NCBI RefSeq assembly: GCF_000633635.1
Contig: NZ_AYPQ01000005.1
Coordinates: forward strand, 8,260 to 72,259
DNA from: Enterococcus crotali
Lineage (GTDB): Bacteria > Bacillota > Bacilli > Lactobacillales > Enterococcaceae
DNA: 64,000 nt
Direction of reading: 5' to 3'
The notes under the pieces were generated by a model. It saw only the letters and a program-made list of their open reading frames with translations. It was not told the DNA's origin and ran no database searches. This document shows positions 1-64,000 of this stretch, one piece after another. The translations under genes and the position numbers were made by a program. How positions within the stretch are numbered: the first letter of the stretch is position 1; every line of letters starts with the position of its first letter.

Positions 1-114
1 GAGCAAAAATTAGCACCAAAAGGAATTCCATTTGACGTAATCAACATGTCAGATTATGGCATGATGAATGGTGAAAAAGTATTAGATCAAGCCATTGCTT
101 TGATGGATAAGTAA
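1..114 (+). CDS. PTS lactose/cellobiose-type EIIB, C-terminal end (partial)
   Basis: The window opens inside a reading frame that runs 37 codons to a TAA. The residues end in a pattern typical of EIIB of the Lac family (PFDVINMSDYGMMNGEKV, then a helix). The phosphorylated cysteine lies upstream and is not visible. EIIB takes phosphate from EIIA and passes it to the sugar carried by EIIC. The EIIA and EIIC genes follow directly on the same strand, which supports the assignment. Only the last third or so of the protein is present. Confidence 0.8.
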   Translation, partial: EQKLAPKGIPFDVINMSDYGMMNGEKVLDQAIALMDK

Positions 115-142
115 AAATAAAAAATGAACGGAGTTACAAATC

Positions 143-463
143 GTGGAAGATCAACAAAATTTAGAAGCAGTTATGGGATTAATCATGTACGGAGGAAATG
201 CTAAAAGCGACGCTATGGAAGCAATCGCTGCAGCGAAAGCAGGAGACTTCGAATTAGCAGATCAAAAAATCGCTGATGCAGAGGAATCTTTAGTCCAAGC
301 ACATCATTCTCAAACTGGAATGTTAACACAAGAAGCACAAGGAAATCATATCCAAGTGACGTTATTGACAGTTCATAGCCAAGATCATTTAATGACATCG
401 ATCGCTTTTACAGATTTAGCAAAAGAGATCATTGATTTATATCGCCGTATGGACAACGAGTAA
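143..463 (+). CDS. PTS lactose/cellobiose-type EIIA
   Basis: This 106-residue, all-helical cytoplasmic protein has the usual length for Lac-family EIIA. The phosphorylated histidine is visible as H78 in TVHSQDHLM, the same position as in LacF. It relays phosphate from HPr to EIIB. The GTG start at 143 follows the Shine-Dalgarno-like AACGGAG at about 127. It lies 28 bases after the EIIB stop and 133 bases before EIIC, so all three are probably one operon. The substrate is likely a beta-glucoside, cellobiose or chitobiose, but the sequence does not fix which. Confidence 0.9.
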   Translation: MEDQQNLEAVMGLIMYGGNAKSDAMEAIAAAKAGDFELADQKIADAEESLVQAHHSQTGMLTQEAQGNHIQVTLLTVHSQDHLMTSIAFTDLAKEIIDLYRRMDNE

Positions 464-596
464 GCTGTATCATTTTCTTTTTTGAACGGAAGAAAAGAGA
501 AGTTAAAGTTTTTTGAACGGAGCTTTAACAACTACATTGTTTTTAAGGAGTTTAATCGCTCTTTGAATAAATATTATTTATAGGAGGAATTAAAAA

Positions 597-2050
597 ATGG
601 ATGGATTAACAGCCTGGATGGAGAAGTACATCTTGCCAGTAGCCGGTAAAATCGGTGCTCAGAAACACTTAGTAGCATTACGTGATGCATTTATCGGAAC
701 AATGCCGGCAACAATGGCAGGATCGATCGCCGTAATGATCAACGCGATGATTCGTGACCTGCCGCAGCAGTTTTTCTCTGATTATGCAGCAAATCTTGCC
801 GCAGATAAAGGTATCTTTGCAGTTATTAATGTTATTATTGGAATCAACGGATTTGTTTGGAATGGAACTTTGGCGATTGCCGGTTTGATTTTTGCCTTTT
901 CTTGGGGGTATAATCTAGCAAGAGCGTATAAAGTAAACGACTTAGCTGGTGGTATCGTTGGTTTAGCAACATTGATTCAAGGGATTGCTTTTGCTTATTC
1001 TAATACATTAGAAACAGCTGTTCCAAAAGAATTGATGAATACAATCAATGAAAACTCAGCAACAAGTGGTTGGTCAGCAACAGCTGAAGGCTTAACAGCA
1101 GGCGGTTGGGGTTGGTTAAAACTAGATCACTTAAACGGAAATGCATACTTCACGGTTATGATCATGGGAGCTATTTCTGTTATCATCTTCTGTAAATTAA
1201 TGTTGGCGAATATTACAATCAAAATGCCTGATTCAGTTCCGCCAGCAGTATCAAAAGCTTTCGCTGCGATTTTACCTGCAACGATCGCATTATATGTTAT
1301 TGCAATTATTAACTTTGTAGTAGGAAAATTAACTGACGGACAATTGATCATCGATCTAGTTCAAAAATATATTGCAGAACCATTCTTGGGTCTATCTCAA
1401 GGTTTGGGTGCCGTATTGATCGTAACGATCTTCGTTCAAATTTTCTGGTTCTTCGGAATTCATGGTCCAAACGTATTGGCACCAGTTTTAGAAGGTATCT
1501 GGGGACAAGCACAATTAATCAATATCGATATTTTCCAAAAAGGCTACAAAGGCTTACTGGTACGCCAGCTGTCTTGAAAGCCATTGATGATGGAAAAGCA
1601 TATATGTGGGTTCGTGGTTCATTTGATGCATTTGCATGGTTTGGTGGTTCAGGTGGTACGATCGTCTTGATCATCGCTATCTTACTATTCTCGAAACGTG
1701 CAGATTACCTAACTGTTGGTAAATTATCATTAGGACCTGGTATCTTCAACATCAACGAACCAATCATGTTTGGTTTACCGATCGTATTAAATGCAATCAT
1801 GTTTGTACCATTCTTAGTAGCACCAGTTGTAGCAACAACAATTGGTTGGTTAGCAACATACTTCGGTTTAGTAGCACCAGTATCACAACAAGTAACTTGG
1901 GTTGTACCTCCAATCTTGCTATCATTCTTAGCAACAGGAGCGGACTGGAGAGCACCGATCGTAACAATTGTATGTATGGTTGTTACATTCCTGATCTGGA
2001 CACCGTTTGTAATTGCGGCTAACAGAATGGAACCAACTGATTTTGAATAA
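597..2050 (+). CDS. PTS lactose/cellobiose-type EIIC permease (frameshift, probable sequence error)
   Basis: A membrane sugar channel of the EIIC Lac family, about 484 residues once repaired. The first frame runs 597-1577 and the second resumes at about 1556, one base out of phase. Continuity is clear because the intact paralogue at 3247 aligns across the break, and the family motif FNINEPIMFG lies in the second part. Adding one base near 1551-1556 restores a single protein. The N-terminus MDGLTAWMEKYILPV matches the paralogue. A strong AGGAGG precedes the ATG. It forms a full PTS with the EIIB and EIIA upstream. The break resembles seven others in this window, so a real pseudogene is unlikely. 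Confidence 0.88.
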
Positions 2051-2067
2051 AAAAAACTAAATAGTTT

Positions 2068-2099
2068 GTTGCTTTCACTTCAATTGAGGTGAAAGCAAC
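2068..2099 (+). terminator. Long perfect hairpin after EIIC
   Basis: Arms 2068-2080 and 2087-2099 pair over 13 bp with one G-U and a six-base loop CAATTG. No clear T-run follows (only AGCTTTATTG). It may therefore be a weak or partial terminator, or an mRNA-stabilising stem, between the EIIC gene and the small genes downstream. Confidence 0.55.
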
Positions 2100-2125
2100 A
2101 GCTTTATTGTTAAGGAGAGGTTAAA

Positions 2126-2344
2126 ATGATCACAATCGCAAGTGCAATGCAACAAGAAGAAATCAAAAACTTATTAGAAAACTATGACGGTGGCGACTTC
2201 ACGTACACGTTCAAAGAAAAAAAAGGGATCAAATTGGCATTTGACGTAACTGGAGACAAAGAAGAAGCAGCTAAAAAAGCAAAAGAAATAATCAAAGCAC
2301 AACCTTGGGGCGGTGTCTTGTTCTTCCAAGCAGCTGCAGTTTAA
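2126..2344 (+). CDS. Small PTS-linked protein of unknown function
   Basis: A 72-residue soluble protein with a good AGGAGAGG ribosome site before its ATG. It is rich in lysine and glutamate, with a predicted beta/alpha layout: an N-terminal helix, two strands around FTYTFKEKKGIKLAF, an amphipathic helix with EEAAKKAKEI, and a hydrophobic end. I do not recognise a named domain. It sits 75 bases behind the EIIC gene, after a hairpin, and before two further small genes, so it is probably co-expressed with the PTS at a different level. Function unknown. Confidence 0.75.
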   Translation: MITIASAMQQEEIKNLLENYDGGDFTYTFKEKKGIKLAFDVTGDKEEAAKKAKEIIKAQPWGGVLFFQAAAV

Positions 2345-2364
2345 AAAGATTGGATGGATGAAAG

Positions 2365-2562
2365 ATGGTAAGAAACGGTTTATTCGTATGCAGTATTGGC
2401 TTAATTGTAATTTTATATGCGCTTAATCCTGCATCAATGCAGTATGATTTGTTAAGTATGACAACAGGTATTTTCTTAGTGGTTGTTGGAGGATATTTTT
2501 TCTTCAAAGGCAGAAAGAAAGAAGAACAAAATAAGAAAAATAACAACGAGGTGAAAAGATAA
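2365..2562 (+). CDS. Small two-helix membrane protein
   Basis: A 65-residue protein with two hydrophobic segments, about residues 4-22 and 31-48, joined by a short polar loop. A strongly basic tail follows (GRKKEEQNKKNN), so the tail probably faces the cytoplasm. The ATG follows a GGATGGATG-type ribosome site 20 bases after the previous stop. Its own stop overlaps the next start by one base (TAATGG), which points to translational coupling. No family was recognised and no function is assigned. Confidence 0.7.
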   Translation: MVRNGLFVCSIGLIVILYALNPASMQYDLLSMTTGIFLVVVGGYFFFKGRKKEEQNKKNNNEVKR

Positions 2563-2975
2563 TGGAAATTATCAAAAAAATGAATATTCCTGCATCTGTT
2601 TTTTATGACCAAGTCATGGATTCTGTTTTGTTTGATATACGAAAGCATACGGGCAAAAGTTTAACAAGAAAACAATTAAACAACTTTGAATATGTCAAAC
2701 AATTTTCCAAAAATAGTCGGGCTCGTATCAAAGTGGAAAAACTTGTTGAAAATACATCTTACCATTTTCGCACATCTACCACAAAAAATGACTTCTTGGT
2801 TCAATATGATATCAAACCATTAGATGAAAAATCGTGTGAGATTCGTTACAATGAGAAAATGGAATCGTATGGATTTTTACAGAAAATGAACGATGCCGTA
2901 CTTGGTACGATCCTTATGTTTTTTAAAAAGCGCCAATTTACTAAAATGTTAAAAATGATGGAAGAGTCATATTGA
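2562..2975 (+). CDS. DUF3284-like protein
   Basis: A 137-residue soluble protein starting MEIIKKMNIPASVFYDQVMDS, with an alpha/beta pattern like DUF3284 proteins. That family is commonly found beside cellobiose-type PTS operons in Lactobacillales and has the look of a START/polyketide-cyclase-type ligand fold. The C-terminus is a basic helix (FFKKRQFTKMLKMM). It is translationally coupled to the membrane protein before it and closed by a terminator just after its stop. A sugar-phosphate or lipid ligand is conceivable but not shown. The family call is from memory of sequence pattern. Confidence 0.7.
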   Translation: MEIIKKMNIPASVFYDQVMDSVLFDIRKHTGKSLTRKQLNNFEYVKQFSKNSRARIKVEKLVENTSYHFRTSTTKNDFLVQYDIKPLDEKSCEIRYNEKMESYGFLQKMNDAVLGTILMFFKKRQFTKMLKMMEESY

Positions 2976-2977
2976 TG

Positions 2978-3005
2978 AGAGTGTCATAGAGGCACTCTTT
3001 TTTTT
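2978..3005 (+). terminator. Rho-independent terminator of the PTS operon
   Basis: Stem AGAGTG/CACTCT with a nine-base loop, followed by eight T residues. It starts just after the DUF3284 stop codon and ends the first operon. Confidence 0.8.
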
Positions 3006-3014
3006 GTCCTTTTT

Positions 3015-3047
3015 TACACACAAATTACACTGTGTATTTTGTGTGTA
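3015..3047. promoter_or_regulatory. 33-bp near-perfect palindrome upstream of the second EIIC
   Basis: Two 16-base arms around a single central T at 3031 match as reverse complements with one mismatch. The outer arms are TACACACAAA and TTTGTGTGTA; the centre is TACACTGTGTA. It lies about 100 bases upstream of a likely promoter and has no T-run, so it looks like an operator for a dimeric or tetrameric regulator rather than a terminator. Confidence 0.5.
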
Positions 3048-3061
3048 GCTTAGTGTGTTTG

Positions 3062-3075
3062 AGAAAGCGCTTTAT
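3062..3075. promoter_or_regulatory. cre-like CcpA site
   Basis: AGAAAGCGCTTTAT keeps the cre core AAAGCGCTTT with central CG but differs from the consensus at the outer positions. Carbon catabolite control of a PTS permease by CcpA is expected, and the site lies upstream of the second EIIC. Confidence 0.4.
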
Positions 3076-3143
3076 AATTGCTTGGTTTTGGTCTAGATCA
3101 ATTTGGCATGATTATTGCTTATTATAAGAATGTAAGATTATAT

Positions 3144-3152
3144 TGATACAAT
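3144..3152 (+). promoter_or_regulatory. Possible extended -10 promoter for the second EIIC
   Basis: TGATACAAT has the extended TGn plus a good -10 hexamer (TACAAT). No convincing -35 is seen. It would give a leader of about 90 bases before the ATG at 3247. Confidence 0.35.
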
Positions 3153-3246
3153 ATTTAAAGAAGTAGGTTGTTATTGCTTTGGTTGCATAACTCTGATTTA
3201 AAAGGTGAGAGCTTTTTAAATAAATAATTTTGTGGGAGGACAAAAA

Positions 3247-4650
3247 ATGAATGGATTAACTGCGTGGATGGAAAGGTATATTTTACCTGTAGCTGCGAAG
3301 ATCGGGGCGCAAAAGCATTTAGTTGCGTTGAGAGATGCGTTTATTGGTATGATGCCGGTTACGATGGCAGGAGCGATTGCGGTTTTACTAAATGCGTTTA
3401 TGCGTGATTTTCCTAACACGTACTTAGGTGAAGGGAATGGGATTACTAGTTTCTTTACACCAGTGATTGCGATAAACGGGTTGGTTTGGACGGGAACCTT
3501 AGCAATCATGGCCGTTGTTTTTGCAGCATCCTTAGGGTATAACGTTGCAAGAGCGTATGATGTGGACGCGTTGTCAGGGATGTTGGTTTCATTGGCGGCA
3601 TTCTTTATTGGTTTGCCGCAAAGTGCAACAGCGACAGTTACTTTAGCCGAAAAATTACCAAAGAATATTGCTCAACTTTTTACGGATGCAGGTGCGACTG
3701 TTAATACGGTTGATGGTGTTTCGGCTGTTGATGCTGGCGCTTGGGGTTATTTCCCATTTAGTAAATATATGGGTGGTACTGGCTTATTTACAGCAATGAT
3801 TTTTGGGTTTATTTCTGTTATTATATTTGCTAAATTGATCAAGAAAAATATTGTTATTAAAATGCCTGATTCTGTACCACCAGCAGTTTCAAAAGCATTT
3901 GCTGCAATTATTCCAGGTGTGACAGCTTTATATGTTTCAGGATTAATTTATCATGTATTTGAACAATTAACTGGGAAATTATTGATTGACTGGATCTCTG
4001 AATCGATTCAAACGCCATTGCTTGGCTTATCTCAGGGGTATGGGGCTGTGCTTTTAATTGTGTTGTTAGTGCATGTTTTGTGGTTCTTCGGACTTCACGG
4101 AACAAATATCATGTCACCAGTTTTACAATCGATTTACGGTGTGGCCATGGTTGATAATACCAATGCTTACCAACAAGGAAAAGAAATTCCTTATAAATGG
4201 GTTGCTGGTTCTTTTGAAGCCTTTGTTTGGCCTGGTGGGGCTGGTGTGACACTGGTCTTGATCATCTCGATCTTACTTTTATCTAAACGTGCGGATTATA
4301 AAACAGTCGGAAAGCTTGGCATCGGACCTGGACTATTCAATATCAATGAACCTGTGATGTTTGGGATGCCAGTCGTACTGAATCCAATTATGTTGATTCC
4401 ATTCATCTTAGCACCAATAGCAACCGCTACAATCGCTTATTTCGCTACAATGGCTGGATTAGTGAATCCTGTTGTAGTGAATGTGATTTGGGTCATGCCG
4501 ACAATTATTAGTGGCTTCCTAGCAACCGCTGGTGATTGGCGAGCGATTGTCTTAACGATCGTTAACTTGGCTGTGGCGTTTGTGATTTGGGCACCATTTG
4601 TTATTGCTGCAAATAAAATGGATCCAAATCTAGGTGAGCCAGAAGAATAA
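3247..4650 (+). CDS. PTS lactose/cellobiose-type EIIC permease (second copy)
   Basis: An intact 467-residue paralogue of the EIIC at 597, with the same N-terminal pattern MNGLTAWMERYILPV, eight to ten hydrophobic segments and the motif FNINEPVMFGMP. The start chosen is the ATG at 3247, preceded by GGGAGGA. An in-frame GTG at 3232 overlaps that ribosome site and is rejected. No EIIA or EIIB lies beside it, so it probably borrows those of the upstream operon or of another locus. It has its own promoter region, palindrome and terminator, so it is a separate transcription unit. The substrate is not determined. Confidence 0.92.
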   Translation: MNGLTAWMERYILPVAAKIGAQKHLVALRDAFIGMMPVTMAGAIAVLLNAFMRDFPNTYLGEGNGITSFFTPVIAINGLVWTGTLAIMAVVFAASLGYNVARAYDVDALSGMLVSLAAFFIGLPQSATATVTLAEKLPKNIAQLFTDAGATVNTVDGVSAVDAGAWGYFPFSKYMGGTGLFTAMIFGFISVIIFAKLIKKNIVIKMPDSVPPAVSKAFAAIIPGVTALYVSGLIYHVFEQLTGKLLIDWISESIQTPLLGLSQGYGAVLLIVLLVHVLWFFGLHGTNIMSPVLQSIYGVAMVDNTNAYQQGKEIPYKWVAGSFEAFVWPGGAGVTLVLIISILLLSKRADYKTVGKLGIGPGLFNINEPVMFGMPVVLNPIMLIPFILAPIATATIAYFATMAGLVNPVVVNVIWVMPTIISGFLATAGDWRAIVLTIVNLAVAFVIWAPFVIAANKMDPNLGEPEE

Positions 4651-4731
4651 GAAAAAAACATTTAGATTTATTTAATGAAGTGAATATGGATCTATTAGTA
4701 GACCAAGATAAAAGCGTTTACTCGGGTTTAG

Positions 4732-4775
4732 AGCGTATACCAACTAACCTTTAGTTTTGGTATACGCTTTTTTTT
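4732..4775 (+). terminator. Strong terminator after the second EIIC
   Basis: Stem AGCGTATACCAA (4732-4743) pairs perfectly with TTGGTATACGCT (4757-4768) and is followed by a run of T residues. Confidence 0.9.
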
Positions 4776-4866
4776 GTTCATTATCAGATTTCGCTTTTTT
4801 CTGGACATCGTTTTGCATTGGAGTACAATGAAAAGTAAATAGTTACTTTTAGTTAGGGTGGTCACA

Positions 4867-6063
4867 GTGGAAAAAGAAGTACGTCTTATGGGTGAAGAAA
4901 AAATTGATGAGATGTTTGGTTTAGCTGCATATGCGTTCAATGCTGCGTCAACGCAAGAACGCAAAGAACGTTTTAAAGTCATTGTTGCTCATTCTTTAAA
5001 TTATGGGTATTTTTTAGAAGATATTTTGACAAGTCAAGTGATTTCTACACCATTTAAAGTAGCATTTCACGGAACAAGTTATCAAATGGCTGGTATCGGT
5101 TGTGTTTCATCTTATCCTGAATATCGCGGCCAAGGCGGTATTTCAACAATTATGAAACAGGTGCTGAAAGAATTAGCTGAAAACAAGGTCGAACTTGCTT
5201 ACTTAGCTCCATTTTCCTATCCTTTTTATCGAAAATATGGTTTTGAACAGGTATTTGAACAAATTAGTTATACAGTCCAAGCAGCAAATTGGCCAAATGT
5301 GAAGGCAACATCAGGCAAGATGAAAAGAGTGACTTTTGAAGAAGCCGAAAGTGTTTGTCAAAAAATTTATTCTGAGTTGCCAAATAGCCAAAAAGGAGCC
5401 GTGATTCGGGAAGAATGGTGGTTTGACTATACCTTTGGTTTGGATGATAAGAATCGATTTGCACTCTATGAAGATGAGTTGGGAAATCCTCAAGGATACT
5501 TAATTTATCAATCTAGTGCAGAGCGTTTTGAGATTAAAGAATGGGGTTATTTAACAAATCAAGCATTTCAATCAATCGTTCGTTTTATTGGTTCACATAA
5601 CGGATCATCACGAGAATTCCATTTAGAAACAGGCTTTGATGGTACAAATTTAAGTTATTTAATGGCGTCTCCTTTAGTAGAAATGAAAATCACTCCTTTT
5701 ATGATGGCCAGAATCGTTGACTTAGAAAGTTTTCTTGGTAAATATCCTTTTACAAAAGGAGAGGAAGAGACCTATTATTTTAAAGTTGAAGATGAGTGTG
5801 GTCTGTGGAATCAAGGAATTTGGGAGTTGCAAATAACTGAAATGGGACAGAGTGTTGTAAGAAAGCTTGACCAAATCCCAGACTCATTGAGAGAAGATCG
5901 AGTGATTACAAGTACGATACAAACCTTGACTCAACTTTTTATGGGATATCGTCCAGGGAATGAATTACAGTTTTACGGAAAAATCACAGGAAAAGAAAAG
6001 TGGGTTCAATCATTGGGGCAACGCTTAGTAAAAGGTGTGCCAGTTTTAGCGGATTACTTTTAA
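4867..6063 (+). CDS. Eis-like GNAT N-acetyltransferase
   Basis: A 398-residue protein with the Eis layout: an N-terminal GNAT domain, a second GNAT-like domain, and a C-terminal SCP2-type domain ending in an aromatic residue with free carboxylate (...VLADYF). The acetyl-CoA loop is visible as the VSSYPEYRGQGGIS region (about residues 79-92). The E. faecalis counterpart EF_1021 has a solved structure, as I recall. Mycobacterial Eis acetylates aminoglycoside amines; the natural substrate here is unknown. The GTG at 4867 is preferred over the GTG at 4858 because AGGG lies at a workable distance. Single gene with a terminator on each side. Confidence 0.88.
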   Translation: MEKEVRLMGEEKIDEMFGLAAYAFNAASTQERKERFKVIVAHSLNYGYFLEDILTSQVISTPFKVAFHGTSYQMAGIGCVSSYPEYRGQGGISTIMKQVLKELAENKVELAYLAPFSYPFYRKYGFEQVFEQISYTVQAANWPNVKATSGKMKRVTFEEAESVCQKIYSELPNSQKGAVIREEWWFDYTFGLDDKNRFALYEDELGNPQGYLIYQSSAERFEIKEWGYLTNQAFQSIVRFIGSHNGSSREFHLETGFDGTNLSYLMASPLVEMKITPFMMARIVDLESFLGKYPFTKGEEETYYFKVEDECGLWNQGIWELQITEMGQSVVRKLDQIPDSLREDRVITSTIQTLTQLFMGYRPGNELQFYGKITGKEKWVQSLGQRLVKGVPVLADYF

Positions 6064-6064
6064 A

Positions 6065-6111
6065 AAATAGGCTAAGTGAGTTAGTTATTTCAGTACTCAC
6101 TTGGCCTATTT
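6065..6111. terminator. Bidirectional terminator
   Basis: Arms 6065-6080 and 6096-6111 pair over 16 bp with one G-U, flanked by A-rich and T-rich runs. It lies between the convergent acetyltransferase gene and the small minus-strand gene at 6117-6263 and can serve both. Confidence 0.75.
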
Positions 6112-6116
6112 GAATT

Positions 6117-6263
6117 TTATACCTTGTTTTTGTCATCTTGCGTTATTTCTACTGAGGGTTCTTCATGATAGTCTTTTAAAGCTTCTTTAAAAATCTCTTC
6201 TTTTTCCTGTTTGTAATTGTCTTGGCGTTCAGCAAAAATTTTTTCTTTCGTTTTATCAGTCAT
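6117..6263 (-). CDS. Small charged protein (48 aa)
   Basis: A short minus-strand reading frame, MTDKTKEKIFAERQ at its start and DDKNKV at its end, with about half of its residues charged. It has a clean ribosome site AGAGG eight bases before the ATG and a terminator right after its stop, so it is likely a real gene despite its size. It is predicted to be a single long helix and lacks cysteine and hydrophobic segments. No family was recognised; its length and composition resemble small stress-type or regulatory proteins of Firmicutes. Function unknown. Confidence 0.6.
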   Translation of the reverse strand: MTDKTKEKIFAERQDNYKQEKEEIFKEALKDYHEEPSVEITQDDKNKV

Positions 6264-6444
6264 ACACGTTACCTCTACTTTCTTTTTATTTACCGTAAGT
6301 GGTATAGTTCAACCTTAACATCGGTAAGTCGACTTTGCGAATTTTTTGACTGTAAGCAGATGATTAGCGGAACTAGTTGGAAGTCCTTATAATATAAGAT
6401 AAAGGTACGTATAAAACGTTTAAAATTGAAAGGTAGTGAATAGC

Positions 6445-6567
6445 ATGAGTAAAACAAAAGAAGAAAAAGTTGCAAGAAATGGTAAAATTGGTAAAACATT
6501 AGCTGTTGTTGTAGGTGGACTTTATTTGGTCAAAATGCTAAAAGGCAAAAAGGACGCTAAGAAATAA
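6445..6567 (+). CDS. Small single-pass membrane protein (40 aa)
   Basis: A 40-residue frame starting MSKTKEEKVARNGKIGKTLA, then a short hydrophobic segment VVVGGLYLVKML and a lysine-rich tail. The ribosome site AAAGGTAG lies upstream of the ATG and a terminator hairpin starts 11 bases after the stop, which together support a real gene. The basic ends flanking one short membrane segment suggest a small membrane-associated protein. No family was recognised. Confidence 0.55.
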   Translation: MSKTKEEKVARNGKIGKTLAVVVGGLYLVKMLKGKKDAKK

Positions 6568-6577
6568 AGCGTGTTGG

Positions 6578-6618
6578 GAAAGTGATCTTGATTTTTGTAT
6601 CAGGATTGCTTTCTTTTT
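6578..6618 (+). terminator. Terminator after the 40-aa gene
   Basis: A 15-bp stem (6578-6592 with 6599-6613), three of the pairs G-U, with a six-base loop and then TTTTT. Confidence 0.75.
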
Positions 6619-6667
6619 ATTTTTCATTGACACTGACTGAAAAGACTTCTAAAATAAGTAAGTAAAT

Positions 6668-6741
6668 GTTCTCGTAGCTCAGTAGGATAGAGCAATCGCC
6701 TCCTAAGCGATAGGCCGCTGGTTCGATTCCAGTCGGGAACG
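6668..6741 (+). tRNA. tRNA-Arg (anticodon CCT)
   Basis: A full cloverleaf can be drawn. The acceptor is GTTCTCG with CGGGAAC, the D stem GCTC/GAGC, the anticodon stem ATCGC/GCGAT with loop CTCCTAA and anticodon CCT at 6702-6704, the T stem GCTGG/CCAGT with loop TTCGATT, and the discriminator base G. CCA is not encoded. It reads AGG arginine codons. Confidence 0.95.
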
Positions 6742-6747
6742 TAAAAA

Positions 6748-6952
6748 GAGTCCGAGACAAAAGCGTTTAGCTCCGAGAACCAAGTAGGTACTGTGCAGCA
6801 TCAACTCGTACCTCGTTGTGTTTTACAGCAATAAGAGGGAATTTACGAAAATTTTTGTGAATTTCAGCTTATTTCTCGGAGCTGCTTTTTTCTCGCCGTT
6901 TATTCGGTTTTAGAGCGCACATCAAAACTGATTTTTAGTTTTGCCCCACACC
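6748..6952. repeat. Composite dispersed palindromic repeat
   Basis: This stretch between the tRNA and the minus-strand glycosylase gene holds two related elements. The first starts GAGACAAAAGCGTTTAGCTC and returns at TTCTCGGAGCTGC about 100 bases later, enclosing further small inverted repeats. The second, at about 6912-6952, is the reverse complement of the short hairpin elements at 13851 and 19085 (CAAAACT...AGTTTTG core). It ends the glycosylase transcript region. No coding frame is supported here. Confidence 0.6.
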
Positions 6953-7011
6953 CTTTATTTGTGCCAAATAAGTTGTTGAAAAATTCTTCTTCAGAGATCA
7001 ATAGCAAAAAA

Positions 7012-7662
7012 TTAATGAAGAGTCATATTTCGTAAATGAGAGCCTAGAAATGCCCAATCATTTTCAATAGTGGATTCAAGTTGTTGATTATAAAAAACAG
7101 CTGCAGGGTGATAAATTGGGAACAATGTATAAATATCATTTGTTTCAGTAAGTTTATTCGTTTCATTTGAATAGGTTAGAATTGGTGAACGGAGTAATTT
7201 TCCATGATAGCTTGAAATCTTAAAGTCATTTCCCAAAAGCCGTTGTAAACCAATATTGCCCATCGGTACAAGAATTTTAGGTTGAATCGTTTGGATCTCA
7301 TAATCTAATAGTGGTGCATAGGCTAAGACTTCTGTTTTATTAGGCGTTCGATTAGGATGTTTTATTTCTGTGACTCCAGTTCTTTTATTGAGTTGCTTTT
7401 TTATACTGAAGGGTCTGCTTCTAACGGCGCTAGTGATGTAGATAGACTCTCGGGTCAATCCTGCTTTGGACAACCAGCCATCTAGTTTTTTTCCTGATTT
7501 ACCGCTAAAAGGGACATTTGTTTTTATTTCGGTTTCACCCGGAGCTTCACCGATCAGCATTAATGTTGCACCTTTGGGACCTTTACCAGAAAGAAAACCT
7601 TCTAAATGATGTCCGTGCATTTTTTGTTCGACGGTTTCAACTAATTTTTTGGGATAGTCCAT
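7012..7662 (-). CDS. Uracil-DNA glycosylase superfamily protein (family-4-like, without Cys)
   Basis: A 216-residue protein with the layout of family 4/5-type uracil-DNA glycosylases: motif A GEAPGETE (residues 38-45), the PFSGKSGKKLDGWL helix (51-64), SAVRSRP (78-84) and motif B HPAAVFYN (185-192). These enzymes remove uracil from DNA for base excision repair. There is no cysteine in the whole protein, so it cannot carry the 4Fe-4S cluster of classical family 4 enzymes. The ribosome site AGAAGG precedes the ATG. It is a single gene, 61 bases downstream of pepS on the same strand and behind a terminator. Confidence 0.82.
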   Translation of the reverse strand: MDYPKKLVETVEQKMHGHHLEGFLSGKGPKGATLMLIGEAPGETEIKTNVPFSGKSGKKLDGWLSKAGLTRESIYITSAVRSRPFSIKKQLNKRTGVTEIKHPNRTPNKTEVLAYAPLLDYEIQTIQPKILVPMGNIGLQRLLGNDFKISSYHGKLLRSPILTYSNETNKLTETNDIYTLFPIYHPAAVFYNQQLESTIENDWAFLGSHLRNMTLH

Positions 7663-7679
7663 GATGAATGCCTTCTTTC

Positions 7680-7711
7680 TAAAAAAACGTACTGATTTAT
7701 ATAATCAGCAC
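7680..7711 (-). terminator. Terminator of pepS
   Basis: On the minus strand the arms CGTGCTGATT and AATCAGTACG pair with one G-U and are followed by seven T residues. The A-C mismatch that appears if the stem is read on the plus strand shows that it serves the minus-strand gene. Confidence 0.75.
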
Positions 7712-7723
7712 GTCTTTTTCTTT

Positions 7724-8962
7724 TTAAGCCCAATCACCATTACGGAAAATTGGTACATGAGTTCCGTCTTCTCTGATACCATCAATAGCCATTTTATCTG
7801 ATCCTACCATAAAATCAACATGAGTATGACTGCGATTTAAACCCGCTTCGATCAATTCGTCTTCACTCATCTCAGTTCCACCTTGTAAATTGAAAGCATA
7901 AGCAGAGCCAAAAGCTAAATGATTTGAAGCATTTTCATCAAATAATGTATTGTAGAAAATGATTCCTGATTGAGAAATTGGTGATGGATCTGGTACTAAA
8001 GCAACTTCGCCTAAATGACGTGCACCTTCGTCTGTTTCAAGTAATTTAGCTAATACTTCTTCACCTTGTTCAGCAGAAAAATCAATGACTTTCCCGTCTT
8101 TAAATGTAAATTTCATTCCAGAGATCGTTGTCCCAGCATAACTTAAAGGTTTGGTACTGGAAACAACGCCATCAACATGTCGTCGGTCAGGAGCTGTAAA
8201 GACTTCTTCAGTTGGCATATTGGCCATAAACTTCTCACCACGAGCATTGTCGCTACCAGCGCCTTCCCATAAGTGATTCTTAGGCAAGCCAATCACTAAA
8301 TCTGTACCTGGTGCTGTGTAATGCAAGGCCTTAAATTGTTCCTTGTTTAGTTGCTCAGCTTTTGTTGCAAGTTTATTGTCATGGGCTTGCCAAGCGGCAA
8401 TTGGATCTGCTTCATAGACACGGGTCGTTTTGAATATTTGATCCCAAAGGGCGTCCACTTGTTGGTCACTATCTTTTAAGTCAGGGAAAACTTTAGCAGC
8501 CCATTCTTTGCCGGCTGCGGCTACGACTGTCCAGCTGACTTTGTTGGCTTGTGTTACTTTTCTTAAGTTAGCCATGGCTTTGCCAGAAGCAGACTGAAAA
8601 GTAGCCACTCGATCTGCATCTACACCAGCCAATGCATCAGGATTAGCTGATACTACGCTGATTCGACTGGCACCTTTTGCAATCCAGTCATCCGTTTGAT
8701 CTATTTTATGTTGAGGAACCTCTTTTAAATATTTTTCATCAGCATGCAATAAAAACTCACGTTGCACGATATCGTCATTCCATTGGACGATGACCTCGCC
8801 TGCTCCTAATTTATAAGCTTCTTCTGTAATCAATCGGGCCAAAGGTGCTTGGTCAACACTGATTTGTAAAACAATGCTTTGTCCTTTTTGAACGTTAACG
8901 CCAGTTTCAACGATCAAGCGTGCATATTTTTTTAATATCTCGTCAAAATTTGGTAATGTCAT
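7724..8962 (-). CDS. pepS: Aminopeptidase PepS/AmpS (M29 family)
   Basis: A 412-residue cytoplasmic metallopeptidase of family M29, matching the usual length (about 410). It removes N-terminal residues from peptides and helps supply amino acids during growth on peptides. Visible family marks include GAGEVIVQWNDD near residue 53, the acidic DEGARHLGEVALVPDPSP segment and the C-terminal HTHVDFMVGS, which carry metal-ligand Glu and His residues of M29 enzymes. A strong CAGGAGG precedes the ATG. It has its own likely promoter and a terminator after its stop, so it is monocistronic. Confidence 0.93.
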   Translation of the reverse strand: MTLPNFDEILKKYARLIVETGVNVQKGQSIVLQISVDQAPLARLITEEAYKLGAGEVIVQWNDDIVQREFLLHADEKYLKEVPQHKIDQTDDWIAKGASRISVVSANPDALAGVDADRVATFQSASGKAMANLRKVTQANKVSWTVVAAAGKEWAAKVFPDLKDSDQQVDALWDQIFKTTRVYEADPIAAWQAHDNKLATKAEQLNKEQFKALHYTAPGTDLVIGLPKNHLWEGAGSDNARGEKFMANMPTEEVFTAPDRRHVDGVVSSTKPLSYAGTTISGMKFTFKDGKVIDFSAEQGEEVLAKLLETDEGARHLGEVALVPDPSPISQSGIIFYNTLFDENASNHLAFGSAYAFNLQGGTEMSEDELIEAGLNRSHTHVDFMVGSDKMAIDGIREDGTHVPIFRNGDWA

Positions 8963-9000
8963 AGAATAACCTCCTGATTTTTAATCATATAATCTTCCAT

Positions 9001-9029
9001 ATCATAACATGTAAGGAGCATCAACTCAA
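9001..9029 (-). promoter_or_regulatory. Probable pepS promoter
   Basis: Read on the minus strand: TTGAGT, 17-base spacer, TATGAT, about 40 bases before the pepS start. Confidence 0.45.
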
Positions 9030-9131
9030 TTAATCAAGCAGGAACAACTTCTTATTTAATTCAATGAAAAACCTCTGGAAAGTCCCGTATAATCAAATAA
9101 ACAAAATAATATAAAACGAAGGACTAGTATT

Positions 9132-9159
9132 TTGCAGAATAAACAAATCGTGTTACAAT
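9132..9159 (+). promoter_or_regulatory. Probable promoter of the TetR gene
   Basis: TTGCAG, 16-base spacer, TACAAT, about 60 bases before the ATG at 9217. The two divergent promoters here leave room for an operator, but no clear inverted repeat was found. Confidence 0.5.
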
Positions 9160-9216
9160 AACTGTAGTATTTATATGGAAGCGTTGTAAAGGATAGGTAG
9201 AGGGGATTGAAAGATT

Positions 9217-9789
9217 ATGGCAAGAAAAAAAACAATTACTAAAGATCAGATTTTAAATGCTGCATACGAAGTAGTGGCCACTGAAGGCTTTTCGAAATTC
9301 ACCGCACGAAACATTGCAACCAAAATGAAATGCTCAACACAACCTATTTATTTAGAATTCAAAAATATGGACGATTTAAAAGAAGAATTATTTGAAAAGA
9401 TCCATCAATATTTAGCTAAAGAAGTATTTCCAGTGACACATACAGGGAACACGATAGTGGATTTAGCGTTAAATTACATTCACTTTGCTAAAAATGAAAG
9501 TAAATTATATCGTGCTTTGTACTTAGAAGAATACGGCGGTGGAAAAAGAATGCAGGAATTTTCGTATAGTTATTTTTCAAATGCCGTCAAACAAGATCAA
9601 GATTATAAGAAGTTAAATGATACTGAGATCAATTCTCTTCATATGGGAACGTGGATTGTTGCAACCGGGATTGCAGCCTTGATGACTTCCGGTATCATTC
9701 ATCCAAGTGATCAACAAATCGAGCGCTTGATGAAAGAGGCAATTGAACAAATATTAGAACGAAATGAACCAATCGATATTGATAGCTAA
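9217..9789 (+). CDS. TetR/AcrR family transcriptional regulator
   Basis: A 190-residue regulator. The N-terminal DNA-binding domain covers about residues 8-55, with the TetR helix-turn-helix pattern ILNAAYEVVATEGFSKFTAR and then the recognition helix CSTQPIYLEFKNMDDL. The helical C-terminal part would bind an unknown ligand. The divergent neighbour is pepS and the convergent one is flavodoxin, so the target could be itself or a remote gene. It ends at a strong bidirectional terminator. No efflux pump or oxidoreductase partner lies beside it, so the regulon cannot be guessed from context. Confidence 0.9.
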   Translation: MARKKTITKDQILNAAYEVVATEGFSKFTARNIATKMKCSTQPIYLEFKNMDDLKEELFEKIHQYLAKEVFPVTHTGNTIVDLALNYIHFAKNESKLYRALYLEEYGGGKRMQEFSYSYFSNAVKQDQDYKKLNDTEINSLHMGTWIVATGIAALMTSGIIHPSDQQIERLMKEAIEQILERNEPIDIDS

Positions 9790-9802
9790 AGGAATCAGAA
9801 GA

Positions 9803-9843
9803 AGAGGCGGTAACATTACTCAACGAGTGATGTTACCGCCTCT
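9803..9843. terminator. Bidirectional terminator between TetR and flavodoxin genes
   Basis: Arms 9803-9820 and 9826-9843 form an 18-bp stem with one G-U and loop CAACG. The two genes converge on it. Confidence 0.9.
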
Positions 9844-9857
9844 AGCTATTCAAGCCA

Positions 9858-10301
9858 TTATTTTGCAGCTTCTGCTATTTTTTTAGCAAAGGCTTCTAGG
9901 TTTTGAATATCTTCTTCTTCTGCAGCGAGATCGACTTTTACGCTATCTGCTCCTTTTGAAGCACCGATTTTTGTAAAAGCAGCGTCAAAGTCATCAACTG
10001 ACTTACAAAATTCATCGTAAAACGTATCACCAGAACCACAGACGCCGTAAGTTTTTCCTGATAGATCGATCTCTTGTAATTCTTCATAGAAATCTACAAT
10101 TTCATCAGGCAATTCGCCGTCACCATATGTATACGTTGCAATAACACAGATGTCAGCATCTTCAAAATCTTCTGGATCGACTTGCGTACATTCGTTGATT
10201 TCAACTTCAATATCTAAATTTTCAAAAGCTTCAGCAACAATATCTGCGATTTCTTCTGTATTTCCAGTCATGCTTGCATAAACGATTTTAGCTAAGGTCA
10301 T
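9858..10301 (-). CDS. Flavodoxin
   Basis: A 147-residue, strongly acidic short-chain flavodoxin. The FMN phosphate loop SMTGNTEE is at residues 10-17, the aromatic loop TYTYGDGELP at 56-65, and the isoalloxazine-side loop CGSGDTFYDEFC follows. It carries single electrons in the cytoplasm. A pyruvate:ferredoxin/flavodoxin oxidoreductase gene lies in the same window at 58174, making it a plausible electron donor, but the two are 48 kb apart. GAAGGAGG precedes the ATG, and the gene stands alone. Confidence 0.93.
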   Translation of the reverse strand: MTLAKIVYASMTGNTEEIADIVAEAFENLDIEVEINECTQVDPEDFEDADICVIATYTYGDGELPDEIVDFYEELQEIDLSGKTYGVCGSGDTFYDEFCKSVDDFDAAFTKIGASKGADSVKVDLAAEEEDIQNLEAFAKKIAEAAK

Positions 10302-10332
10302 TAGAGTTCCTCCTTCAAATTGTACAATCTTG

Positions 10333-10361
10333 ATTATATCAGAAGAACAAAGGTCATGTAA
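10333..10361 (-). promoter_or_regulatory. Probable flavodoxin promoter
   Basis: On the minus strand: TTACAT, 17-base spacer, TATAAT, ending about 32 bases before the start codon. Confidence 0.5.
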
Positions 10362-10500
10362 AACACAAAATGAAGAGTAGAAAAGAAGTACAACTTCTCT
10401 TTTATTGCTATTATATCAGTGTTTATTTGGAGGAACTAGGCGGAAAATAGCATGGAATATATTTTTAACAGCTACTTTTCAGTGAAATTTTCATAAATTA

Positions 10501-10509
10501 TGATAAAAT
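10501..10509 (+). promoter_or_regulatory. Possible extended -10 promoter of map
   Basis: TGATAAAAT has an extended TGn and a -10 hexamer TAAAAT. It would start a leader of about 205 bases before map. The -35 is not clear. The rest of the gap between flavodoxin and map (10302-10720) holds the flavodoxin promoter, the structured leader and the shared element listed below. Confidence 0.4.
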
Positions 10510-10525
10510 ACTCTTAGATAAAGAT

Positions 10526-10601
10526 TAACTGGCTCAATGAGCTAGTTACTACGCACTGTTCTGATCGCATCCATTTCTAAGAGCGTAAGCTCTTAGGAGT
10601 G
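10526..10601 (+). promoter_or_regulatory. Structured RNA leader upstream of map (candidate)
   Basis: Two hairpins can be drawn. The first, 10526-10548, has a 10-bp stem with one G-U and loop AAT. The second, 10572-10601, has 13 bp with two G-U pairs, capped by the GNRA-type tetraloop GTAA inside CTAAGAGCGTAAGCTCTTAG. Neither is followed by a T-run, so they are not terminators. I do not recognise a known riboswitch or T-box. The element could be cis-regulatory or part of a small RNA. Confidence 0.4.
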
Positions 10602-10610
10602 AGGGTCTAT

Positions 10611-10700
10611 AAAAAAGATAAATATGTCTATGACAAAAATCGTTACAAACATATTGACCTATTTTTCTATGAGACTGAACGAGCCCACTGTGCTTTTAAA
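10611..10700 (+). repeat. Leader element shared with glnR (copy 1)
   Basis: This stretch closely resembles 54151-54242 upstream of glnR. Shared words in order include AAAAAAGATAAA, ACAAAC, CCTATTTTTCT, GAGCC and TTTAAA, with single-base gaps. It could be read as a short peptide containing LNEPT, also present in the other copy, so both a DNA/RNA element and a leader peptide are open. Confidence 0.5.
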
Positions 10701-10720
10701 TTTTAGGAGGACGATATTGA

Positions 10721-11485
10721 ATGATTACATTAAAATCACCAAGAGAAATTGAAATGATGGATGAATCTGGAGAATTATTGGCAGATGTGCATCGTCATTT
10801 ACGTACGTTTATCAAACCAGGTGTTACAAGTTGGGACATTGAAGTATTTGTGAGAGACTTTATTGAAAGCCATGGCGGAATTGCCGCACAGATTGGTTTT
10901 GAAGACTATAAATATGCAACTTGCTGTAGTATCAACGATGAAATTTGTCATGGTTTTCCTCGAAAAAAACCGTTGAAAGACGGCGATTTGATCAAAGTTG
11001 ATATGTGTATTGACTTAAAAGGTGCAGTATCAGATTCTTGTTGGGCATATGTAGTAGGTAAATCAACGCCTGAATTGGATCATTTGATGGAAGTAACAAG
11101 AAAGGCCTTGTATCTAGGAATCGAGCAAGCCCAAGTCGGCAATCGAATTGGGGATATTGGGCATGCCATTCAAACCTATGTTGAAAGTGAAAATTTATCT
11201 GTTGTAAGAGATTTTGTAGGTCATGGCATTGGTCCAACGATTCATGAAAGTCCAGTCATTCCTCATTATGGCGAAGCAGGTAAAGGCTTACGTTTGAAAG
11301 AAGGTATGGTCATTACCATTGAACCCATGGTCAATACTGGAACTTGGCGGATGAAGATGGATCCAAACGGCTGGACAGCTTATACTTTAGATGGCGGCAT
11401 TAGTTGTCAATTTGAACACACCTTGGCGATCACAAAAGAAGGTCCAAAGATCTTGACTTCTCAAGGGGAAGAACTGACCTATTAA
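10721..11485 (+). CDS. map: Methionine aminopeptidase
   Basis: A 254-residue type I methionine aminopeptidase, which removes the initiator methionine from new proteins. All expected active-site residues can be placed: H77 in ICHGFP, D94 and D105 as metal ligands, H168 in GHGIG, E201 in IEPM and E232 in FEHT. The length equals the bacterial type I core without extension. AGGAGG lies ahead of the ATG. An unusually long leader with two hairpins and a sequence shared with glnR precedes it. Downstream lies a YihY-type membrane gene with its own ribosome site. Confidence 0.96.
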   Translation: MITLKSPREIEMMDESGELLADVHRHLRTFIKPGVTSWDIEVFVRDFIESHGGIAAQIGFEDYKYATCCSINDEICHGFPRKKPLKDGDLIKVDMCIDLKGAVSDSCWAYVVGKSTPELDHLMEVTRKALYLGIEQAQVGNRIGDIGHAIQTYVESENLSVVRDFVGHGIGPTIHESPVIPHYGEAGKGLRLKEGMVITIEPMVNTGTWRMKMDPNGWTAYTLDGGISCQFEHTLAITKEGPKILTSQGEELTY

Positions 11486-11602
11486 TTAAAGGTAAAAAAG
11501 CAGCTAACAGATTTAAAAGAAAACAATGCGGTAATATGTACTAGATCGACTAAATTGAATAGAGTGAAAGACTTGTATTAACTAAAGTTAGAGGAGAATG
11601 TT

Positions 11603-12517
11603 ATGAAACTGGTGGACAAAGTAAAAAGCAATGAAAAATTAATGCGTTTCATTGAAACAACCCAAAATCGAATGATTGATTCAGAGATTGGAAATACGTC
11701 AGTCGTTGTAGCTTATTATTTACTTTTGTCCCTTTTTCCTCTACTGATTGCGGTAGGTAATATTCTACCGTACCTACATATTGATCCAAATGATGTTCTG
11801 CCTTATATTGCTGAGGCAATTCCAAAGGCGATTTTTAACGACTTAAAACCAGCGATCCAATCATTGTTAACGCAACGCTCTGGCAGTTTACTTTCAATTT
11901 CTGCACTAGCTGCCTTATGGAGTGCTAGCCAAAGTATCAACGCCTTACAAACCGCAATGAATAAAGCCTTTGGTGTGGAGCAGCGTAAAAATTTTATTAT
12001 TGTGCGGCTGATGTCCTTGTTTGTGATTCTCTTGTTTTTGACAGCGATTGTAGGTGTGGTCGGTGTTTTAGGGTTAGGTAAAACGATTTTAGATTTGCTG
12101 CAGCCGATTTTCCATTTTTCAACGGATTTTATTGATACCTTTCAAGCGTTAAAATGGCCGATCACGTCATTGGTATTGCTAGTGATCATGTGTTTGATTT
12201 ATCGAGTTGTTCCAAATGCGAAACTGACTTTTCGTTCAATTATTCCTGGTGCTATCTTTGCAACCATAGGCTGGATGTTATTGTCACAGGTTTTTGGACT
12301 TTATATCAAGTACTTCAGCTCAAAGATTGCCAGCTATCAAATTATAGGAAGTTTTATTGTGCTGATGTTGTGGCTTAATTTTGCTGCAACGGTCATTATT
12401 TTAGGTGGTATCATCAATGCTGTTGTTAAAGAATATATTTCAAATGAAAAAATTCAGCATCGTTACGGATTGCTCAATCGGTTAGTTGATAAAATAAAAG
12501 AAAAATTAAAGAAATAA
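11603..12517 (+). CDS. YihY/virulence factor BrkB family membrane protein
   Basis: A 304-residue polytopic inner-membrane protein with about six hydrophobic segments and the family pattern SVVVAYYLLLSLFPLLIAVGN near residue 35. The ALWSASQSINALQTAMNKAFGVEQ region and a basic tail (KIKEKLKK) also fit. The family was once called RNase BN by mistake; its role is not settled. It sits between map and the start of the epa locus and could be co-transcribed with map, since no terminator is seen in the 117-base gap. Confidence 0.88.
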   Translation: MKLVDKVKSNEKLMRFIETTQNRMIDSEIGNTSVVVAYYLLLSLFPLLIAVGNILPYLHIDPNDVLPYIAEAIPKAIFNDLKPAIQSLLTQRSGSLLSISALAALWSASQSINALQTAMNKAFGVEQRKNFIIVRLMSLFVILLFLTAIVGVVGVLGLGKTILDLLQPIFHFSTDFIDTFQALKWPITSLVLLVIMCLIYRVVPNAKLTFRSIIPGAIFATIGWMLLSQVFGLYIKYFSSKIASYQIIGSFIVLMLWLNFAATVIILGGIINAVVKEYISNEKIQHRYGLLNRLVDKIKEKLKK

Positions 12518-12589
12518 GACGAATACTTATAGTTTAGTAAATGAGCGGATCTATTGTTGTGCTCCTTTGGTGGAAACACCTGTTCCAAC

Positions 12590-12617
12590 TTGTAAATATG
12601 GAATGATTCGGTATAAT
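12590..12617 (+). promoter_or_regulatory. Probable promoter of the epa operon
   Basis: TTGTAA, 16-base spacer, TATAAT, about 31 bases before the epaA start. Just upstream, TGGAA (12571-12575) and TTCCA (12583-12587) form an inverted repeat that could be an operator. Confidence 0.6.
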
Positions 12618-12647
12618 ATACGATGTACATTAAGAAAGTAGGTCATC

Positions 12648-13784
12648 ATGTCGATGTTTATTTATGAAATTTTTATTCGTCTATTTTTGACGTTTATTTT
12701 ATCGCTGATCGTAACGCCAATTGTTAAATTATTGGCTTTTAGAATAGGAGCCTATGATGCACCAGGCGAAAGAAGAGTAAATACGAAAAACATGCCTACA
12801 GCTGGTGGATTGGGTATTTATTTTGTCTTTTCATTTTCTTGTTTAGTCATGTTTCAATCGATTATACCGATCGATTACATTTGGCCAATTATTCTAGCAG
12901 CAGGAATCGTCGTTGTAACCGGCTTGATTGATGATATTTATGAATTGTCACCAAAGAAAAAAACATTAGGCATTTTGCTTGGAGCGTTAGTTATTTATTT
13001 TGTGGCTGGCATTCGGATCGATATGGTAACATTGCCATTTTTTGGTCATATTGATTTACGCTGGCTTAGTTTGCCTTTAACGTTATTTTGGATATTGGCT
13101 ATTACGAATGCTATTAATTTGATCGATGGTTTGGATGGACTAGCTTCAGGTGTTTCCATTATTAGTCTAACAACGATCGGTGTCATCGGTTATTTTTTTC
13201 TTCATGCCAAAACGGTTTTTATTCCTATTGTGATTTTTGTCTTGGTTGCAAGTATTGCAGGATTCTTTCCATATAATTTTTATCCAGCTAAGATTTTTTT
13301 AGGAGATACTGGTGCCTTATTCTTAGGGTTTATGATTGCAGTGATGTCGCTGCAAGGGCTTAAAAATGCTACATTTATTACAGTGATCACACCGATGATT
13401 ATTTTGGGTGTGCCGATTACAGATACTGTTTATGCAATCATTCGGCGTGTGATGAACAAACGTCCGATTTCATCAGCTGATAAAATGCATCTGCATCATC
13501 GCCTGTTGTCTCTTGGATTCACGCATAAAGGTGCAGTGATGACGATTTATGGACTGGCATTGGTCTTTTCATTTGTTGCATTGTTGTTTAGTTATGCAAG
13601 CAATGTTGCGTCGATTTTACTGATCGTTTTCAGCGCAATCGGACTAGAGCTATTTATTGAAATGATCGGGTTGGTCGGAGAAAATCATCAGCCGTTGACC
13701 TACATTTTACGTATGTTTGGGAACCGTGAATTTCGTCATCAACAATTGGAAAAACGGTTAGGGAAACACTCTAAAAAAAAGTAA
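12648..13784 (+). CDS. epaA: EpaA, undecaprenyl-phosphate GlcNAc-1-phosphate transferase (WecA/TagO family)
   Basis: A 378-residue polytopic membrane enzyme of the MraY/WecA family. It starts polysaccharide synthesis by moving GlcNAc-1-phosphate from UDP-GlcNAc to undecaprenyl phosphate. Visible motifs are the catalytic DD at 95-96 (LIDDIYE), NAINLIDGLDGL at 154-165 and the cytoplasmic HLHHRLLSLGF loop. The basic tail RLGKHSKKK is cytoplasmic. It has its own promoter and heads the epa locus, as in E. faecalis. The next gene lies 270 bases on, past a hairpin repeat. Confidence 0.93.
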   Translation: MSMFIYEIFIRLFLTFILSLIVTPIVKLLAFRIGAYDAPGERRVNTKNMPTAGGLGIYFVFSFSCLVMFQSIIPIDYIWPIILAAGIVVVTGLIDDIYELSPKKKTLGILLGALVIYFVAGIRIDMVTLPFFGHIDLRWLSLPLTLFWILAITNAINLIDGLDGLASGVSIISLTTIGVIGYFFLHAKTVFIPIVIFVLVASIAGFFPYNFYPAKIFLGDTGALFLGFMIAVMSLQGLKNATFITVITPMIILGVPITDTVYAIIRRVMNKRPISSADKMHLHHRLLSLGFTHKGAVMTIYGLALVFSFVALLFSYASNVASILLIVFSAIGLELFIEMIGLVGENHQPLTYILRMFGNREFRHQQLEKRLGKHSKKK

Positions 13785-13850
13785 ATAATCAATTGAGAAT
13801 CTTTGCTGGAATTTTAAGCTGTGTTATAATCTATTGATTGAGTAAAATGA

Positions 13851-13889
13851 GAGAGCGGGACAAAACTCAGTTAGTTTTGCTCCGCTCTC
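13851..13889. repeat. Dispersed hairpin repeat (short form)
   Basis: GAGAGCGG and CCGCTCTC enclose an inner CAAAACT/AGTTTTG stem with loop CAGTT. The same build recurs at 19085 and, inverted, at 6912. There is no T-run. The rest of the gap 13785-14054 shows no supported gene. Confidence 0.65.
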
Positions 13890-14054
13890 CTAGAATTCAA
13901 AGGAATCAATGTTAGAATTATAGTGTATGTTTTTTTACATAATGAAAGACTACCTAACTGAAGCGATTTTGCTTTACTTTAGATGAGAATAAGTTAGTTC
14001 AGAGAACTGCTGACTTGATTCTTCTTATTTTTTATTTTAATGAGGTGCAAAAAT

Positions 14055-14837
14055 ATGAATGATAGAATAACGATTTCCATTGTTACTCACAATAGCCGTC
14101 ATATTTTTGATGTGCTTGATAATTTAAAAACTGAATTAGGTCTGACCTCAAATTATGATATACATATATTTGACAATGCTTCACAGACGCAGTATATAAA
14201 ACAACTTGAAAGTTATGACTCATTTATTACTTTGCATACTTCTGCTGAAAATAAAGGCTTTGGCTATGGACACAATCAAGTACTGACAAAGGTTAATGCA
14301 CGTTATGCGGTCATTTTTAATCCTGATGTTTTGATTACAAAAGAAGCGCTAGACAATGTGGTTCAACGAATGAAAGAAGACGAGCAGTTAGCTGCGGTCT
14401 GTCCAAAAGTCTTGAATTCAGATGGAACCACACAATATTTAGTGCGCCAAAAACTGGATGTATTTGATTACATGCTACGTTTCGTCCCTTTTCAAGCGGT
14501 CAAAAAGTTATTTGATAAGCGCTTAAGCTATTATGAGTGTCGAGACTTGCCAGAGAATCAAACAACCTACATCAAAATGGGTTCGGGTTGCTTTATGGTG
14601 ATCGATATCGACAAATTCAACCAAATTGGCGGTTTTGATGAACGCTTTTTCATGTATTTTGAAGATAATGATTTGTGCTTAAGATTTGGAAAAGCCGGCT
14701 ACAAGATTTTATATACACCTTTTGAAACCGTGATTCATTTGTATGAAAAAGGAGCACATAAAAACAAGAAATTATTTAAAATCTTCCTACAATCAATGAT
14801 CAAATTTTTTAATAAATGGGGCTGGAGGTTTTTCTAG
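14055..14837 (+). CDS. epaB: EpaB, GT2 rhamnosyltransferase
   Basis: A 260-residue family 2 glycosyltransferase of the rhamnosyltransferase (WbbL-like) type, expected to add the first rhamnose to the EpaA lipid product. Marks are SIVTHNSRHI at the N-terminus, AENKGFGYGHNQ, the metal/nucleotide motif FNPDV, and GGFDERFFMYFEDNDLCLR near the C-terminus. The ATG at 14055 follows GAGGTG at a normal distance; an in-frame ATG at 14040 overlaps that site and is rejected. Its stop overlaps the epaC start by one base. Cytoplasmic, membrane-associated action is expected. Confidence 0.9.
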   Translation: MNDRITISIVTHNSRHIFDVLDNLKTELGLTSNYDIHIFDNASQTQYIKQLESYDSFITLHTSAENKGFGYGHNQVLTKVNARYAVIFNPDVLITKEALDNVVQRMKEDEQLAAVCPKVLNSDGTTQYLVRQKLDVFDYMLRFVPFQAVKKLFDKRLSYYECRDLPENQTTYIKMGSGCFMVIDIDKFNQIGGFDERFFMYFEDNDLCLRFGKAGYKILYTPFETVIHLYEKGAHKNKKLFKIFLQSMIKFFNKWGWRFF

Positions 14838-15670
14838 TGGAGAATAAGTTGGTTATCACGATCGTTATGTATCAAACTGCATTCTCGCAAACCCCCAGTT
14901 ACGATCATCTAAAAAAAATAATGATGGATCAGCAGTCTGTCTATTTACTTGTTTATGATAACAGCAAAATAGCTCAGGAGGATGCGTTGTTTCAGCGAGA
15001 GAATGTTCGCTATATTCACGATGAGACGAATCCTGGATTGGCTGAAGCTTATAATACAGGCAGTCGATATCTTCAAGAGCTACAAGGTGACTTACTGCTA
15101 TTGTTGGATCAAGATACACTACTTGATGAAGCCTATCTTAAGACGTTATTAGCACTGGAAATTGAGGGGGGAATCGGTGCGTATGTGCCGATTATCAACT
15201 CTCATGGCCGACAAATTTCTCCAGTGTTTGCAGACCGATACATCGGAGGGAAATCAGCACTGCCGAAACCAGGTGTTTACTCACAAAGAATCATGAGCAT
15301 TAATTCTGGTACCGCGATTCCTCAAGAAACGATCAAAAGTATTGGTCAATTCAATCCTGATTTTCCGTTGGACTTTTTAGATCATTGGGTGTTTTGGCAA
15401 ATCCATCAGCTCAATAAAAAAATCTGCGTGTTGGATCATCACGTGATGCATGATTTGTCTGTTTTGGACTATCGAACAATCAATAGTAAAAGATATGACT
15501 CGATCATTCAGGGAGAAACGTTGTTTTATCAAAAATATGATCAGGATAAATTTTATACTCACAGAAGGCACCTGCTGCTAAGAACGCTCAAACAATTTTT
15601 ACGTGTCAAGAACCGGAAAATTTGGCGCCGAACGTTTTTAGAATACCGATTACTAATGAAAGGAAAATAA
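14837..15670 (+). CDS. epaC: EpaC, GT2 rhamnosyltransferase
   Basis: A 277-residue family 2 glycosyltransferase of the RfbF-like type: ITIVMYQT at the N-terminus, NPGLAEAYNTG, the LLDQDTLLD motif with the acidic metal-binding residues, and FPLDFLDHWVFWQIHQL later. It should extend the rhamnan chain from dTDP-rhamnose. The start is the GTG at 14837, which overlaps the epaB stop as TAGTG and is preceded by GGAGG. The ATG at 14816 inside epaB is less likely. Its stop is followed after one base by the epaD ATG. A tightly packed rhamnosyltransferase series is typical of epa. Confidence 0.88.
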   Translation: MENKLVITIVMYQTAFSQTPSYDHLKKIMMDQQSVYLLVYDNSKIAQEDALFQRENVRYIHDETNPGLAEAYNTGSRYLQELQGDLLLLLDQDTLLDEAYLKTLLALEIEGGIGAYVPIINSHGRQISPVFADRYIGGKSALPKPGVYSQRIMSINSGTAIPQETIKSIGQFNPDFPLDFLDHWVFWQIHQLNKKICVLDHHVMHDLSVLDYRTINSKRYDSIIQGETLFYQKYDQDKFYTHRRHLLLRTLKQFLRVKNRKIWRRTFLEYRLLMKGK

Positions 15671-16383
15671 ATGATTTCAGTTTGTCTTGCTACTTATAAT
15701 GGAGAAAAGTATTTAGAAGAACAACTTGCGAGTATTTTACCTCAGCTGGGATCTGATGATGAGTTGATTATATCGGATGATGGGTCAACAGACGGAACAC
15801 TGGCGATTCTTGGAGGCTATACGGCCCAAGATCAGCGAGTAAAAATCTTTACAGGTCCAGGTCAAGGCGTGATCGCTAATTTTGAATTTGCGGTCAATCA
15901 AAGTCAAGGGGAATATATTTTTTTAGCAGATCAAGATGACGTCTGGCTTCCCGAAAAAGTTCAAACAACCTTAGATTTTTTCAAATGCATCCGAAAATAG
16001 AGCTAGTGATCAGCGATCTCGTGATTGTAAATGAACAGCTAGAAGTGATCGAGCCTTCTTATTTTGCCTATCGAAATGTAAAAATCGGTTTTTTTCATAA
16101 CATAGTAAAAAATAAATATATCGGTGCTGGCATGGCCTTTCGTAGTAGCCTAAAAACACGGATATTGCCGATTCCATCAAAAGTTCCGATGCACGACATG
16201 TGGATCGGTTTGATTGCAGCCTATCGGAACAAAAGTGCATTGATTACACAACCACTCACACTATACCGGAGACATGGCAACAATGCGAGTGAGATCAATA
16301 CAAAAGCCAGTTTTTTTCAACAGTTAAAATGGCGTTGTGCGATCAGTTATGTACTTTTCAAAAGAATATTTTTCAAGGCGTGA
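15671..16383 (+). CDS. epaD: EpaD, GT2 glycosyltransferase (frameshift, probable sequence error)
   Basis: About 237 residues after repair. The first part (15671-16000) carries the GT2 fold start SVCLATYNGEKYLEEQLASI, then ISDDGSTDGT and the DXD-like LADQDDVW. The second part, from about 15985, carries the acceptor-side region with MHDMWIGLIAA. Adding one base in the T or A run at 15975-15985 joins the frames as ...LDFFKMHPKIEL. It would add a rhamnose or another sugar to the epa backbone. An intact enzyme in the organism is much more likely than two half genes. Confidence 0.85.
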
Positions 16384-16510
16384 GAAACAGTTACTTTACA
16401 GTTTTGTAAAATATTCTTAAAATGAATGACAATCATTGCTAATAATGCAATAATAACATTTAGTGATGTTGCAAATAACAATAAAATAAATTAGTATAAG
16501 GAGTTTTTTC

Positions 16511-17394
16511 ATGAAAGGGATCATCTTAGCTGGAGGAAGTGGAACCAGACTATATCCGTTAACGAAAGCCACATCAAAACAATTAATGCCTATCTACGAC
16601 AAACCAATGATCTATTATCCAATGTCTACTTTGATGTTGGCAGGAATCAAAGAAATTTTGATTATTTCTACACCCGATGATACGCCGCGCTTTGAAAATT
16701 TATTTGGCGATGGAAAAGATCTAGGTATTCATATTGAATATGCAGTTCAAGAAAGTCCTGATGGTCTTGCGCAAGCCTTTATCATAGGAGAGAAGTTTAT
16801 CGGTGATGATAGTGTTTGTCTTGTTTTAGGTGATAATATTTATTATGGCGGCGGACTATCTAACATGTTGCAGCGCGCAGCTACAAAGGAAAGCGGAGCG
16901 ACTGTTTTCGGTTATCATGTGAACGATCCGGAGCGTTTGGTGTAGTTGAGTTTGATGATCAAATGCGTGCTCTTTCAATTGAAGAAAAACCTGAACAACC
17001 AAAATCAAATTATGCTGTTACTGGCCTATATTTTTACGATAATGATGTAATTGAGATTGCCAAAAATATTAAACCATCCGACCGTGGTGAATTAGAGATC
17101 ACCGATGTCAATAAAGTCTATTTGGAAAAGAATAAATTATCTGTTGAATTGATGGGACGTGGCTATGCGTGGTTAGATACTGGAACGCATGAATCGCTTT
17201 TGGAAGCTTCAACATTTATTGAAACGATTGAAAAACGACAAAATTTAAAAGTAGCTTGTTTGGAAGAAATTGCGTATCGAATGGGTTATATCACAAAAAA
17301 TCAATTAGTTGAGTTAGCACAGCCATTGAAGAAAAATGGGTACGGACAATACTTACTAAGATTAGCAGACACAGAAGTAGGGGCGAAGGATTAA
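16511..17394 (+). CDS. rmlA: RmlA, glucose-1-phosphate thymidylyltransferase (frameshift, probable sequence error)
   Basis: The first enzyme of dTDP-L-rhamnose synthesis joins dTTP and glucose-1-phosphate. About 294 residues after repair, matching the family. The nucleotide loop [13 protein letters not shown], then [15 protein letters not shown] and [10 protein letters not shown] are in the first frame. [23 protein letters not shown] and [13 protein letters not shown] are in the second. One T added to the TTT at 16936-16938 restores DPERFGVVEF. AAGGAG precedes the ATG. It is the E. faecalis epaE equivalent and its stop overlaps the rmlC start. Confidence 0.92.
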
Positions 17395-17966
17395 TGAAAG
17401 TTATTGAGACGAAACTACAAGATGTAAAAATCATTGAGATGGATGTTTTTGGCGACCATCGCGGCTTTTTTACAGAGAGCTATTCCAAAGAAAAATTTGC
17501 TGAACATGGTTTGGATTTTGACTTTGTTCAAGATAACCATTCGCTTTCAAGTGAAGCTGGCGTTTTACGTGGCTTGCATTTTCAAAAAGGTGAGGCGGCT
17601 CAAACAAAATTGATTCGTGTCGTAACCGGTGCAGTGCTAGATGTGATCGTGGATATTCGTAAAGGCAGCCCCACTTATGGACAATGGGAAGGCTATATTT
17701 TGTCAGAGCGCAATCATCGCCAACTATTGGTACCTAAAGGCTATGCACATGGATTTGTAACGTTGACACCAAATGTCAACTTTATGTATAAGTGCGATAA
17801 TTATTATAATGCACCGGCAGATGGCGGTATTGCCTTTGATGATCCAGGTCTAGCAATCGATTGGCCAATTGATATCCAAAAAGCAATTACCTCTGAAAAA
17901 GATAAAAATCACCCAACGTTAAAAGAATTTGAAGCTGAAAATCCTTTTGTTTATGGTGAAATCTAA
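17394..17966 (+). CDS. rmlC: RmlC, dTDP-4-keto-6-deoxyglucose 3,5-epimerase
   Basis: A 190-residue cupin-type epimerase, third enzyme of the dTDP-rhamnose pathway. Motifs visible: DHRGFFTESYSKEKF, QDNHSLSSEAGVLRGLHFQ with the catalytic histidine (RGLHFQ), VDIRKGSPTYGQW and the LVPKGYAHGFVTL segment. The ATG overlaps the rmlA stop as TAATG, so translation is coupled. It corresponds to epaF. The following rmlB has its own AGGAGAG site 22 bases on. Confidence 0.95.
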   Translation: MKVIETKLQDVKIIEMDVFGDHRGFFTESYSKEKFAEHGLDFDFVQDNHSLSSEAGVLRGLHFQKGEAAQTKLIRVVTGAVLDVIVDIRKGSPTYGQWEGYILSERNHRQLLVPKGYAHGFVTLTPNVNFMYKCDNYYNAPADGGIAFDDPGLAIDWPIDIQKAITSEKDKNHPTLKEFEAENPFVYGEI

Positions 17967-17985
17967 AAAACTAGGAGAGATCTAG

Positions 17986-19017
<1,032 letters not shown>

Positions 19018-19084
19018 ATCGATATCGTTTTAATGATATCTTACAGCAGATTTTAACTGAGTATGATTAAAATAGCGAGTTATT

Positions 19085-19125
19085 GAGCGTGGAACAAAAC
19101 TAAAAATTGGTTTTGCTCCACGCTC
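19085..19125. repeat. Dispersed hairpin repeat (short form)
   Basis: GAGCGTGG and CCACGCTC enclose CAAAAC/GTTTTG around a nine-base loop. Same architecture as the repeats at 13851 and 6912. It lies between rmlB and rmlD with no T-run after it, so readthrough is likely. Confidence 0.65.
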
Positions 19126-19203
19126 TAAATACGAATCGGCAGCAAAGAGAAGAAGTATGATGAGCTTTATCTTAGCTTCTTTTTCTTAGAGGAGGAAAAA
19201 AGA

Positions 19204-20046
<843 letters not shown>

Positions 20047-20059
20047 GGGGAAAATAGTT

Positions 20060-21583
20060 TTGGTTGGGAGAGAAAAATTTATAGGGTGGTTCAAGGTAGC
20101 GTTTAAGCAAAGATGGAAGTATTTGCTAGCGCTGTTAATAATCTTTATGGTATTTACACTGTACTTTTTCCAATTTTCTGCAATGCCTAAAAAAATCATT
20201 TTATTGACGGGGATACTTAGTGGACTAGGTATTTTATTGATTGGGAAGAACCTAGCAAAAAGTACATTTTGGATTATTGTGCTGATGGGGACCCTGTTCG
20301 CGTTTATCACACCAGTTTTAGATACGCCTGATGAACATGCGCATTTTTCACGAGCAGTCTACTTATCAGAAGGTCATTTTGGAATGAGCGATAAGGCTGA
20401 CGAGCTGAAAATTTCTAAAGACTTCAAAGTGGTATTAGATCGTGTCCATCATAATTATCACAACGATTTAAAGAAACAGCGTCATACAAAGAAGCAAAAT
20501 GAAGAAACGGTTATTTCACTAACGGCAACCTATTCGTTTATTAGTTACGTACCACAAGCTATTGGCTGGACGTTAGGTAAGGTTTTGAATATGAACCTGT
20601 ATTGGAGCTTTTATCTGGGGAGATTGGTCAATTTGATTGCTTATGCGATCTTGTCTTATTTCGCTATAAAAAATGTGAAAAAATTCAAAGTTCCAATGGC
20701 AGTTGTAACGACTTTGCCAATGGGAGTTTATCTAGCTGCATCCTATAACCAAGATGGTGTATCATTAGGGTTGATTTTCTTGACAATGTCCTTATTCATT
20801 AATTTTATTACAGATGAGTCAAAAATAGAGGCAAAAGAAATTGGTTTGTTTGTGCTATTATGTGGTATATTAGCCACCTGTAAGTTACCTTATGTGATGC
20901 TGGCAGGAATCTTGGTTTTTATTAAGCCAAGTCAATACAAAAACAAAAAAACATATCTATTTGCCTTTGGTGCTGTGATTTTAGCTGCGGTGATAGCGTT
21001 GCTTTGGTATTATTACTACACAACCTTTACACCAGCAAATAGAATGCCAGAAAAAGACCCAACTGAACAATTGAAATTCATGGTTCACAATGTACCGACA
21101 GCAATTAAGTTGATGTTTTCTGGAATAATGGATTCAATCAGTAAGTATCTGGAATTGTTTACATTTGGCTGGTTTTCTTATGGGTCACCACACATTGCAT
21201 TTATGTACTTAGCTTATATAGGTGGGCTGTTTGTTTTTTATCCATTAGAGATCAAGGCTAAGAATTACTTGAACTCTTTAGGCGCTGCAGTGGTGATGGT
21301 GGGGATTATTTTCGCAGTCAATTTAAGCCAATATTTGACTTGGACACCTGTGGGATTGGGAACAGTAGAAGGTGTGCAAGGAAGATATTTTATAGGATTG
21401 CTCGTTTTATTACCAATCTTTGTGAATAGTTCAAAGCTTTTTTATCCTCAAGCAGAATTAAGCGAACAAAGAGAGTTAATGAAAAAGTCAGAGTATGCGC
21501 AAAATATTTGGGTTTTATCTATAGCAACGTATTTCTTAATGACAATGATATTACTCACTTTAGGAAATTATTATAGAGGCTAA
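20060..21583 (+). CDS. DUF2142-type polytopic membrane protein, probable GT-C glycosyltransferase
   Basis: A 507-residue membrane protein with about 11 hydrophobic segments. After the first four segments an extracellular-side loop reads DTPDEHAHFSRAVYLSEG, with the acidic D-E-H signature of DUF2142/GT-C enzymes. These use undecaprenyl-phosphate-linked sugars on the outer face. In group A Streptococcus, GacL has the matching job of adding GlcNAc side chains to the rhamnan. The start is TTG at 20060 behind AGGGGG. The following GT2, DUF2304 and small transporter genes supply the logical partners. The counterpart in E. faecalis lies in the epaI-K interval. Confidence 0.75.
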   Translation: MVGREKFIGWFKVAFKQRWKYLLALLIIFMVFTLYFFQFSAMPKKIILLTGILSGLGILLIGKNLAKSTFWIIVLMGTLFAFITPVLDTPDEHAHFSRAVYLSEGHFGMSDKADELKISKDFKVVLDRVHHNYHNDLKKQRHTKKQNEETVISLTATYSFISYVPQAIGWTLGKVLNMNLYWSFYLGRLVNLIAYAILSYFAIKNVKKFKVPMAVVTTLPMGVYLAASYNQDGVSLGLIFLTMSLFINFITDESKIEAKEIGLFVLLCGILATCKLPYVMLAGILVFIKPSQYKNKKTYLFAFGAVILAAVIALLWYYYYTTFTPANRMPEKDPTEQLKFMVHNVPTAIKLMFSGIMDSISKYLELFTFGWFSYGSPHIAFMYLAYIGGLFVFYPLEIKAKNYLNSLGAAVVMVGIIFAVNLSQYLTWTPVGLGTVEGVQGRYFIGLLVLLPIFVNSSKLFYPQAELSEQRELMKKSEYAQNIWVLSIATYFLMTMILLTLGNYYRG

Positions 21584-21603
21584 TTATAAAGGAGTAAGAT
21601 GAA

Positions 21604-22332
21604 TTGAAAATATTATTGATTATACCTGCATACAATGAAGAAGAAAATATTTTAAATACAATAATGTCTATTGAAAATTTCAAAAAAGAGAATAGTCAGA
21701 ACTATTCTTACATCATTGATTACGTTGTAATCAATGATGGTTCAACAGACAAAACGCAAGCTATTTTAGATGAGAATGGAATCAACTCTGTGCAGTTGAT
21801 CATGAATTTGGGAATCGGTGGCGCTGTTCAAACAGGCTACAGATATGCGGAAGAAAATAATTACGATATTGCTGTTCAGTTTGATGGAGATGGTCAACAC
21901 GATATCAACAGTTTAGATTTCGTCGTACAGCCGATAATAAAAAAAGAAGCTGATTTTGTCATCGGTTCTAGGTTTTTACCAGAGGAAAAAGCCGATTTTC
22001 AAACTACATTCATGCGTCGCGTTGGAATCAAGATCCTGTCCTTTTTGATTTATTTGTCATCTGGGAAAAAGGTTTACGATGTGACTTCTGGATATCGTGC
22101 TTGTAATAAAGATATCATCGCTTATTTTTCAAAAAAATACCCAACGAGTTATCCTGAACCAGAATCAACGGTTCATTTACTTAAAAAGAAATTCAATATC
22201 AAGGAAGTTGCTGTGAATATGATGGAGCGATCTGGTGGGCAATCATCGATTCGTTCATTTACGTCAGTTAAGTATATGATCGAGGTAAGTATTGCAATTA
22301 TTGTTTCAGGTTTTATGCGGGAGGGAGACTAA
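21604..22332 (+). CDS. GT2 polyprenyl-phosphate glycosyltransferase (GacI/DPM-like)
   Basis: A 242-residue family 2 glycosyltransferase of the dolichol-phosphate-mannose-synthase type: IIPAYNEEENI, VVINDGSTDKTQAIL, GIGGAVQTGYRYA, the metal motif QFDGDGQHD, and VIGSRF with RRVGIKILSFLIYLSSG. It probably charges undecaprenyl phosphate with a sugar (GlcNAc in GacI). No C-terminal membrane helices follow, which fits GacI-like enzymes that depend on a small membrane partner, and the next gene supplies one. TTG start behind AAGGAG. The stop overlaps the next ATG. Confidence 0.82.
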   Translation: MKILLIIPAYNEEENILNTIMSIENFKKENSQNYSYIIDYVVINDGSTDKTQAILDENGINSVQLIMNLGIGGAVQTGYRYAEENNYDIAVQFDGDGQHDINSLDFVVQPIIKKEADFVIGSRFLPEEKADFQTTFMRRVGIKILSFLIYLSSGKKVYDVTSGYRACNKDIIAYFSKKYPTSYPEPESTVHLLKKKFNIKEVAVNMMERSGGQSSIRSFTSVKYMIEVSIAIIVSGFMREGD

Positions 22333-22673
22333 TGAGTCCGATTTTAAGAATTGAAGTGCTGATCTTCTCATTACTTTTTTTTGTTTATATTATTCGTTCG
22401 ATCAATAAGAATATTTTCTTGTTAAAAAATGCCATTAGATGGTTGTTTATATCTGCCGGACTAGTAATTTTTGCTATTTTTCCTAAATTACCAGAGTGGT
22501 TAGCAGAACATTTAGGTTTTGAAACGACATCTAATTTCTTATTGATCGCAGCAATCTTTGTTTTGTTGTTTATTGAAATTAAAAATTCCGCCTTGTTGTC
22601 AAAACAACAAACGCAAATCAAATTGTTAATCCAAGAACTTTCAATATTGAAAGATAAAAAGGAGAAAAAATAA
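22332..22673 (+). CDS. DUF2304-like small membrane protein (GacJ-like partner)
   Basis: A 113-residue protein with three hydrophobic segments and a C-terminal cytoplasmic helix that looks like a short coiled coil (KQQTQIKLLIQELSILKDKK). This matches DUF2304 proteins; GacJ of Streptococcus is the characterised member and binds and stimulates GacI. Its start overlaps the stop of the GT2 gene by one base, and its own stop overlaps the next start. The fixed gene pair supports a two-component undecaprenyl-phosphate-sugar synthase. Confidence 0.75.
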   Translation: MSPILRIEVLIFSLLFFVYIIRSINKNIFLLKNAIRWLFISAGLVIFAIFPKLPEWLAEHLGFETTSNFLLIAAIFVLLFIEIKNSALLSKQQTQIKLLIQELSILKDKKEKK

Positions 22674-23017
22674 TGTTCTTATTCTTAATATATGTCGTTT
22701 TATCAACTTCAGGTTTGATTTTGGTAAAGTTAGGTTCCCAAGCAAATTCAATTCAGATCACAAATGCTATTTTTTCTTTTTCGATGTCTTTTACAACGAT
22801 TATTGGTTTTTTATGCTACATGTTTAGCTTTGTTTTATGGATGGTCATTATTAGTAAGTCTGAAGTTTCTTATATTGTTCCAATGGGTGTTGCTTTTACA
22901 AACATAGCTGTTCTAATAGGCTCTAAACTTATTTTACAAGAACAGGTTTCCCTAGGAACTGTGATCGGGACTGGTGTCATCATTCTGGGGATAGTCATTA
23001 TCCAACTAGCTAAATAA
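22673..23017 (+). CDS. Small four-helix EamA/SMR-like transporter, putative lipid-sugar flippase
   Basis: A 114-residue protein with four hydrophobic segments and the end pattern GTVIGTGVIILGIVIIQLAK. It is similar in size and outline to ArnE/ArnF and small multidrug resistance proteins. Placed between an undecaprenyl-phosphate-sugar synthase pair and the rest of epa, it is a good candidate for flipping the charged lipid carrier to the outer face, where the GT-C enzyme would use it. That role is inferred from context. AAAGGAG precedes the ATG. Confidence 0.7.
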   Translation: MFLFLIYVVLSTSGLILVKLGSQANSIQITNAIFSFSMSFTTIIGFLCYMFSFVLWMVIISKSEVSYIVPMGVAFTNIAVLIGSKLILQEQVSLGTVIGTGVIILGIVIIQLAK

Positions 23018-23071
23018 AAGCCACTAAAATCAGCGTTTACTCTCTAAATCTTAAGAAAATACTTACATAAC

Positions 23072-23100
23072 TTGAAAAAAATGCGTATATTCTTTAAACT
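23072..23100 (+). promoter_or_regulatory. Possible internal epa promoter
   Basis: TTGAAA, 17-base spacer, TAAACT in the 151-base gap before epaL. The gap has no terminator. Confidence 0.35.
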
Positions 23101-23168
23101 AGTAATGTTATGCAGCTTATTTTAAGTAGCAATTTAAAAGCGATGGTAATAAGAAAGGAAACGAATCA

Positions 23169-23963
23169 ATGATACGATCTACGCTATCCATTTTTAAAGA
23201 CATTTTTAAAAATAGAAAACTGTTATTACAGTTTTCATTTAACGATTTTAAATCAAAATATGCAGGTTCTGCGTTAGGAATCATCTGGGCGTTTATAACT
23301 CCTTTAGTGACTGTACTAACTTACTGGTTTGTTTTCTCACAAATTCGTGAGCGAGGAGCGAATGAGGAATATCCGTTTATTGTTTATTTAGTTACTGGAT
23401 TGATTCCATGGTTCTTTTTCTCAGACTCATTGATGTCTGCGACAAATGTTTTTAGAGAGTATAGCTATCTGGTAAAAAAAGTAGTCTTTAATGTACAGAT
23501 ATTGCCAACATCGAAAATTTTATCAAATCTATATACGCATCTTTTTTTTATTGCGATTGGTTTTGGAATTACTTCATTAACCGGCATTTATCCAACACTA
23601 CATGCTTTACAATTGATTTATTATCTCTTCTGTCTGATTATTTTCTTAACAGGCATTACTTGGTTAACAGCTTCAACACAACCATTTTTACCTGATATCA
23701 TGCAATTTATCAATGTGGCGATGCAAACGATTATGTGGACACTGCCCATTTTGTGGCAACCTACTGGATGGATCGAAAAAGTGTTGAAATTGAATCCACT
23801 TTACTACATTGTTCAAGGGTACCGTGATTCATTTACAGGGAAAGCGTGGTTCTGGGAACATTGGCAATATGGCTTGTATTTCTGGGGCTTTACAATTGTT
23901 CTTTTGTTAATTGGTTCAACTGTATTTAGACGTTTGAAACCTCATTTTTCAGATGTATTATAA
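23169..23963 (+). CDS. epaL: EpaL, polysaccharide ABC exporter permease
   Basis: A 264-residue ABC-2 type permease (Wzm/TagG class) with six membrane segments and the N-terminal family stretch RKLLLQFSFNDFKSKYAGSA, followed by LGIIWAFITPL. With EpaM it exports the lipid-linked rhamnan across the membrane. The region FLPDIMQFINVAMQTIMWTLPILW and the basic end are typical. The ATP-binding partner follows 18 bases after the stop with AGGAG in between. Confidence 0.93.
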   Translation: MIRSTLSIFKDIFKNRKLLLQFSFNDFKSKYAGSALGIIWAFITPLVTVLTYWFVFSQIRERGANEEYPFIVYLVTGLIPWFFFSDSLMSATNVFREYSYLVKKVVFNVQILPTSKILSNLYTHLFFIAIGFGITSLTGIYPTLHALQLIYYLFCLIIFLTGITWLTASTQPFLPDIMQFINVAMQTIMWTLPILWQPTGWIEKVLKLNPLYYIVQGYRDSFTGKAWFWEHWQYGLYFWGFTIVLLLIGSTVFRRLKPHFSDVL

Positions 23964-23981
23964 AGTATAGGAGCGTAAAAA

Positions 23982-25199
23982 ATGTCAGAATATGCAATCG
24001 ATATACAGAATATAACAAAAACATATAATATGTATAAAAAACCTTCTGATCGTTTTAAAGAAGCACTTAATCCCATGAAAAAAACGTATCACGATCTCTT
24101 TTATGCGTTAAAAGATGTCACAATGCAAATTGAAAAAGGTGAAATGATCGGATTTGTTGGGGAAAATGGTTCTGGTAAATCAACGATTCTTAAAATAATT
24201 ACAGGTGTCTTAACACCGACGTCTGGTTCCATGAAGATCGATGGAAAAATTTCTGCGTTGTTAGAATTAGGCTCAGGTTTTAATCCTGAGTATTCTGGTT
24301 ATGAAAATATCTTCTTAAATGGAATGGTTCTTGGGTTTTCAAGAGAAGAAATGCAGGAACGAGTGGATGATGTCATCAAGTTTGCCGATATTGGTGATCA
24401 CTTATATCAACCTGTAAAAACGTATTCCAGCGGGATGTTTGTCCGTTTAGCTTTCGCTGTGGCAATCAATGTAGATCCAGATATTTTGATCGTGGATGAA
24501 GCTTTGGCAGTTGGAGATTTGGAGTTCCAACTGAAGTGTATGGAGAAATTTACCGAAATAAAAAATTCCGGTAAGACAATTCTTTTTGTTTCTCACGATG
24601 TGAATTCCGTTCGTCGTTTTTGTGATCGAACATTCTGGTTGAAAAATGGTGAAGTTGTTGAATACGGGGATACGATGGACGTGACAACAAATTACGAAAA
24701 CTTCTTAAAGAAAAAATCAATCAAAACCGTTGATCGTGAAAAAACAATTCAAAATGAAGAAACAGTTCCTGATATTATCGAAGTGGATAAAGCGACTTTG
24801 TTAAATTATGCTCTGGAACCTTTAGAAATCGTTACGCAAGATGAGAAGGTCATTGTAAAATTAGAGTATACGGTTAAAAACGATACGATCAAGTCACCAG
24901 TGTGTGGTGTTGCGATTCGAACAGTCGACAATAATTATGTATGTGGACTGAATACTTTATTAGATGGAGTCAAGATTCCTTGGAAAAAAGGTAAAAATGT
25001 TTTTTATCTAGAGTATGGGAAAATGTCTCTTTTGACTGGAGAATATTATTTCGACATTGCGTTTTTTGAAGAGCACGCTACAGTACCTTTGGTTTATAAA
25101 ACGAAATACCTGAACATGTTTATTAGCGGACGCTATGCAGGCGAAGGAATTGTCATTTTAGATCATGAATGGAAGGACACTATTAAAGATGAAATATGA
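23982..25199 (+). CDS. epaM: EpaM, polysaccharide ABC exporter ATP-binding protein with Wzt-like C-domain
   Basis: A 405-residue ATPase of the Wzt/TagH class. Walker A GENGSGKST is near residue 60, the signature YSSGMFVRLA and Walker B ILIVDEALAVGD follow, then the switch LFVSHD. After residue 250 an extra beta-rich domain (ENEETVPDIIEVDK onward) resembles the Wzt carbohydrate-binding domain that recognises the chain end of the exported glycan. Such a domain hints that a chemical cap or a terminal modification controls export; the methyltransferase domain of the next protein could make one. The coding end overlaps epaN by 11 bases. Confidence 0.92.
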   Translation: MSEYAIDIQNITKTYNMYKKPSDRFKEALNPMKKTYHDLFYALKDVTMQIEKGEMIGFVGENGSGKSTILKIITGVLTPTSGSMKIDGKISALLELGSGFNPEYSGYENIFLNGMVLGFSREEMQERVDDVIKFADIGDHLYQPVKTYSSGMFVRLAFAVAINVDPDILIVDEALAVGDLEFQLKCMEKFTEIKNSGKTILFVSHDVNSVRRFCDRTFWLKNGEVVEYGDTMDVTTNYENFLKKKSIKTVDREKTIQNEETVPDIIEVDKATLLNYALEPLEIVTQDEKVIVKLEYTVKNDTIKSPVCGVAIRTVDNNYVCGLNTLLDGVKIPWKKGKNVFYLEYGKMSLLTGEYYFDIAFFEEHATVPLVYKTKYLNMFISGRYAGEGIVILDHEWKDTIKDEI

Positions 25200-28100
25200 T
25201 TTTGAGATGGAAGTTGACGAGAGTACTAGTGTTGGTAAAATCGTTGCTCAAATTAAAGAAAACAGCCGAGTATTAGAGTTTGGCCCAGGAAATGGTCGAA
25301 TGACAAAATATTTGATGGAAGAAAAAAATTGTTATGTCGCAATCGTGGAGCTAGACAAAGAACTTTATGATCATGTCAGTGAATTTTCAAATGACGGATT
25401 TTATGGCAATATCGATGAAGAAGCCTGGACGAAACATTTTGAAGGTCAAACCTTTGATTATATTATTTTTGCAGATGTGTTAGAGCATTTAATGAATCCT
25501 AAAAATGCACTTATGAAAGTAAAACCCTTTTTAAGTGAAAACGGTCAAATCTTGATCACTTTCCCAAATATTGCGCATAATTCTGTATTGATCGATCTAT
25601 TTAACAATAAATTAGATTGGCGTGAAACAGGATTATTAGACGCAACACACAAGTCTTTCTTCGTACAAAGCGGCTTTGAAAAACTTTTTGAAGAAATTGG
25701 TTTATTTATTGCCAAAGAAGATTTTACGATCAATGAAGTTGGCTATAATGAACTTGAATCTAACTATGAAGACTTGCCAGTGGAAGTTCGTGCTGCGTTT
25801 AAAGCACGTCCATTTGGGGAAGTCTATCAGTATTTTTACGCACTTTCTGCTCAAGCGGTAGACAATCCAATTCGCACAATACCAGAAAATTCAAGTTACA
25901 GAAAGAATATTCACTTTTTGTACGATTGCGGTGAGGAAGATCAAAAAGAATTTGATGTTCAACTTAATAATGTGTCAGGTGAAAATAAAACATTTACGAT
26001 CGATATACCGGAAAACATCGAATTATTGAAAATTTTCCCTAGTTTGACAGGAGCGGTAGTCGATATAGAATTAGCTATTGCTGAAACGATCATAAAACCG
26101 AGCGCGACAAATGCAGTTTATAGCAAAGAAACAGAATACTTTTTCTCTGATAATCAGGTACCGGTAATGGAAGTAGACGATAAAAAGATTGCTGGAAAAA
26201 CAATGACGATCACAGTTGACTACAAATACGAAGGCAATTTTTCTGACACGATTCACGGACTGATCGATTATGTAATTGATCAGAAATCGGAAAATAGTCA
26301 GTCAAAAAATACAGGATTAATGGTGAGTGAAAAACAAATGACAAATTATAAAAAAGTCTCCATCAGTAAATTTGATTCACTTATTTCACTAAATATTGAT
26401 GATATCGTTCGTCATGTTGAAGAGAAAAAAACTGTGATTCGTGGTTGGGCCTATTCTAAAGAAGATAAGTTACCGATTGATTTTAAAGTATCTGCTGAAA
26501 TAACTGTTGAATACTCTGTAACAAGAGAATATCGACGAGATGTTATTGATATGTTTGAATTAAAAGGCGATCAAGAGTATGGTTTTGTGATCGAAGTGAT
26601 CGATTCAGATGATCAGCCGACGTATATATTGAATATTGCTGCTAACAACGGCCGTAAATTGCAATACCGTCTGGAAAAACCAAATATGGTTCAGCCTGGT
26701 AATAAAATCCAACGGGCGATGCGTTCTGTTCAAACAAGAGGACTTATCGGCTCGATGAAATGGTATTTTAAGCGTCAAGAACAACAAGAAGCACCAGTTG
26801 ATCCATCAGCTATTTTAGAAGAAATCAAAACATTTACATTTCAGCCAAAAATTTCTGTAGCTGTTCCTGTTTATAATGTGGAAGAAAAATGGTTAGACGC
26901 CTGTGTCTCTTCTCTTCAAAATCAATATTATGAAAACTGGGAGTTATGTTTAGCTGATGATGCATCACCAAGTAGCTACATCAAGCCCTTACTTAAAAAG
27001 TATGCGGATGCCGATGATCGAATCAAAGTGATTTACCGCGAAGAAAATGGTCATATTTCAGAAGCGACAAATTCAGCATTAACGATAGCAACTGGGGATT
27101 ATATTGGATTTATGGATAACGATGATGAATTAGCGCCGCAAGCGTTATATGAAGTGGTCAAAGCTTTAAATGAAGACCAAACAATCGATTTTATCTATAC
27201 AGATGAAGACAAAGTTACGGAAAGTGGCAAACGTTTCAATGCGTTCTATAAATCAAAATGGAATTCTGAGCTGATTTTAAACCATAATTACATTACACAT
27301 TTTGTTGTAGTGAAACGTTCTTTACTAGAAAAAACGGGCGGTTTAAAAACAGAATTTAATGGGGCTCAAGATTATGATTTTGTTTTACGTGCAACTGAAA
27401 ATGCTGAAAATATCACACATATTCCAGGTATGATGTATCATTGGCGGGCGATTGAATCATCAACTGCTTTGAATCCGGAAAGTAAAGGCTATGCTTATGT
27501 TGCGGGACAACGTGCAGTGCAAGCTGCCATGGATCGCCGTAATATCAAAGCCAATGTTGAAATTGCTGAGTTTTATGGTTCCTATAAAATCAATTACGTT
27601 TATGAAACAGTGCCAAAAGTATCCATCGTAATTACTAATGATACAGCGGATATCAATGACTATTTGAAAAAATTGTTGGAAAAAACAATTTATGAAAATT
27701 ATGAGATTGTGCTGCCAAATCAAATGAAAGAAAAAATCCATTCAACAAGTAATAAACTTGTGTACAGTGATGGACAAACAAGAGATGAGTTAGTCAACGC
27801 CAGTACAGGTGAATATATCATGTTTTTAGATGCTGGTTTAGTGCCAACGAAAAGCAATTGGCTTACTGAGATGATGAACATGGGACAACAAGCGCAATCC
27901 GGAATCGTTACAGGAAGAGTGGTCGATCCGCGTTATCGTATCGAAAATATCGGAATCTCTGTTGATGCAGAGAAAAAACGTCTACTTTACCCAGAACAAG
28001 GAACGCCAGGTAAGAGCCTAGGTTATTATTATCGTATTGCGTTACCAAGAAATGTTCAGGCAGTGACTGAAGCATGTATGATTTTCAGAAAAGCGGACTA

Positions 28101-28332
28101 TCTTGCTGTTTCAGGTATCACAGAGGAATTAGGCAAAGACGTTATGGGTGTAGATTTATCCTTGAAGTTTGCTAAACAGCTGAATAAAACAATTATCTAC
28201 TGTTCTTATGCTATTTTCAAAGCAGAAGAAAAAATGCAAAATCTCGATAAAAAAGCGAACATCAAAGCTTTAACCGATAAATGGTCTGAACAAGACTTAG
28301 TCGACAAATACAAAAATCCTAAACATCTATAG
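25189..28332 (+). CDS. epaN: EpaN, methyltransferase plus tandem GT2 fusion protein
   Basis: A 1047-residue multidomain protein. Residues about 15-200 form a class I SAM methyltransferase with FGPGNGR at 31-37. A beta-rich middle follows, with a RGWAY segment also seen in EpaO. A GT2 domain starts at 553 (PKISVAVPVYNVEEKW) with LADDAS and the metal motif MDNDDE, and ends with YHWR. A second GT2-like domain starts near 808 but has MFLDAGLV where an active enzyme would show a D-x-D type site, so it looks degenerate. The start is the ATG at 25189; the upstream ATG at 25165 lacks a ribosome site. It likely builds and methyl-caps the glycan. Confidence 0.85.
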   Translation: MKYDFEMEVDESTSVGKIVAQIKENSRVLEFGPGNGRMTKYLMEEKNCYVAIVELDKELYDHVSEFSNDGFYGNIDEEAWTKHFEGQTFDYIIFADVLEHLMNPKNALMKVKPFLSENGQILITFPNIAHNSVLIDLFNNKLDWRETGLLDATHKSFFVQSGFEKLFEEIGLFIAKEDFTINEVGYNELESNYEDLPVEVRAAFKARPFGEVYQYFYALSAQAVDNPIRTIPENSSYRKNIHFLYDCGEEDQKEFDVQLNNVSGENKTFTIDIPENIELLKIFPSLTGAVVDIELAIAETIIKPSATNAVYSKETEYFFSDNQVPVMEVDDKKIAGKTMTITVDYKYEGNFSDTIHGLIDYVIDQKSENSQSKNTGLMVSEKQMTNYKKVSISKFDSLISLNIDDIVRHVEEKKTVIRGWAYSKEDKLPIDFKVSAEITVEYSVTREYRRDVIDMFELKGDQEYGFVIEVIDSDDQPTYILNIAANNGRKLQYRLEKPNMVQPGNKIQRAMRSVQTRGLIGSMKWYFKRQEQQEAPVDPSAILEEIKTFTFQPKISVAVPVYNVEEKWLDACVSSLQNQYYENWELCLADDASPSSYIKPLLKKYADADDRIKVIYREENGHISEATNSALTIATGDYIGFMDNDDELAPQALYEVVKALNEDQTIDFIYTDEDKVTESGKRFNAFYKSKWNSELILNHNYITHFVVVKRSLLEKTGGLKTEFNGAQDYDFVLRATENAENITHIPGMMYHWRAIESSTALNPESKGYAYVAGQRAVQAAMDRRNIKANVEIAEFYGSYKINYVYETVPKVSIVITNDTADINDYLKKLLEKTIYENYEIVLPNQMKEKIHSTSNKLVYSDGQTRDELVNASTGEYIMFLDAGLVPTKSNWLTEMMNMGQQAQSGIVTGRVVDPRYRIENIGISVDAEKKRLLYPEQGTPGKSLGYYYRIALPRNVQAVTEACMIFRKADYLAVSGITEELGKDVMGVDLSLKFAKQLNKTIIYCSYAIFKAEEKMQNLDKKANIKALTDKWSEQDLVDKYKNPKHL

Positions 28333-28350
28333 CAGAGTGTATATTTGTGT

Positions 28351-28388
28351 AGCCTTAGCCAGCTAGAAGGCTGGTTAGGGCTTCTTGT
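28351..28388 (+). terminator. Hairpin terminator after epaN
   Basis: Arms 28351-28363 and 28370-28382 form a 13-bp stem with G-U pairs, followed by a moderate T-rich stretch (TCTTGTTT). It probably attenuates rather than fully ends the operon. Confidence 0.6.
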
Positions 28389-28437
28389 TTAATATAAGCG
28401 CTAAATGATAGACTCTTAAGCATAAGGAGAGCAAAAA

Positions 28438-30581
28438 ATGAACGATGAGATAAAGGTCATTATTGATAGTATCTATCGAGAGAAACAAACAAATAACTTA
28501 ACAATAACTGGTTGGGCTTTGGCAACACAGTCAAAATCCAGTCCGGAAATTTCGATCAACAATCAAGAGCAAGTATCATCTTATACTATTCAACGTGTTC
28601 TAAGAGAAGATGTCAACCAGATCTATGAGGTAGACGCAACAGTTTTAGCTGGATTTGAAATAAAATTAGAAGGTATCCAAAAGAAAAATAAATTGGACGT
28701 TTGTTTTGTTTCAGAAGAGCTACAAGCTAGTAAAACTGAATGGATCGACTTAGGGAAAAAACATCCTTTGATTCCAGGTACTGAAGATAAGATGGCAAGA
28801 TTGATGATAAAAGTACATAAAGGTATCAGTTATTTAAAAAGAAATGGGATCAAAAATACGATCCAACGCGTAAAAATTGAAAAAATCAGAAATCAGTCGT
28901 CTTACCCAAGTTGGTTGGAAAGAAATGAGCATTTCGATTTTGAACAAATCAAAACTGAAATCGCTGAATTTCATTATCAACCTAAAATCTCGATCGCGAT
29001 GCCGGTTTATAATGTGGAAGAAAAATGGCTGCGTCGTTGTATTGATTCTATTTTGATTCAAGATTATGCCAATTGGGAACTTTGTATGGCTGATGATGCA
29101 TCGACCGATCCTAAAGTAAAAGAACTTTTAACAGATTATAGTCATTCAGATGAGCGGATCAAAGTTGTTTTTAGACCAGAAAACGGTCATATCAGTGAAG
29201 CAACAAACTCTGCCTTAGCTTTAGCGACTGGAGAATTTGTTGCATTATTAGATAATGATGATGAGCTGCCGAGGATTGCTTTTTATGAAGTTGTCAAAGC
29301 GTTGAATGAAAATCCTGAATTGGATTTAATTTATAGTGATGAAGATAAAATCGATATGGAAGGCAATCGTTCAGATCCATCATTTAAACCAGATTGGTCG
29401 CCTGATTTATTATTAGGTACGAACTATATCTCCCATCTAGGTGTTTATCGCAGAACGATCCTTGAAGAGATAGGCGGGTTTAGAAAAGGCTATGAAGGGT
29501 CTCAGGATTATGATCTGGTCCTTCGCTTTACTGAAAAAACTACAAGTGAACGCATCAAACATATTTCTAAAGTTTTATATCACTGGCGTATGTTGCGACA
29601 TCAACGGCAGTTGATCAATCGTCAAAAGGGTACGCATTTGAAGCAGGCCTAAGAGCAGTTCAAGATGCTTTGGTTCGCCGCGGCATTAAAGGGCATGCTA
29701 CTCATGGTCGGGCGAACGGGTTATATGATGTTTATTATGATATTGAATCGGAAGAGTTGGTTTCAATCATCATTCCAACTAAAAATGGTTATAAAGATGT
29801 TAAACGCTGCGTATCTTCGATCATTGAAAAAACAACCTATACAAACTATGAAATCATTATTGCAGATAATGGCAGTACAGATGAAAAAATGAAAGAATTA
29901 TATGAGTCGTTTAAGCAACAGCTTACTGATCGTTTTCGTGTGACTGTGATCGATATTCCATTTAACTTTTCTAAAATCAATAATATTGCAGCAAAAGAAG
30001 CTAAAGGAAAATATCTCCTATTCTTAAATAATGATACCGAAGTGATCAATGCTGATTGGCTGAAATTAATGGTTTCATTTGGACAGCAAGAACGAATCGG
30101 TTGTGTAGGAGCAAAACTATTGTATCCCAATAACACGATCCAGCATGCTGGTGTGATCTTAGGATTGGGCGGCATTGCAGGGCACGGACATTATGGCTAC
30201 CCACACGGAGATTTAGGCTATTTTGGGAAATTAGCTTTGAACGTTGATTATTTGGCTGTGACTGCAGCTTGTCTATTGATGAAAAAACAAGATTTTGAAG
30301 CTGTTTCTGGTTTTGATGAAGACTTCACTGTAGCGTTTAACGATGTCGATCTTTGTTTAAAAGTAAAAGAATTAGGTCGAGATAATGTATGGCTTCATGA
30401 AGCGGAACTTTATCATTTTGAATCTCAAACAAGAGGCTACGATGATAAAGGGAAAAAGAAAAAACGCTTTGAAAAAGAAAAAGCGATGATGGAACATAAA
30501 TGGTCGACTTTGATCGAAGATGATCCCTTTTATAATCCTAATCTTACAAGAGAAATACCTAATTTTTCATATAGAGACTAG
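28438..30581 (+). CDS. epaO: EpaO, tandem GT2 glycosyltransferase (frameshift, probable sequence error)
   Basis: About 714 residues after repair. An N-terminal beta-rich region with ITGWALATQ resembles the middle of EpaN. The first GT2 domain has PKISIAMPVYNVEEKW, MADDAS and LDNDDE. The second has VSIIIPTKNGYKD, IIADNGSTDEK, LFLNNDTEV and the late FNDVDLCLK, so unlike EpaN both domains look active. One G added near 29595 restores HWRMLATSTAVDQSSKGYAFEAG across the break. It is a paralogue of EpaN, probably arisen by tandem duplication. AAGGAG precedes the ATG. Confidence 0.87.
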
Positions 30582-30625
30582 GCGTATAAAACGCGTCTTG
30601 TATGATACTTGAAATGGAGTAAATT

Positions 30626-32592
30626 ATGGACAAATCAATAGCGATACACAGAGGAAGAAAGCAAAAAAATAGTATGAAGATAAAAATTATAGAAGGCCTA
30701 GATGGTCTAATCAAGGCAAGATTTATAATTGCATTCATTATTTTTGTACTTATGTTACTGTTTAAAGTTCATGGCAGTTCTATCAATCTGTGGGATCAAT
30801 ATGTTTCTGATTATAGTGAAGGGGCGGATTCAGGGTTAATCGTTGGAACGCCAAGACAAATCCGCTCGGATGAATGGCTAGTTCAAACACCGTATAGTTT
30901 ATCGCAAACACAAACTGGTTTTAAAGCGCATAATGAAGTAATCACACTTAACGGCCAAGATATGACTGTAGGATATAATTCACCAGCATTTAATTTTGCT
31001 ACGATTGCTAAACCTTTCACCTGGGGCTATGTATTGTTAGGGAAAGAATATGGACTTTCTTGGTATTGGGGAATCAAGCTGATCGGACTAGTTCTATTCT
31101 CTTTTGAAATCGGCTTAATTTTGTCTAGAAGAAATAAATACATCGCACTTTTGACAAGTTTGTGGATACCGTTTTCCTCAGCTATACAATGGTGGTTTGT
31201 TTCACCGGTGGGCGACTTGGTTTTCTTTATGTTAGGCTTTTTGACGGCAATCTATAACTATTTTTATTACCATGAAAATAAACCAAAAAGAATGGCATTT
31301 TCCATTCTATCCGCAATATGTGCATCTGGTTTTATTTTAGTTTTATATCCTGCTTTACAGGTACCTTTTGGGTATTTGATTTTATTATTCTTAGTGGGAT
31401 TCTTTTTAGAGTTTAAATCAAAGCTTGTATTGGATAAATTTGATGGCCTATTTATTGGTTTAGCTGTTTTGATAACACTGATTCTTGTTGGTGGTTCGAT
31501 TTTATTTTCCTGGGATTCAATTTATGCAGTTATGCACACAATCTATCCTGGAAATAGAATAAGCACGGGTGGCGACCTTGATAAAAAGATATCTTTTTAT
31601 TCTTAACGAATTGGAAAATGAGTTTTACAGATGTTAGTTACAGTAATAATTCCGAATTAAGTGGTTTTTATCAATTCTTTTTTGTAATATTACCACTGGC
31701 ACCCGTTCTTTTTTATAAAAAAATTAAAGATAATTATTACGGTTTTTTGCTATTTATTTATAGCTGTATTCAATTATTATGGGTTCTTGTTAAATTCCCA
31801 ATGTCAGTTGCTAAAATCACTTTATGGTCATTTGTGCCAGAAGAGCGTGCATTACTTTCGTTTAGCTTCACTGCAACATTGTTGAGTGTGTGGTTCATCG
31901 CTTATATTTGGGAACGGAAGAGGATCAATAAAATTGCTATTATCGGAATAATAGCGCTGAATGCTGCTATCTATTTTTATGCTTTATACAGAGGTAACTT
32001 ACGGTTATATCTAAGTAAAACAGAAATTATTGTTATCCTAGTAATGAGCATATTGATATTATCGAGCTTGCTTCTTAAGCAAAAAGGATTGTTTTCGATT
32101 TTATTTGTCAGTGTCTTATTATTTACAGGTTTAACGGTCAATCCTATTGTAAGAGGTGTTGCCCCTGTCTATGACAAAAAAATTGGGCATAAAATCACGG
32201 AAATAAATCAGACAGATCCTGATCAATTATGGGTAGGAGAACGATTGATGTATAGTTATTTGCCTATGTTTGGGGTTCATACATTCAATGGTGTTGCTTT
32301 TACTCCAGATATGACAATGTGGAAGGCATTGGATGAAGACGGTAAACAAGAAAAAATTTATAATCGATATGCTCATATTCATGCAGATATTACAAATGAA
32401 AAACCAGATCTAGAGTTATTGAATGCAGATGCTCTACTCGTTCGTTTAGATAGCGAGAGTATCAAGAAAATTGGAATCAAGTATTTGGTGACATATAAAG
32501 AAATTAATGATTTGGAAACAGATGATGTGAAGTTTGATAAACTTTATGGGCCTGATAAAGATGGAGCATATATCTATAAGGCTGTCTATTAG
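30626..32592 (+). CDS. Polytopic membrane protein, probable GT-C type (EpaP position; frameshift)
   Basis: About 655 residues after repair, with 11 or more hydrophobic segments. An extracellular loop near residue 70 reads GTPRQIRSDEWLVQTPYS, a pattern I associate with large membrane proteins of polysaccharide loci that behave like GT-C enzymes. The soluble C-terminus holds MYSYLPMFGVHTFNGVAFTP. Adding one T at 31603-31604 turns the end of the first frame into ...FYSLTNWKMSFTDVSY and makes one protein. By position it matches EpaP of E. faecalis. The substrate is unknown; a side-chain transferase is my inference. Confidence 0.72.
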
Positions 32593-32623
32593 CAGACATT
32601 AAAATCATGAATGGAGGCATAAA

Positions 32624-33817
32624 ATGGAAAAACTGCTTAGCAAAATAAGCAATCTAATTTTAATTGCCACAATTGCCAGTTCTTATTTATTGTGGACTGC
32701 AGGTCTGAATACAGCAACAATGATGAACTTTTACTCACACTACGAATATAGTTTATTGATCAGTTTGATGGTTATTCTTTTGCTTAATATAAAAAAACTA
32801 GATAAAATTGATTTTTTATTGATAGGTGCAAGTGGTAGTATCTTTATCTTTTATACGCTGACATCCTCAATTCGTCACAGTAATCGTTTTATCAATGCTA
32901 GTATTATGGTTATTGTGCTATTGATATTATGTTATAGAAAAACGAATTTTGATAAAATTGATTTTGGAATTTTAGGGGTGATTATCACTGCCTTTTTTGG
33001 AATCACTTTATATAGAATTTTTACTGAGCTTCCTAAAATTGTTGCGCCGCATTCTATTTGGCAACGTGGTAATGAGTTTGACTCTATTTGGATTAACAGT
33101 AATACAATTGGAGCATCAGTGCTATTTATGGTAATGATGCTATCTATTATTATAAAACAAGCATCAGGAAGCCTGATAAAATGGCTGGTAATACCAGTCT
33201 ACGCTGCAGGAATAGCAGCAATTTGGGTATGTCAGGCAAAGACGGCTTTCGCGGTTCTAATTTTGTTTATTGTACTAGATAATCTACTGCCTAAACGATT
33301 CATTAAAAGTAACTGGCTGTGGTTGGGTCTATTTTCATTAGTGCTAATCGTATTTCCGTTCATTTTTTATTATTGTGCTAACCTATCAACAATTAAAATT
33401 TTTTCAGGTAGAGAAAATTTATGGAAAGAATTCTTTGATTTTTGGTTTGTAAATAAGCAAAATATCTTAATAGGGATGAAACCATATGTTTTCCATTGGA
33501 AAAACTTAGGCATGCACAATAGTTACCTAAGTATCTTAAATAATCTAGGTATTCTAGGATATACGCTATTCTCGTTCTTTATTTTTGGACAATTCTATTT
33601 TATGAGAAAAAAAGGAAGCTATTCAACTACTCAAATCAGTCTTGCCATAGCTTTTTTATGTGTGTTTGTTCTTTCTACTATGGAGGATATTTTGGTTTCT
33701 TATCATTGGATACCATTAGCGTTTAGTTTTTTTGGCATATTAATCCAAAATGGCTCATATTTAAATAATGAACAAGACTTATCTCGTAGAAATAAATCAA
33801 GAAAGCAACGGTCATAA
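32624..33817 (+). CDS. O-antigen ligase/polymerase-like membrane protein (EpaQ position)
   Basis: A 397-residue membrane protein with about ten hydrophobic segments. The large outer loop carries SGRENLWKEFFDFW and then MHNSYLSILNNLGILGY, the pattern that marks Wzy/WaaL-type O-antigen polymerases and ligases. It could polymerise repeating units made by the variable cluster or join them to the rhamnan backbone. GGAGG precedes the ATG 31 bases after the previous gene. The match in order to EpaQ of E. faecalis is good; direct biochemistry is not known to me. Confidence 0.78.
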   Translation: MEKLLSKISNLILIATIASSYLLWTAGLNTATMMNFYSHYEYSLLISLMVILLLNIKKLDKIDFLLIGASGSIFIFYTLTSSIRHSNRFINASIMVIVLLILCYRKTNFDKIDFGILGVIITAFFGITLYRIFTELPKIVAPHSIWQRGNEFDSIWINSNTIGASVLFMVMMLSIIIKQASGSLIKWLVIPVYAAGIAAIWVCQAKTAFAVLILFIVLDNLLPKRFIKSNWLWLGLFSLVLIVFPFIFYYCANLSTIKIFSGRENLWKEFFDFWFVNKQNILIGMKPYVFHWKNLGMHNSYLSILNNLGILGYTLFSFFIFGQFYFMRKKGSYSTTQISLAIAFLCVFVLSTMEDILVSYHWIPLAFSFFGILIQNGSYLNNEQDLSRRNKSRKQRS

Positions 33818-33924
33818 GGGCAGTAACAGATTAAGGTGTTTTTTTTTAAGAGATATGATATTATTAGGGATGTAGCATTTATAAATAGCAATCTCAGTAT
33901 TTTTAATGAGAAAGGAATAAAGTA

Positions 33925-35304
33925 ATGGTAACTAAGAATGAATGGAACAATGCAAAGAGAATAATAATTATTATTTTTGATATTTTAGTATTTCATTTTT
34001 CCATTTTTGCAGGGTTTTGGCTAAAATTTGGAATGAATATCCCACAATATAATTTCGTGTCATATGAACATTCAGTAGTATATATCACAATTATTTTTGT
34101 GTTTTTAAACTTGTTGTTAGGAACATATGTATTTTATAATCGAACGGTCAATGACATCGTGTTTGTAACCGTGATAGGCCAAGTGCTGACTATCTTATCT
34201 ATTATGATTGTCGGTTTTGTTGGGCGTTGGTTCTCATTTCCACGCTCAGTGTTGATTTATTCATTTATTGTTGGAATGATTTTGTTAAGTTTGTATAGAA
34301 TGTTTATCTATTTTGTATACTTACGCATCAGTGAAGAAAAACGCGTTGTTATTATAGGATCAGCTAAAAGTACAATATCCGCAACGGCTAACTTTTTAAC
34401 ACATAAAAATAAAAAGCATAAAGTTGTTGATGTGATTCAGGCTAATTATTTTGATAATTTAAAAAAAATCTTATCGAATGTTGACATTGTTTATATAGCA
34501 AGTCATATTGATGAAAAAGAAAAGCTAGATATTTACGAATTGGTTATTGAACATGAAAAAAAACTATTTTTAAATACAAGCTTTGAAAATCTTGTTATGT
34601 TAAAACCTAATATGATGAATTTTGAAGATGAAAGCATCATTGAAGTATCTGATTTTAAAATTAAACCAGAGTATGATTTCATAAAACGTTTATTTGATCT
34701 TGTAATAGCATTGTTATTATTAGTAATAACGTCTCCTATTATTTTGATTACAGCAATTTTGGTAAAAGTAACTTCAGCCGGACCTGTTGTTTATAAACAA
34801 ACAAGAATTACTTTAGGACAAAAAGAATTTTCTATATTAAAATTTAGAACAATGTCTGCTACGGCAGAAGTAAATACAGGGCCAGTCTTGTCTTCAAGTA
34901 ATGATAGCCGTGTTACGACTGTTGGAAGATATCTGAGAGCTCTTAGAATAGATGAATTGCCTCAATTATTCAATGTATTGAAAGGTGATATGTCTATAGT
35001 TGGACCACGTCCAGAACGTCCTTTTTTTGTAGATCAGTTTAAAGAAGAAAATAAACACTATTACTTAAGACATAATGTACGAGCGGGCATTACTGGATAT
35101 GCTCAAGTTTATGGGAAATATGCTTCTGACTATAATAGTAAATTAAATTTTGATTTACTGTACATCAAAAACTATTCAGTGTTATTAGATATGAAAATAT
35201 TGTTGCAAACAATTAAGATTCTTTTGATAAGATCTCATCAAAAGGTGTGGATGAAGAAGAACAAAGAGAAATTGAAAAAAACTTATTTTCTAAAAATAAC
35301 ATAA
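33925..35304 (+). CDS. epaR: EpaR, polyprenyl-phosphate sugar-1-phosphate transferase
   Basis: A 459-residue initiating transferase of the PHPT/WbaP type: four or five N-terminal membrane segments, a central CoA-binding-like domain with VVIIGSAKSTI, and the catalytic domain from about residue 250. The catalytic domain has KRLFDLVIALLLLVITSPII, then TRITLGQKEFSILKFRTM, RIDELPQLFNVLKGDMSIVGPRPE and the arginine-rich GITGYAQVYGKYA. It loads a hexose-1-phosphate on undecaprenyl phosphate to start the second type of repeating unit. It closes the conserved epa core; the decoration cluster follows after a hairpin. Confidence 0.92.
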   Translation: MVTKNEWNNAKRIIIIIFDILVFHFSIFAGFWLKFGMNIPQYNFVSYEHSVVYITIIFVFLNLLLGTYVFYNRTVNDIVFVTVIGQVLTILSIMIVGFVGRWFSFPRSVLIYSFIVGMILLSLYRMFIYFVYLRISEEKRVVIIGSAKSTISATANFLTHKNKKHKVVDVIQANYFDNLKKILSNVDIVYIASHIDEKEKLDIYELVIEHEKKLFLNTSFENLVMLKPNMMNFEDESIIEVSDFKIKPEYDFIKRLFDLVIALLLLVITSPIILITAILVKVTSAGPVVYKQTRITLGQKEFSILKFRTMSATAEVNTGPVLSSSNDSRVTTVGRYLRALRIDELPQLFNVLKGDMSIVGPRPERPFFVDQFKEENKHYYLRHNVRAGITGYAQVYGKYASDYNSKLNFDLLYIKNYSVLLDMKILLQTIKILLIRSHQKVWMKKNKEKLKKTYFLKIT

Positions 35305-35319
35305 AGGTTTGGAATTAGC

Positions 35320-35347
35320 TTGGGAAATGGAGAATAGAAATTATAAT
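35320..35347 (+). promoter_or_regulatory. Probable promoter of the variable decoration cluster
   Basis: TTGGGA, 16-base spacer, TATAAT between epaR and the GT4 gene. It would let the decoration genes be transcribed apart from the core. Confidence 0.45.
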
Positions 35348-35350
35348 GTG

Positions 35351-35379
35351 TGGATAGATTTGTTTTTTGAATCTATCCA
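35351..35379 (+). promoter_or_regulatory. Hairpin at the predicted 5' end of the decoration transcript
   Basis: TGGATAGATT and AATCTATCCA form a perfect 10-bp stem with a nine-base T-rich loop. There is only a weak T-run behind it. It lies four bases after the -10 above, so it would form at the 5' end of the new mRNA. Alternatively it is a weak terminator of epaR. Confidence 0.45.
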
Positions 35380-35415
35380 TATTTCTAAATTAGGCTAATT
35401 TAAGTGGAGGAAAAA

Positions 35416-36540
35416 ATGAGTAAAGTACATAATAATTCAGAAAAAACACCCAAAAAAAGAGTTTTGATTTTTGGAATGAGTAATCTTTTGGGCGGCGTAG
35501 AAACATACATGCTAAATTATTACAATCATTTAGACCGTTCAAAGATACAAGTAGATTTTGTCACAATGTATCCAACAATGTATTTCGAAAAAGAAGTAGA
35601 AGCTAAAGGGGCTAAAGTATACCATGTAACTGAAGTTAAAAAAAATCCCCAAAAATTCATTTCGGAAATAAAAACTATTTTATCAAATGGCAACTACGAT
35701 ATTGTTCATGTAAATATGCTTTCAGCAGCTAATATTTTACCCGTTACAATAGCTAAAAATATGGGCGTGAAAAGGATATTTGTTCATTCACATAATGCGA
35801 ATACACCGAATGGTTTGTTAAGAAAAGTAATGCATCAATGGAACAAAAGAAAAATAGTGAGATTAGCAACTGATTATCTAGCATGTTCAAGGAAGGCAGG
35901 AACATGGTTATTTGGAGAGCAACTTGAAGACCAGTTAGTAATCATTCCAAATGCAGTAGAAATCGATCAATTCAAATTTGATTCAAACATTCGTTCTGAA
36001 GTTAGAAAAGAATTGAAAATAGATGAAGATCAGTTAGTTCTTGGGCATGTAGGAGCATTTAGAGAGCAAAAGAATCATGATTTTCTTATTGATATTTTTG
36101 CAGCAATTCATAAAAGGAATACTAAAGCTGTGTTAATCTTAGTCGGTCAAGGAGAGCTCCAAGAAAAAATTCAAAATAAAGTTAAACAGTTGAATTTAGA
36201 AGATAATATTAAGTTTTTAGGGGTTAGACAAGATTCTAATCGTTTATATCAAGCCATGGATATTTTCGTATTACCTTCATTATTTGAAGGGCTGCCAGTT
36301 GTAGGAGTTGAGGCACAAGCTGCAGGGTTACCACTTATTGTATCAGATCGAGTGACAACTGAGTTAGAAATAACAACTAATTGTCAATTTTTAACGATTG
36401 ATGATCCTGAGCTATGGGCAGACGCTGTTTTAGCAATTGAACCTAGTGATAGAGATATGACAGAAGTTTTTTCAAAAAATGGCTATGATATTGATGTGGC
36501 TAGCAGAATTTTAAATGATTTATATTGTGAATCAAAATAA
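35416..36540 (+). CDS. GT4 family glycosyltransferase
   Basis: A 374-residue GT-B fold enzyme of family 4 (EpsF-like). The N-terminal RVLIFGMSNLLGGVETYMLNYY shows the glycine loop. The C-terminal half has LVLGHVGAFREQKNHDFLID and LPSLFEGLPVVGVEAQAAG, the usual E-x7-E region that holds the nucleotide sugar. The ATG at 35416 follows GGAGG; an in-frame GTG at 35404 overlaps that site. It is the first gene of the variable region. The sugar cannot be told from sequence. Confidence 0.88.
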   Translation: MSKVHNNSEKTPKKRVLIFGMSNLLGGVETYMLNYYNHLDRSKIQVDFVTMYPTMYFEKEVEAKGAKVYHVTEVKKNPQKFISEIKTILSNGNYDIVHVNMLSAANILPVTIAKNMGVKRIFVHSHNANTPNGLLRKVMHQWNKRKIVRLATDYLACSRKAGTWLFGEQLEDQLVIIPNAVEIDQFKFDSNIRSEVRKELKIDEDQLVLGHVGAFREQKNHDFLIDIFAAIHKRNTKAVLILVGQGELQEKIQNKVKQLNLEDNIKFLGVRQDSNRLYQAMDIFVLPSLFEGLPVVGVEAQAAGLPLIVSDRVTTELEITTNCQFLTIDDPELWADAVLAIEPSDRDMTEVFSKNGYDIDVASRILNDLYCESK

Positions 36541-36561
36541 TGAATATGGTGAGATGATAAA

Positions 36562-37386
36562 ATGAAAGTTGAAAAAATCAGCGTTCTCATGTCTATCTAT
36601 AAAAATGAGAGCGCAAGCTACTTTAAAGAAGCAATAAATAGCGTTTTTGAGCAGACATTACAGCCAGAAGAAATACTATTAGTGGAAGACGGGCCTCTGA
36701 CAGACGAGTTGAATGCAATGATTTCTGAAATCAAATCAAAAGTCGGCAAACAATTAACAATTGTCCCTTTGGCAGAAAATGTGGGATTAGGAAAAGCATT
36801 AGCGGTTGGTGTTGAATCTTGTCGCAATGAATTGATTGCGCGTATGGATTGTGATGATATAATGATTCCAAGTCGTTTAGAAGAGCAGTATGAAGAAATG
36901 AAAAAGGATGCTTCATTAGCCATTGTAGGTTCTAACATCACAGAATTTCATGATGGAATCGATAATGTTTTAGGCTATAAAAAAATGCCTGCGAGTAATG
37001 AAGAAATTCGTGAATTTTCTAAAAAAAGAAATCCATTTAATCATATGACTGTTATGTTCAGAAAAGAGTTAGTAATGAGGGTAGGAAATTATCAGCCTTT
37101 AAAGGGATTTGAAGATTATTATTTATGGGTTCGATTGTTAAAAGCCGGCTATACTGCTAAAAATATCCAAAAAGACTTAGTATATGCTAGAACTGGATTA
37201 GATATGTATGCTCGTAGAGGAGGAGTTGGTTATTTGATGCCAGGTCTAAAAGCTAGAAAAAAAATTTATCAAGAAGGCTTAGGAAGTTTTAAAGATTATC
37301 TATTTGTTTCTTCAGTCCATGTATGTGTCAGTTTGATGCCTAATAAGATGCGTGGCTGGTTTTATGAGAAAAAATTACGAAATTGA
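36562..37386 (+). CDS. GT2 family glycosyltransferase
   Basis: A 274-residue family 2 enzyme with SVLMSIYKNESASYFKEAINS, LLVEDGPLTDELN, NVGLGKALAVGVE and the metal motif ARMDCDDIMIPSR. KGFEDYYLWVRLLKAGY near the C-terminus is the usual acceptor-site segment. It resembles amylovoran-type and capsule glycosyltransferases. It lies 21 bases after the GT4 gene and 54 bases before the Wzz-like gene, all in one direction, so it is part of the decoration operon. Confidence 0.88.
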   Translation: MKVEKISVLMSIYKNESASYFKEAINSVFEQTLQPEEILLVEDGPLTDELNAMISEIKSKVGKQLTIVPLAENVGLGKALAVGVESCRNELIARMDCDDIMIPSRLEEQYEEMKKDASLAIVGSNITEFHDGIDNVLGYKKMPASNEEIREFSKKRNPFNHMTVMFRKELVMRVGNYQPLKGFEDYYLWVRLLKAGYTAKNIQKDLVYARTGLDMYARRGGVGYLMPGLKARKKIYQEGLGSFKDYLFVSSVHVCVSLMPNKMRGWFYEKKLRN

Positions 37387-37440
37387 TTATTTAAAAAAAG
37401 ATAAAATGATGAGGGACAACCTTCAGAGAAGGAGAAAAAG

Positions 37441-38355
37441 ATGGAAGACAATTTATATGTAGTAGAAGGTCTTAATTTTTTTAAACGGAATTGGAAAAAA
37501 TATGTACTTGCTTTTGTGCTAAGTTTATTATTGATTGTTGCATTATTTTTTTACAGCACACGTTCTAATAGGAATGAGCAAAGTGTAAACCAAGATAAGA
37601 ATTATACATTTTCATTTATTTTAGAAAATAAGGACGGCTATATATTTTCTAAGAATGAAATGATCAAAGAAATATTTGCAAGTGAATATGTGAAAAACCA
37701 TTCTGATATAAGCGCAGAAGAGGTTATAGATACATTGACGATTACTTATACAGATAATAATGGGAAAATGCTTGTTGAGACTCCTGATAAAGAGCTAGCT
37801 ACGTCTTTGTACAAGTTCATTGAAGAGTCAAGTTCACGATTTTTCATTGATAAAAGAGCGTACGTATTATCTGATAAAGTTGATTTGAGTAAGGAAAAAG
37901 CCTTTGAAGGGATCAGTAAAAAGAAAATCATTCTTTACGTATTGCTTATTGTGATTCTTACTTTTATCATTGGAACAATTATTGCAAGTATATCTGAAAA
38001 AAGAAATAAAAAGATTTCTCAAAAGTTCACTTTAAAAGACAGCAATGAAATTATTGATGTAACGTCACTTAGAGAACAAAGAGATGAAGAAATTCAAGAG
38101 AAATTAACGAATATTATCAACAATCCACCATTGAATAAGATTGTTGTAATGAAAGATCAGAAATTTTTGAATGCTAGTGAGTTGAATAGTTCGGTTTATC
38201 TAATAGATAGTTTGGATCAAGTAGAAAACTTGCCATTTATTCCAGAATTAGTAGTTATTGTTTGTGAGAAAAACTCAACTGAAAAAGCATGGTTTGGCTA
38301 CCAAAAAGAGTTAGCAAAGAATTATTCAGAGAAAGTAAATTGTATTTATATCTAG
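37441..38355 (+). CDS. Wzz-like polysaccharide co-polymerase (putative)
   Basis: A 304-residue protein with two membrane helices, about residues 20-40 and 160-185, and an extracellular domain between them. That is the topology of chain-length regulators (Wzz/CapA/CpsC). A cytoplasmic C-terminal domain of about 110 residues follows, without a Walker motif. No BY-kinase gene is next to it. Its place directly before an EpsG-like polymerase fits control of chain length. Sequence identity to Wzz was not evident by eye, so the call rests on topology and context. Confidence 0.55.
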   Translation: MEDNLYVVEGLNFFKRNWKKYVLAFVLSLLLIVALFFYSTRSNRNEQSVNQDKNYTFSFILENKDGYIFSKNEMIKEIFASEYVKNHSDISAEEVIDTLTITYTDNNGKMLVETPDKELATSLYKFIEESSSRFFIDKRAYVLSDKVDLSKEKAFEGISKKKIILYVLLIVILTFIIGTIIASISEKRNKKISQKFTLKDSNEIIDVTSLREQRDEEIQEKLTNIINNPPLNKIVVMKDQKFLNASELNSSVYLIDSLDQVENLPFIPELVVIVCEKNSTEKAWFGYQKELAKNYSEKVNCIYI

Positions 38356-38368
38356 ATGGAGTGAAGAG

Positions 38369-39432
38369 ATGATACCTTATATATTATTATTTGTCAGCCT
38401 GATTATTCTTTCACTCCTTGAATTTTTTAGCAAAAAGAGAATTTTTTTCATAATTGCAATGATAGAAATCATTTTGTTTGCAGGATTTAGATATGAAACG
38501 GGTTATGATTATCTATCATATAAAGCATTTTTTGAAAGGGTTCGGAGTTTTGGGGATATATTATCGGGTGGTATTGATGCTGAACCGGGTTACTTATTAA
38601 CAAATTATATTGTAAAAATGTTTGGAATGGATTTTAAAGTGTTCATTTTAATCTATTCTGTGGTGACTTTAGCATTATTAGGTTGGTTTGTTTACAAAAA
38701 TGTTAGCTATCCAACAATGATTCTAGTCTATTATGTTTCTCGTTTTTATTTTGTGAGAGATATGGGGCAAATAAGAGCCTCTCTTGTAGCAATTATTTTT
38801 CTTTATTGTTTGCCAGCAATCAAAGAAAAGAATCTACCAAAAGTAATTCTCCTGTCACTTTTAGGAGCCTGCTTTCATATTGTTGCGCTATTTATTATAC
38901 CTGCCTATTTTTTGTCGGAATAATAAAGAAATTAACCTTACAAAAAGTGTTGATTTTAACAATAATTTCCGCACTGATAGGAGTACTATTCTTTTTCCCA
39001 GACCTATTTTTATGGGCAATTCCATCAAGATATGCAGGTTATTTTGCAGGTAAGTATATTACTGGGAAGTGGATACTTAATCCTATATTTATTATGCAAA
39101 TGGGGATTACGATCGCTTCAATACTATTTGTAAAAGGTAAAAATAAAGAATATAATGATAGTTTTAATACGTTATTGAGTTTATATTTTCTATCAACATT
39201 ATTTTTAATTATTTTTGGTCCATTAGCAACTGTAGGTGGAAGGATCGGGACAATATTTGCTACTGCAGAAATATTAGTCGTACCTCAGCTTTTCCGTCAT
39301 ATGTTTAAAAATCAGTATTTGAATTTAGCTTGTTACTATATATTTTGTGCATTAGTCTTTTACTTGATATTTATTGTATCAAATACTTATCAAGATTTTA
39401 TTCCGTATCAAACCGTGTACCATGCTTATTAA
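38369..39432 (+). CDS. EpsG-like polysaccharide polymerase (frameshift, probable sequence error)
   Basis: About 354 residues after repair, nearly all membrane segments. The family mark FRYETGYDYLSYKAFF lies after the second helix, and RDMGQIRASLVAIIFLY follows, as in EpsG-type Wzy polymerases. Adding one T in the T-run at 38908-38913 turns PAYFLSE-stop into PAYFFVGIIKKLTLQ and continues to 39432. It should polymerise the repeating unit outside the membrane with the Wzx flippase encoded three kilobases downstream. The region is visibly more AT-rich than the epa core. Confidence 0.8.
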
Positions 39433-39448
39433 AAGAAAGGAAGTAACA

Positions 39449-41846
39449 ATGAATAAAAAAACAAACAGTAAATATTTAAAAAGCGGCATTATTTTGTGTT
39501 CAATTGCTTTATTTTCAAGTATTGGGTTTATTGATGAAAGTTATAATGTCTCTGCAGAAGAATCGTCTGTCTTCAGTGAGAGTACAACTGCTGATGAAGG
39601 TTCAACAAGTCAATCTGAAGAGACCTCACAAAGCACTGTTGTCTCTGAAACTAGTTCGTCTTCTTCTGATAGCACAGTTGAGACTTCTGAAAGAAATATT
39701 ACGGAAGAAAACAATAAAGAGTTAGGTAATGCTTCAAAAACAGAAGACGGGGAGTATATATTCAACCCTAATGATCGTTCTGATTTAGCAATAACATTAC
39801 GTGCTGCAGCTGAACCCCGTTCACTGATTTCTGCAACAGAAAATAATCGTCCCTCAAAAGATTTTGTAGATATTTCATCTCATAACGGAGCATTATCAGT
39901 TGCTGCTTTTAATGAGATGAAAAATATGGGATAAGAGGTGTCGTGATTAAGTTAACAGAGTATACGACCTATTTAAATCCAGAAGCGAAAACACAAATTG
40001 AGAATGCTAAACGTGCAGGTCTAATTGTCTCTGCTTATCATTATAGTTGGTTTACAACAAAAGCGGGGGCTGAACAAGAGGCGGTGTATTTTGCGCAAAA
40101 GGCAAATCAACTTGGCTTGCCTAAAAATACATTAATGGTCAATGATGCGGAACAAACTGAGATGACAGCAGGTAATGTTACTGAAAATTCTATTGCATTT
40201 CAAAAAAAGTTAAATAGTTTAGGTTTTTCTCGTGTTGCACATTATTCAATGTTTGACTGGTTCAATCGTAAAATACTTGATGAAGATAAGTTGGGTCCTG
40301 GAAATAGTTGGGTAGCAAGTTATCCCTACAATCCATTAGCAACGAATCTCTTACATACAGGGAATGCAGCATGGCAGTGGAGTTCTGAGCTAACTTTTCC
40401 TGGAGTTTCTGGAAGATTTGACATAAATGTATCTTATAATAATTTGTTTTTACAACCAACTGGTGATAATGGTATAAATCTAGCAAATTATCATACTTCT
40501 GCTCCGTTACAAGTGTATACAACAGATAACATTTGGTATTATAATGATATTAATGAATTTTCTGTTAATACCCAAGCTGAAAGACTGCCTAAAGACACAA
40601 TTTTAGACGTTATTTCAATAGAATATAGTAATAGCGGTTATCCAAGATTAGTGACAAATAAAGGCTATGTTTCGGCAAATAAAATGTATTCTAAACCAAC
40701 TATCAGCAACATATCTAGTTATGTTACCAAACCAGGGAAATATGCTGCGCTAGGAAATATCTGGTATTACAATGATAAAGACAGTTTTACGCAAGAAACC
40801 CAAGCTGGGCAAATTGCTAAAAATACTGTTTTTGAAGTGACGGGCATTGTCTTTAGTAAAACTGGTTATCCAAGATTGGTGACGGATAAAGGCTATGTTT
40901 CTGCAAATAAAGCATATGTTAACCAACTTGTAGAAAACTATTCGGATTATCATATGACTTCTGGAAAATTAGTGACAACAACAAGCACTTGGCATTATAA
41001 TAACAAGGATAGTTTTACACAGCAGACACAAGTAGAGCCAATAGCCAAAAATACTGTTTTAACAGTAAAAGATATTGCCTATAGTGAAACTGGGTACCCA
41101 AGGTTAGTAACGGATAAAGGCTATGTTTCAGCAAATAAAGGATATACAACACCTATTGTCAACAATCATTCGGATTATTTTTTAAAGACTGGTAAATTTT
41201 TGACGTCACAAAATATCTGGTATTACAATGATAAAGATCTTTTTGCTACTGAAACACAAGCAGAACCTTTGGCAAAAGGAACAATGATTGAAGTAAAGGA
41301 TATTGTATATAGTGCGACAGGTTATCCAAGATTAGTAACGGATAAAGGCTATGTTTCAGCTAATAAAGGTTATCTTTCTGAAGCTATCAGCAATTTGGGC
41401 AACTATATTACAGAACCAATGAAAGTTGTTACGAGAGAAAATATCTGGTATTACAATAGTAAAGATGAGTTTTCCACTAAAACTCAGGCTGAAAAATTAC
41501 CCAAATACACGCTGCTAGATGTTAAAGGGATTGTGTACAGTGAAACAGGTTATCCAAGGCTAGTAACGGATAAAGGCTATGTTTCAGCAAATAAAAGCTA
41601 TGTTAATCCCGCAATCAGCAACATTGACAGCTATATAACTAAGCCAGGTAAAATGAAGCCAAAGCCAATATCTGGTACTATAACAATAAAGATAATTTCG
41701 CAGTTGAAACGCAAGTTCAACAAATAACAAAAGGTACGACATTTACTGTGAAAGAAATTGTGTACAGTGAAACTGGCTACCCGAGACTAGTTACAGATAA
41801 AGGGTATGTTTCAGCAAATAAAACATATGTGGAAGTCGTAAAATAA
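39449..41846 (+). CDS. Secreted GH25 muramidase with six DUF5776-like repeats (two frameshifts, probable errors)
   Basis: About 799 residues after repair. It has a signal peptide (membrane stretch near 13-27, likely cut after VSA at 36) and a Ser/Thr/Glu-rich linker to about 90. The GH25 lysozyme domain covers about 135-340, with D141 in VDISSHNG, E171 in KLTE, and D233/E235 in VNDAEQ. Six 76-residue C-terminal repeats each end in GYPRLVT(D/N)KGYVSANK. One G added at 39928-39930 and one base near 41655-41657 restore the frame to 41846. It would cut peptidoglycan at the cell surface, perhaps to make room for or release polymer. No LPXTG anchor, so the repeats probably bind the wall. Confidence 0.87.
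40477..41843 (+). repeat. Six tandem 228-bp coding repeats
   Basis: Each unit is 76 codons with core NIWYYN(D)KD...TQAE...GYPRLVTDKGYVSANK. Six units need 1368 bases; 1367 are present, which independently shows that one base is missing in the last unit. Confidence 0.9.
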
Positions 41847-41889
41847 ATCGTTTAACTATCAAAAAATCAAGACAAGTTGGTGTATCTAA

Positions 41890-43326
41890 GTGAAAAAAGT
41901 ATTGAGTAATATATTTTTTACGGCTATGTATCAAGTAGTAATACTGATTGTTCCGTTAGTAACAATGCCGTATGTATCAAGAATATTCGGAACGGAATTG
42001 CTTGGTATTAATTCATTTGTTATTTCAATTGTTGGTTTTTTGAACATGATCATCTTAATGGGGATGAGCCAGTTAGGTACGAGAGAAATAGCTAAAGCGG
42101 ATAAGAAGGATCGAGGCACAGTTTTTTTCCAATTATGGTTTATCCAATTGGCAAGTGGTTTGATTGTAACGAGTCTCTATTTATTGATTGTTTCAATATT
42201 TGTTGGGAACAAAGGCGTTTATTATATTCAAATTCCTTACTTGATTGCTTATGTTTTAGATATTTCTTGGTACTTCCTTGGTATTGGTGAGGTAAAAAAA
42301 GTAATTGTTAGGAACACGATCGTTAAATTCGGCTCTTTGATTTTGGTGTTTCTACTTGTAAAGAGCAGTTCTGATTTACTATTGTATATGGGAATCAATA
42401 GTATTAGTACTTTTTTAGCAAATATCTTCTTTTGGATCAGCTTACTTGCGGAATTTAAAACGTATGGAAAAGTCAAAAAATCATTTTCTTTTCCTTATTT
42501 GAAGCAAGCATTGTTTTTGCTTATTCCGTTATTTGCGATTCAAGTGTATAATACTTTTGATAAAACATTAGTAGGATTATTATCAACAAAGACAGAGCTT
42601 TCTTTTTACGATCAATCTCAGAAAATTGTTCGAATCGTGTTATCAATCGTTACATCAATCAGCTTAGTTATGATGCCTTTGATGGCTAAAGTGGACACAG
42701 GAGATAGTGAAGACAGTTCTAAGCTACAGTTATTACTGAAAAAATCTGTTGAGTATACAACATTAATCTCCCTATTACTGACAGTTTTACTAATGTGTAA
42801 TTCTCGTGATTTTGTTCAATGGTTTTTTGGAAATGAATTTATTCCAATGACCTATAATATGATATTTGTTAGTTTGATTATTGCACCCAATGCATTTGGT
42901 GGTGTTTTAGCGAATCAATTTACTTTAGCAAAAGGCTTGTTGAAGCATTATTCGATACCTTTTATTGCTGGTGCTGTAATAGATGTTATCTTAAATCTTA
43001 TACTGGTACCGAAATGGGGAGCAAATGGCGGTACTGTTGCGTTGATTGTTACCGAGTTTTGTGTTTGTATTTTCAGAGTCTATGTTATTCGCAAATGGTT
43101 AGATATTAAAGATATTTGTTCTGAGTTTTTTAAATATATGGTTATATTCGCGTTAGTTTTAGTATTAGGATTTTTAATTCCTAACTTTGTAGCATCGTTG
43201 TTCTTGAATATGCTTATTCGTTCAAGTATAGTGTTTATTGTATTTCTTATTTTGATTTTTCTTTTTCAGACCAATATATCTGAGGACTTCAAGGTTCTTT
43301 TAAATAAGGCGAAAAAGAAAACTTAA
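41890..43326 (+). CDS. Wzx-type polysaccharide flippase
   Basis: A 478-residue MATE/MOP-fold membrane protein with about 12-14 hydrophobic segments. The N-terminus VLSNIFFTAMYQVVILIVPL is followed by VTMPYVSRIFGTELLGINSF, the classic O-antigen flippase opening. The loop FDKTLVGLLSTKTELSFYDQ also fits. It moves undecaprenyl-diphosphate repeating units to the outer face for the EpsG-like polymerase. GTG start. Presence of both an ABC exporter (EpaLM) and a Wzx/Wzy pair indicates two assembly routes in one locus. Confidence 0.9.
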   Translation: MKKVLSNIFFTAMYQVVILIVPLVTMPYVSRIFGTELLGINSFVISIVGFLNMIILMGMSQLGTREIAKADKKDRGTVFFQLWFIQLASGLIVTSLYLLIVSIFVGNKGVYYIQIPYLIAYVLDISWYFLGIGEVKKVIVRNTIVKFGSLILVFLLVKSSSDLLLYMGINSISTFLANIFFWISLLAEFKTYGKVKKSFSFPYLKQALFLLIPLFAIQVYNTFDKTLVGLLSTKTELSFYDQSQKIVRIVLSIVTSISLVMMPLMAKVDTGDSEDSSKLQLLLKKSVEYTTLISLLLTVLLMCNSRDFVQWFFGNEFIPMTYNMIFVSLIIAPNAFGGVLANQFTLAKGLLKHYSIPFIAGAVIDVILNLILVPKWGANGGTVALIVTEFCVCIFRVYVIRKWLDIKDICSEFFKYMVIFALVLVLGFLIPNFVASLFLNMLIRSSIVFIVFLILIFLFQTNISEDFKVLLNKAKKKT

Positions 43327-43351
43327 ATAGACATAACTTGGAGGGTTACTT

Positions 43352-44212
43352 TTGAAATCAGATAGTGTTGTAAAACAACTGCAAAAAAAAGAATTGGAAA
43401 TATTAAAATTTGTGGATAAATTTTGTCAAACACAAAACATTCCATACTTTTTATCAGCAGGAACGTTGTTAGGGGCGATTCGCCATAAGGGGTTCATTCC
43501 GTGGGATGATGATATTGATTTAGGCATGACGAGGGAAAATTATGAGCGTTTTGTAAAATTGATTCCGGAAGCTTTAGAAAATACGGAATATATGCTACAA
43601 ACGTATCAAACAGATGCCGGTTATCCATTACCATTTTTAAAAATCATTAATTTGAATACTACTTTAGTTGAAAATAATGCTAAAAATGGAAATGCTCAAA
43701 ATGGTGTTTTTATTGATATCTTTCCATTTGATATAGTACCGGATAACAAGTTTTTAAGATGGGTCCAAATTAAAAAATGCAAGATGCTAACATTTGTCAT
43801 CCATACGAGAATGAATTATTATACTCGTGCTCAAACACCAGTAGGTGGCATAATTTATAGTATGCTAAATCTTTTATGGGGAAGGTATTCTGTAAGGGAG
43901 CTTCTTGACAAACGACAAAAAGAAATTGAGAAATATAACCATTCGAATAATCGAAATATGTCGATCGTCACTGCTACAACGGAATTTAGGACAGAAACCT
44001 TAGATAAAGTAGAGATAAATGATGTAATTAGAATACCCTTTGAGGATGGTATGTTTTTAGCGAATTCAAACTATGAACAGATGTTGAAACAAGCTTATGG
44101 AGATTATATGAAGCTTCCTCCTGTAGAAGAACGAGGAACAAGACATGATATCGTTTATTTAGAAATGGATGATTTTGAGTTTGGAGATCGAACATATAAA
44201 AAGAAAAAATAA
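43352..44212 (+). CDS. LicD family phosphotransferase
   Basis: A 286-residue LicD protein with the nucleotidyltransferase-fold signature SAGTLLGAIRHKGFIPWDDD; WDDDID covers residues 51-56. LicD enzymes move a phosphoryl-linked group (phosphocholine, phosphoglycerol or similar) from a CDP- or related donor to a sugar on a glycan. TTG start behind GGAGGG. The next gene carries a LicC-type cytidylyltransferase domain, which would make the matching donor. No choline kinase or choline transporter gene is nearby, so phosphocholine is not the obvious cargo. Confidence 0.9.
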   Translation: MKSDSVVKQLQKKELEILKFVDKFCQTQNIPYFLSAGTLLGAIRHKGFIPWDDDIDLGMTRENYERFVKLIPEALENTEYMLQTYQTDAGYPLPFLKIINLNTTLVENNAKNGNAQNGVFIDIFPFDIVPDNKFLRWVQIKKCKMLTFVIHTRMNYYTRAQTPVGGIIYSMLNLLWGRYSVRELLDKRQKEIEKYNHSNNRNMSIVTATTEFRTETLDKVEINDVIRIPFEDGMFLANSNYEQMLKQAYGDYMKLPPVEERGTRHDIVYLEMDDFEFGDRTYKKKK

Positions 44213-44243
44213 TCGTATTGAACAAGATCATAGGAGGGATAAC

Positions 44244-46061
44244 ATGCAAGGTCTCATTTTAGCTGCTGGATTAGGAAGCAGAATGAAAGAGTACACAAAA
44301 AGTACTACCAAAAGTATGGTTGAAGTAAATGGAAAGTCATTAATTGAAAGAATGTTACGTCAATTAGATAATCTGGATTTAGAAAGAATCGTGATTGTAG
44401 ATGGCTATAAGTATGATGTTATGGAAGAGTATGTCAAATCAATCCAAATCAAGACACCAGTCGTATTTGTAACGAACCATGATTATGATAAAACAAACAA
44501 TATTTATTCCGTTTATCTGGCTAAAGAATTAATGTGTCAGGAAGATACGATTTTACTAGAATCAGACTTGATTTTTGCAGATCAGCTTCTGGACGAAGTC
44601 TTAGCTTCTGATTTTAAAAATTTAGCGGTTGTATCAAAATTTGAATCTTGGATGGATGGTACTGTTGTAAAAATGGATGAAAACAGTAACATTACAGACT
44701 TTATTGATAAGAAACGTTTTAATTTTAACGAAACTAGAAGTTACTACAAAACGGTTAATATTTACAAATTTAGTAAAGAATTTTCAGAATCTATTTATTT
44801 TCCATTTTTAGAAGCTCAAATGAGTGCCTTTGGGAAAGACGAGTACTATGAGACAACATTAAAAACAATTACTCAGTTTGATGCTACTTTAGTCAAAGCA
44901 TTAGACATTGAAGATGTTCCTTGGTATGAAATTGATGATTTACAAGATTTAGATGTTGCTAGCTCTCTTTTTAATACGACGCCATCGAAAAAATTAGATG
45001 CATTTCAACAAAGATATGGTGGTTACTGGAGATATCCTAAAGTAATTGATTTTTGTTATTTGGTTAATCCATTTTATCCGCCTAAAAGAATGGTTGACGA
45101 AATGAAATCAAATATGGAACGTTTAATTATTGATTATCCTTCTGGTCTTAAAGTGAACTCATCATTAGTAGCAAAATTTTACAACGTTCCAGAAAAGCAT
45201 GTAGTAGTAGGAAATGGTGCTGCAGAATTGATTAAGTCTTTGATGGAAAAAAATGGCGGAAAATATGGGATTATTGCACCAACTTTTGAGGAATATCCAA
45301 ATCGCTTAACGAAAGACCAAATTGTTAAATATTACCCTAAAGATAAAAATTTCCAATATACTGCAAATGATATCATGGCTTTTTATTCAGAAAATCCAAT
45401 TGATTATTTAGTTTTAATCAATCCAGATAATCCTACTGGGAATTATATTCCGAAATCAGATGTCATCACACTACTAGAGTGGGCAAAGGCACATGAAATA
45501 ACTATAATATTGGATGAATCGTTTAATGATTTTGTCGATTTTGAAGAGGTACCATCTTTAATTGATCGAGAAATTTTGATGCAACATCCTAATTTAATTA
45601 TTATAAAAAGTATCTCCAAATCATTTGGCGTTCCAGGTGTACGTTTAGGTTTCTTGATGACGAGTGATGAATCATTAATCAGCTATATTAAATCAGATGT
45701 TTCTATTTGGAATATCAACTCATTTGGAGAGTTCTTCTTACAAATTTTTGAAAAATATAAAAAAGACTATCTATCAGCATTAGATTTATTTTATAAGATC
45801 CGTAAAGATTTTCATTCTGCAATGGCTGAAGTATCAGATTTTGAAGTAATTGATTCACAAGCTAACTATTTTACTTGCCGTCTTACAGGTAAAGTAAGTG
45901 CTCGAGAATTGGCTACAATTCTATTAGATAAAGACAAAATCTTTATCAAGGACTTATCTGGAAAAGATGGTTTTGAGGGAGAATACGTAAGAATTGCAGT
46001 GAAGAAAAGTGATGAAAATAAAAAAATTGTTGAAGCTTTAAAACGGATATTGAATTACTAG
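44244..46061 (+). CDS. Cytidylyltransferase (LicC-like) fused to a PLP-dependent aminotransferase/decarboxylase
   Basis: A 605-residue fusion. Residues 1 to about 240 are a sugar/alcohol-phosphate nucleotidyltransferase with LILAAGLGSRM at 4-14 and TKSMVEVNGKSLIER. From about 260 on it is a fold-type I PLP enzyme of the HisC/CobD class: GNGAAELIKS at 323-332, NPDNPTGN at 393-400, DESFNDF at 424-430, probable PLP lysine K459 in SISKSFG, and R467 in PGVRLGF. CobD-type enzymes decarboxylate phosphothreonine or phosphoserine, so the fusion could make and activate an amino-alcohol phosphate. The ATG at 44244 follows AGGAGGG. It belongs with LicD. Confidence 0.85.
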   Translation: MQGLILAAGLGSRMKEYTKSTTKSMVEVNGKSLIERMLRQLDNLDLERIVIVDGYKYDVMEEYVKSIQIKTPVVFVTNHDYDKTNNIYSVYLAKELMCQEDTILLESDLIFADQLLDEVLASDFKNLAVVSKFESWMDGTVVKMDENSNITDFIDKKRFNFNETRSYYKTVNIYKFSKEFSESIYFPFLEAQMSAFGKDEYYETTLKTITQFDATLVKALDIEDVPWYEIDDLQDLDVASSLFNTTPSKKLDAFQQRYGGYWRYPKVIDFCYLVNPFYPPKRMVDEMKSNMERLIIDYPSGLKVNSSLVAKFYNVPEKHVVVGNGAAELIKSLMEKNGGKYGIIAPTFEEYPNRLTKDQIVKYYPKDKNFQYTANDIMAFYSENPIDYLVLINPDNPTGNYIPKSDVITLLEWAKAHEITIILDESFNDFVDFEEVPSLIDREILMQHPNLIIIKSISKSFGVPGVRLGFLMTSDESLISYIKSDVSIWNINSFGEFFLQIFEKYKKDYLSALDLFYKIRKDFHSAMAEVSDFEVIDSQANYFTCRLTGKVSARELATILLDKDKIFIKDLSGKDGFEGEYVRIAVKKSDENKKIVEALKRILNY

Positions 46062-46091
46062 AAAGTAGATCTATAAAGGAGAACTGAAATC

Positions 46092-47144
46092 ATGGTTTTA
46101 TTGTTACCTATGCAAACTAGCTATTTGAATACTAGTGGACATATTTACGACTCAGAATTCATCAATTTAGTCCAACTCTCAGAGGGAAGTGTTAAATTTG
46201 ATGAACGAACTTTATTTTTAAATCAAGAAGAGAAGGATTTTTTGAATGGTCAAAAAATTGTTGAGATCTCTGATTCTATTGTTGTTTTTAAAAACAAAGA
46301 GAAATGGGGATTAATCGCTAATCTACCAAAAGAGGAGTACATCAAAGGCAACGTTAAAAGTCATGAATTAGTTCTTCCTTCAACGGTTCAAGGAATGCTC
46401 AGTAATTTTCACGGTTATAACGGTGAAGCAGCTCCCGTTTTATTAGGACATGAAAGTTTAATTGATTTGGAGAGTTTTGTTAAAGTAAATGAACCAGATA
46501 AACGGCATGCTATTAACGATTATGAATTGTTTATTTATCAGGGAGAAAAGGCTGCAAAACTTCTTTCACAGTATCAGGATTTGGACCAGTTGTTTATTGG
46601 TGATGGGCATCATAGATTGTATACAACCTCCTTGTCAAACTTTAAACAAACTGTTTTTGCTTGTGTCATGAGTTTTGATTACTTAGATATCTTACCAATT
46701 CATCGTTTGTTGAAAGAGGTATCCGATGAAATGTATTTACATGCCTTAAATTTTTTAAGTAAGAAATTTGAATTAAAAAAAGTAGCGGCTGATTCAGTTT
46801 TGCCTAAAGGGCATGTTAGAATGTCAAGAGGGCGTGATCATTATTTGATTCGTTTAATTGATTTAGCATCAGATGCTTTTTGGAATAATGATATTTATCG
46901 ATTAAACACTCAAATCATTTCCCAAGCTTTTCGTAGTTTTGACCAAGCAGAGATTCAATATATATCAGAAGAAATGCTAAAAAATTCCAAATCATTTTCT
47001 GAACAAGATGTTATACTTGAAACGCACGCACTTTCTAAAAAAGAATTTATTGAAGCTGCTAAAAATGATACAGTTTTACCACCAAAATCGACTTGGGTTT
47101 ATCCAAAGTTTCCTTCTTTTTTACTTATGAACAAATATCAATAA
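46092..47144 (+). CDS. DUF1015 family protein (possible amino-acid kinase)
   Basis: A 350-residue soluble protein resembling DUF1015: IANLPKEEYIKGNVKSHELV aligns with the family's ..HE.T region, and the conserved loop GDGHHRLYT is at 170-178. The DGHHR loop recalls the ParB/sulfiredoxin-like serine kinases SbnI and SerK. DUF1015 genes often sit near serine synthesis genes; from memory, a kinase role has been proposed. Here it lies 30 bases after the PLP fusion gene with AAGGAG before its ATG. It could phosphorylate the amino acid that the fusion then decarboxylates. Function is inferred. Confidence 0.68.
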   Translation: MVLLLPMQTSYLNTSGHIYDSEFINLVQLSEGSVKFDERTLFLNQEEKDFLNGQKIVEISDSIVVFKNKEKWGLIANLPKEEYIKGNVKSHELVLPSTVQGMLSNFHGYNGEAAPVLLGHESLIDLESFVKVNEPDKRHAINDYELFIYQGEKAAKLLSQYQDLDQLFIGDGHHRLYTTSLSNFKQTVFACVMSFDYLDILPIHRLLKEVSDEMYLHALNFLSKKFELKKVAADSVLPKGHVRMSRGRDHYLIRLIDLASDAFWNNDIYRLNTQIISQAFRSFDQAEIQYISEEMLKNSKSFSEQDVILETHALSKKEFIEAAKNDTVLPPKSTWVYPKFPSFLLMNKYQ

Positions 47145-47160
47145 TCTTGGAGGTAAAATA

Positions 47161-48279
47161 ATGAAAATTTGTATTGTTGGCTTTGGAAATATTGGAAGTG
47201 CACTAGCTGGGATGCTTTCTTTAGGAGGTCATGATGTTCGCGTATTTACTTCTGTCCATTTAGGGCAGGATCACCCGTTTACGTTAAATAAAATGGGTTC
47301 AACGAAAGAAATGAGTACGACAATTAATTTAGTTACGAATGATTTAGAAGTTGCCGTTAAAGATGTGGACATGATTATCGTTACTTATCCATCTTTTATG
47401 TTGGAGTCATTTGTTAAAAATGTTTCAGTTTTTCTAACAAAACCAATTCTTTTTGGTGTTGTTCCAGGAAGCGGTGGAGCTGAGTATATAACTAAACAAG
47501 TATTTACACAAAAACATGTGATTTTTGGTTTAGATAGGGTTCCTTATATTGCTCGATTAATTGAAAAAAATCATTCGGTCGAGTTTTCCAAAAAAGAGTC
47601 TGTTAATGTGGCTGTAATCCCTAAAAAAGAAACAGTTACTGTCGCAAAAACTTTAGAAGACCTTTTACAATTACCCGTTTATCCGTTGAAAAATTATTTA
47701 GAGGTTTCGTTGACGCCCTCTAATGCCATTTTACATACTTCTAGAATATATAGCATGTTTAAAGAATATCATTCAAACATCACTTATTCCAAGGTTCCCT
47801 ATTTCTATAGAGATTGGACATTGGACTCTTCTGACAGTTTGATTGCTTTAGATAAAGAGTTAAGAACAATTATCTTGGCTATGCCCGAATTAGAATTATC
47901 GACTATCAAGACTATTCGTGAACATTATGAGGCACCGACTGTTGAGACAATGACCAATAAAATAAAAAGCATTTCAGCTTTTAAGAATATTTTGTCCCCA
48001 ATGAAAAAAGTTTCAGATCAGACATTTGTCCCGGATTTTACATCTAGGTATTTTACAGAAGACCTTCCGTTTGGTTTATTAATCATTAAAGGGTTTGGTC
48101 TGATAACGGGAACTGCTACTCCAGAGGCGGATAAAATTATTTTATGGAGTCAAAAATGGCTTAATAAGGAATATCTGACTGAGCAAGGGGCACCAGGACC
48201 AGATTTTTTAGCTTCAGGTGTTCCTCAAGCTTATGGCATTAACACATTGGAAGAGACGTATCATTTTTATAAATCTTGA
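47161..48279 (+). CDS. NAD/NADP octopine/nopaline dehydrogenase-like oxidoreductase
   Basis: A 372-residue oxidoreductase with an N-terminal Rossmann domain (GFGNIG at 7-12) and a helical C-terminal domain like that of opine dehydrogenases (HTSRIYSMFKE, then VPYFYRDW with an arginine-aspartate pair). Opine dehydrogenases join an amino acid and a 2-keto acid reductively to give an N-carboxyalkyl amino acid. Some enzymes of this type act on small polyols or keto acids instead. GGAGG lies before its ATG, 16 bases after DUF1015. It is probably part of the same set that makes an unusual substituent. Confidence 0.72.
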   Translation: MKICIVGFGNIGSALAGMLSLGGHDVRVFTSVHLGQDHPFTLNKMGSTKEMSTTINLVTNDLEVAVKDVDMIIVTYPSFMLESFVKNVSVFLTKPILFGVVPGSGGAEYITKQVFTQKHVIFGLDRVPYIARLIEKNHSVEFSKKESVNVAVIPKKETVTVAKTLEDLLQLPVYPLKNYLEVSLTPSNAILHTSRIYSMFKEYHSNITYSKVPYFYRDWTLDSSDSLIALDKELRTIILAMPELELSTIKTIREHYEAPTVETMTNKIKSISAFKNILSPMKKVSDQTFVPDFTSRYFTEDLPFGLLIIKGFGLITGTATPEADKIILWSQKWLNKEYLTEQGAPGPDFLASGVPQAYGINTLEETYHFYKS

Positions 48280-48347
48280 TAATCAAATATTAATACTTAT
48301 AAGAATTAGAATTCTTTGAGTAAGTGAATGGGAATGGAAGTGTGATT

Positions 48348-49307
48348 ATGAGCAAGATACTTATTACAGGCGGTGCTGGATTCATTGGATCTACACTAGC
48401 TAATTATTACAGTGAAAACCATAACGTTCTTGTTGTGGATGACTTATCCATGGGAAATCAACAAAATTTGGCCAATTCTGAAAATATTGAATTTGTCAAA
48501 GGAAGTGTTACTGATAAACAGTTAATGCAAAAAATCCTTATAGACAATCAGTTTGATTATATTTTCCATTTAGCTGCAATTGCAAGTGTTGCGGATTCAG
48601 TAGAAAGACCATTAGAAACCCATGATGTTAATTTTGATAGCGTTCTACAATTATTAGAATTGGTAAGAAAATATCAAAAAGAACTAAAACGTTTGGTCTT
48701 CTCTTCATCTGCAGCAGTATATGGAGATGAACCAACCTTACCGAAACAAGAAGAATCCATTATTAGACCACTAACGCCCTATGCAATAGATAAATTTGCT
48801 GCAGAAAAATATGTGGTGGATTACTATCATTTGTACAATGTTCCGACAAGTGCGGTACGTTTCTTTAATGTTTATGGACCAAAGCAAAATCCTGAATCAC
48901 CGTATTCGGGTGTTATATCGATTATGATGGATCGTTACAAGAAACTATTAAATAAAGAAAAATCGACATTCACCATGTTTGGCGATGGAACACAATCAAG
49001 AGATTTTGTTTTTATCGAAGATGTCGTTCAAGCACTAAACCTTGTTGCCACTTCACAAGATACATTAGGAGAAGTGTACAATATTGGGACTGGTGAAGCA
49101 ATTGGGTTGAATGAATTAGTTTCTACTATAGATAGCTTTTTAGAAGTGAATTTACCGATTCAGTACGAAGACGAGCGTTCTGGTGATATCAAGCATTCTC
49201 TTGCCAATATTTCTAAAGTGAAAGCTGTTGGTTATCAACCAAATTACAATATTAAGTCTGGACTTGAAAAATACGTTTCTTATGAACTTAGTAACATCGA
49301 TAAATAG
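48348..49307 (+). CDS. NAD-dependent sugar epimerase/dehydratase (GalE-like)
   Basis: A 319-residue extended short-chain dehydrogenase: [14 protein letters not shown] at the N-terminus, FHLAAIASVADS, the catalytic SSSAAVYGD, YAIDKFAAEKYV (YxxxK) and FFNVYGPKQNP. It most likely interconverts a UDP-sugar for the glycosyltransferases of this cluster, such as UDP-Glc/Gal or UDP-GlcNAc/GalNAc. The ATG at 48348 has GGAAG upstream; an ATG at 48324 is less well placed. It is the last gene of the epa region, before a strong terminator repeat. Confidence 0.85.
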   Translation: MSKILITGGAGFIGSTLANYYSENHNVLVVDDLSMGNQQNLANSENIEFVKGSVTDKQLMQKILIDNQFDYIFHLAAIASVADSVERPLETHDVNFDSVLQLLELVRKYQKELKRLVFSSSAAVYGDEPTLPKQEESIIRPLTPYAIDKFAAEKYVVDYYHLYNVPTSAVRFFNVYGPKQNPESPYSGVISIMMDRYKKLLNKEKSTFTMFGDGTQSRDFVFIEDVVQALNLVATSQDTLGEVYNIGTGEAIGLNELVSTIDSFLEVNLPIQYEDERSGDIKHSLANISKVKAVGYQPNYNIKSGLEKYVSYELSNIDK

Positions 49308-49352
49308 GTTTTTGAAAGGTAAGTCTGATTAATCCAATAGACTATCGAAACG

Positions 49353-49465
49353 AGGGTGAGACAAAAGCGTTTATTTCCGAAGGAGTTGCTTTTGCTCCCA
49401 CCGTTTATTCGGATTCCTTGAGGCTGAGATGTGACTCGTAGAGTTATGTCTCAGCCTCGTTTTTT
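49353..49465. repeat. Dispersed repeat with strong terminator at the end of the epa region
   Basis: GAGGGTGAGACAAAAGCG starts the element, CAAAAGC and GCTTTTG pair, and the CCACCGTTTATTCGGATTCC part matches the copies at 6748 and 61861. It ends in an 18-bp hairpin (49420-49437 with 49441-49458, three G-U pairs, loop GTA) followed by six T residues, a strong terminator. Confidence 0.75.
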
Positions 49466-49541
49466 GAACAAATAAAATCCTTTTAATTGTTTGATACTCG
49501 TTGTTAGGAATGATACAATGATTTCGATTGGAGGGAGAACT

Positions 49542-50282
49542 GTGACAAAAATAATCGCCCACCGCGGAAGTAAAGGGACCCATCCGGAGAATACCTTAGC
49601 CGCATTTAAAGAAGCTATTCGTGTTGGTTCCGATGGAATCGAGTTAGATGTTCAGTTATCAAAAGATAATCAGCTGATTGTGATACATGATGAAACGATC
49701 GATCGTACTACCGATAGTCATGGAGAAGTTGGCAGTCTAACATTAGCAGAATTAAAGCAATTAGATGCCGGTAGCTGGTTTGAAAAAAATCCAATGGTTC
49801 AAGAAATTCCTACTTTAGAAGAAGTGGTCATGTTACTTAAAAAAGAGAACTTTCAAGGAATATTGAATATTGAAATAAAAACAGACAAAATTCATTATAA
49901 AGGAATCGAACAGATTATTGTTCAGCTCATGAAGTCGCAGCCTTGGCCTTTTGAATATATGTATTCAAGTTTTTATTTTGAAAGTTTGGAGAAAATCTGG
50001 GAAATAGAAAAAAATAAAACTATTGCTTCAGTATTTTATATGTCAAAAGAAGATGAGAAACGAGCGCTTCAATCAGAATTTATTGAAGGGATTCATCCTA
50101 AAATCGATTGGGTGTTGGAGCATGTAGAGGATTTAGCGGAATTTCCCAAAGCAATTCGTCCTTGGACTGTCAATGAGGAAGAAAAGATGATACTTTGCTT
50201 TAGTCATCATTTGGCTGGAATTCATACAGACTATCCAGCTAAGGCATTGAAAATACGCGAATTGATACAAAATAAAGGATGA
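49542..50282 (+). CDS. Glycerophosphodiester phosphodiesterase
   Basis: A 246-residue cytoplasmic GDPD family enzyme without signal peptide. Catalytic marks are KIIAHRGSKGTHPENTLAAF at the N-terminus (HR and E), SDGIELDVQLSKD with the metal ligands, and VIHDETIDRTTD with the second histidine. It splits glycerophosphodiesters to an alcohol and glycerol-3-phosphate. The start is GTG at 49542 behind GGAGGGA; upstream starts in the same frame lack a site. The stop is overlapped by a possible miaA ATG, so the pair is coupled. Confidence 0.9.
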   Translation: MTKIIAHRGSKGTHPENTLAAFKEAIRVGSDGIELDVQLSKDNQLIVIHDETIDRTTDSHGEVGSLTLAELKQLDAGSWFEKNPMVQEIPTLEEVVMLLKKENFQGILNIEIKTDKIHYKGIEQIIVQLMKSQPWPFEYMYSSFYFESLEKIWEIEKNKTIASVFYMSKEDEKRALQSEFIEGIHPKIDWVLEHVEDLAEFPKAIRPWTVNEEEKMILCFSHHLAGIHTDYPAKALKIRELIQNKG

Positions 50283-50287
50283 AAAGA

Positions 50288-51199
50288 TTGAAAAAAGTAT
50301 TAGTAATCGTGGGACCAACAGCAGTTGGCAAGACCTCTTTGAGTATTGAGTTAGCTAAAAAGTTGAATGGAGAAATCATTAGTGGAGATTCAATGCAAGT
50401 CTATAAAGATTTGGATATAGGCACAGCAAAAGTGACTGAAGAAGAACGTGCGGGCATAAGGCACTATTTGATAGATTGCCGAGACCTATCTGAGACTTAT
50501 TCTGTAGCAGATTTTCAAAAAGAAGGACGTCAGGCAATCGACTCGATCACAGCAAAAGGGAAATTGCCAATTGTTGTGGGTGGAACAGGATTATATGTTC
50601 AAGCATTGCTTTATGACTTTGAATTAGGTGCCAAAGATGAATCAACTGAATTACGCGAGAAGTATGAGAAATTTGCTGAAACGCATGGAAACCAACGCTT
50701 ATGGGCGTTATTACAAGAAAAAGATAATCAAGCAGCTGAAAGTATCCATTTCAATAACCGTAAAAAAGTGGTTCGGGCACTAGAAGTATTTGATAAAACA
50801 GGATTTAGTATTTTAACTCCTAAAGAAAAACCAAAAAAATTATATGATTATTTCTTGGTTGGATTAGAAACTGATCGAGCTGTACTTTATGATCGTATCA
50901 ATATGCGTGTAGATATAATGATGACACAAGGTCTTTTAAAAGAAGCGGAACTACTTTATAAAAGGCAAACACAACAATCGATTCAAGGGATTGGATATAA
51001 AGAGTTCTTCCCTTATTTTGAAGGCAAAGAAACTTTAGATGAAGCAATTGAACAAGTAAAGCAAAATTCTAGAAGATACGCGAAAAGGCAATTGACCTGG
51101 TTTAGAAATCGCATGAATGCCAGCTGGTGGGATTTAGTACAAGCGCCTGAAACTCTTTTAACTTTAGAACAGGATATAGAGGATTGGCTGGAAACTTAG
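50288..51199 (+). CDS. miaA: MiaA, tRNA dimethylallyltransferase
   Basis: A 303-residue enzyme that adds a dimethylallyl group to A37 of tRNAs reading UNN codons. The P-loop GPTAVGKTSLS, SGDSMQVYKDLDIGTAKVT, GGTGLYVQALLYD and the C-terminal QGIGYKEF and QLTWFRNR are all in place. The TTG at 50288 is preferred because AAAGG lies nine bases before it; an ATG at 50279 overlaps the glpQ-like stop but sits right on that site. hflX follows 12 bases after the stop, a common gene pair. Confidence 0.94.
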   Translation: MKKVLVIVGPTAVGKTSLSIELAKKLNGEIISGDSMQVYKDLDIGTAKVTEEERAGIRHYLIDCRDLSETYSVADFQKEGRQAIDSITAKGKLPIVVGGTGLYVQALLYDFELGAKDESTELREKYEKFAETHGNQRLWALLQEKDNQAAESIHFNNRKKVVRALEVFDKTGFSILTPKEKPKKLYDYFLVGLETDRAVLYDRINMRVDIMMTQGLLKEAELLYKRQTQQSIQGIGYKEFFPYFEGKETLDEAIEQVKQNSRRYAKRQLTWFRNRMNASWWDLVQAPETLLTLEQDIEDWLET

Positions 51200-51211
51200 G
51201 AAGGACAAAAA

Positions 51212-52453
51212 ATGGATAAAATAGCAGAAAAGGTTATCTTAGTCGGGGTAGAAACAGAGAGGAATTACACTCGATTTGAAGGTTCTATGAAAGAATTAAA
51301 AAACTTAACGAAGACTGCACAAGGAGAAGTTGTCTTTTCTTTAACCCAAAAGCGTCCTCGAGTAGATTCACAGACTGTGATTGGTAAGGGAAAAGTAGAA
51401 GAATTAGTTCAGTTAGTGGATGCTTATGAAGCAGATATCGTCATTTTCAACCATGAATTAACACCAAGACAAAATCAACTGATTGTTGAAGCTCTTGGTG
51501 TAAAAGTAATTGATCGAGTACAATTGATTTTAGATATTTTTGCGATGCGGGCACGCTCAAGGGAAGGGAAATTACAGGTTGAGCTGGCTCAGTTGAATTA
51601 TTTGCTGCCTCGATTGGTTGGACAAGGTAAACAGTTATCTCGTTTAGGTGGGGGAATCGGAACTAGAGGTCCTGGAGAAACCAAGCTTGAATCAGACCGT
51701 CGTCATATTCGTGATAAGATTATCGCAATCAAGCGTGAGCTAAAGGAAGTGTCAGCTCATCGTGAGAGAAGCAGACAAAAACGTCAATCGTCAGATTTGT
51801 TTCAAATTGGTTTACTCGGCTACACGAACGCTGGAAAATCAACGATTTTAAATTTACTGACAACAGCTGGCACTTATTCAGAAGATCAATTATTTGCTAC
51901 GCTTGATCCTTTAACTAAAAAATGGCAACTACCGCAAGGAATGATCGTAACGTTAACAGATACTGTAGGGTTTATTCAAGATTTACCGACACAGCTGATC
52001 GAAGCGTTTCAGTCAACTTTGGAAGAAAGCCGAGGTATGGACTTGTTGTTGCATGTGGTCGATGCAAGTGCAGAAGATCGTTTACAGCATGAACAAACAG
52101 TTGTCGACTTACTGAACGATCTAGATTTGGAGCAGATTCCGGTTTTAACAGTTTACAATAAAAGTGATCAAATCGATGAAGCTGATTTTGTCCCTACTCT
52201 GTTTCCTAATATTTTGGTTTCAGCTAAGAGTACACTTGGAAAAGAAGAACTAACAAAAGCTGTCAGAGAGAAAATGATGGAATTATTAGTTCCATATGAG
52301 CTTGATATTCCTTCAAACCAAGGACAGCAATTAAGTGAATTGAAACGTCATACCTTGCTTTTATCGGAAACCTTTGAAGAACTGGAAAATGTCTATCATG
52401 TTAAAGGGTTCGCTAAAAAGAACTCTAAGTGGACACGTGAATCAGATGAATAA
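51212..52453 (+). CDS. hflX: HflX, ribosome-associated GTPase
   Basis: A 413-residue HflX GTPase that binds and splits stalled ribosomes. The N-terminal HflX domain has VIGKGKVEELVQLV and RDRVQLILDIFAMRARS-type residues. The glycine-rich GGGIGTRGPGETKLE helix region leads into the G domain with GYTNAGKST (G1), DTVGFI (G3) and YNKSD (G4). AGGAAGG precedes the ATG. It follows miaA in one operon and ends at a terminator. Confidence 0.95.
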   Translation: MDKIAEKVILVGVETERNYTRFEGSMKELKNLTKTAQGEVVFSLTQKRPRVDSQTVIGKGKVEELVQLVDAYEADIVIFNHELTPRQNQLIVEALGVKVIDRVQLILDIFAMRARSREGKLQVELAQLNYLLPRLVGQGKQLSRLGGGIGTRGPGETKLESDRRHIRDKIIAIKRELKEVSAHRERSRQKRQSSDLFQIGLLGYTNAGKSTILNLLTTAGTYSEDQLFATLDPLTKKWQLPQGMIVTLTDTVGFIQDLPTQLIEAFQSTLEESRGMDLLLHVVDASAEDRLQHEQTVVDLLNDLDLEQIPVLTVYNKSDQIDEADFVPTLFPNILVSAKSTLGKEELTKAVREKMMELLVPYELDIPSNQGQQLSELKRHTLLLSETFEELENVYHVKGFAKKNSKWTRESDE

Positions 52454-52509
52454 TAACAATATCAGTCGTTACAGTAGATGGAAATAAGATTATAATTTTT
52501 ATATTATAT

Positions 52510-52553
52510 AACTGAGTGAGAAAACCTTGTGTGTTTTTTTTCTCAGTTTTTTT
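52510..52553 (+). terminator. Terminator after hflX
   Basis: AACTGAG and CTCAGTT pair, with additional A-T pairing inside, and a seven-base T-run follows. Confidence 0.7.
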
Positions 52554-52629
52554 ATTTATTTCATGTAGTTATTTGACTTGTGTAATGATATACTAAATAA
52601 AAAATGAGAGGTTAGGGCGGTATTTAGAG

Positions 52630-53943
52630 TTGCAAAAATTTATTAAAAGTAATTATTTATTTTATGGTGGTTTGCTCGTTTTGGCAGTTTTATATCTTTC
52701 AAATTTTAACGTGGATATGAGCACAGATGACGGATGGTTTATGAATATTTCTCGAGAGTATAGCTTTGTTGGGTTTCTACAATGGCGTTATAATAATTGG
52801 TCGGCCCGTCTCTTTCCAGAAGTCATGCTCTATCTGATCTTTTTAGTTCCTTTATTTGTTCATCATCTAATCAGTGCCTGTGCCTGGTTATTATATAGTT
52901 ATTCTTTAGTACGGATATTTGTAGGGACTGTTAGCCGCAAAAATTTTTTAGTCGCATTTTTATCACTTGGATTTATCAATGTCTGGGTTATGAAAGATTC
53001 GATTTTTTGGATCACTGGAGCGATTAATTATTTATGGCCACTAGCTTTAGGGCTGTTTGCGTTGATTCCTTATGCGGATCATTTTTTTAGAAACAAAAAA
53101 ACGTCAGTTTGGTTATATTTGGTTCCTGCGCTTATTTTTTCATTTTCAAATGAGCAGTTGATTGCGTGTGTTATTGGTGTTGTCATAGTTTATCATGTTG
53201 CAATGCTGATCAAAAAGCGAAAAGAAAACTATTTCTTGTATATTCCAACTACATTTTTTGTTATTGGATTCACCTTTATGTTTTTAGCACCAGGAAACAA
53301 GATTAGAATGCAGCAGGAAATAGATATGTGGATGCCGGATTTTAATAAGTTATCGCCAATGGCAAGAGTATTAAGAGGAAGTTCATGGTTATTTGAAGGC
53401 TGGCAAACAAAATTATTGCTTCTGTTTATTGTTATTCTCGCCGTTTCTCTAGTTATTGGTTTTTCCAAACTATTGGCTAAAGTAGTAGCAGGATATACAG
53501 TATTTTTGTTTTTACTGCTCTATAATTTTCCCAATAGATTTACTAATTTTCGACTTATCAACGAAGGAAATTGGATCGATTCATTAAAAGCAGGCAACTT
53601 TTTAAGTGGGACAGTATTGAATGCTGTTTTGCCTTATATAGCGTGGGGATTGTTTTTTGGATTAGTTGCTGCCTTATCTATATCTGTTTCTAAACAAAAA
53701 ATCTTTATTGGTCTAAGTTACAGCGCTGCCTTATTTTCTTCCATATTGATGTGGTTCTCACCGACAATGTATGCGTCTGGTGCTAGAGTGCTTATGTGTT
53801 CGTCCATTTTTCTGCTGGTTATTTTATTTATACTCTATCAGCAAGTTCAAGCAAGTGGAAGTCAAAACGAAAAAAAACGGTTGCTGTTTTATGGTTGTTT
53901 TATACCTGTGATCAATTTTATGTTTGTACTTTTTTTAAACTAA
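52630..53943 (+). CDS. DUF6056-like polytopic membrane protein
   Basis: A 437-residue membrane protein with about 11 hydrophobic segments. An outer loop after the first helix reads STDDGWFMNISREYSF and then RYNNWSARLFPEV, as in DUF6056 proteins found with glycan genes of Lactobacillales. An acidic DD pair in that loop is like GT-C enzymes. It starts with TTG at 52630; the ribosome site is weak. It stands alone between hflX and glnR, with a terminator on each side, and might add a sugar to a wall glycan. Confidence 0.65.
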   Translation: MQKFIKSNYLFYGGLLVLAVLYLSNFNVDMSTDDGWFMNISREYSFVGFLQWRYNNWSARLFPEVMLYLIFLVPLFVHHLISACAWLLYSYSLVRIFVGTVSRKNFLVAFLSLGFINVWVMKDSIFWITGAINYLWPLALGLFALIPYADHFFRNKKTSVWLYLVPALIFSFSNEQLIACVIGVVIVYHVAMLIKKRKENYFLYIPTTFFVIGFTFMFLAPGNKIRMQQEIDMWMPDFNKLSPMARVLRGSSWLFEGWQTKLLLLFIVILAVSLVIGFSKLLAKVVAGYTVFLFLLLYNFPNRFTNFRLINEGNWIDSLKAGNFLSGTVLNAVLPYIAWGLFFGLVAALSISVSKQKIFIGLSYSAALFSSILMWFSPTMYASGARVLMCSSIFLLVILFILYQQVQASGSQNEKKRLLFYGCFIPVINFMFVLFLN

Positions 53944-53969
53944 ATATGAGAAGAACTATGTTTTCCACA

Positions 53970-53995
53970 AAGGTATCGTTAAAGATACCTTTTTT
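53970..53995 (+). terminator. Terminator after the DUF6056-like gene
   Basis: AAGGTATC and GATACCTT pair perfectly around a six-base loop, followed by TTTT. Confidence 0.85.
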
Positions 53996-54060
53996 ATTTA
54001 GCTATAAGTGATATAGAAATAACTTGATATAATAGCTTTTTACTGGATTATTTATTTTTA

Positions 54061-54077
54061 TGTCAGAAAACCTAACA
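54061..54077. promoter_or_regulatory. GlnR operator
   Basis: TGTCAGAAAACCTAACA is a perfect match to the GlnR/TnrA box TGTNAN7TNACA. It ends eight bases before the -35 of the glnR promoter, the classic position for autoregulation of glnRA. Confidence 0.88.
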
Positions 54078-54084
54078 TAAATCA

Positions 54085-54113
54085 TTGACAAGAGAAAAAA
54101 GTATTGATATTCT
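54085..54113 (+). promoter_or_regulatory. glnRA promoter
   Basis: TTGACA, 17-base spacer, TATTCT. The predicted leader is about 140 bases. The gap 53944-54262 thus holds a terminator, the GlnR box, this promoter and the shared leader element. Confidence 0.75.
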
Positions 54114-54150
54114 ATATCTAATCTATCTAGCTATGTAAGTTCGTTTCTCA

Positions 54151-54242
54151 GAAAAAAGATAAAAGTTGTCTGTGGTAAAAAATACACAAACGTATTTTCC
54201 TATTTTTCTGTCGAAATGGAATGAGCCTACTATGCGTTTAAA
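54151..54242 (+). repeat. Leader element shared with map (copy 2)
   Basis: Resembles 10611-10700 upstream of map: AAAAAAGATAAA, TGTCTGTGG, ACAAAC, CCTATTTTTCT, GAGCCTACTATGC and TTTAAA in the same order. One frame reads WNEPTMRLN, similar to LNEPTVLLN in the other copy. It lies between the glnR promoter and its ribosome site. Confidence 0.5.
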
Positions 54243-54262
54243 TGAAGAGAGGAGGGGTGGAG

Positions 54263-54646
54263 ATGAGAGAGAAGGAACTGAGAAGATCGATGTCTGTTTT
54301 CCCAATTGGTACAGTCATGAAATTGACCGACCTATCAGCACGTCAAATCCGATATTATGAAGAGCAGGATTTGATTCATCCGGAAAGAAGCGAAGGAAAC
54401 CGGCGTATGTATTCACTAAATGACATTGATGTCTTGTTGGAAATCAAAGATTATTTGTCAGATGGTCTAAACATGGCGGGAATCAAACGCGTCTACGAAA
54501 TGAAGCTGGAAGAACAAATGCATGCGCAAGAATCAAACAAACCGTTGACCGATGAAGACGTTCGGAAGATTTTATATGATGAACTTATTTCTCAAGGCGG
54601 ACTTACTCAACAAAATCCATTCCAATCCAGAGGACCAAAATTGTAA
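54263..54646 (+). CDS. glnR: GlnR, MerR-family nitrogen regulator
   Basis: A 127-residue MerR-type repressor of glutamine synthetase and other nitrogen genes, active when bound to feedback-inhibited GlnA. The winged helix lies in residues 10-75 with VMKLTDLSARQIRYYEEQDL and HPERSEGNRRMYS. The C-terminal tail that senses GlnA is short and ends SRGPKL. The ATG at 54263 follows GGAGGGG; the ATG at 54242 lies on that site. It has a GlnR box in front and glnA behind. Confidence 0.96.
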   Translation: MREKELRRSMSVFPIGTVMKLTDLSARQIRYYEEQDLIHPERSEGNRRMYSLNDIDVLLEIKDYLSDGLNMAGIKRVYEMKLEEQMHAQESNKPLTDEDVRKILYDELISQGGLTQQNPFQSRGPKL

Positions 54647-54686
54647 TTTGAGAGCCACATAAAAAATGAAGGACGTGAAGGATGCA

Positions 54687-56027
54687 ATGACGAAAAAACA
54701 AAACACAGTAGAAGATATCAAACGAATAGCCGATGAAGAAAATGTTCGATTTTTACGTTTAATGTTTACTGACATTATGGGAACGATCAAGAATGTAGAA
54801 GTTCCAGTGAGCCAATTAGATAAAGTATTAAGTAACAAAATGATGTTTGATGGGTCTTCTATTGAAGGTTTTGTGAGAATCGAAGAAAGCGATATGTATT
54901 TATATCCAGACGTATCTACATGGATGATTTTTCCATGGGAGAGCACTCACGGGAAAGTTGCTCGTCTGATTTGTGATATTTATAATCCAGATGGAACGCC
55001 TTTTGCTGGAGATCCTCGTGGTAACTTAAAACGAGCACTAGCTGATATGGAAGCGTTAGGTTTTACTTCTTTCAATCTTGGACCTGAGCCGGAATTCTTC
55101 CTATTCAAATTGGATGAAGATGGTAAAATCACAACAGACCTAAATGATCGAGGCGGTTACTTTGATTTTGCACCAACCGATCTTGGAGAAAACTGCCGTC
55201 GGGATATCGTGCTTGAGTTGGAGAGTCTTGGCTTTGAGGTAGAAGCGTCTCATCATGAAGTAGCTCCCGGTCAACATGAAATCGACTTTAAATACGCAGA
55301 TGTTATTGAAGCTTGTGATAATATCCAAACATTTAAATTAGTTGTTAAAACGATTGCTAGAAAACATGGATTGCACGCGACATTTATGCCTAAACCATTG
55401 TATGGTATTAGTGGATCAGGGATGCATTGTAATATGTCGCTATTCAAAGGAGACGAAAATGTCTTTTATGATGAAAAAGGTCCAATGCAGTTGAGCCAAA
55501 CAGCCTATTATTTCCTTGGTGGTCTATTAAAACATGCTCGAGCGTATACAGCAGTTTGTAATCCAACCGTTAATTCATATAAACGTTTGGTTCCAGGTTA
55601 CGAAGCACCCGTCTACGTGGCGTGGAGCGGACGCAACCGTTCGCCGTTGGTACGTGTTCCTGAATCACGAGGATTATCAACTCGTTTGGAATTACGTTCA
55701 GTGGACCCTTCTGCTAATCCGTACCTAACAATGGCTGTGCTTTTACAAGCTGGTTTAGATGGAATCAAAAATGAAATTGTTCCGCCAGAGGCAGTCGACC
55801 GTAATATTTATGTGATGAATGAAGAAGAACGAAAAGAAGCACAAATCCATGATTTACCTTCAACAATCCATAATGCGATCAAAGAATTGCGTAAAGATGA
55901 TGTGATGATCGCGGCTTTAGGTGATCATATCTATGCAAACTTTGTTGAAGCTAAACGGATGGAATGGGCTGCTTTCCGTCAAACTGTTTCTGAATGGGAA
56001 AGAGAGCAATATTTAGAATTATATTAA
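54687..56027 (+). CDS. glnA: GlnA, glutamine synthetase type I
   Basis: A 446-residue GSI-alpha type glutamine synthetase making glutamine from glutamate, ammonia and [57 protein letters not shown] and [19 protein letters not shown] mark the metal and substrate sites in order. The length lacks the adenylylation segment of GSI-beta enzymes. The start is the ATG at 54687 behind GAAGGA; the ATG at 54666 is less likely. In an operon with glnR under the GlnR box; closed by a terminator. Confidence 0.97.
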
Positions 56028-56090
56028 TTATTGTGTTTTACTGGGAATAAATTAGTTTTTCTGAAACAAACTGAATCGTTAAGATGAAAA

Positions 56091-56138
56091 AAATCCTATG
56101 AAATCAACATTTGAAAAAATGTGTTTCGTAGGATTTTT
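56091..56138 (+). terminator. Terminator of glnRA
   Basis: Arms 56091-56103 and 56124-56136 pair over 13 bp with one G-U; an inner stem closes the loop. T-rich sequence follows. Confidence 0.75.
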
Positions 56139-56382
56139 ATTTATTTTTAAATAAATGATACTAAAAATTTTTTTCATGCGTTATAAGATTGACTCGTTTT
56201 TCTGTGGTGATAAACGCCCAATTGTCTGGCCTAATATATTTTGAGAGAGGTGAGAATACAAGGTTCTAAGAAATTAAAAATTTCGTTGAACTGTTCTGAT
56301 AATGTGTGTTACACAGTGGATTGTCTGTCAATAGCAAAAATATAGTTCGGCCAGTGAGGAAGAAGTGTGTTATACTTCTAAG
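56139..56382. other. AT-rich gap without a supported gene
   Basis: Between the glnA terminator and the Fur-like box I see no reading frame with a ribosome site. A TATACT at 56371 may be the -10 of the next gene, and TGTGTGTTACACA near 56300 is a small inverted repeat of unknown meaning. Confidence 0.4.
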
Positions 56383-56397
56383 TGAGAATCATTATCA
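56383..56397. promoter_or_regulatory. Fur-family operator
   Basis: TGAGAATCATTATCA matches the 7-1-7 Fur core TGATAATNATTATCA at all but one position. It lies just after a possible -10 (TATACT at 56371) and 28 bases before the ABM gene, where binding would block transcription when iron (or another metal sensed by a Fur homologue) is plentiful. Confidence 0.7.
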
Positions 56398-56424
56398 ATT
56401 GGAAAGCGAAAGGGAGAGATAAAT

Positions 56425-56733
56425 ATGATCGTTCAAACTGTTACATTTAATGTAAAAAAAGAAGGCAAAGAAATATTTGAAGCTAAAACAAGTAAGGATG
56501 TTGCTTCTATGTTAGAATTTTCTGGGTGTTTATCGAGTGAGTGCTGGTTTTCAGAAGAAAAAGAAAGCTGTGAGTTTATGCTGGTTTCTAAATGGGAGAG
56601 TAAAAAAGATTTTCAAAACTGGTTGAAACGTCCAGAGCATTTACAAGAGCATCGAGAGGCACATAAAAATAAAGACACAAAACCATCATTTGTTTTAGAG
56701 AAAACTAGAAAAACTTATGAGATTCACGCGTAA
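56425..56733 (+). CDS. Antibiotic biosynthesis monooxygenase (ABM) domain protein
   Basis: A 102-residue dimeric alpha+beta barrel protein of the ABM type. The strand VQTVTFNVKKEGKEIF, the helix ending MLEFSGC, CEFMLVSKWESKKDFQNWLKRPEHLQEH and a closing strand match the fold. IsdG/HmoA heme-degrading enzymes share it and use Asn, Trp and His; a W and H pair occurs in the NWLKRPEHLQEH segment but the Asn is not obvious. The Fur-like box in front supports a role in heme or iron use, which is my inference. AAAGGGAG before the ATG. Confidence 0.75.
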   Translation: MIVQTVTFNVKKEGKEIFEAKTSKDVASMLEFSGCLSSECWFSEEKESCEFMLVSKWESKKDFQNWLKRPEHLQEHREAHKNKDTKPSFVLEKTRKTYEIHA

Positions 56734-56831
56734 AAAATATGCAGTTTGATTTTTTGATTCGTTCAAATTAGTGTGCATTTGATAAAAAAACAGGTATAGT
56801 AGAGTTCAAATGAACGCTAAGGAGAAACATC

Positions 56832-57947
56832 ATGGAAGAGATACAAGTATGTTTAGCTATCCTTGAAAAAATCGAAAAACCAAAAAAGATGACTGAACTT
56901 CAATTTAAGTTGTATAAAGAAACTATTTTAGAGCAGATTCAAAAACTTCAGCAGCAAGGGTGGGATGAGGCCGCTCTTGTTGTATACATAAATCAGCTAA
57001 ACGAATACAAAGATAACAGTATAGAAAGAGTGAGTGAAGAAACAAAGAACGTTTTCCAAGCTGTTTTTTTCATTGGTTCTGATATTTATACAAAAATGTT
57101 TATAAAAAGTCGGCTTTTAGATCAAGAAAAGGCAGTACTAGTGATCGATCATTTAGGCGGAGAATTAGATGAAAAGGGCGATTTATACTTTGCGCCATCA
57201 GAGTATCTATTTTGTCCTCAAATGCCGCCGGGAGCCCCATTTCTAGCAAGTTACTCAGAAACAGTACAACGTGCCTATCCAAATGGTTTGATCATAGCAA
57301 AGACAGATAAAAAACGAACAAAAACAGCTATCAAGAAAAAATATGCGACTGAAACAAAAATCCATCAATTCAGGAATCGATTAGATAAAAATAATATTGA
57401 ATATATAGAAAATTATAAGCAAATCCATGGCTTAAAAAATGATGAAGCAGCAATCAAACTGATTCTCAGAAATAATTGGTTTTATGCGGATCCTCAATAT
57501 CATAATCGGGCTTGCTTAGGTGTCGATATCTTGATGGATGACCTGTATAGAGCAACTAGAACACTTAGTAATCAAGGGCTTGTTAAGAAAATCAGAAAAC
57601 GCGGTTTTTATCGCAAAATTCTATCTGGCGATTATCATAGTGAATTTATTTTAGATGAGCAAGGTCAACTGTTAAGTCAATGGAAAACGTCGAATGAATT
57701 TAGTGATTACTTAGAAAGTGCAATCGTAAATGGTGAATCTTTTAACTATGGCAAGCGACCTAGAGAGGATCGAGAGGGGACGCATCATAAATTAGACGGC
57801 AATCCGCCTAGATATTTTGATACAGACAAACGCAATGAACTAAAAAAAATTTGGCTTTCACCTACAGATCAATGGTTTTATCAGTTAGTGAGAAGGTTGT
57901 CGGAAAAAGGATTAAGATATAGAAAAAGAAGAAAGCCAAAGAAATAA
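56832..57947 (+). CDS. DUF3114-like protein
   Basis: A 371-residue soluble, basic protein. The first 70 residues are helical (EEIQVCLAILEKIEKPKKM). The middle has FAPSEYLFCPQMPPGAPF and the second half VDILMDDLYRATRTLSNQGLV with many Arg and Lys, ending RYRKRRKPKK. The pattern resembles DUF3114 proteins of streptococci and enterococci, for which I know no function. The basic tail could bind nucleic acid. AAGGAG precedes the ATG; a terminator follows. Single gene. Confidence 0.65.
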   Translation: MEEIQVCLAILEKIEKPKKMTELQFKLYKETILEQIQKLQQQGWDEAALVVYINQLNEYKDNSIERVSEETKNVFQAVFFIGSDIYTKMFIKSRLLDQEKAVLVIDHLGGELDEKGDLYFAPSEYLFCPQMPPGAPFLASYSETVQRAYPNGLIIAKTDKKRTKTAIKKKYATETKIHQFRNRLDKNNIEYIENYKQIHGLKNDEAAIKLILRNNWFYADPQYHNRACLGVDILMDDLYRATRTLSNQGLVKKIRKRGFYRKILSGDYHSEFILDEQGQLLSQWKTSNEFSDYLESAIVNGESFNYGKRPREDREGTHHKLDGNPPRYFDTDKRNELKKIWLSPTDQWFYQLVRRLSEKGLRYRKRRKPKK

Positions 57948-57952
57948 AAATT

Positions 57953-58007
57953 AGATCAAAGGTTAAAAGGAACTGTTTAGTTTCCAACTTCCGGCTGATC
58001 TTTTTTT
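57953..58007 (+). terminator. Terminator after the DUF3114-like gene
   Basis: An outer stem AGATCA/TGATCT with an inner GGAAC/GTTTCC-type stem, followed by seven T residues. Confidence 0.6.
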
Positions 58008-58061
58008 ATTTTTCACAAAAAAGCATCGTTTTTCAAAGGAGAGAAAGAAAAATAATTAATA

Positions 58062-58086
58062 AGTTTGTGAAATTTTTTCACAAACT
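58062..58086. promoter_or_regulatory. Rex-like operator before nifJ
   Basis: AGTTTGTGAAA and TTTCACAAACT form a perfect 11-bp inverted repeat with a three-base centre. It contains TTGTGA and TCACAA, the half-sites of the redox regulator Rex, with the spacer one base longer than usual. It abuts the -35 region of the nifJ promoter and lacks a T-run in either direction. Confidence 0.6.
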
Positions 58087-58087
58087 G

Positions 58088-58116
58088 TTTCAAATTTGAC
58101 TAGCATCCGTTATAAT
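58088..58116 (+). promoter_or_regulatory. Probable nifJ promoter
   Basis: TTTCAA, 17-base spacer, perfect -10 TATAAT at 58111-58116. The -35 is weak, which suggests dependence on activation or release of repression. Confidence 0.5.
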
Positions 58117-58173
58117 GAAGAGGAATATGCGTGCAACTATTCTACTTTATATAGAAGGATGATGAATATTATA

Positions 58174-61100
58174 ATGCGAAAAATGAAGACGATGGATGGA
58201 AATACAGCCGCTGCATACATTTCATATGCGTTTACTGAATTAGCCGCTATTTATCCAATTACACCAAGTTCAACAATGGCTGAACTAGTCGATCAATGGT
58301 CAGCTGAGGGCAAACAAAATATTTTTGGGCAACCTGTAAAAATCGTTGAAATGCAATCAGAAGCAGGTGCTGCGGGAGTTGTCCATGGCTCACTAAAAAC
58401 TGGTGCATTAACTACTACATATACTGCTTCTCAAGGGCTATTATTGATGATTCCAAACATGTATAAAATTGCCGGAGAACTACTTCCGTCAGTATTTCAT
58501 GTAGCCAGCCGTGCTGTGACAACCAATGCGTTGAATATTTTTGGTGACCACGGAGATGTGATGGCTGCGCGCCAGACTGGTTTTGCTATGCTTTGCGAAA
58601 GCAGTGTGCAAGAAGTGATGGATCTATCACCTGTCGCACATTTAGCTTCAATTGAATCAAGCGTTCCTTTTATCAACTTTTTTGATGGATTTCGGACAAG
58701 TCATGAAATTCAAAAAATTGAAGTATTGGATTATGAAGAACTAGCACCATTAGTAGATCACGAAAAATTAGATAGCTTCCGCAATAGAAGTATGAATCCA
58801 AACCATCCTTCTGTAAGTGGAACGAATCAAAATCCAGATATTCATTTCCAACAACGAGAAACGATCAATAGCTACTATGAACAAATTCCAGCTATTGTAA
58901 AAAAATATATGGATGAAATCAATTTGCTAAGAGGGACTCGCTATGATTTGGTTACATATTATGGTGCAGAAGACGCTGAAGAAGTGATCGTTTCAATGGG
59001 ATCAGCGGCTCAAGCAATTGAACAAACGATTGATTATTTAACAAAACAAGGTAGAAAAGTCGGTTTTTTAAATATCCATTTATATCGTCCATTTCCGCTT
59101 GAAAACTTTTTAGAAAAAATGCCCAAAACAGTTAAAGCAATTGGCGTGATGGATCGTACGAAAGAACCGGGCGCTGGTGGTGAGCCGTTACTTTTAGATG
59201 TTCAAAGTGCAATGTACGAATCTGATTTGCGTCCAATGATCATTGGTGGACGTTATGGGTTAGGATCAAAAGATGTATTGCCAAATCAAATCGTCGCAAT
59301 CTATGATGAATTGCTAAAAGATAAAAAAGCAGCAAAATCTCGCTTTACGATTGGGATCGTGGATGATGTGACCTATACTTCTCTTGAGTGTGGAGAAGCG
59401 TTGGATCTAACAAATCCCAAAACTTATCAAGCAAAATTTTGGGGCTTTGGTTCTGATGGCACAGTTGGAGCGAATAAATCAGCAATCAAGATCATTGGAG
59501 ATCATACCGATAAATATGCTCAAGGCTTCTTTTACTATGATTCGAAAAAGTCGGGTGGGTTAACAGTCTCTCATTTACGTTTTGGTGAAACACCGATCCG
59601 CTCAACTTATTTGATCGAACATGCAGATTTTGTTGCTTGTCACACAGCGGCCTACTTAAACACCTATGATTTGGTTAAAGGCTTGAAAAAGGGCGGTACA
59701 TTTTTACTTAATACGGTTTGGAATGATGAGCAACTAGAACGTTTCTTACCAAGTAAACTAAAACGTTATTTAGCTGAAAATGATATTCATTTTTATACGA
59801 TCAATGCCGTTAAACTTGCCAGTGAAGTTGGTTTAGGCGGACGGATCAATACCGCGATGGAAACTGCCTTTTTCAAATTAGCGAATATCATGCCATTTGA
59901 TGAAGTGTTGCCAATCTTAAAAGAGGAAGCTTTCAAAAGTTATGCTAGAAAATCGATGTCAGTGGTTGAAAAGAACGTTCAAGCAATTGATCGTACTGTC
60001 GAGCTTTTGCATAAAGTCGAAGTTCCAACTACTTGGAAGACAATTGAAATCAAACCCAAAGCGCGCCTTGCCAATGTGACAGACTATGTTCATGAAATCG
60101 TCGAACCAATCAACCGCCAAGAAGGAAATGATCTTGCCGTTAGCGCGTTTATCAAAAATGACATGACAGACGGTCGGATGCCGCTTGGAACTACTGCTGT
60201 GGAAAAACGAGGGATTGCAGTAGAAGTACCTGAATGGAATAGTGATCGTTGTACGATGTGTAATGAATGTGCGTTTGTTTGTCCGCATGCTGCGATTCGT
60301 CCATTTTTAGCTGATGATGAAGAAATGGAAGAAGCACCAGCAGGCTATATTGTAAGAGAAATGCGCGGAGCCGACGGACTAAAATACCGTATTCAAGTTT
60401 CTGTAGAAGATTGTACGGGTTGCGGTCTTTGTGTGGATGCGTGTCCTGCTAAAGGCAAAGCTTTAGTTATGAAACCTTATGAAGAACAAAAAGAACAAGC
60501 AATGAACTGGGCATTTTCTATGACCTTGAAACAAAAAGAAAATCCAGCTAAACCAAATACGGTTTTAGGTACACAATTTAACAAACCCCTACTAGAATTT
60601 TCAGGAGCCTGCTCTGGTTGTGGAGAAACACCTTATGTGAAATTATTGACTCAAATGTTTGGTGATCGCATGATGATTGCAAATGCTACTGGTTGTTCTT
60701 CCATCTGGGGTGGTGCAGCGCCGGTTGCACCTTACACAACTAATGACCAAGGTCAAGGACCTGCTTGGTCTAATTCGTTGCTAGAAGATAATGCTGAATT
60801 TGGTTATGGTATGCTTCTAGCTAGTCAAACACGTCGTGAACATTTAGCGATGAAGATGAGTGAAGCGATGAGTGTTGCTTCATCTGAATTAAAATTATTG
60901 ATGGAAGACTGGATCGACCACATGCATACAGGGGAAGGCACACAGCAACGTGCAGCTAAACTAAAAGCTGCATTACTTGATGAAAAAATGAATCAGCCAT
61001 TATTAGAAGCGGTTTATGCAGACAATGATTTATTTGTAAAAAATAGTCAGTGGATGATCGGTGGAGACGGTTGGGCCTATGATATCGGTTATGGCGGGAT

Positions 61101-61848
61101 CGATCATGTTCTGGCCAGTGGTGCAGATGTCAATATGTTAGTGTTGGACAATGAGGTTTATTCTAATACTGGTGGCCAAACATCTAAAGCGACACCTGCT
61201 TCTGCCATTGCCAAATTTTCTGCAAGTGGGAAATATGTCTCTAAAAAAGATCTAGGGATGATGGCGATGACTTATGGTAATGTTTATGTGGCTCAAATCG
61301 CATCTGGTGCCAATCAAATGCAGACGATCAAAGCTTTTGAAGAAGCAGAACGTTTCCCAGGACCATCGATCATCATCGCATACACACCATGTATTACTCA
61401 TGGATTGGCCGGTGGTATGAGCAAAACATTAGAAGAAGCGAAAGAAGCAGTTAATTCTGGTTACTGGTCATTGTATCGCTACAATCCAGAGTTGAAAGAA
61501 ATAGGTAAAAATCCTATGACTTTAGATTACAAAAAACCGAATTTTGATGAGATGACTAACTTTATGCGCAAACAAGTTCGTTTTTCTTCATTAGAATCAA
61601 CACAACCTGAATTTGCTGGTAAACTATTTGAAAAAACGGTGGATGATGCAAAAAATCGTTTTTATAATTATGCACGCATGGCAGGCCAAGAAGAAAAAAT
61701 TCGAGCAAAATTAGAAAAAACAACAGACGAAGCAGTGGTTGAAAAAGCCCCCCGTGTGAAGAAAGAACGAATAGTTGATCCAGAGGCCGAAGCCAAAAGA
61801 GCGGCAAGAAGAGCTGAACGAGCAGCTAAACGCGAAAAGCCAGAATAG
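58174..61848 (+). CDS. nifJ: NifJ, pyruvate:ferredoxin/flavodoxin oxidoreductase
   Basis: A 1224-residue single-chain enzyme that converts pyruvate and CoA to acetyl-CoA, CO2 and reduced ferredoxin or flavodoxin. In order: domain I with AAYISYAFTELAAIYPITPSS, a gamma-type domain, a two-cluster ferredoxin domain with CTMCNECAFVCP and CTGCGLCVDACP, and the TPP domain with SGACSGCGETPY and NATGCSSIWGG plus the late VLDNEVYSNTGGQ. A charged tail (KRAARRAERAAKREK) extends the C-terminus. The ATG at 58174 is chosen; the frame runs up to 58096 but into the promoter. A Rex-like site lies upstream; a flavodoxin gene lies at 9858. Confidence 0.95.
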   Translation: MRKMKTMDGNTAAAYISYAFTELAAIYPITPSSTMAELVDQWSAEGKQNIFGQPVKIVEMQSEAGAAGVVHGSLKTGALTTTYTASQGLLLMIPNMYKIAGELLPSVFHVASRAVTTNALNIFGDHGDVMAARQTGFAMLCESSVQEVMDLSPVAHLASIESSVPFINFFDGFRTSHEIQKIEVLDYEELAPLVDHEKLDSFRNRSMNPNHPSVSGTNQNPDIHFQQRETINSYYEQIPAIVKKYMDEINLLRGTRYDLVTYYGAEDAEEVIVSMGSAAQAIEQTIDYLTKQGRKVGFLNIHLYRPFPLENFLEKMPKTVKAIGVMDRTKEPGAGGEPLLLDVQSAMYESDLRPMIIGGRYGLGSKDVLPNQIVAIYDELLKDKKAAKSRFTIGIVDDVTYTSLECGEALDLTNPKTYQAKFWGFGSDGTVGANKSAIKIIGDHTDKYAQGFFYYDSKKSGGLTVSHLRFGETPIRSTYLIEHADFVACHTAAYLNTYDLVKGLKKGGTFLLNTVWNDEQLERFLPSKLKRYLAENDIHFYTINAVKLASEVGLGGRINTAMETAFFKLANIMPFDEVLPILKEEAFKSYARKSMSVVEKNVQAIDRTVELLHKVEVPTTWKTIEIKPKARLANVTDYVHEIVEPINRQEGNDLAVSAFIKNDMTDGRMPLGTTAVEKRGIAVEVPEWNSDRCTMCNECAFVCPHAAIRPFLADDEEMEEAPAGYIVREMRGADGLKYRIQVSVEDCTGCGLCVDACPAKGKALVMKPYEEQKEQAMNWAFSMTLKQKENPAKPNTVLGTQFNKPLLEFSGACSGCGETPYVKLLTQMFGDRMMIANATGCSSIWGGAAPVAPYTTNDQGQGPAWSNSLLEDNAEFGYGMLLASQTRREHLAMKMSEAMSVASSELKLLMEDWIDHMHTGEGTQQRAAKLKAALLDEKMNQPLLEAVYADNDLFVKNSQWMIGGDGWAYDIGYGGIDHVLASGADVNMLVLDNEVYSNTGGQTSKATPASAIAKFSASGKYVSKKDLGMMAMTYGNVYVAQIASGANQMQTIKAFEEAERFPGPSIIIAYTPCITHGLAGGMSKTLEEAKEAVNSGYWSLYRYNPELKEIGKNPMTLDYKKPNFDEMTNFMRKQVRFSSLESTQPEFAGKLFEKTVDDAKNRFYNYARMAGQEEKIRAKLEKTTDEAVVEKAPRVKKERIVDPEAEAKRAARRAERAAKREKPE

Positions 61849-61860
61849 TAAATTTGCAAA

Positions 61861-61985
61861 GAGGATGGGATAGAAGTGTTTAATCCCGAGAAATAAGAAG
61901 GGATTGCTTATGCTCCCACTGTTTATCCAGATTCCACGTGAGTGGGATATGACTCGAAGAGTTATGTCCTACTCACGTTTCTTTT
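61861..61985. repeat. Dispersed repeat with terminator after nifJ
   Basis: Begins GAGGATGGGATAGAAGTGTT, contains AATCCC/GGGATT and TGCTCCCACTGTTTATCC as in the copy at 49353, and ends in a 19-bp hairpin (61937-61955 with 61959-61977, loop GAA) followed by a T-rich tract. The remaining gap to cdaA is T-rich without a supported gene. Confidence 0.7.
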
Positions 61986-62131
61986 CTTATCTCACTCAGA
62001 TTCTGACCAAACCTATTCTACTTTTTATTTTCATTTCCTAATTTTTTCTATCTTTCACTCGCCGTTCTGTAATCGAATAAAATATTATGGTATACTTATT
62101 AAGAAATCTTCAGAGAGAAGTGAGGTTTATT

Positions 62132-63019
62132 ATGTCTTTTCAACTTAATCAGTTATTTGATTTGAATTATTGGCGGCAATTGATCTCATCCGATTTCTTG
62201 TCCCGTGATTATATTATCAATATTATAGATATTCTGGTCGTATGGTATCTTGTTTATAAATTGATTATGCTCATCAGAGGCACAAAGGCTGTCCAATTGC
62301 TAAAAGGGGTCGCTGTTTTCATTGTCATCCGAATATTGAGCGAGATCATTGGGTTACACACCTTGTCTTGGTTAATGAATCAGGTGATTATGTATGGTGT
62401 GATCGCAGCGGTCGTCATTTTCCAACCAGAAGTCCGGCGAGGGTTAGAACATCTTGGTAGAAGTTCCTTTTTCCGTACAACTAAGTCGGAACAGCAAGAA
62501 GATGAAAAAATGATTCTCGCCTTTGATAAAGCGATTCAATATATGTCTAAACGGAAAATCGGTGCTCTGATCACCGTGGAAAGAAATACTGGGTTGGATG
62601 AATATATCGAGACAGGAATTGCTTTAGATGCGGATATTTCAGGAGAACTGTTGATCAATATTTTTATTCCTAATACGCCACTGCATGATGGAGCTGTAAT
62701 CGTGAAACAAGGAAAGATCGCTGTAGCAAGTGCCTATCTTCCTTTGTCAGAAAGCAACTTGATTCCAAAAGAATTCGGTACCCGACATAGAGCAGCGGTC
62801 GGAATTAGTGAAGTCAGTGACGCTGTAACGATCATTGTATCGGAAGAAACTGGGGATGTCAGTCTGACAGTAAGCAATGATCTGATTCCTAGGCTAACGC
62901 AGGAAGAATACCTGAAAATTCTTCGAGCAGAATTGGTACCCAAAGAAGATCGTAAGGATAAAAGGAACCTTTTACAGCACTTTATAGAAGGTGTTTCGAA
63001 AGGGGCGAAAAAGAAATGA
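62132..63019 (+). CDS. cdaA: CdaA, membrane diadenylate cyclase
   Basis: A 295-residue enzyme that makes cyclic di-AMP from two ATP. Three membrane helices lie in about residues 28-98, then a coiled linker, then the DAC domain with the DGA motif (D186-A188 in LHDGAVIV) and RHR motif (R218-R220 in GTRHRAAVG). Cyclic di-AMP controls potassium and wall homeostasis. The ATG at 62132 follows GTGAGG; the frame also opens upstream at 62087 but without a site. Its TGA overlaps the cdaR ATG. Confidence 0.96.
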   Translation: MSFQLNQLFDLNYWRQLISSDFLSRDYIINIIDILVVWYLVYKLIMLIRGTKAVQLLKGVAVFIVIRILSEIIGLHTLSWLMNQVIMYGVIAAVVIFQPEVRRGLEHLGRSSFFRTTKSEQQEDEKMILAFDKAIQYMSKRKIGALITVERNTGLDEYIETGIALDADISGELLINIFIPNTPLHDGAVIVKQGKIAVASAYLPLSESNLIPKEFGTRHRAAVGISEVSDAVTIIVSEETGDVSLTVSNDLIPRLTQEEYLKILRAELVPKEDRKDKRNLLQHFIEGVSKGAKKK

Positions 63020-64000
63020 AAAAGCCCTCTCAAAGTAATTGGGTTTCAGGATTACTAGCCTTGCTTTTTGCTGTATTGCTATTTTTCAATGCAAACTCTT
63101 CTGGAAACATGTCCAATCTGTCTGGTACAAACCAAGTTTATGACGAAATGCTTTATAATATTCCGGTTCAAGTAGAGTATGATCAAGCAAAGTATTTTGT
63201 TTCCGGTTATGAAGAAACAGTTAATGTTCATTTAAGTAGTGCCAATCGAATTCAGCTAAATTTAGAAGCAAATGAAGATACTAGAAATTTTCAAGTGGTT
63301 GCAGATTTGACTAAAACGCCGCTTGGTACGTCAGAAATTCAGTTAAGAGTTAAAGGATTGAGTACGGCTGTAACCGCTGAAATCGAACCTAAAACGATAA
63401 CTGTGACCATCGAAAATAGAGTCACAAAAACATTTGACGTTGAGGCGCAATTACCGGAATCTATTGAGGCAGAAGGATATAAGGTCAAAAAAATTGATGT
63501 GAGTCCTAAAACCGTAAAAATTACAACGGGTGAAGAGACTGCTAAAGCAATTACACGTGTGATTGCACCACTGTCCAATGTCAAACAATCTGCGGATACG
63601 ATTAAACAAGTTGTCAATGTTCAAGCGCTAGATGATAAAGGGCAAGTTTTAAGTATCGAAAATCCAGCGCCGCAAGTAAAAGTGGTGGTTGATTTAGTAT
63701 TGCCTTCAAAAGAAGTTGGACTGACCATCAGCCCAACAGGATCACCGCCAGCGGAAATCGATCATTATACATTTGATCTTTCAACTCAAAAAGTTGAGAT
63801 TAGAGGAACGAAATCAGTTTTGGATGCAATTGATTCAATAGAATTACCGATTGATGTAAGCAATATAAAGTCATCAACAAAACGTACTGTAAAAATTCCG
63901 ACAAACACGGATTATATTGTTTCACCTGAGGAGATAGAAGTGACGATTAATCCAATTTTTGCAGGAACCAATACTAGTTTTTCTCAAACGAGTGGGCAAG
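63016..64000 (+). CDS. cdaR: CdaR (YbbR-domain) regulator of CdaA, 5' part
   Basis: The first 328 residues of a YbbR-domain protein; the frame is still open at the window end. One N-terminal membrane helix (WVSGLLALLFAVLLFF) anchors it, and the outside part holds successive YbbR repeats, visible in YNIPVQVEYDQ, TFDVEAQLPES, and then VGLTISPTGSP. CdaR binds and modulates CdaA, and the genes overlap by four bases (ATGA). Usually glmM follows outside this window. Confidence 0.93.
   Translation, partial: MKKPSQSNWVSGLLALLFAVLLFFNANSSGNMSNLSGTNQVYDEMLYNIPVQVEYDQAKYFVSGYEETVNVHLSSANRIQLNLEANEDTRNFQVVADLTKTPLGTSEIQLRVKGLSTAVTAEIEPKTITVTIENRVTKTFDVEAQLPESIEAEGYKVKKIDVSPKTVKITTGEETAKAITRVIAPLSNVKQSADTIKQVVNVQALDDKGQVLSIENPAPQVKVVVDLVLPSKEVGLTISPTGSPPAEIDHYTFDLSTQKVEIRGTKSVLDAIDSIELPIDVSNIKSSTKRTVKIPTNTDYIVSPEEIEVTINPIFAGTNTSFSQTSGQ

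Follow-up and report, generated by a model that had tools for sequence, protein, structure and literature searches.

Four adjacent genes in a surface-polysaccharide locus of Enterococcus crotali raise the question of which decoration they make and from which precursor. In the open reading frames of the window (the whole stretch of DNA analysed, 64 kb long) all four lie on the + strand with small gaps between them: a LicD-family phosphotransferase of 286 aa (43352..44212, TTG start), a fusion of a cytidylyltransferase with a PLP domain, a short, SerK/SbnI-like DUF1015 protein of 350 aa (46092..47144) and an octopine-dehydrogenase-like enzyme of 372 aa (ODH; 47161..48279). The Pfam matches agree with the initial annotation, which had described this same-strand set, and the cassette is real and correctly named. 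LicD matches PF04991 over its full length (E-value 1e-48; 166.9 bits vs. a cut-off of 22.6; profile positions 1-227 of 227), the ODH matches PF02317 (1e-27; 97.5 bits vs. a cut-off of 30), and the fusion matches NTP_transf_3 (6e-11), NTP_transferase (3e-10) and Aminotran_1_2 (1e-33). The DUF1015 match (8e-13) is restricted to profile positions 96-286 of 325, and the GDGHHR motif claimed earlier for this protein is present. As listed, the reading frame of the fusion runs from 44169 to 46061; an AGGAGGG site precedes the ATG at 44244, which is most likely the start, and the LicD and fusion genes therefore do not overlap.

The cassette is not a chance grouping, because three further members of the genus have these genes in the same order. 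The expected co-occurrence elsewhere was borne out in part: the set recurs outside the genome of the window, but the strict four-gene form is seldom seen (4 of 22 genus genomes, that of the window included, plus one other locus). A Wzx-type flippase (41890..43326, + strand; Pfam Polysacc_synt 7e-23), the likely exporter of the glycan unit, is conserved along with the cassette (94.8-98.7% identity in L100-L102). It falls into one BLAST cluster with the gene at -3 of locus L075, which holds a wzx-like gene, a short LicD-like gene, DUF1015, the fusion and an ODH. In all four readable relatives without the cassette, the slot before GDPD-miaA holds other genes. The cassette thus occupies a variable decoration slot, with a conserved flank and exchangeable content, in a surface-polysaccharide locus; the name Epa for this locus is a reading, based on the initial annotation and on our own view of the genes.

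Domains and relatives of the fusion

The fusion is a single chain with an N-terminal MobA-like NTP transferase and a C-terminal CobD-like PLP domain (the FrbH-type plan), modelled with a pLDDT of 93.5 over the whole protein. In the PDB comparison the N-terminal domain (44244..44970, + strand, boundary approximate) is nearest to PntC (6pd1, 3e-15, a match that covers fusion residues 3-241 only) and LicC (1jyk, 5e-12), and this homology supports its proposed role as the activating enzyme. The PLP domain (45000..46061, + strand, boundary approximate) has the Schiff-base lysine and scores 166.9 bits with CobD (TIGR01140) vs. 138.9 with HisC (TIGR01141), under the curated cut-offs of both models (290.55 bits for TIGR01140). 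Its best PDB relatives by sequence are 6oux (7e-47), titled SMUL_1544, a decarboxylase, and CobD (4e-25). The fold comparison with CobD and HisC that had been suggested earlier likewise placed the amino-acid-phosphate decarboxylases CobD and SMUL_1544 nearest, and the HisC rows lie below them in both rankings, though 3ftb is close. A Sulfurospirillum relative (30.5% identity) is annotated as norcobamide biosynthesis serine-O-phosphate decarboxylase. Homology in sequence and fold thus argues for the amino-acid-phosphate decarboxylase of the initial annotation, with O-phosphoserine (or CMP-phosphoserine) as the proposed substrate. SMUL_1544 itself is a stand-alone norcobamide decarboxylase of a cobamide operon (seen for the Sulfurospirillum relative), whereas the PLP domain of the cassette is fused.

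The fold is also shared with HisC-type transaminases, and in Campylobacter the transaminase Cj1437, which is reported to form serinol phosphate, shares one capsule locus with the serine-phosphate decarboxylase Cj1436 (PMC12409886). A transaminase of this kind, leading to CDP-serinol, nevertheless appears very unlikely in view of the position of the HisC rows under the decarboxylases, 3ftb being close though, and of the linked SerK-like gene, which suggests O-phosphoserine.

The phosphonate 2-amino-4-phosphonobutyrate is isosteric with O-phosphoserine. It is the substrate of the C-terminal decarboxylase of FrbH (FR-900098 biosynthesis), which follows an N-terminal cytidylyltransferase (PMC8976061, PMC6697681); the cassette fusion has this domain order too, and both of its proposed reactions match those of FrbH. 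The initial annotation knew of no such enterococcal system; the plan of the fusion, however, is not new, since FrbH already has the same architecture. FrbH serves a phosphonate antibiotic, whereas the cassette fusion lies amid polysaccharide genes with LicD and a serine-kinase-like gene; FrbH is compared here by its description, the aligned fusions being distant ones in FR-900098-like surroundings (L133). PntC-AEPT of Treponema denticola (6pd1) likewise joins an N-terminal cytidylyltransferase to a PLP enzyme, with LicD-like genes nearby (PMC6697681), but its PLP half is a class V transaminase of a phosphonate pathway, whereas that of the cassette is Aminotran_1_2 and decarboxylase-like. That FrbH and PntC are relatives of the fusion could mean that the latter, like FrbH, handles a C-P compound and that the decoration is an aminoalkylphosphonate. 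Indeed, a PEP mutase fusion protein is found within the stretch in 8 of 81 loci carrying the fusion, directly adjoining it in L068; however, seven of these eight genes are 5-8 kb away. The sole PF13714 match in the genome of the window is without the EDKxxxxxNS motif (described in PMC6697681), and PF13714 was not found in a Fusobacterium record carrying the fusion, DUF1015 and LicD. We therefore regard a phosphonate system as extremely unlikely; in the organism of the window, where no true PEP mutase was found in the genome, such a decoration was set aside.

The DUF1015 protein and the proposed source of phosphoserine

The DUF1015 protein had been proposed to phosphorylate the amino acid. In a search of 177 635 PDB sequences with its profile, the four best matches are all SerK-type (1vk1, 0.0082; 5x0b, 5x0j and 5x0e, 0.08-0.09; next match 0.54). 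In the structural comparison SerK, SbnI and 1vk1 fill the first nine places, for a poor model made from five sequences with the N-terminal half unmodelled. The protein is longer than SerK (TK0378) and SbnI, but it has in common with them the DGHHR and PK-T motifs in the same order, and its better-modelled part may share their fold. These relatives support a serine kinase by homology. SerK is specific for free serine and does not use threonine, as described in PMC5120207. This bears on O-phosphothreonine as substrate, which the PLP domain would turn into CDP-1-amino-2-propanol, as in cobalamin side-chain synthesis: SMUL_1544 matches better than CobD, and a WNIN stretch in common with SMUL_1544 is absent from CobD (suggestive, as it also occurs in 3ftb). 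We thus consider O-phosphothreonine improbable.

The canonical DUF1015 gene lies downstream of serC and serA in 7/7 longer loci of the window's order (its own genome counted), and DUF1015 adjoins 4 of 81 fusions. It was found in 32 of 36 genomes with the fusion (that of the window, 3 relatives and 32 of 80 locus genomes; taken from 84), yet 123 of 249 genomes across the phylum have it too, and its genome-wide presence was dropped as strong evidence. An absence of SerC where DUF1015 is linked to the fusion is true in two of three locus genomes (G305 and G306, not G304) and in none of the four genomes of the genus. In viral contigs we observed one DUF1015 relative; a relative of the fusion was not found there. 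Judged by titles and abstract openings, the papers found to name DUF1015 do not deal with its function, and no match linking it with a serine kinase or kinase was found in the literature searched; for combinations of CDP-ethanolamine, phosphoserine and LicD, this search likewise revealed no related work by abstract openings.

Reductases linked to the fusion

The ODH is similar over its whole length to octopine dehydrogenase (OcDH; PDB 3c7a, 2e-38). Like the octopine dehydrogenase/CENDH family it has the His-Asp pair and the Arg: in the alignment with OcDH, H192 stands opposite the His, R296 opposite Arg324 and D301 opposite the Asp. Among 16 ODH rows, one of them truncated, the 15 complete ones all have His and Arg; 13 of them have the Asp, and the other 2 have Glu in its place. 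At the position aligned with Gln118 of OcDH, a residue with a bearing on amino acids as the amine substrate, the 16 rows carry S, T, N, M or Y. Unlike these relatives, the cassette ODH belongs to glycan loci, next to a CDP-ethanolamine-type module, and its amine substrate is therefore probably not an amino acid.

The fusion occurs in records titled Bacillota, Bacteroidales, Akkermansia, Spirochaetaceae and Methanobrevibacter. Within two genes of it, an ODH is found in 16 and a gene of the ornithine-cyclodeaminase (OCD)/mu-crystallin type in 13 of the 81 loci, both in none; 52 have neither nearby. Of all ODH genes in the 81 stretches 16/17, and of all OCD genes 13/13, are that close, mostly directly adjoining and in very different organisms, although both models were built from fusion-neighbouring genes and this test of linkage is partly circular. 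The 17th ODH gene (L012) lies 3.6 kb from the fusion, masked by an overlapping reading frame; two weak ODH-like matches occur elsewhere in the stretches (L049, L022). On a 29-row tree of the fusions the ODH/OCD label changes 9 times, reductases being exchanged between sister fusions; the row of the window, where two long branches meet in the quick tree and which has a long branch in the careful tree also, was not used for its placement. What is new is the reductase link: where a reductase is close to the fusion, it is either an ODH or an unrelated OCD imine reductase, mutually exclusive and swapped between sister fusions.

Of the 29 reductase-linked loci, 20 have a LicD-type gene no more than three genes from the fusion, vs. 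10 of 52 others. Nine of the 81 loci, all lacking a reductase, have such a gene within two genes of the fusion (8 alone, 1 with a methyltransferase), as would be expected if the fusion made CDP-ethanolamine, LicD transferred plain phosphoethanolamine and the ODH acted elsewhere, e.g. on another glycan amine; amino acids are, moreover, the normal substrates of octopine dehydrogenases (PMC2924402). Against the close linkage of both reductases in such different organisms, we judge this rather unlikely. The oxidoreductase, vaguely said before to supply or modify the substrate, would more specifically be likely to N-alkylate the amine after decarboxylation, judging from the locus comparison.

Proposed pathway and its meaning

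We consider it probable, from homology, fold and gene linkage, that serine is converted via O-phosphoserine to CDP-ethanolamine, N-carboxyalkylated and transferred by LicD in a variable polysaccharide slot. The SerK-like DUF1015 protein would phosphorylate free L-serine to O-phosphoserine, as its homologs suggest; from its fold, closest relatives and the FrbH precedent, the fusion would activate this with CTP and decarboxylate it, in either order, to CDP-ethanolamine. Conserved linkage and the chemistry of its family suggest that the ODH joins a 2-keto acid (pyruvate being the likeliest) to the primary amine by reductive condensation, which would give N-(1-carboxyethyl)ethanolamine as phosphate or CDP form; the ODH would act after decarboxylation because the PLP enzyme requires a primary amine. 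LicD, by family function, would move phospho-N-(1-carboxyethyl)ethanolamine onto the glycan. The well-known LicC/LicD phosphocholine route likewise uses CDP-alcohol activation and LicD transfer but relies on imported choline, whereas the amino alcohol of the cassette is apparently made from serine and its amine probably N-carboxyalkylated. Campylobacter Cj1436/Cj1437 also employ serine-phosphate decarboxylation for a surface glycan, but in that case glucuronic acid carries the amine as an amide and the phosphate is removed, and the available part of the source (PMC12409886) describes no LicD transfer.

More generally, the fusion looks like a CDP-ethanolamine module used across bacteria, the partners of which appear to vary between amine modifiers (ODH, OCD, methyltransferase, formyltransferase-like) and different transferases; Gloeothece, for instance, has a fusion-methyltransferase-LicD arrangement. 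With a 2-keto acid as second substrate, both ODH and OCD would alkylate the amine nitrogen and so form N-(1-carboxyethyl)ethanolamine phosphate. We know of no described biosynthesis of this compound, and none was found in the literature searched, a part of the whole. Its (R)-form, N-[(R)-1-carboxyethyl]ethanolamine phosphate, occurs in Proteus mirabilis O-antigens (PMC9630907). Only tentatively do we suggest that ODH and OCD are interchangeable in a widespread module, forming (R)/(S) or keto-acid variants of N-(1-carboxyalkyl)ethanolamine phosphate, with DUF1015 proteins as serine/phosphoserine phosphotransferases.

Phosphoethanolamine- and phosphocholine-type decorations affect the recognition of surface glycans by hosts and phages, and cassette-related sets in distant gut bacteria may account for the making of a known surface decoration. 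If true, a self-contained pathway that starts from serine and leads to CDP-ethanolamine would account for many unannotated glycan loci and give DUF1015 a function. It would also provide a first genetic candidate for the synthesis of N-(1-carboxyethyl)ethanolamine phosphate, a substituent so far known from structures. Should the tentative reading of ODH and OCD as interchangeable parts hold, exchanging one for the other would switch the stereochemistry of surface antigens in several phyla.

The four-gene cassette and its spread

In the window we found four ORFs, all named by Pfam, that lie head to tail on the forward strand with spacers of 31, 30 and 16 bases: LicD (43352-44212), a cytidylyltransferase/PLP fusion (44244-46061; residues numbered as in alignment A2, whose row 1 starts one codon ahead of the ATG), DUF1015 (46092-47144; Pfam match to profile positions 96-286 only) and an octopine-dehydrogenase-like enzyme, ODH (47161-48279). 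A Wzx-type flippase (Pfam) adjoins on the 5' side; on the 3' side lie a GalE-like epimerase and a GDPD (Pfam) and the IPP transferase gene miaA. Elsewhere in the window, the split frames at 38369-39432 (184+208 aa) and 39374-41727 (186+594 aa) each match one intact frame, of 354 aa and 808-839 aa respectively, in the three other cassette-bearing genomes of the genus (L100-L102); the splits are either sequencing errors or real breaks.

The fusion is present in 4 of 22 genomes of the genus, the window genome counted, and the other three share all four genes and their order, at 80-99% identity to the window's. In four relatives without the cassette (a fifth, L142, was left out as too short) the slot holds other genes; a pair of LicD genes together with a stand-alone IspD-family cytidylyltransferase was seen in two of these relatives, one of which was scanned with Pfam. 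The cassette is therefore a swappable module. For wider comparison we used 81 loci, i.e. the window and the best 80 of 90 fusion relatives from one scan (45-57% identity), with records titled Bacillota, Bacteroidales, Akkermansia, Spirochaetaceae, Ignavibacteriales and Methanobrevibacter. The co-occurrence expected by the initial annotation held in these genomes of the genus and, in one other organism, for a similar set: in a Faecalimonas MAG (L075), DUF1015, fusion and ODH directly follow a wzx-like gene and a short LicD-like one that scores 28.6 bits in Pfam against a cut-off of 22.6. The strict set is nevertheless uncommon, and DUF1015 adjoins the fusion in 4/81 loci, among them L045 (ODH, fusion, DUF1015) and L029 (fusion, DUF1015).

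Two reductase families beside the fusion

Within two genes of the fusion, ODH occurs in 16 of the 81 loci and an ornithine cyclodeaminase/mu-crystallin-like enzyme (OCD) in 13, with neither in 52; the two never occur together (0/81), whether near the fusion or elsewhere in the stretch. This two-gene neighbourhood contains 16/17 ODH and 13/13 OCD genes of the stretches, compared with 301/1121 of all neighbouring genes. The binomial values (7e-10 and 4e-8) are only a guide, because they miss the 17th ODH, ignore kinship of the loci and rest on models built from fusion-near genes. Of the reductase-linked loci, 20/29 have a LicD-type gene at most three genes from the fusion, versus 10/52 of the others.

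PDB relatives of OCD are pyrroline-carboxylate reductase (3e-18) and an archaeal alanine dehydrogenase (2e-14), both reducers of 2-imino acids. Octopine dehydrogenase reductively joins pyruvate and L-arginine and has a His-Asp dyad and Arg324 (PMC2924402). Among 16 ODH rows compared (one truncated), the His and Arg are kept in all 15 complete rows, and the Asp in 13, with Glu in 2. On a careful 29-row fusion tree the ODH/OCD labels need nine changes, a single ODH clade is rejected (p-AU 1.2e-85), and the reductase differs between the two members of each of the sister pairs L005/L007, L025/L048 and L041/L042. The same position next to almost identical fusions is filled by two unrelated families, which speaks for a single chemical task. 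Reductive condensation with a 2-keto acid could be open to both, in which case ODH or OCD would act on the amine made by the fusion; presumably, from family chemistry, ODH would give the R product and the alanine-dehydrogenase-like OCD the S. We infer the chemical order, keto acid and stereochemistry of the proposed pathway. The O-polysaccharide components of Proteus mirabilis include N-[(R)-1-carboxyethyl]ethanolamine phosphate, as listed in PMC9630907.

Other partners and possible phosphonate links

A methyltransferase lies within two genes of the fusion in 5/81 loci, none of these with a reductase. On a Gloeothece plasmid (L138), fusion, SAM methyltransferase and LicD adjoin, which suggests phosphocholine formation from serine without choline uptake. 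In the Fusobacterium locus a formyltransferase-like gene stands just ahead of the fusion, with LicD three genes upstream. The Fusobacterium vincentii record L131 is titled plasmid pSB055A and, at 2.1 Mb, is probably a mislabelled chromosome. Further, 24/79 tree rows have a poly(glycerophosphate) transferase-like or YidC-sulfatase-like neighbour in place of a reductase. Such partners, like the CDP-alcohol phosphatidyltransferase that follows distant fusions in Erwinia and Rahnella, agree with a single module whose tailoring enzymes can be exchanged.

In the same stretch, 8/81 loci (L021, L032, L033, L035, L038, L049, L050 and L068; Pfam scan of L050 and L068) also encode a protein that joins a cytidylyltransferase to a PEP mutase, in one case directly beside the fusion; phosphonate and phosphoserine pathways may operate there in parallel. 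Distant fusions (~32% identity) of Priestia megaterium pBM700 (L133), Erwinia (L132) and Rahnella (L136) have neighbours that recall FR-900098 clusters: a CDP-alcohol-type phosphatidyltransferase in all three (3' of the fusion in Erwinia and Rahnella), and in Priestia also a DXR, an acetyltransferase resembling AAC(3) and a weak match to lysine/ornithine monooxygenase. PEP mutase gave no match on the three plasmids; its gene may lie on the chromosome, or these clusters may make a phosphate ester instead.

Serine synthesis and the proposed pathway

A canonical DUF1015 gene follows serC and serA in the window genome (L148, C2:554500-560500) and in L103-L108, and SerB was found above the TIGR00338 cut-off in 0/18 genomes searched; a SerK-like enzyme working in reverse could stand in for SerB and complete serine synthesis. 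Counted against the pathway reading are the rare strict set, the scarcity of DUF1015 beside the fusion, the loci lacking a near reductase, the window genome's own SerC and canonical DUF1015, and the eight PEP mutase fusion loci. The chain first proposed, in which DUF1015 phosphorylates serine or threonine, the PLP domain makes the amino-alcohol phosphate, the cytidylyl domain activates it and LicD attaches it, stands and is strengthened, as a set of predicted activities, by homology, fold and linkage. The fusion architecture is of the known FrbH kind, phosphoserine decarboxylation is known from Cj1436 and a Sulfurospirillum annotation, and LicD decoration is likewise known. As far as our literature searches show, what is new is a proposed surface pathway from serine to CDP-ethanolamine assembled from known parts, together with a putative role for DUF1015 and the reductase swap.
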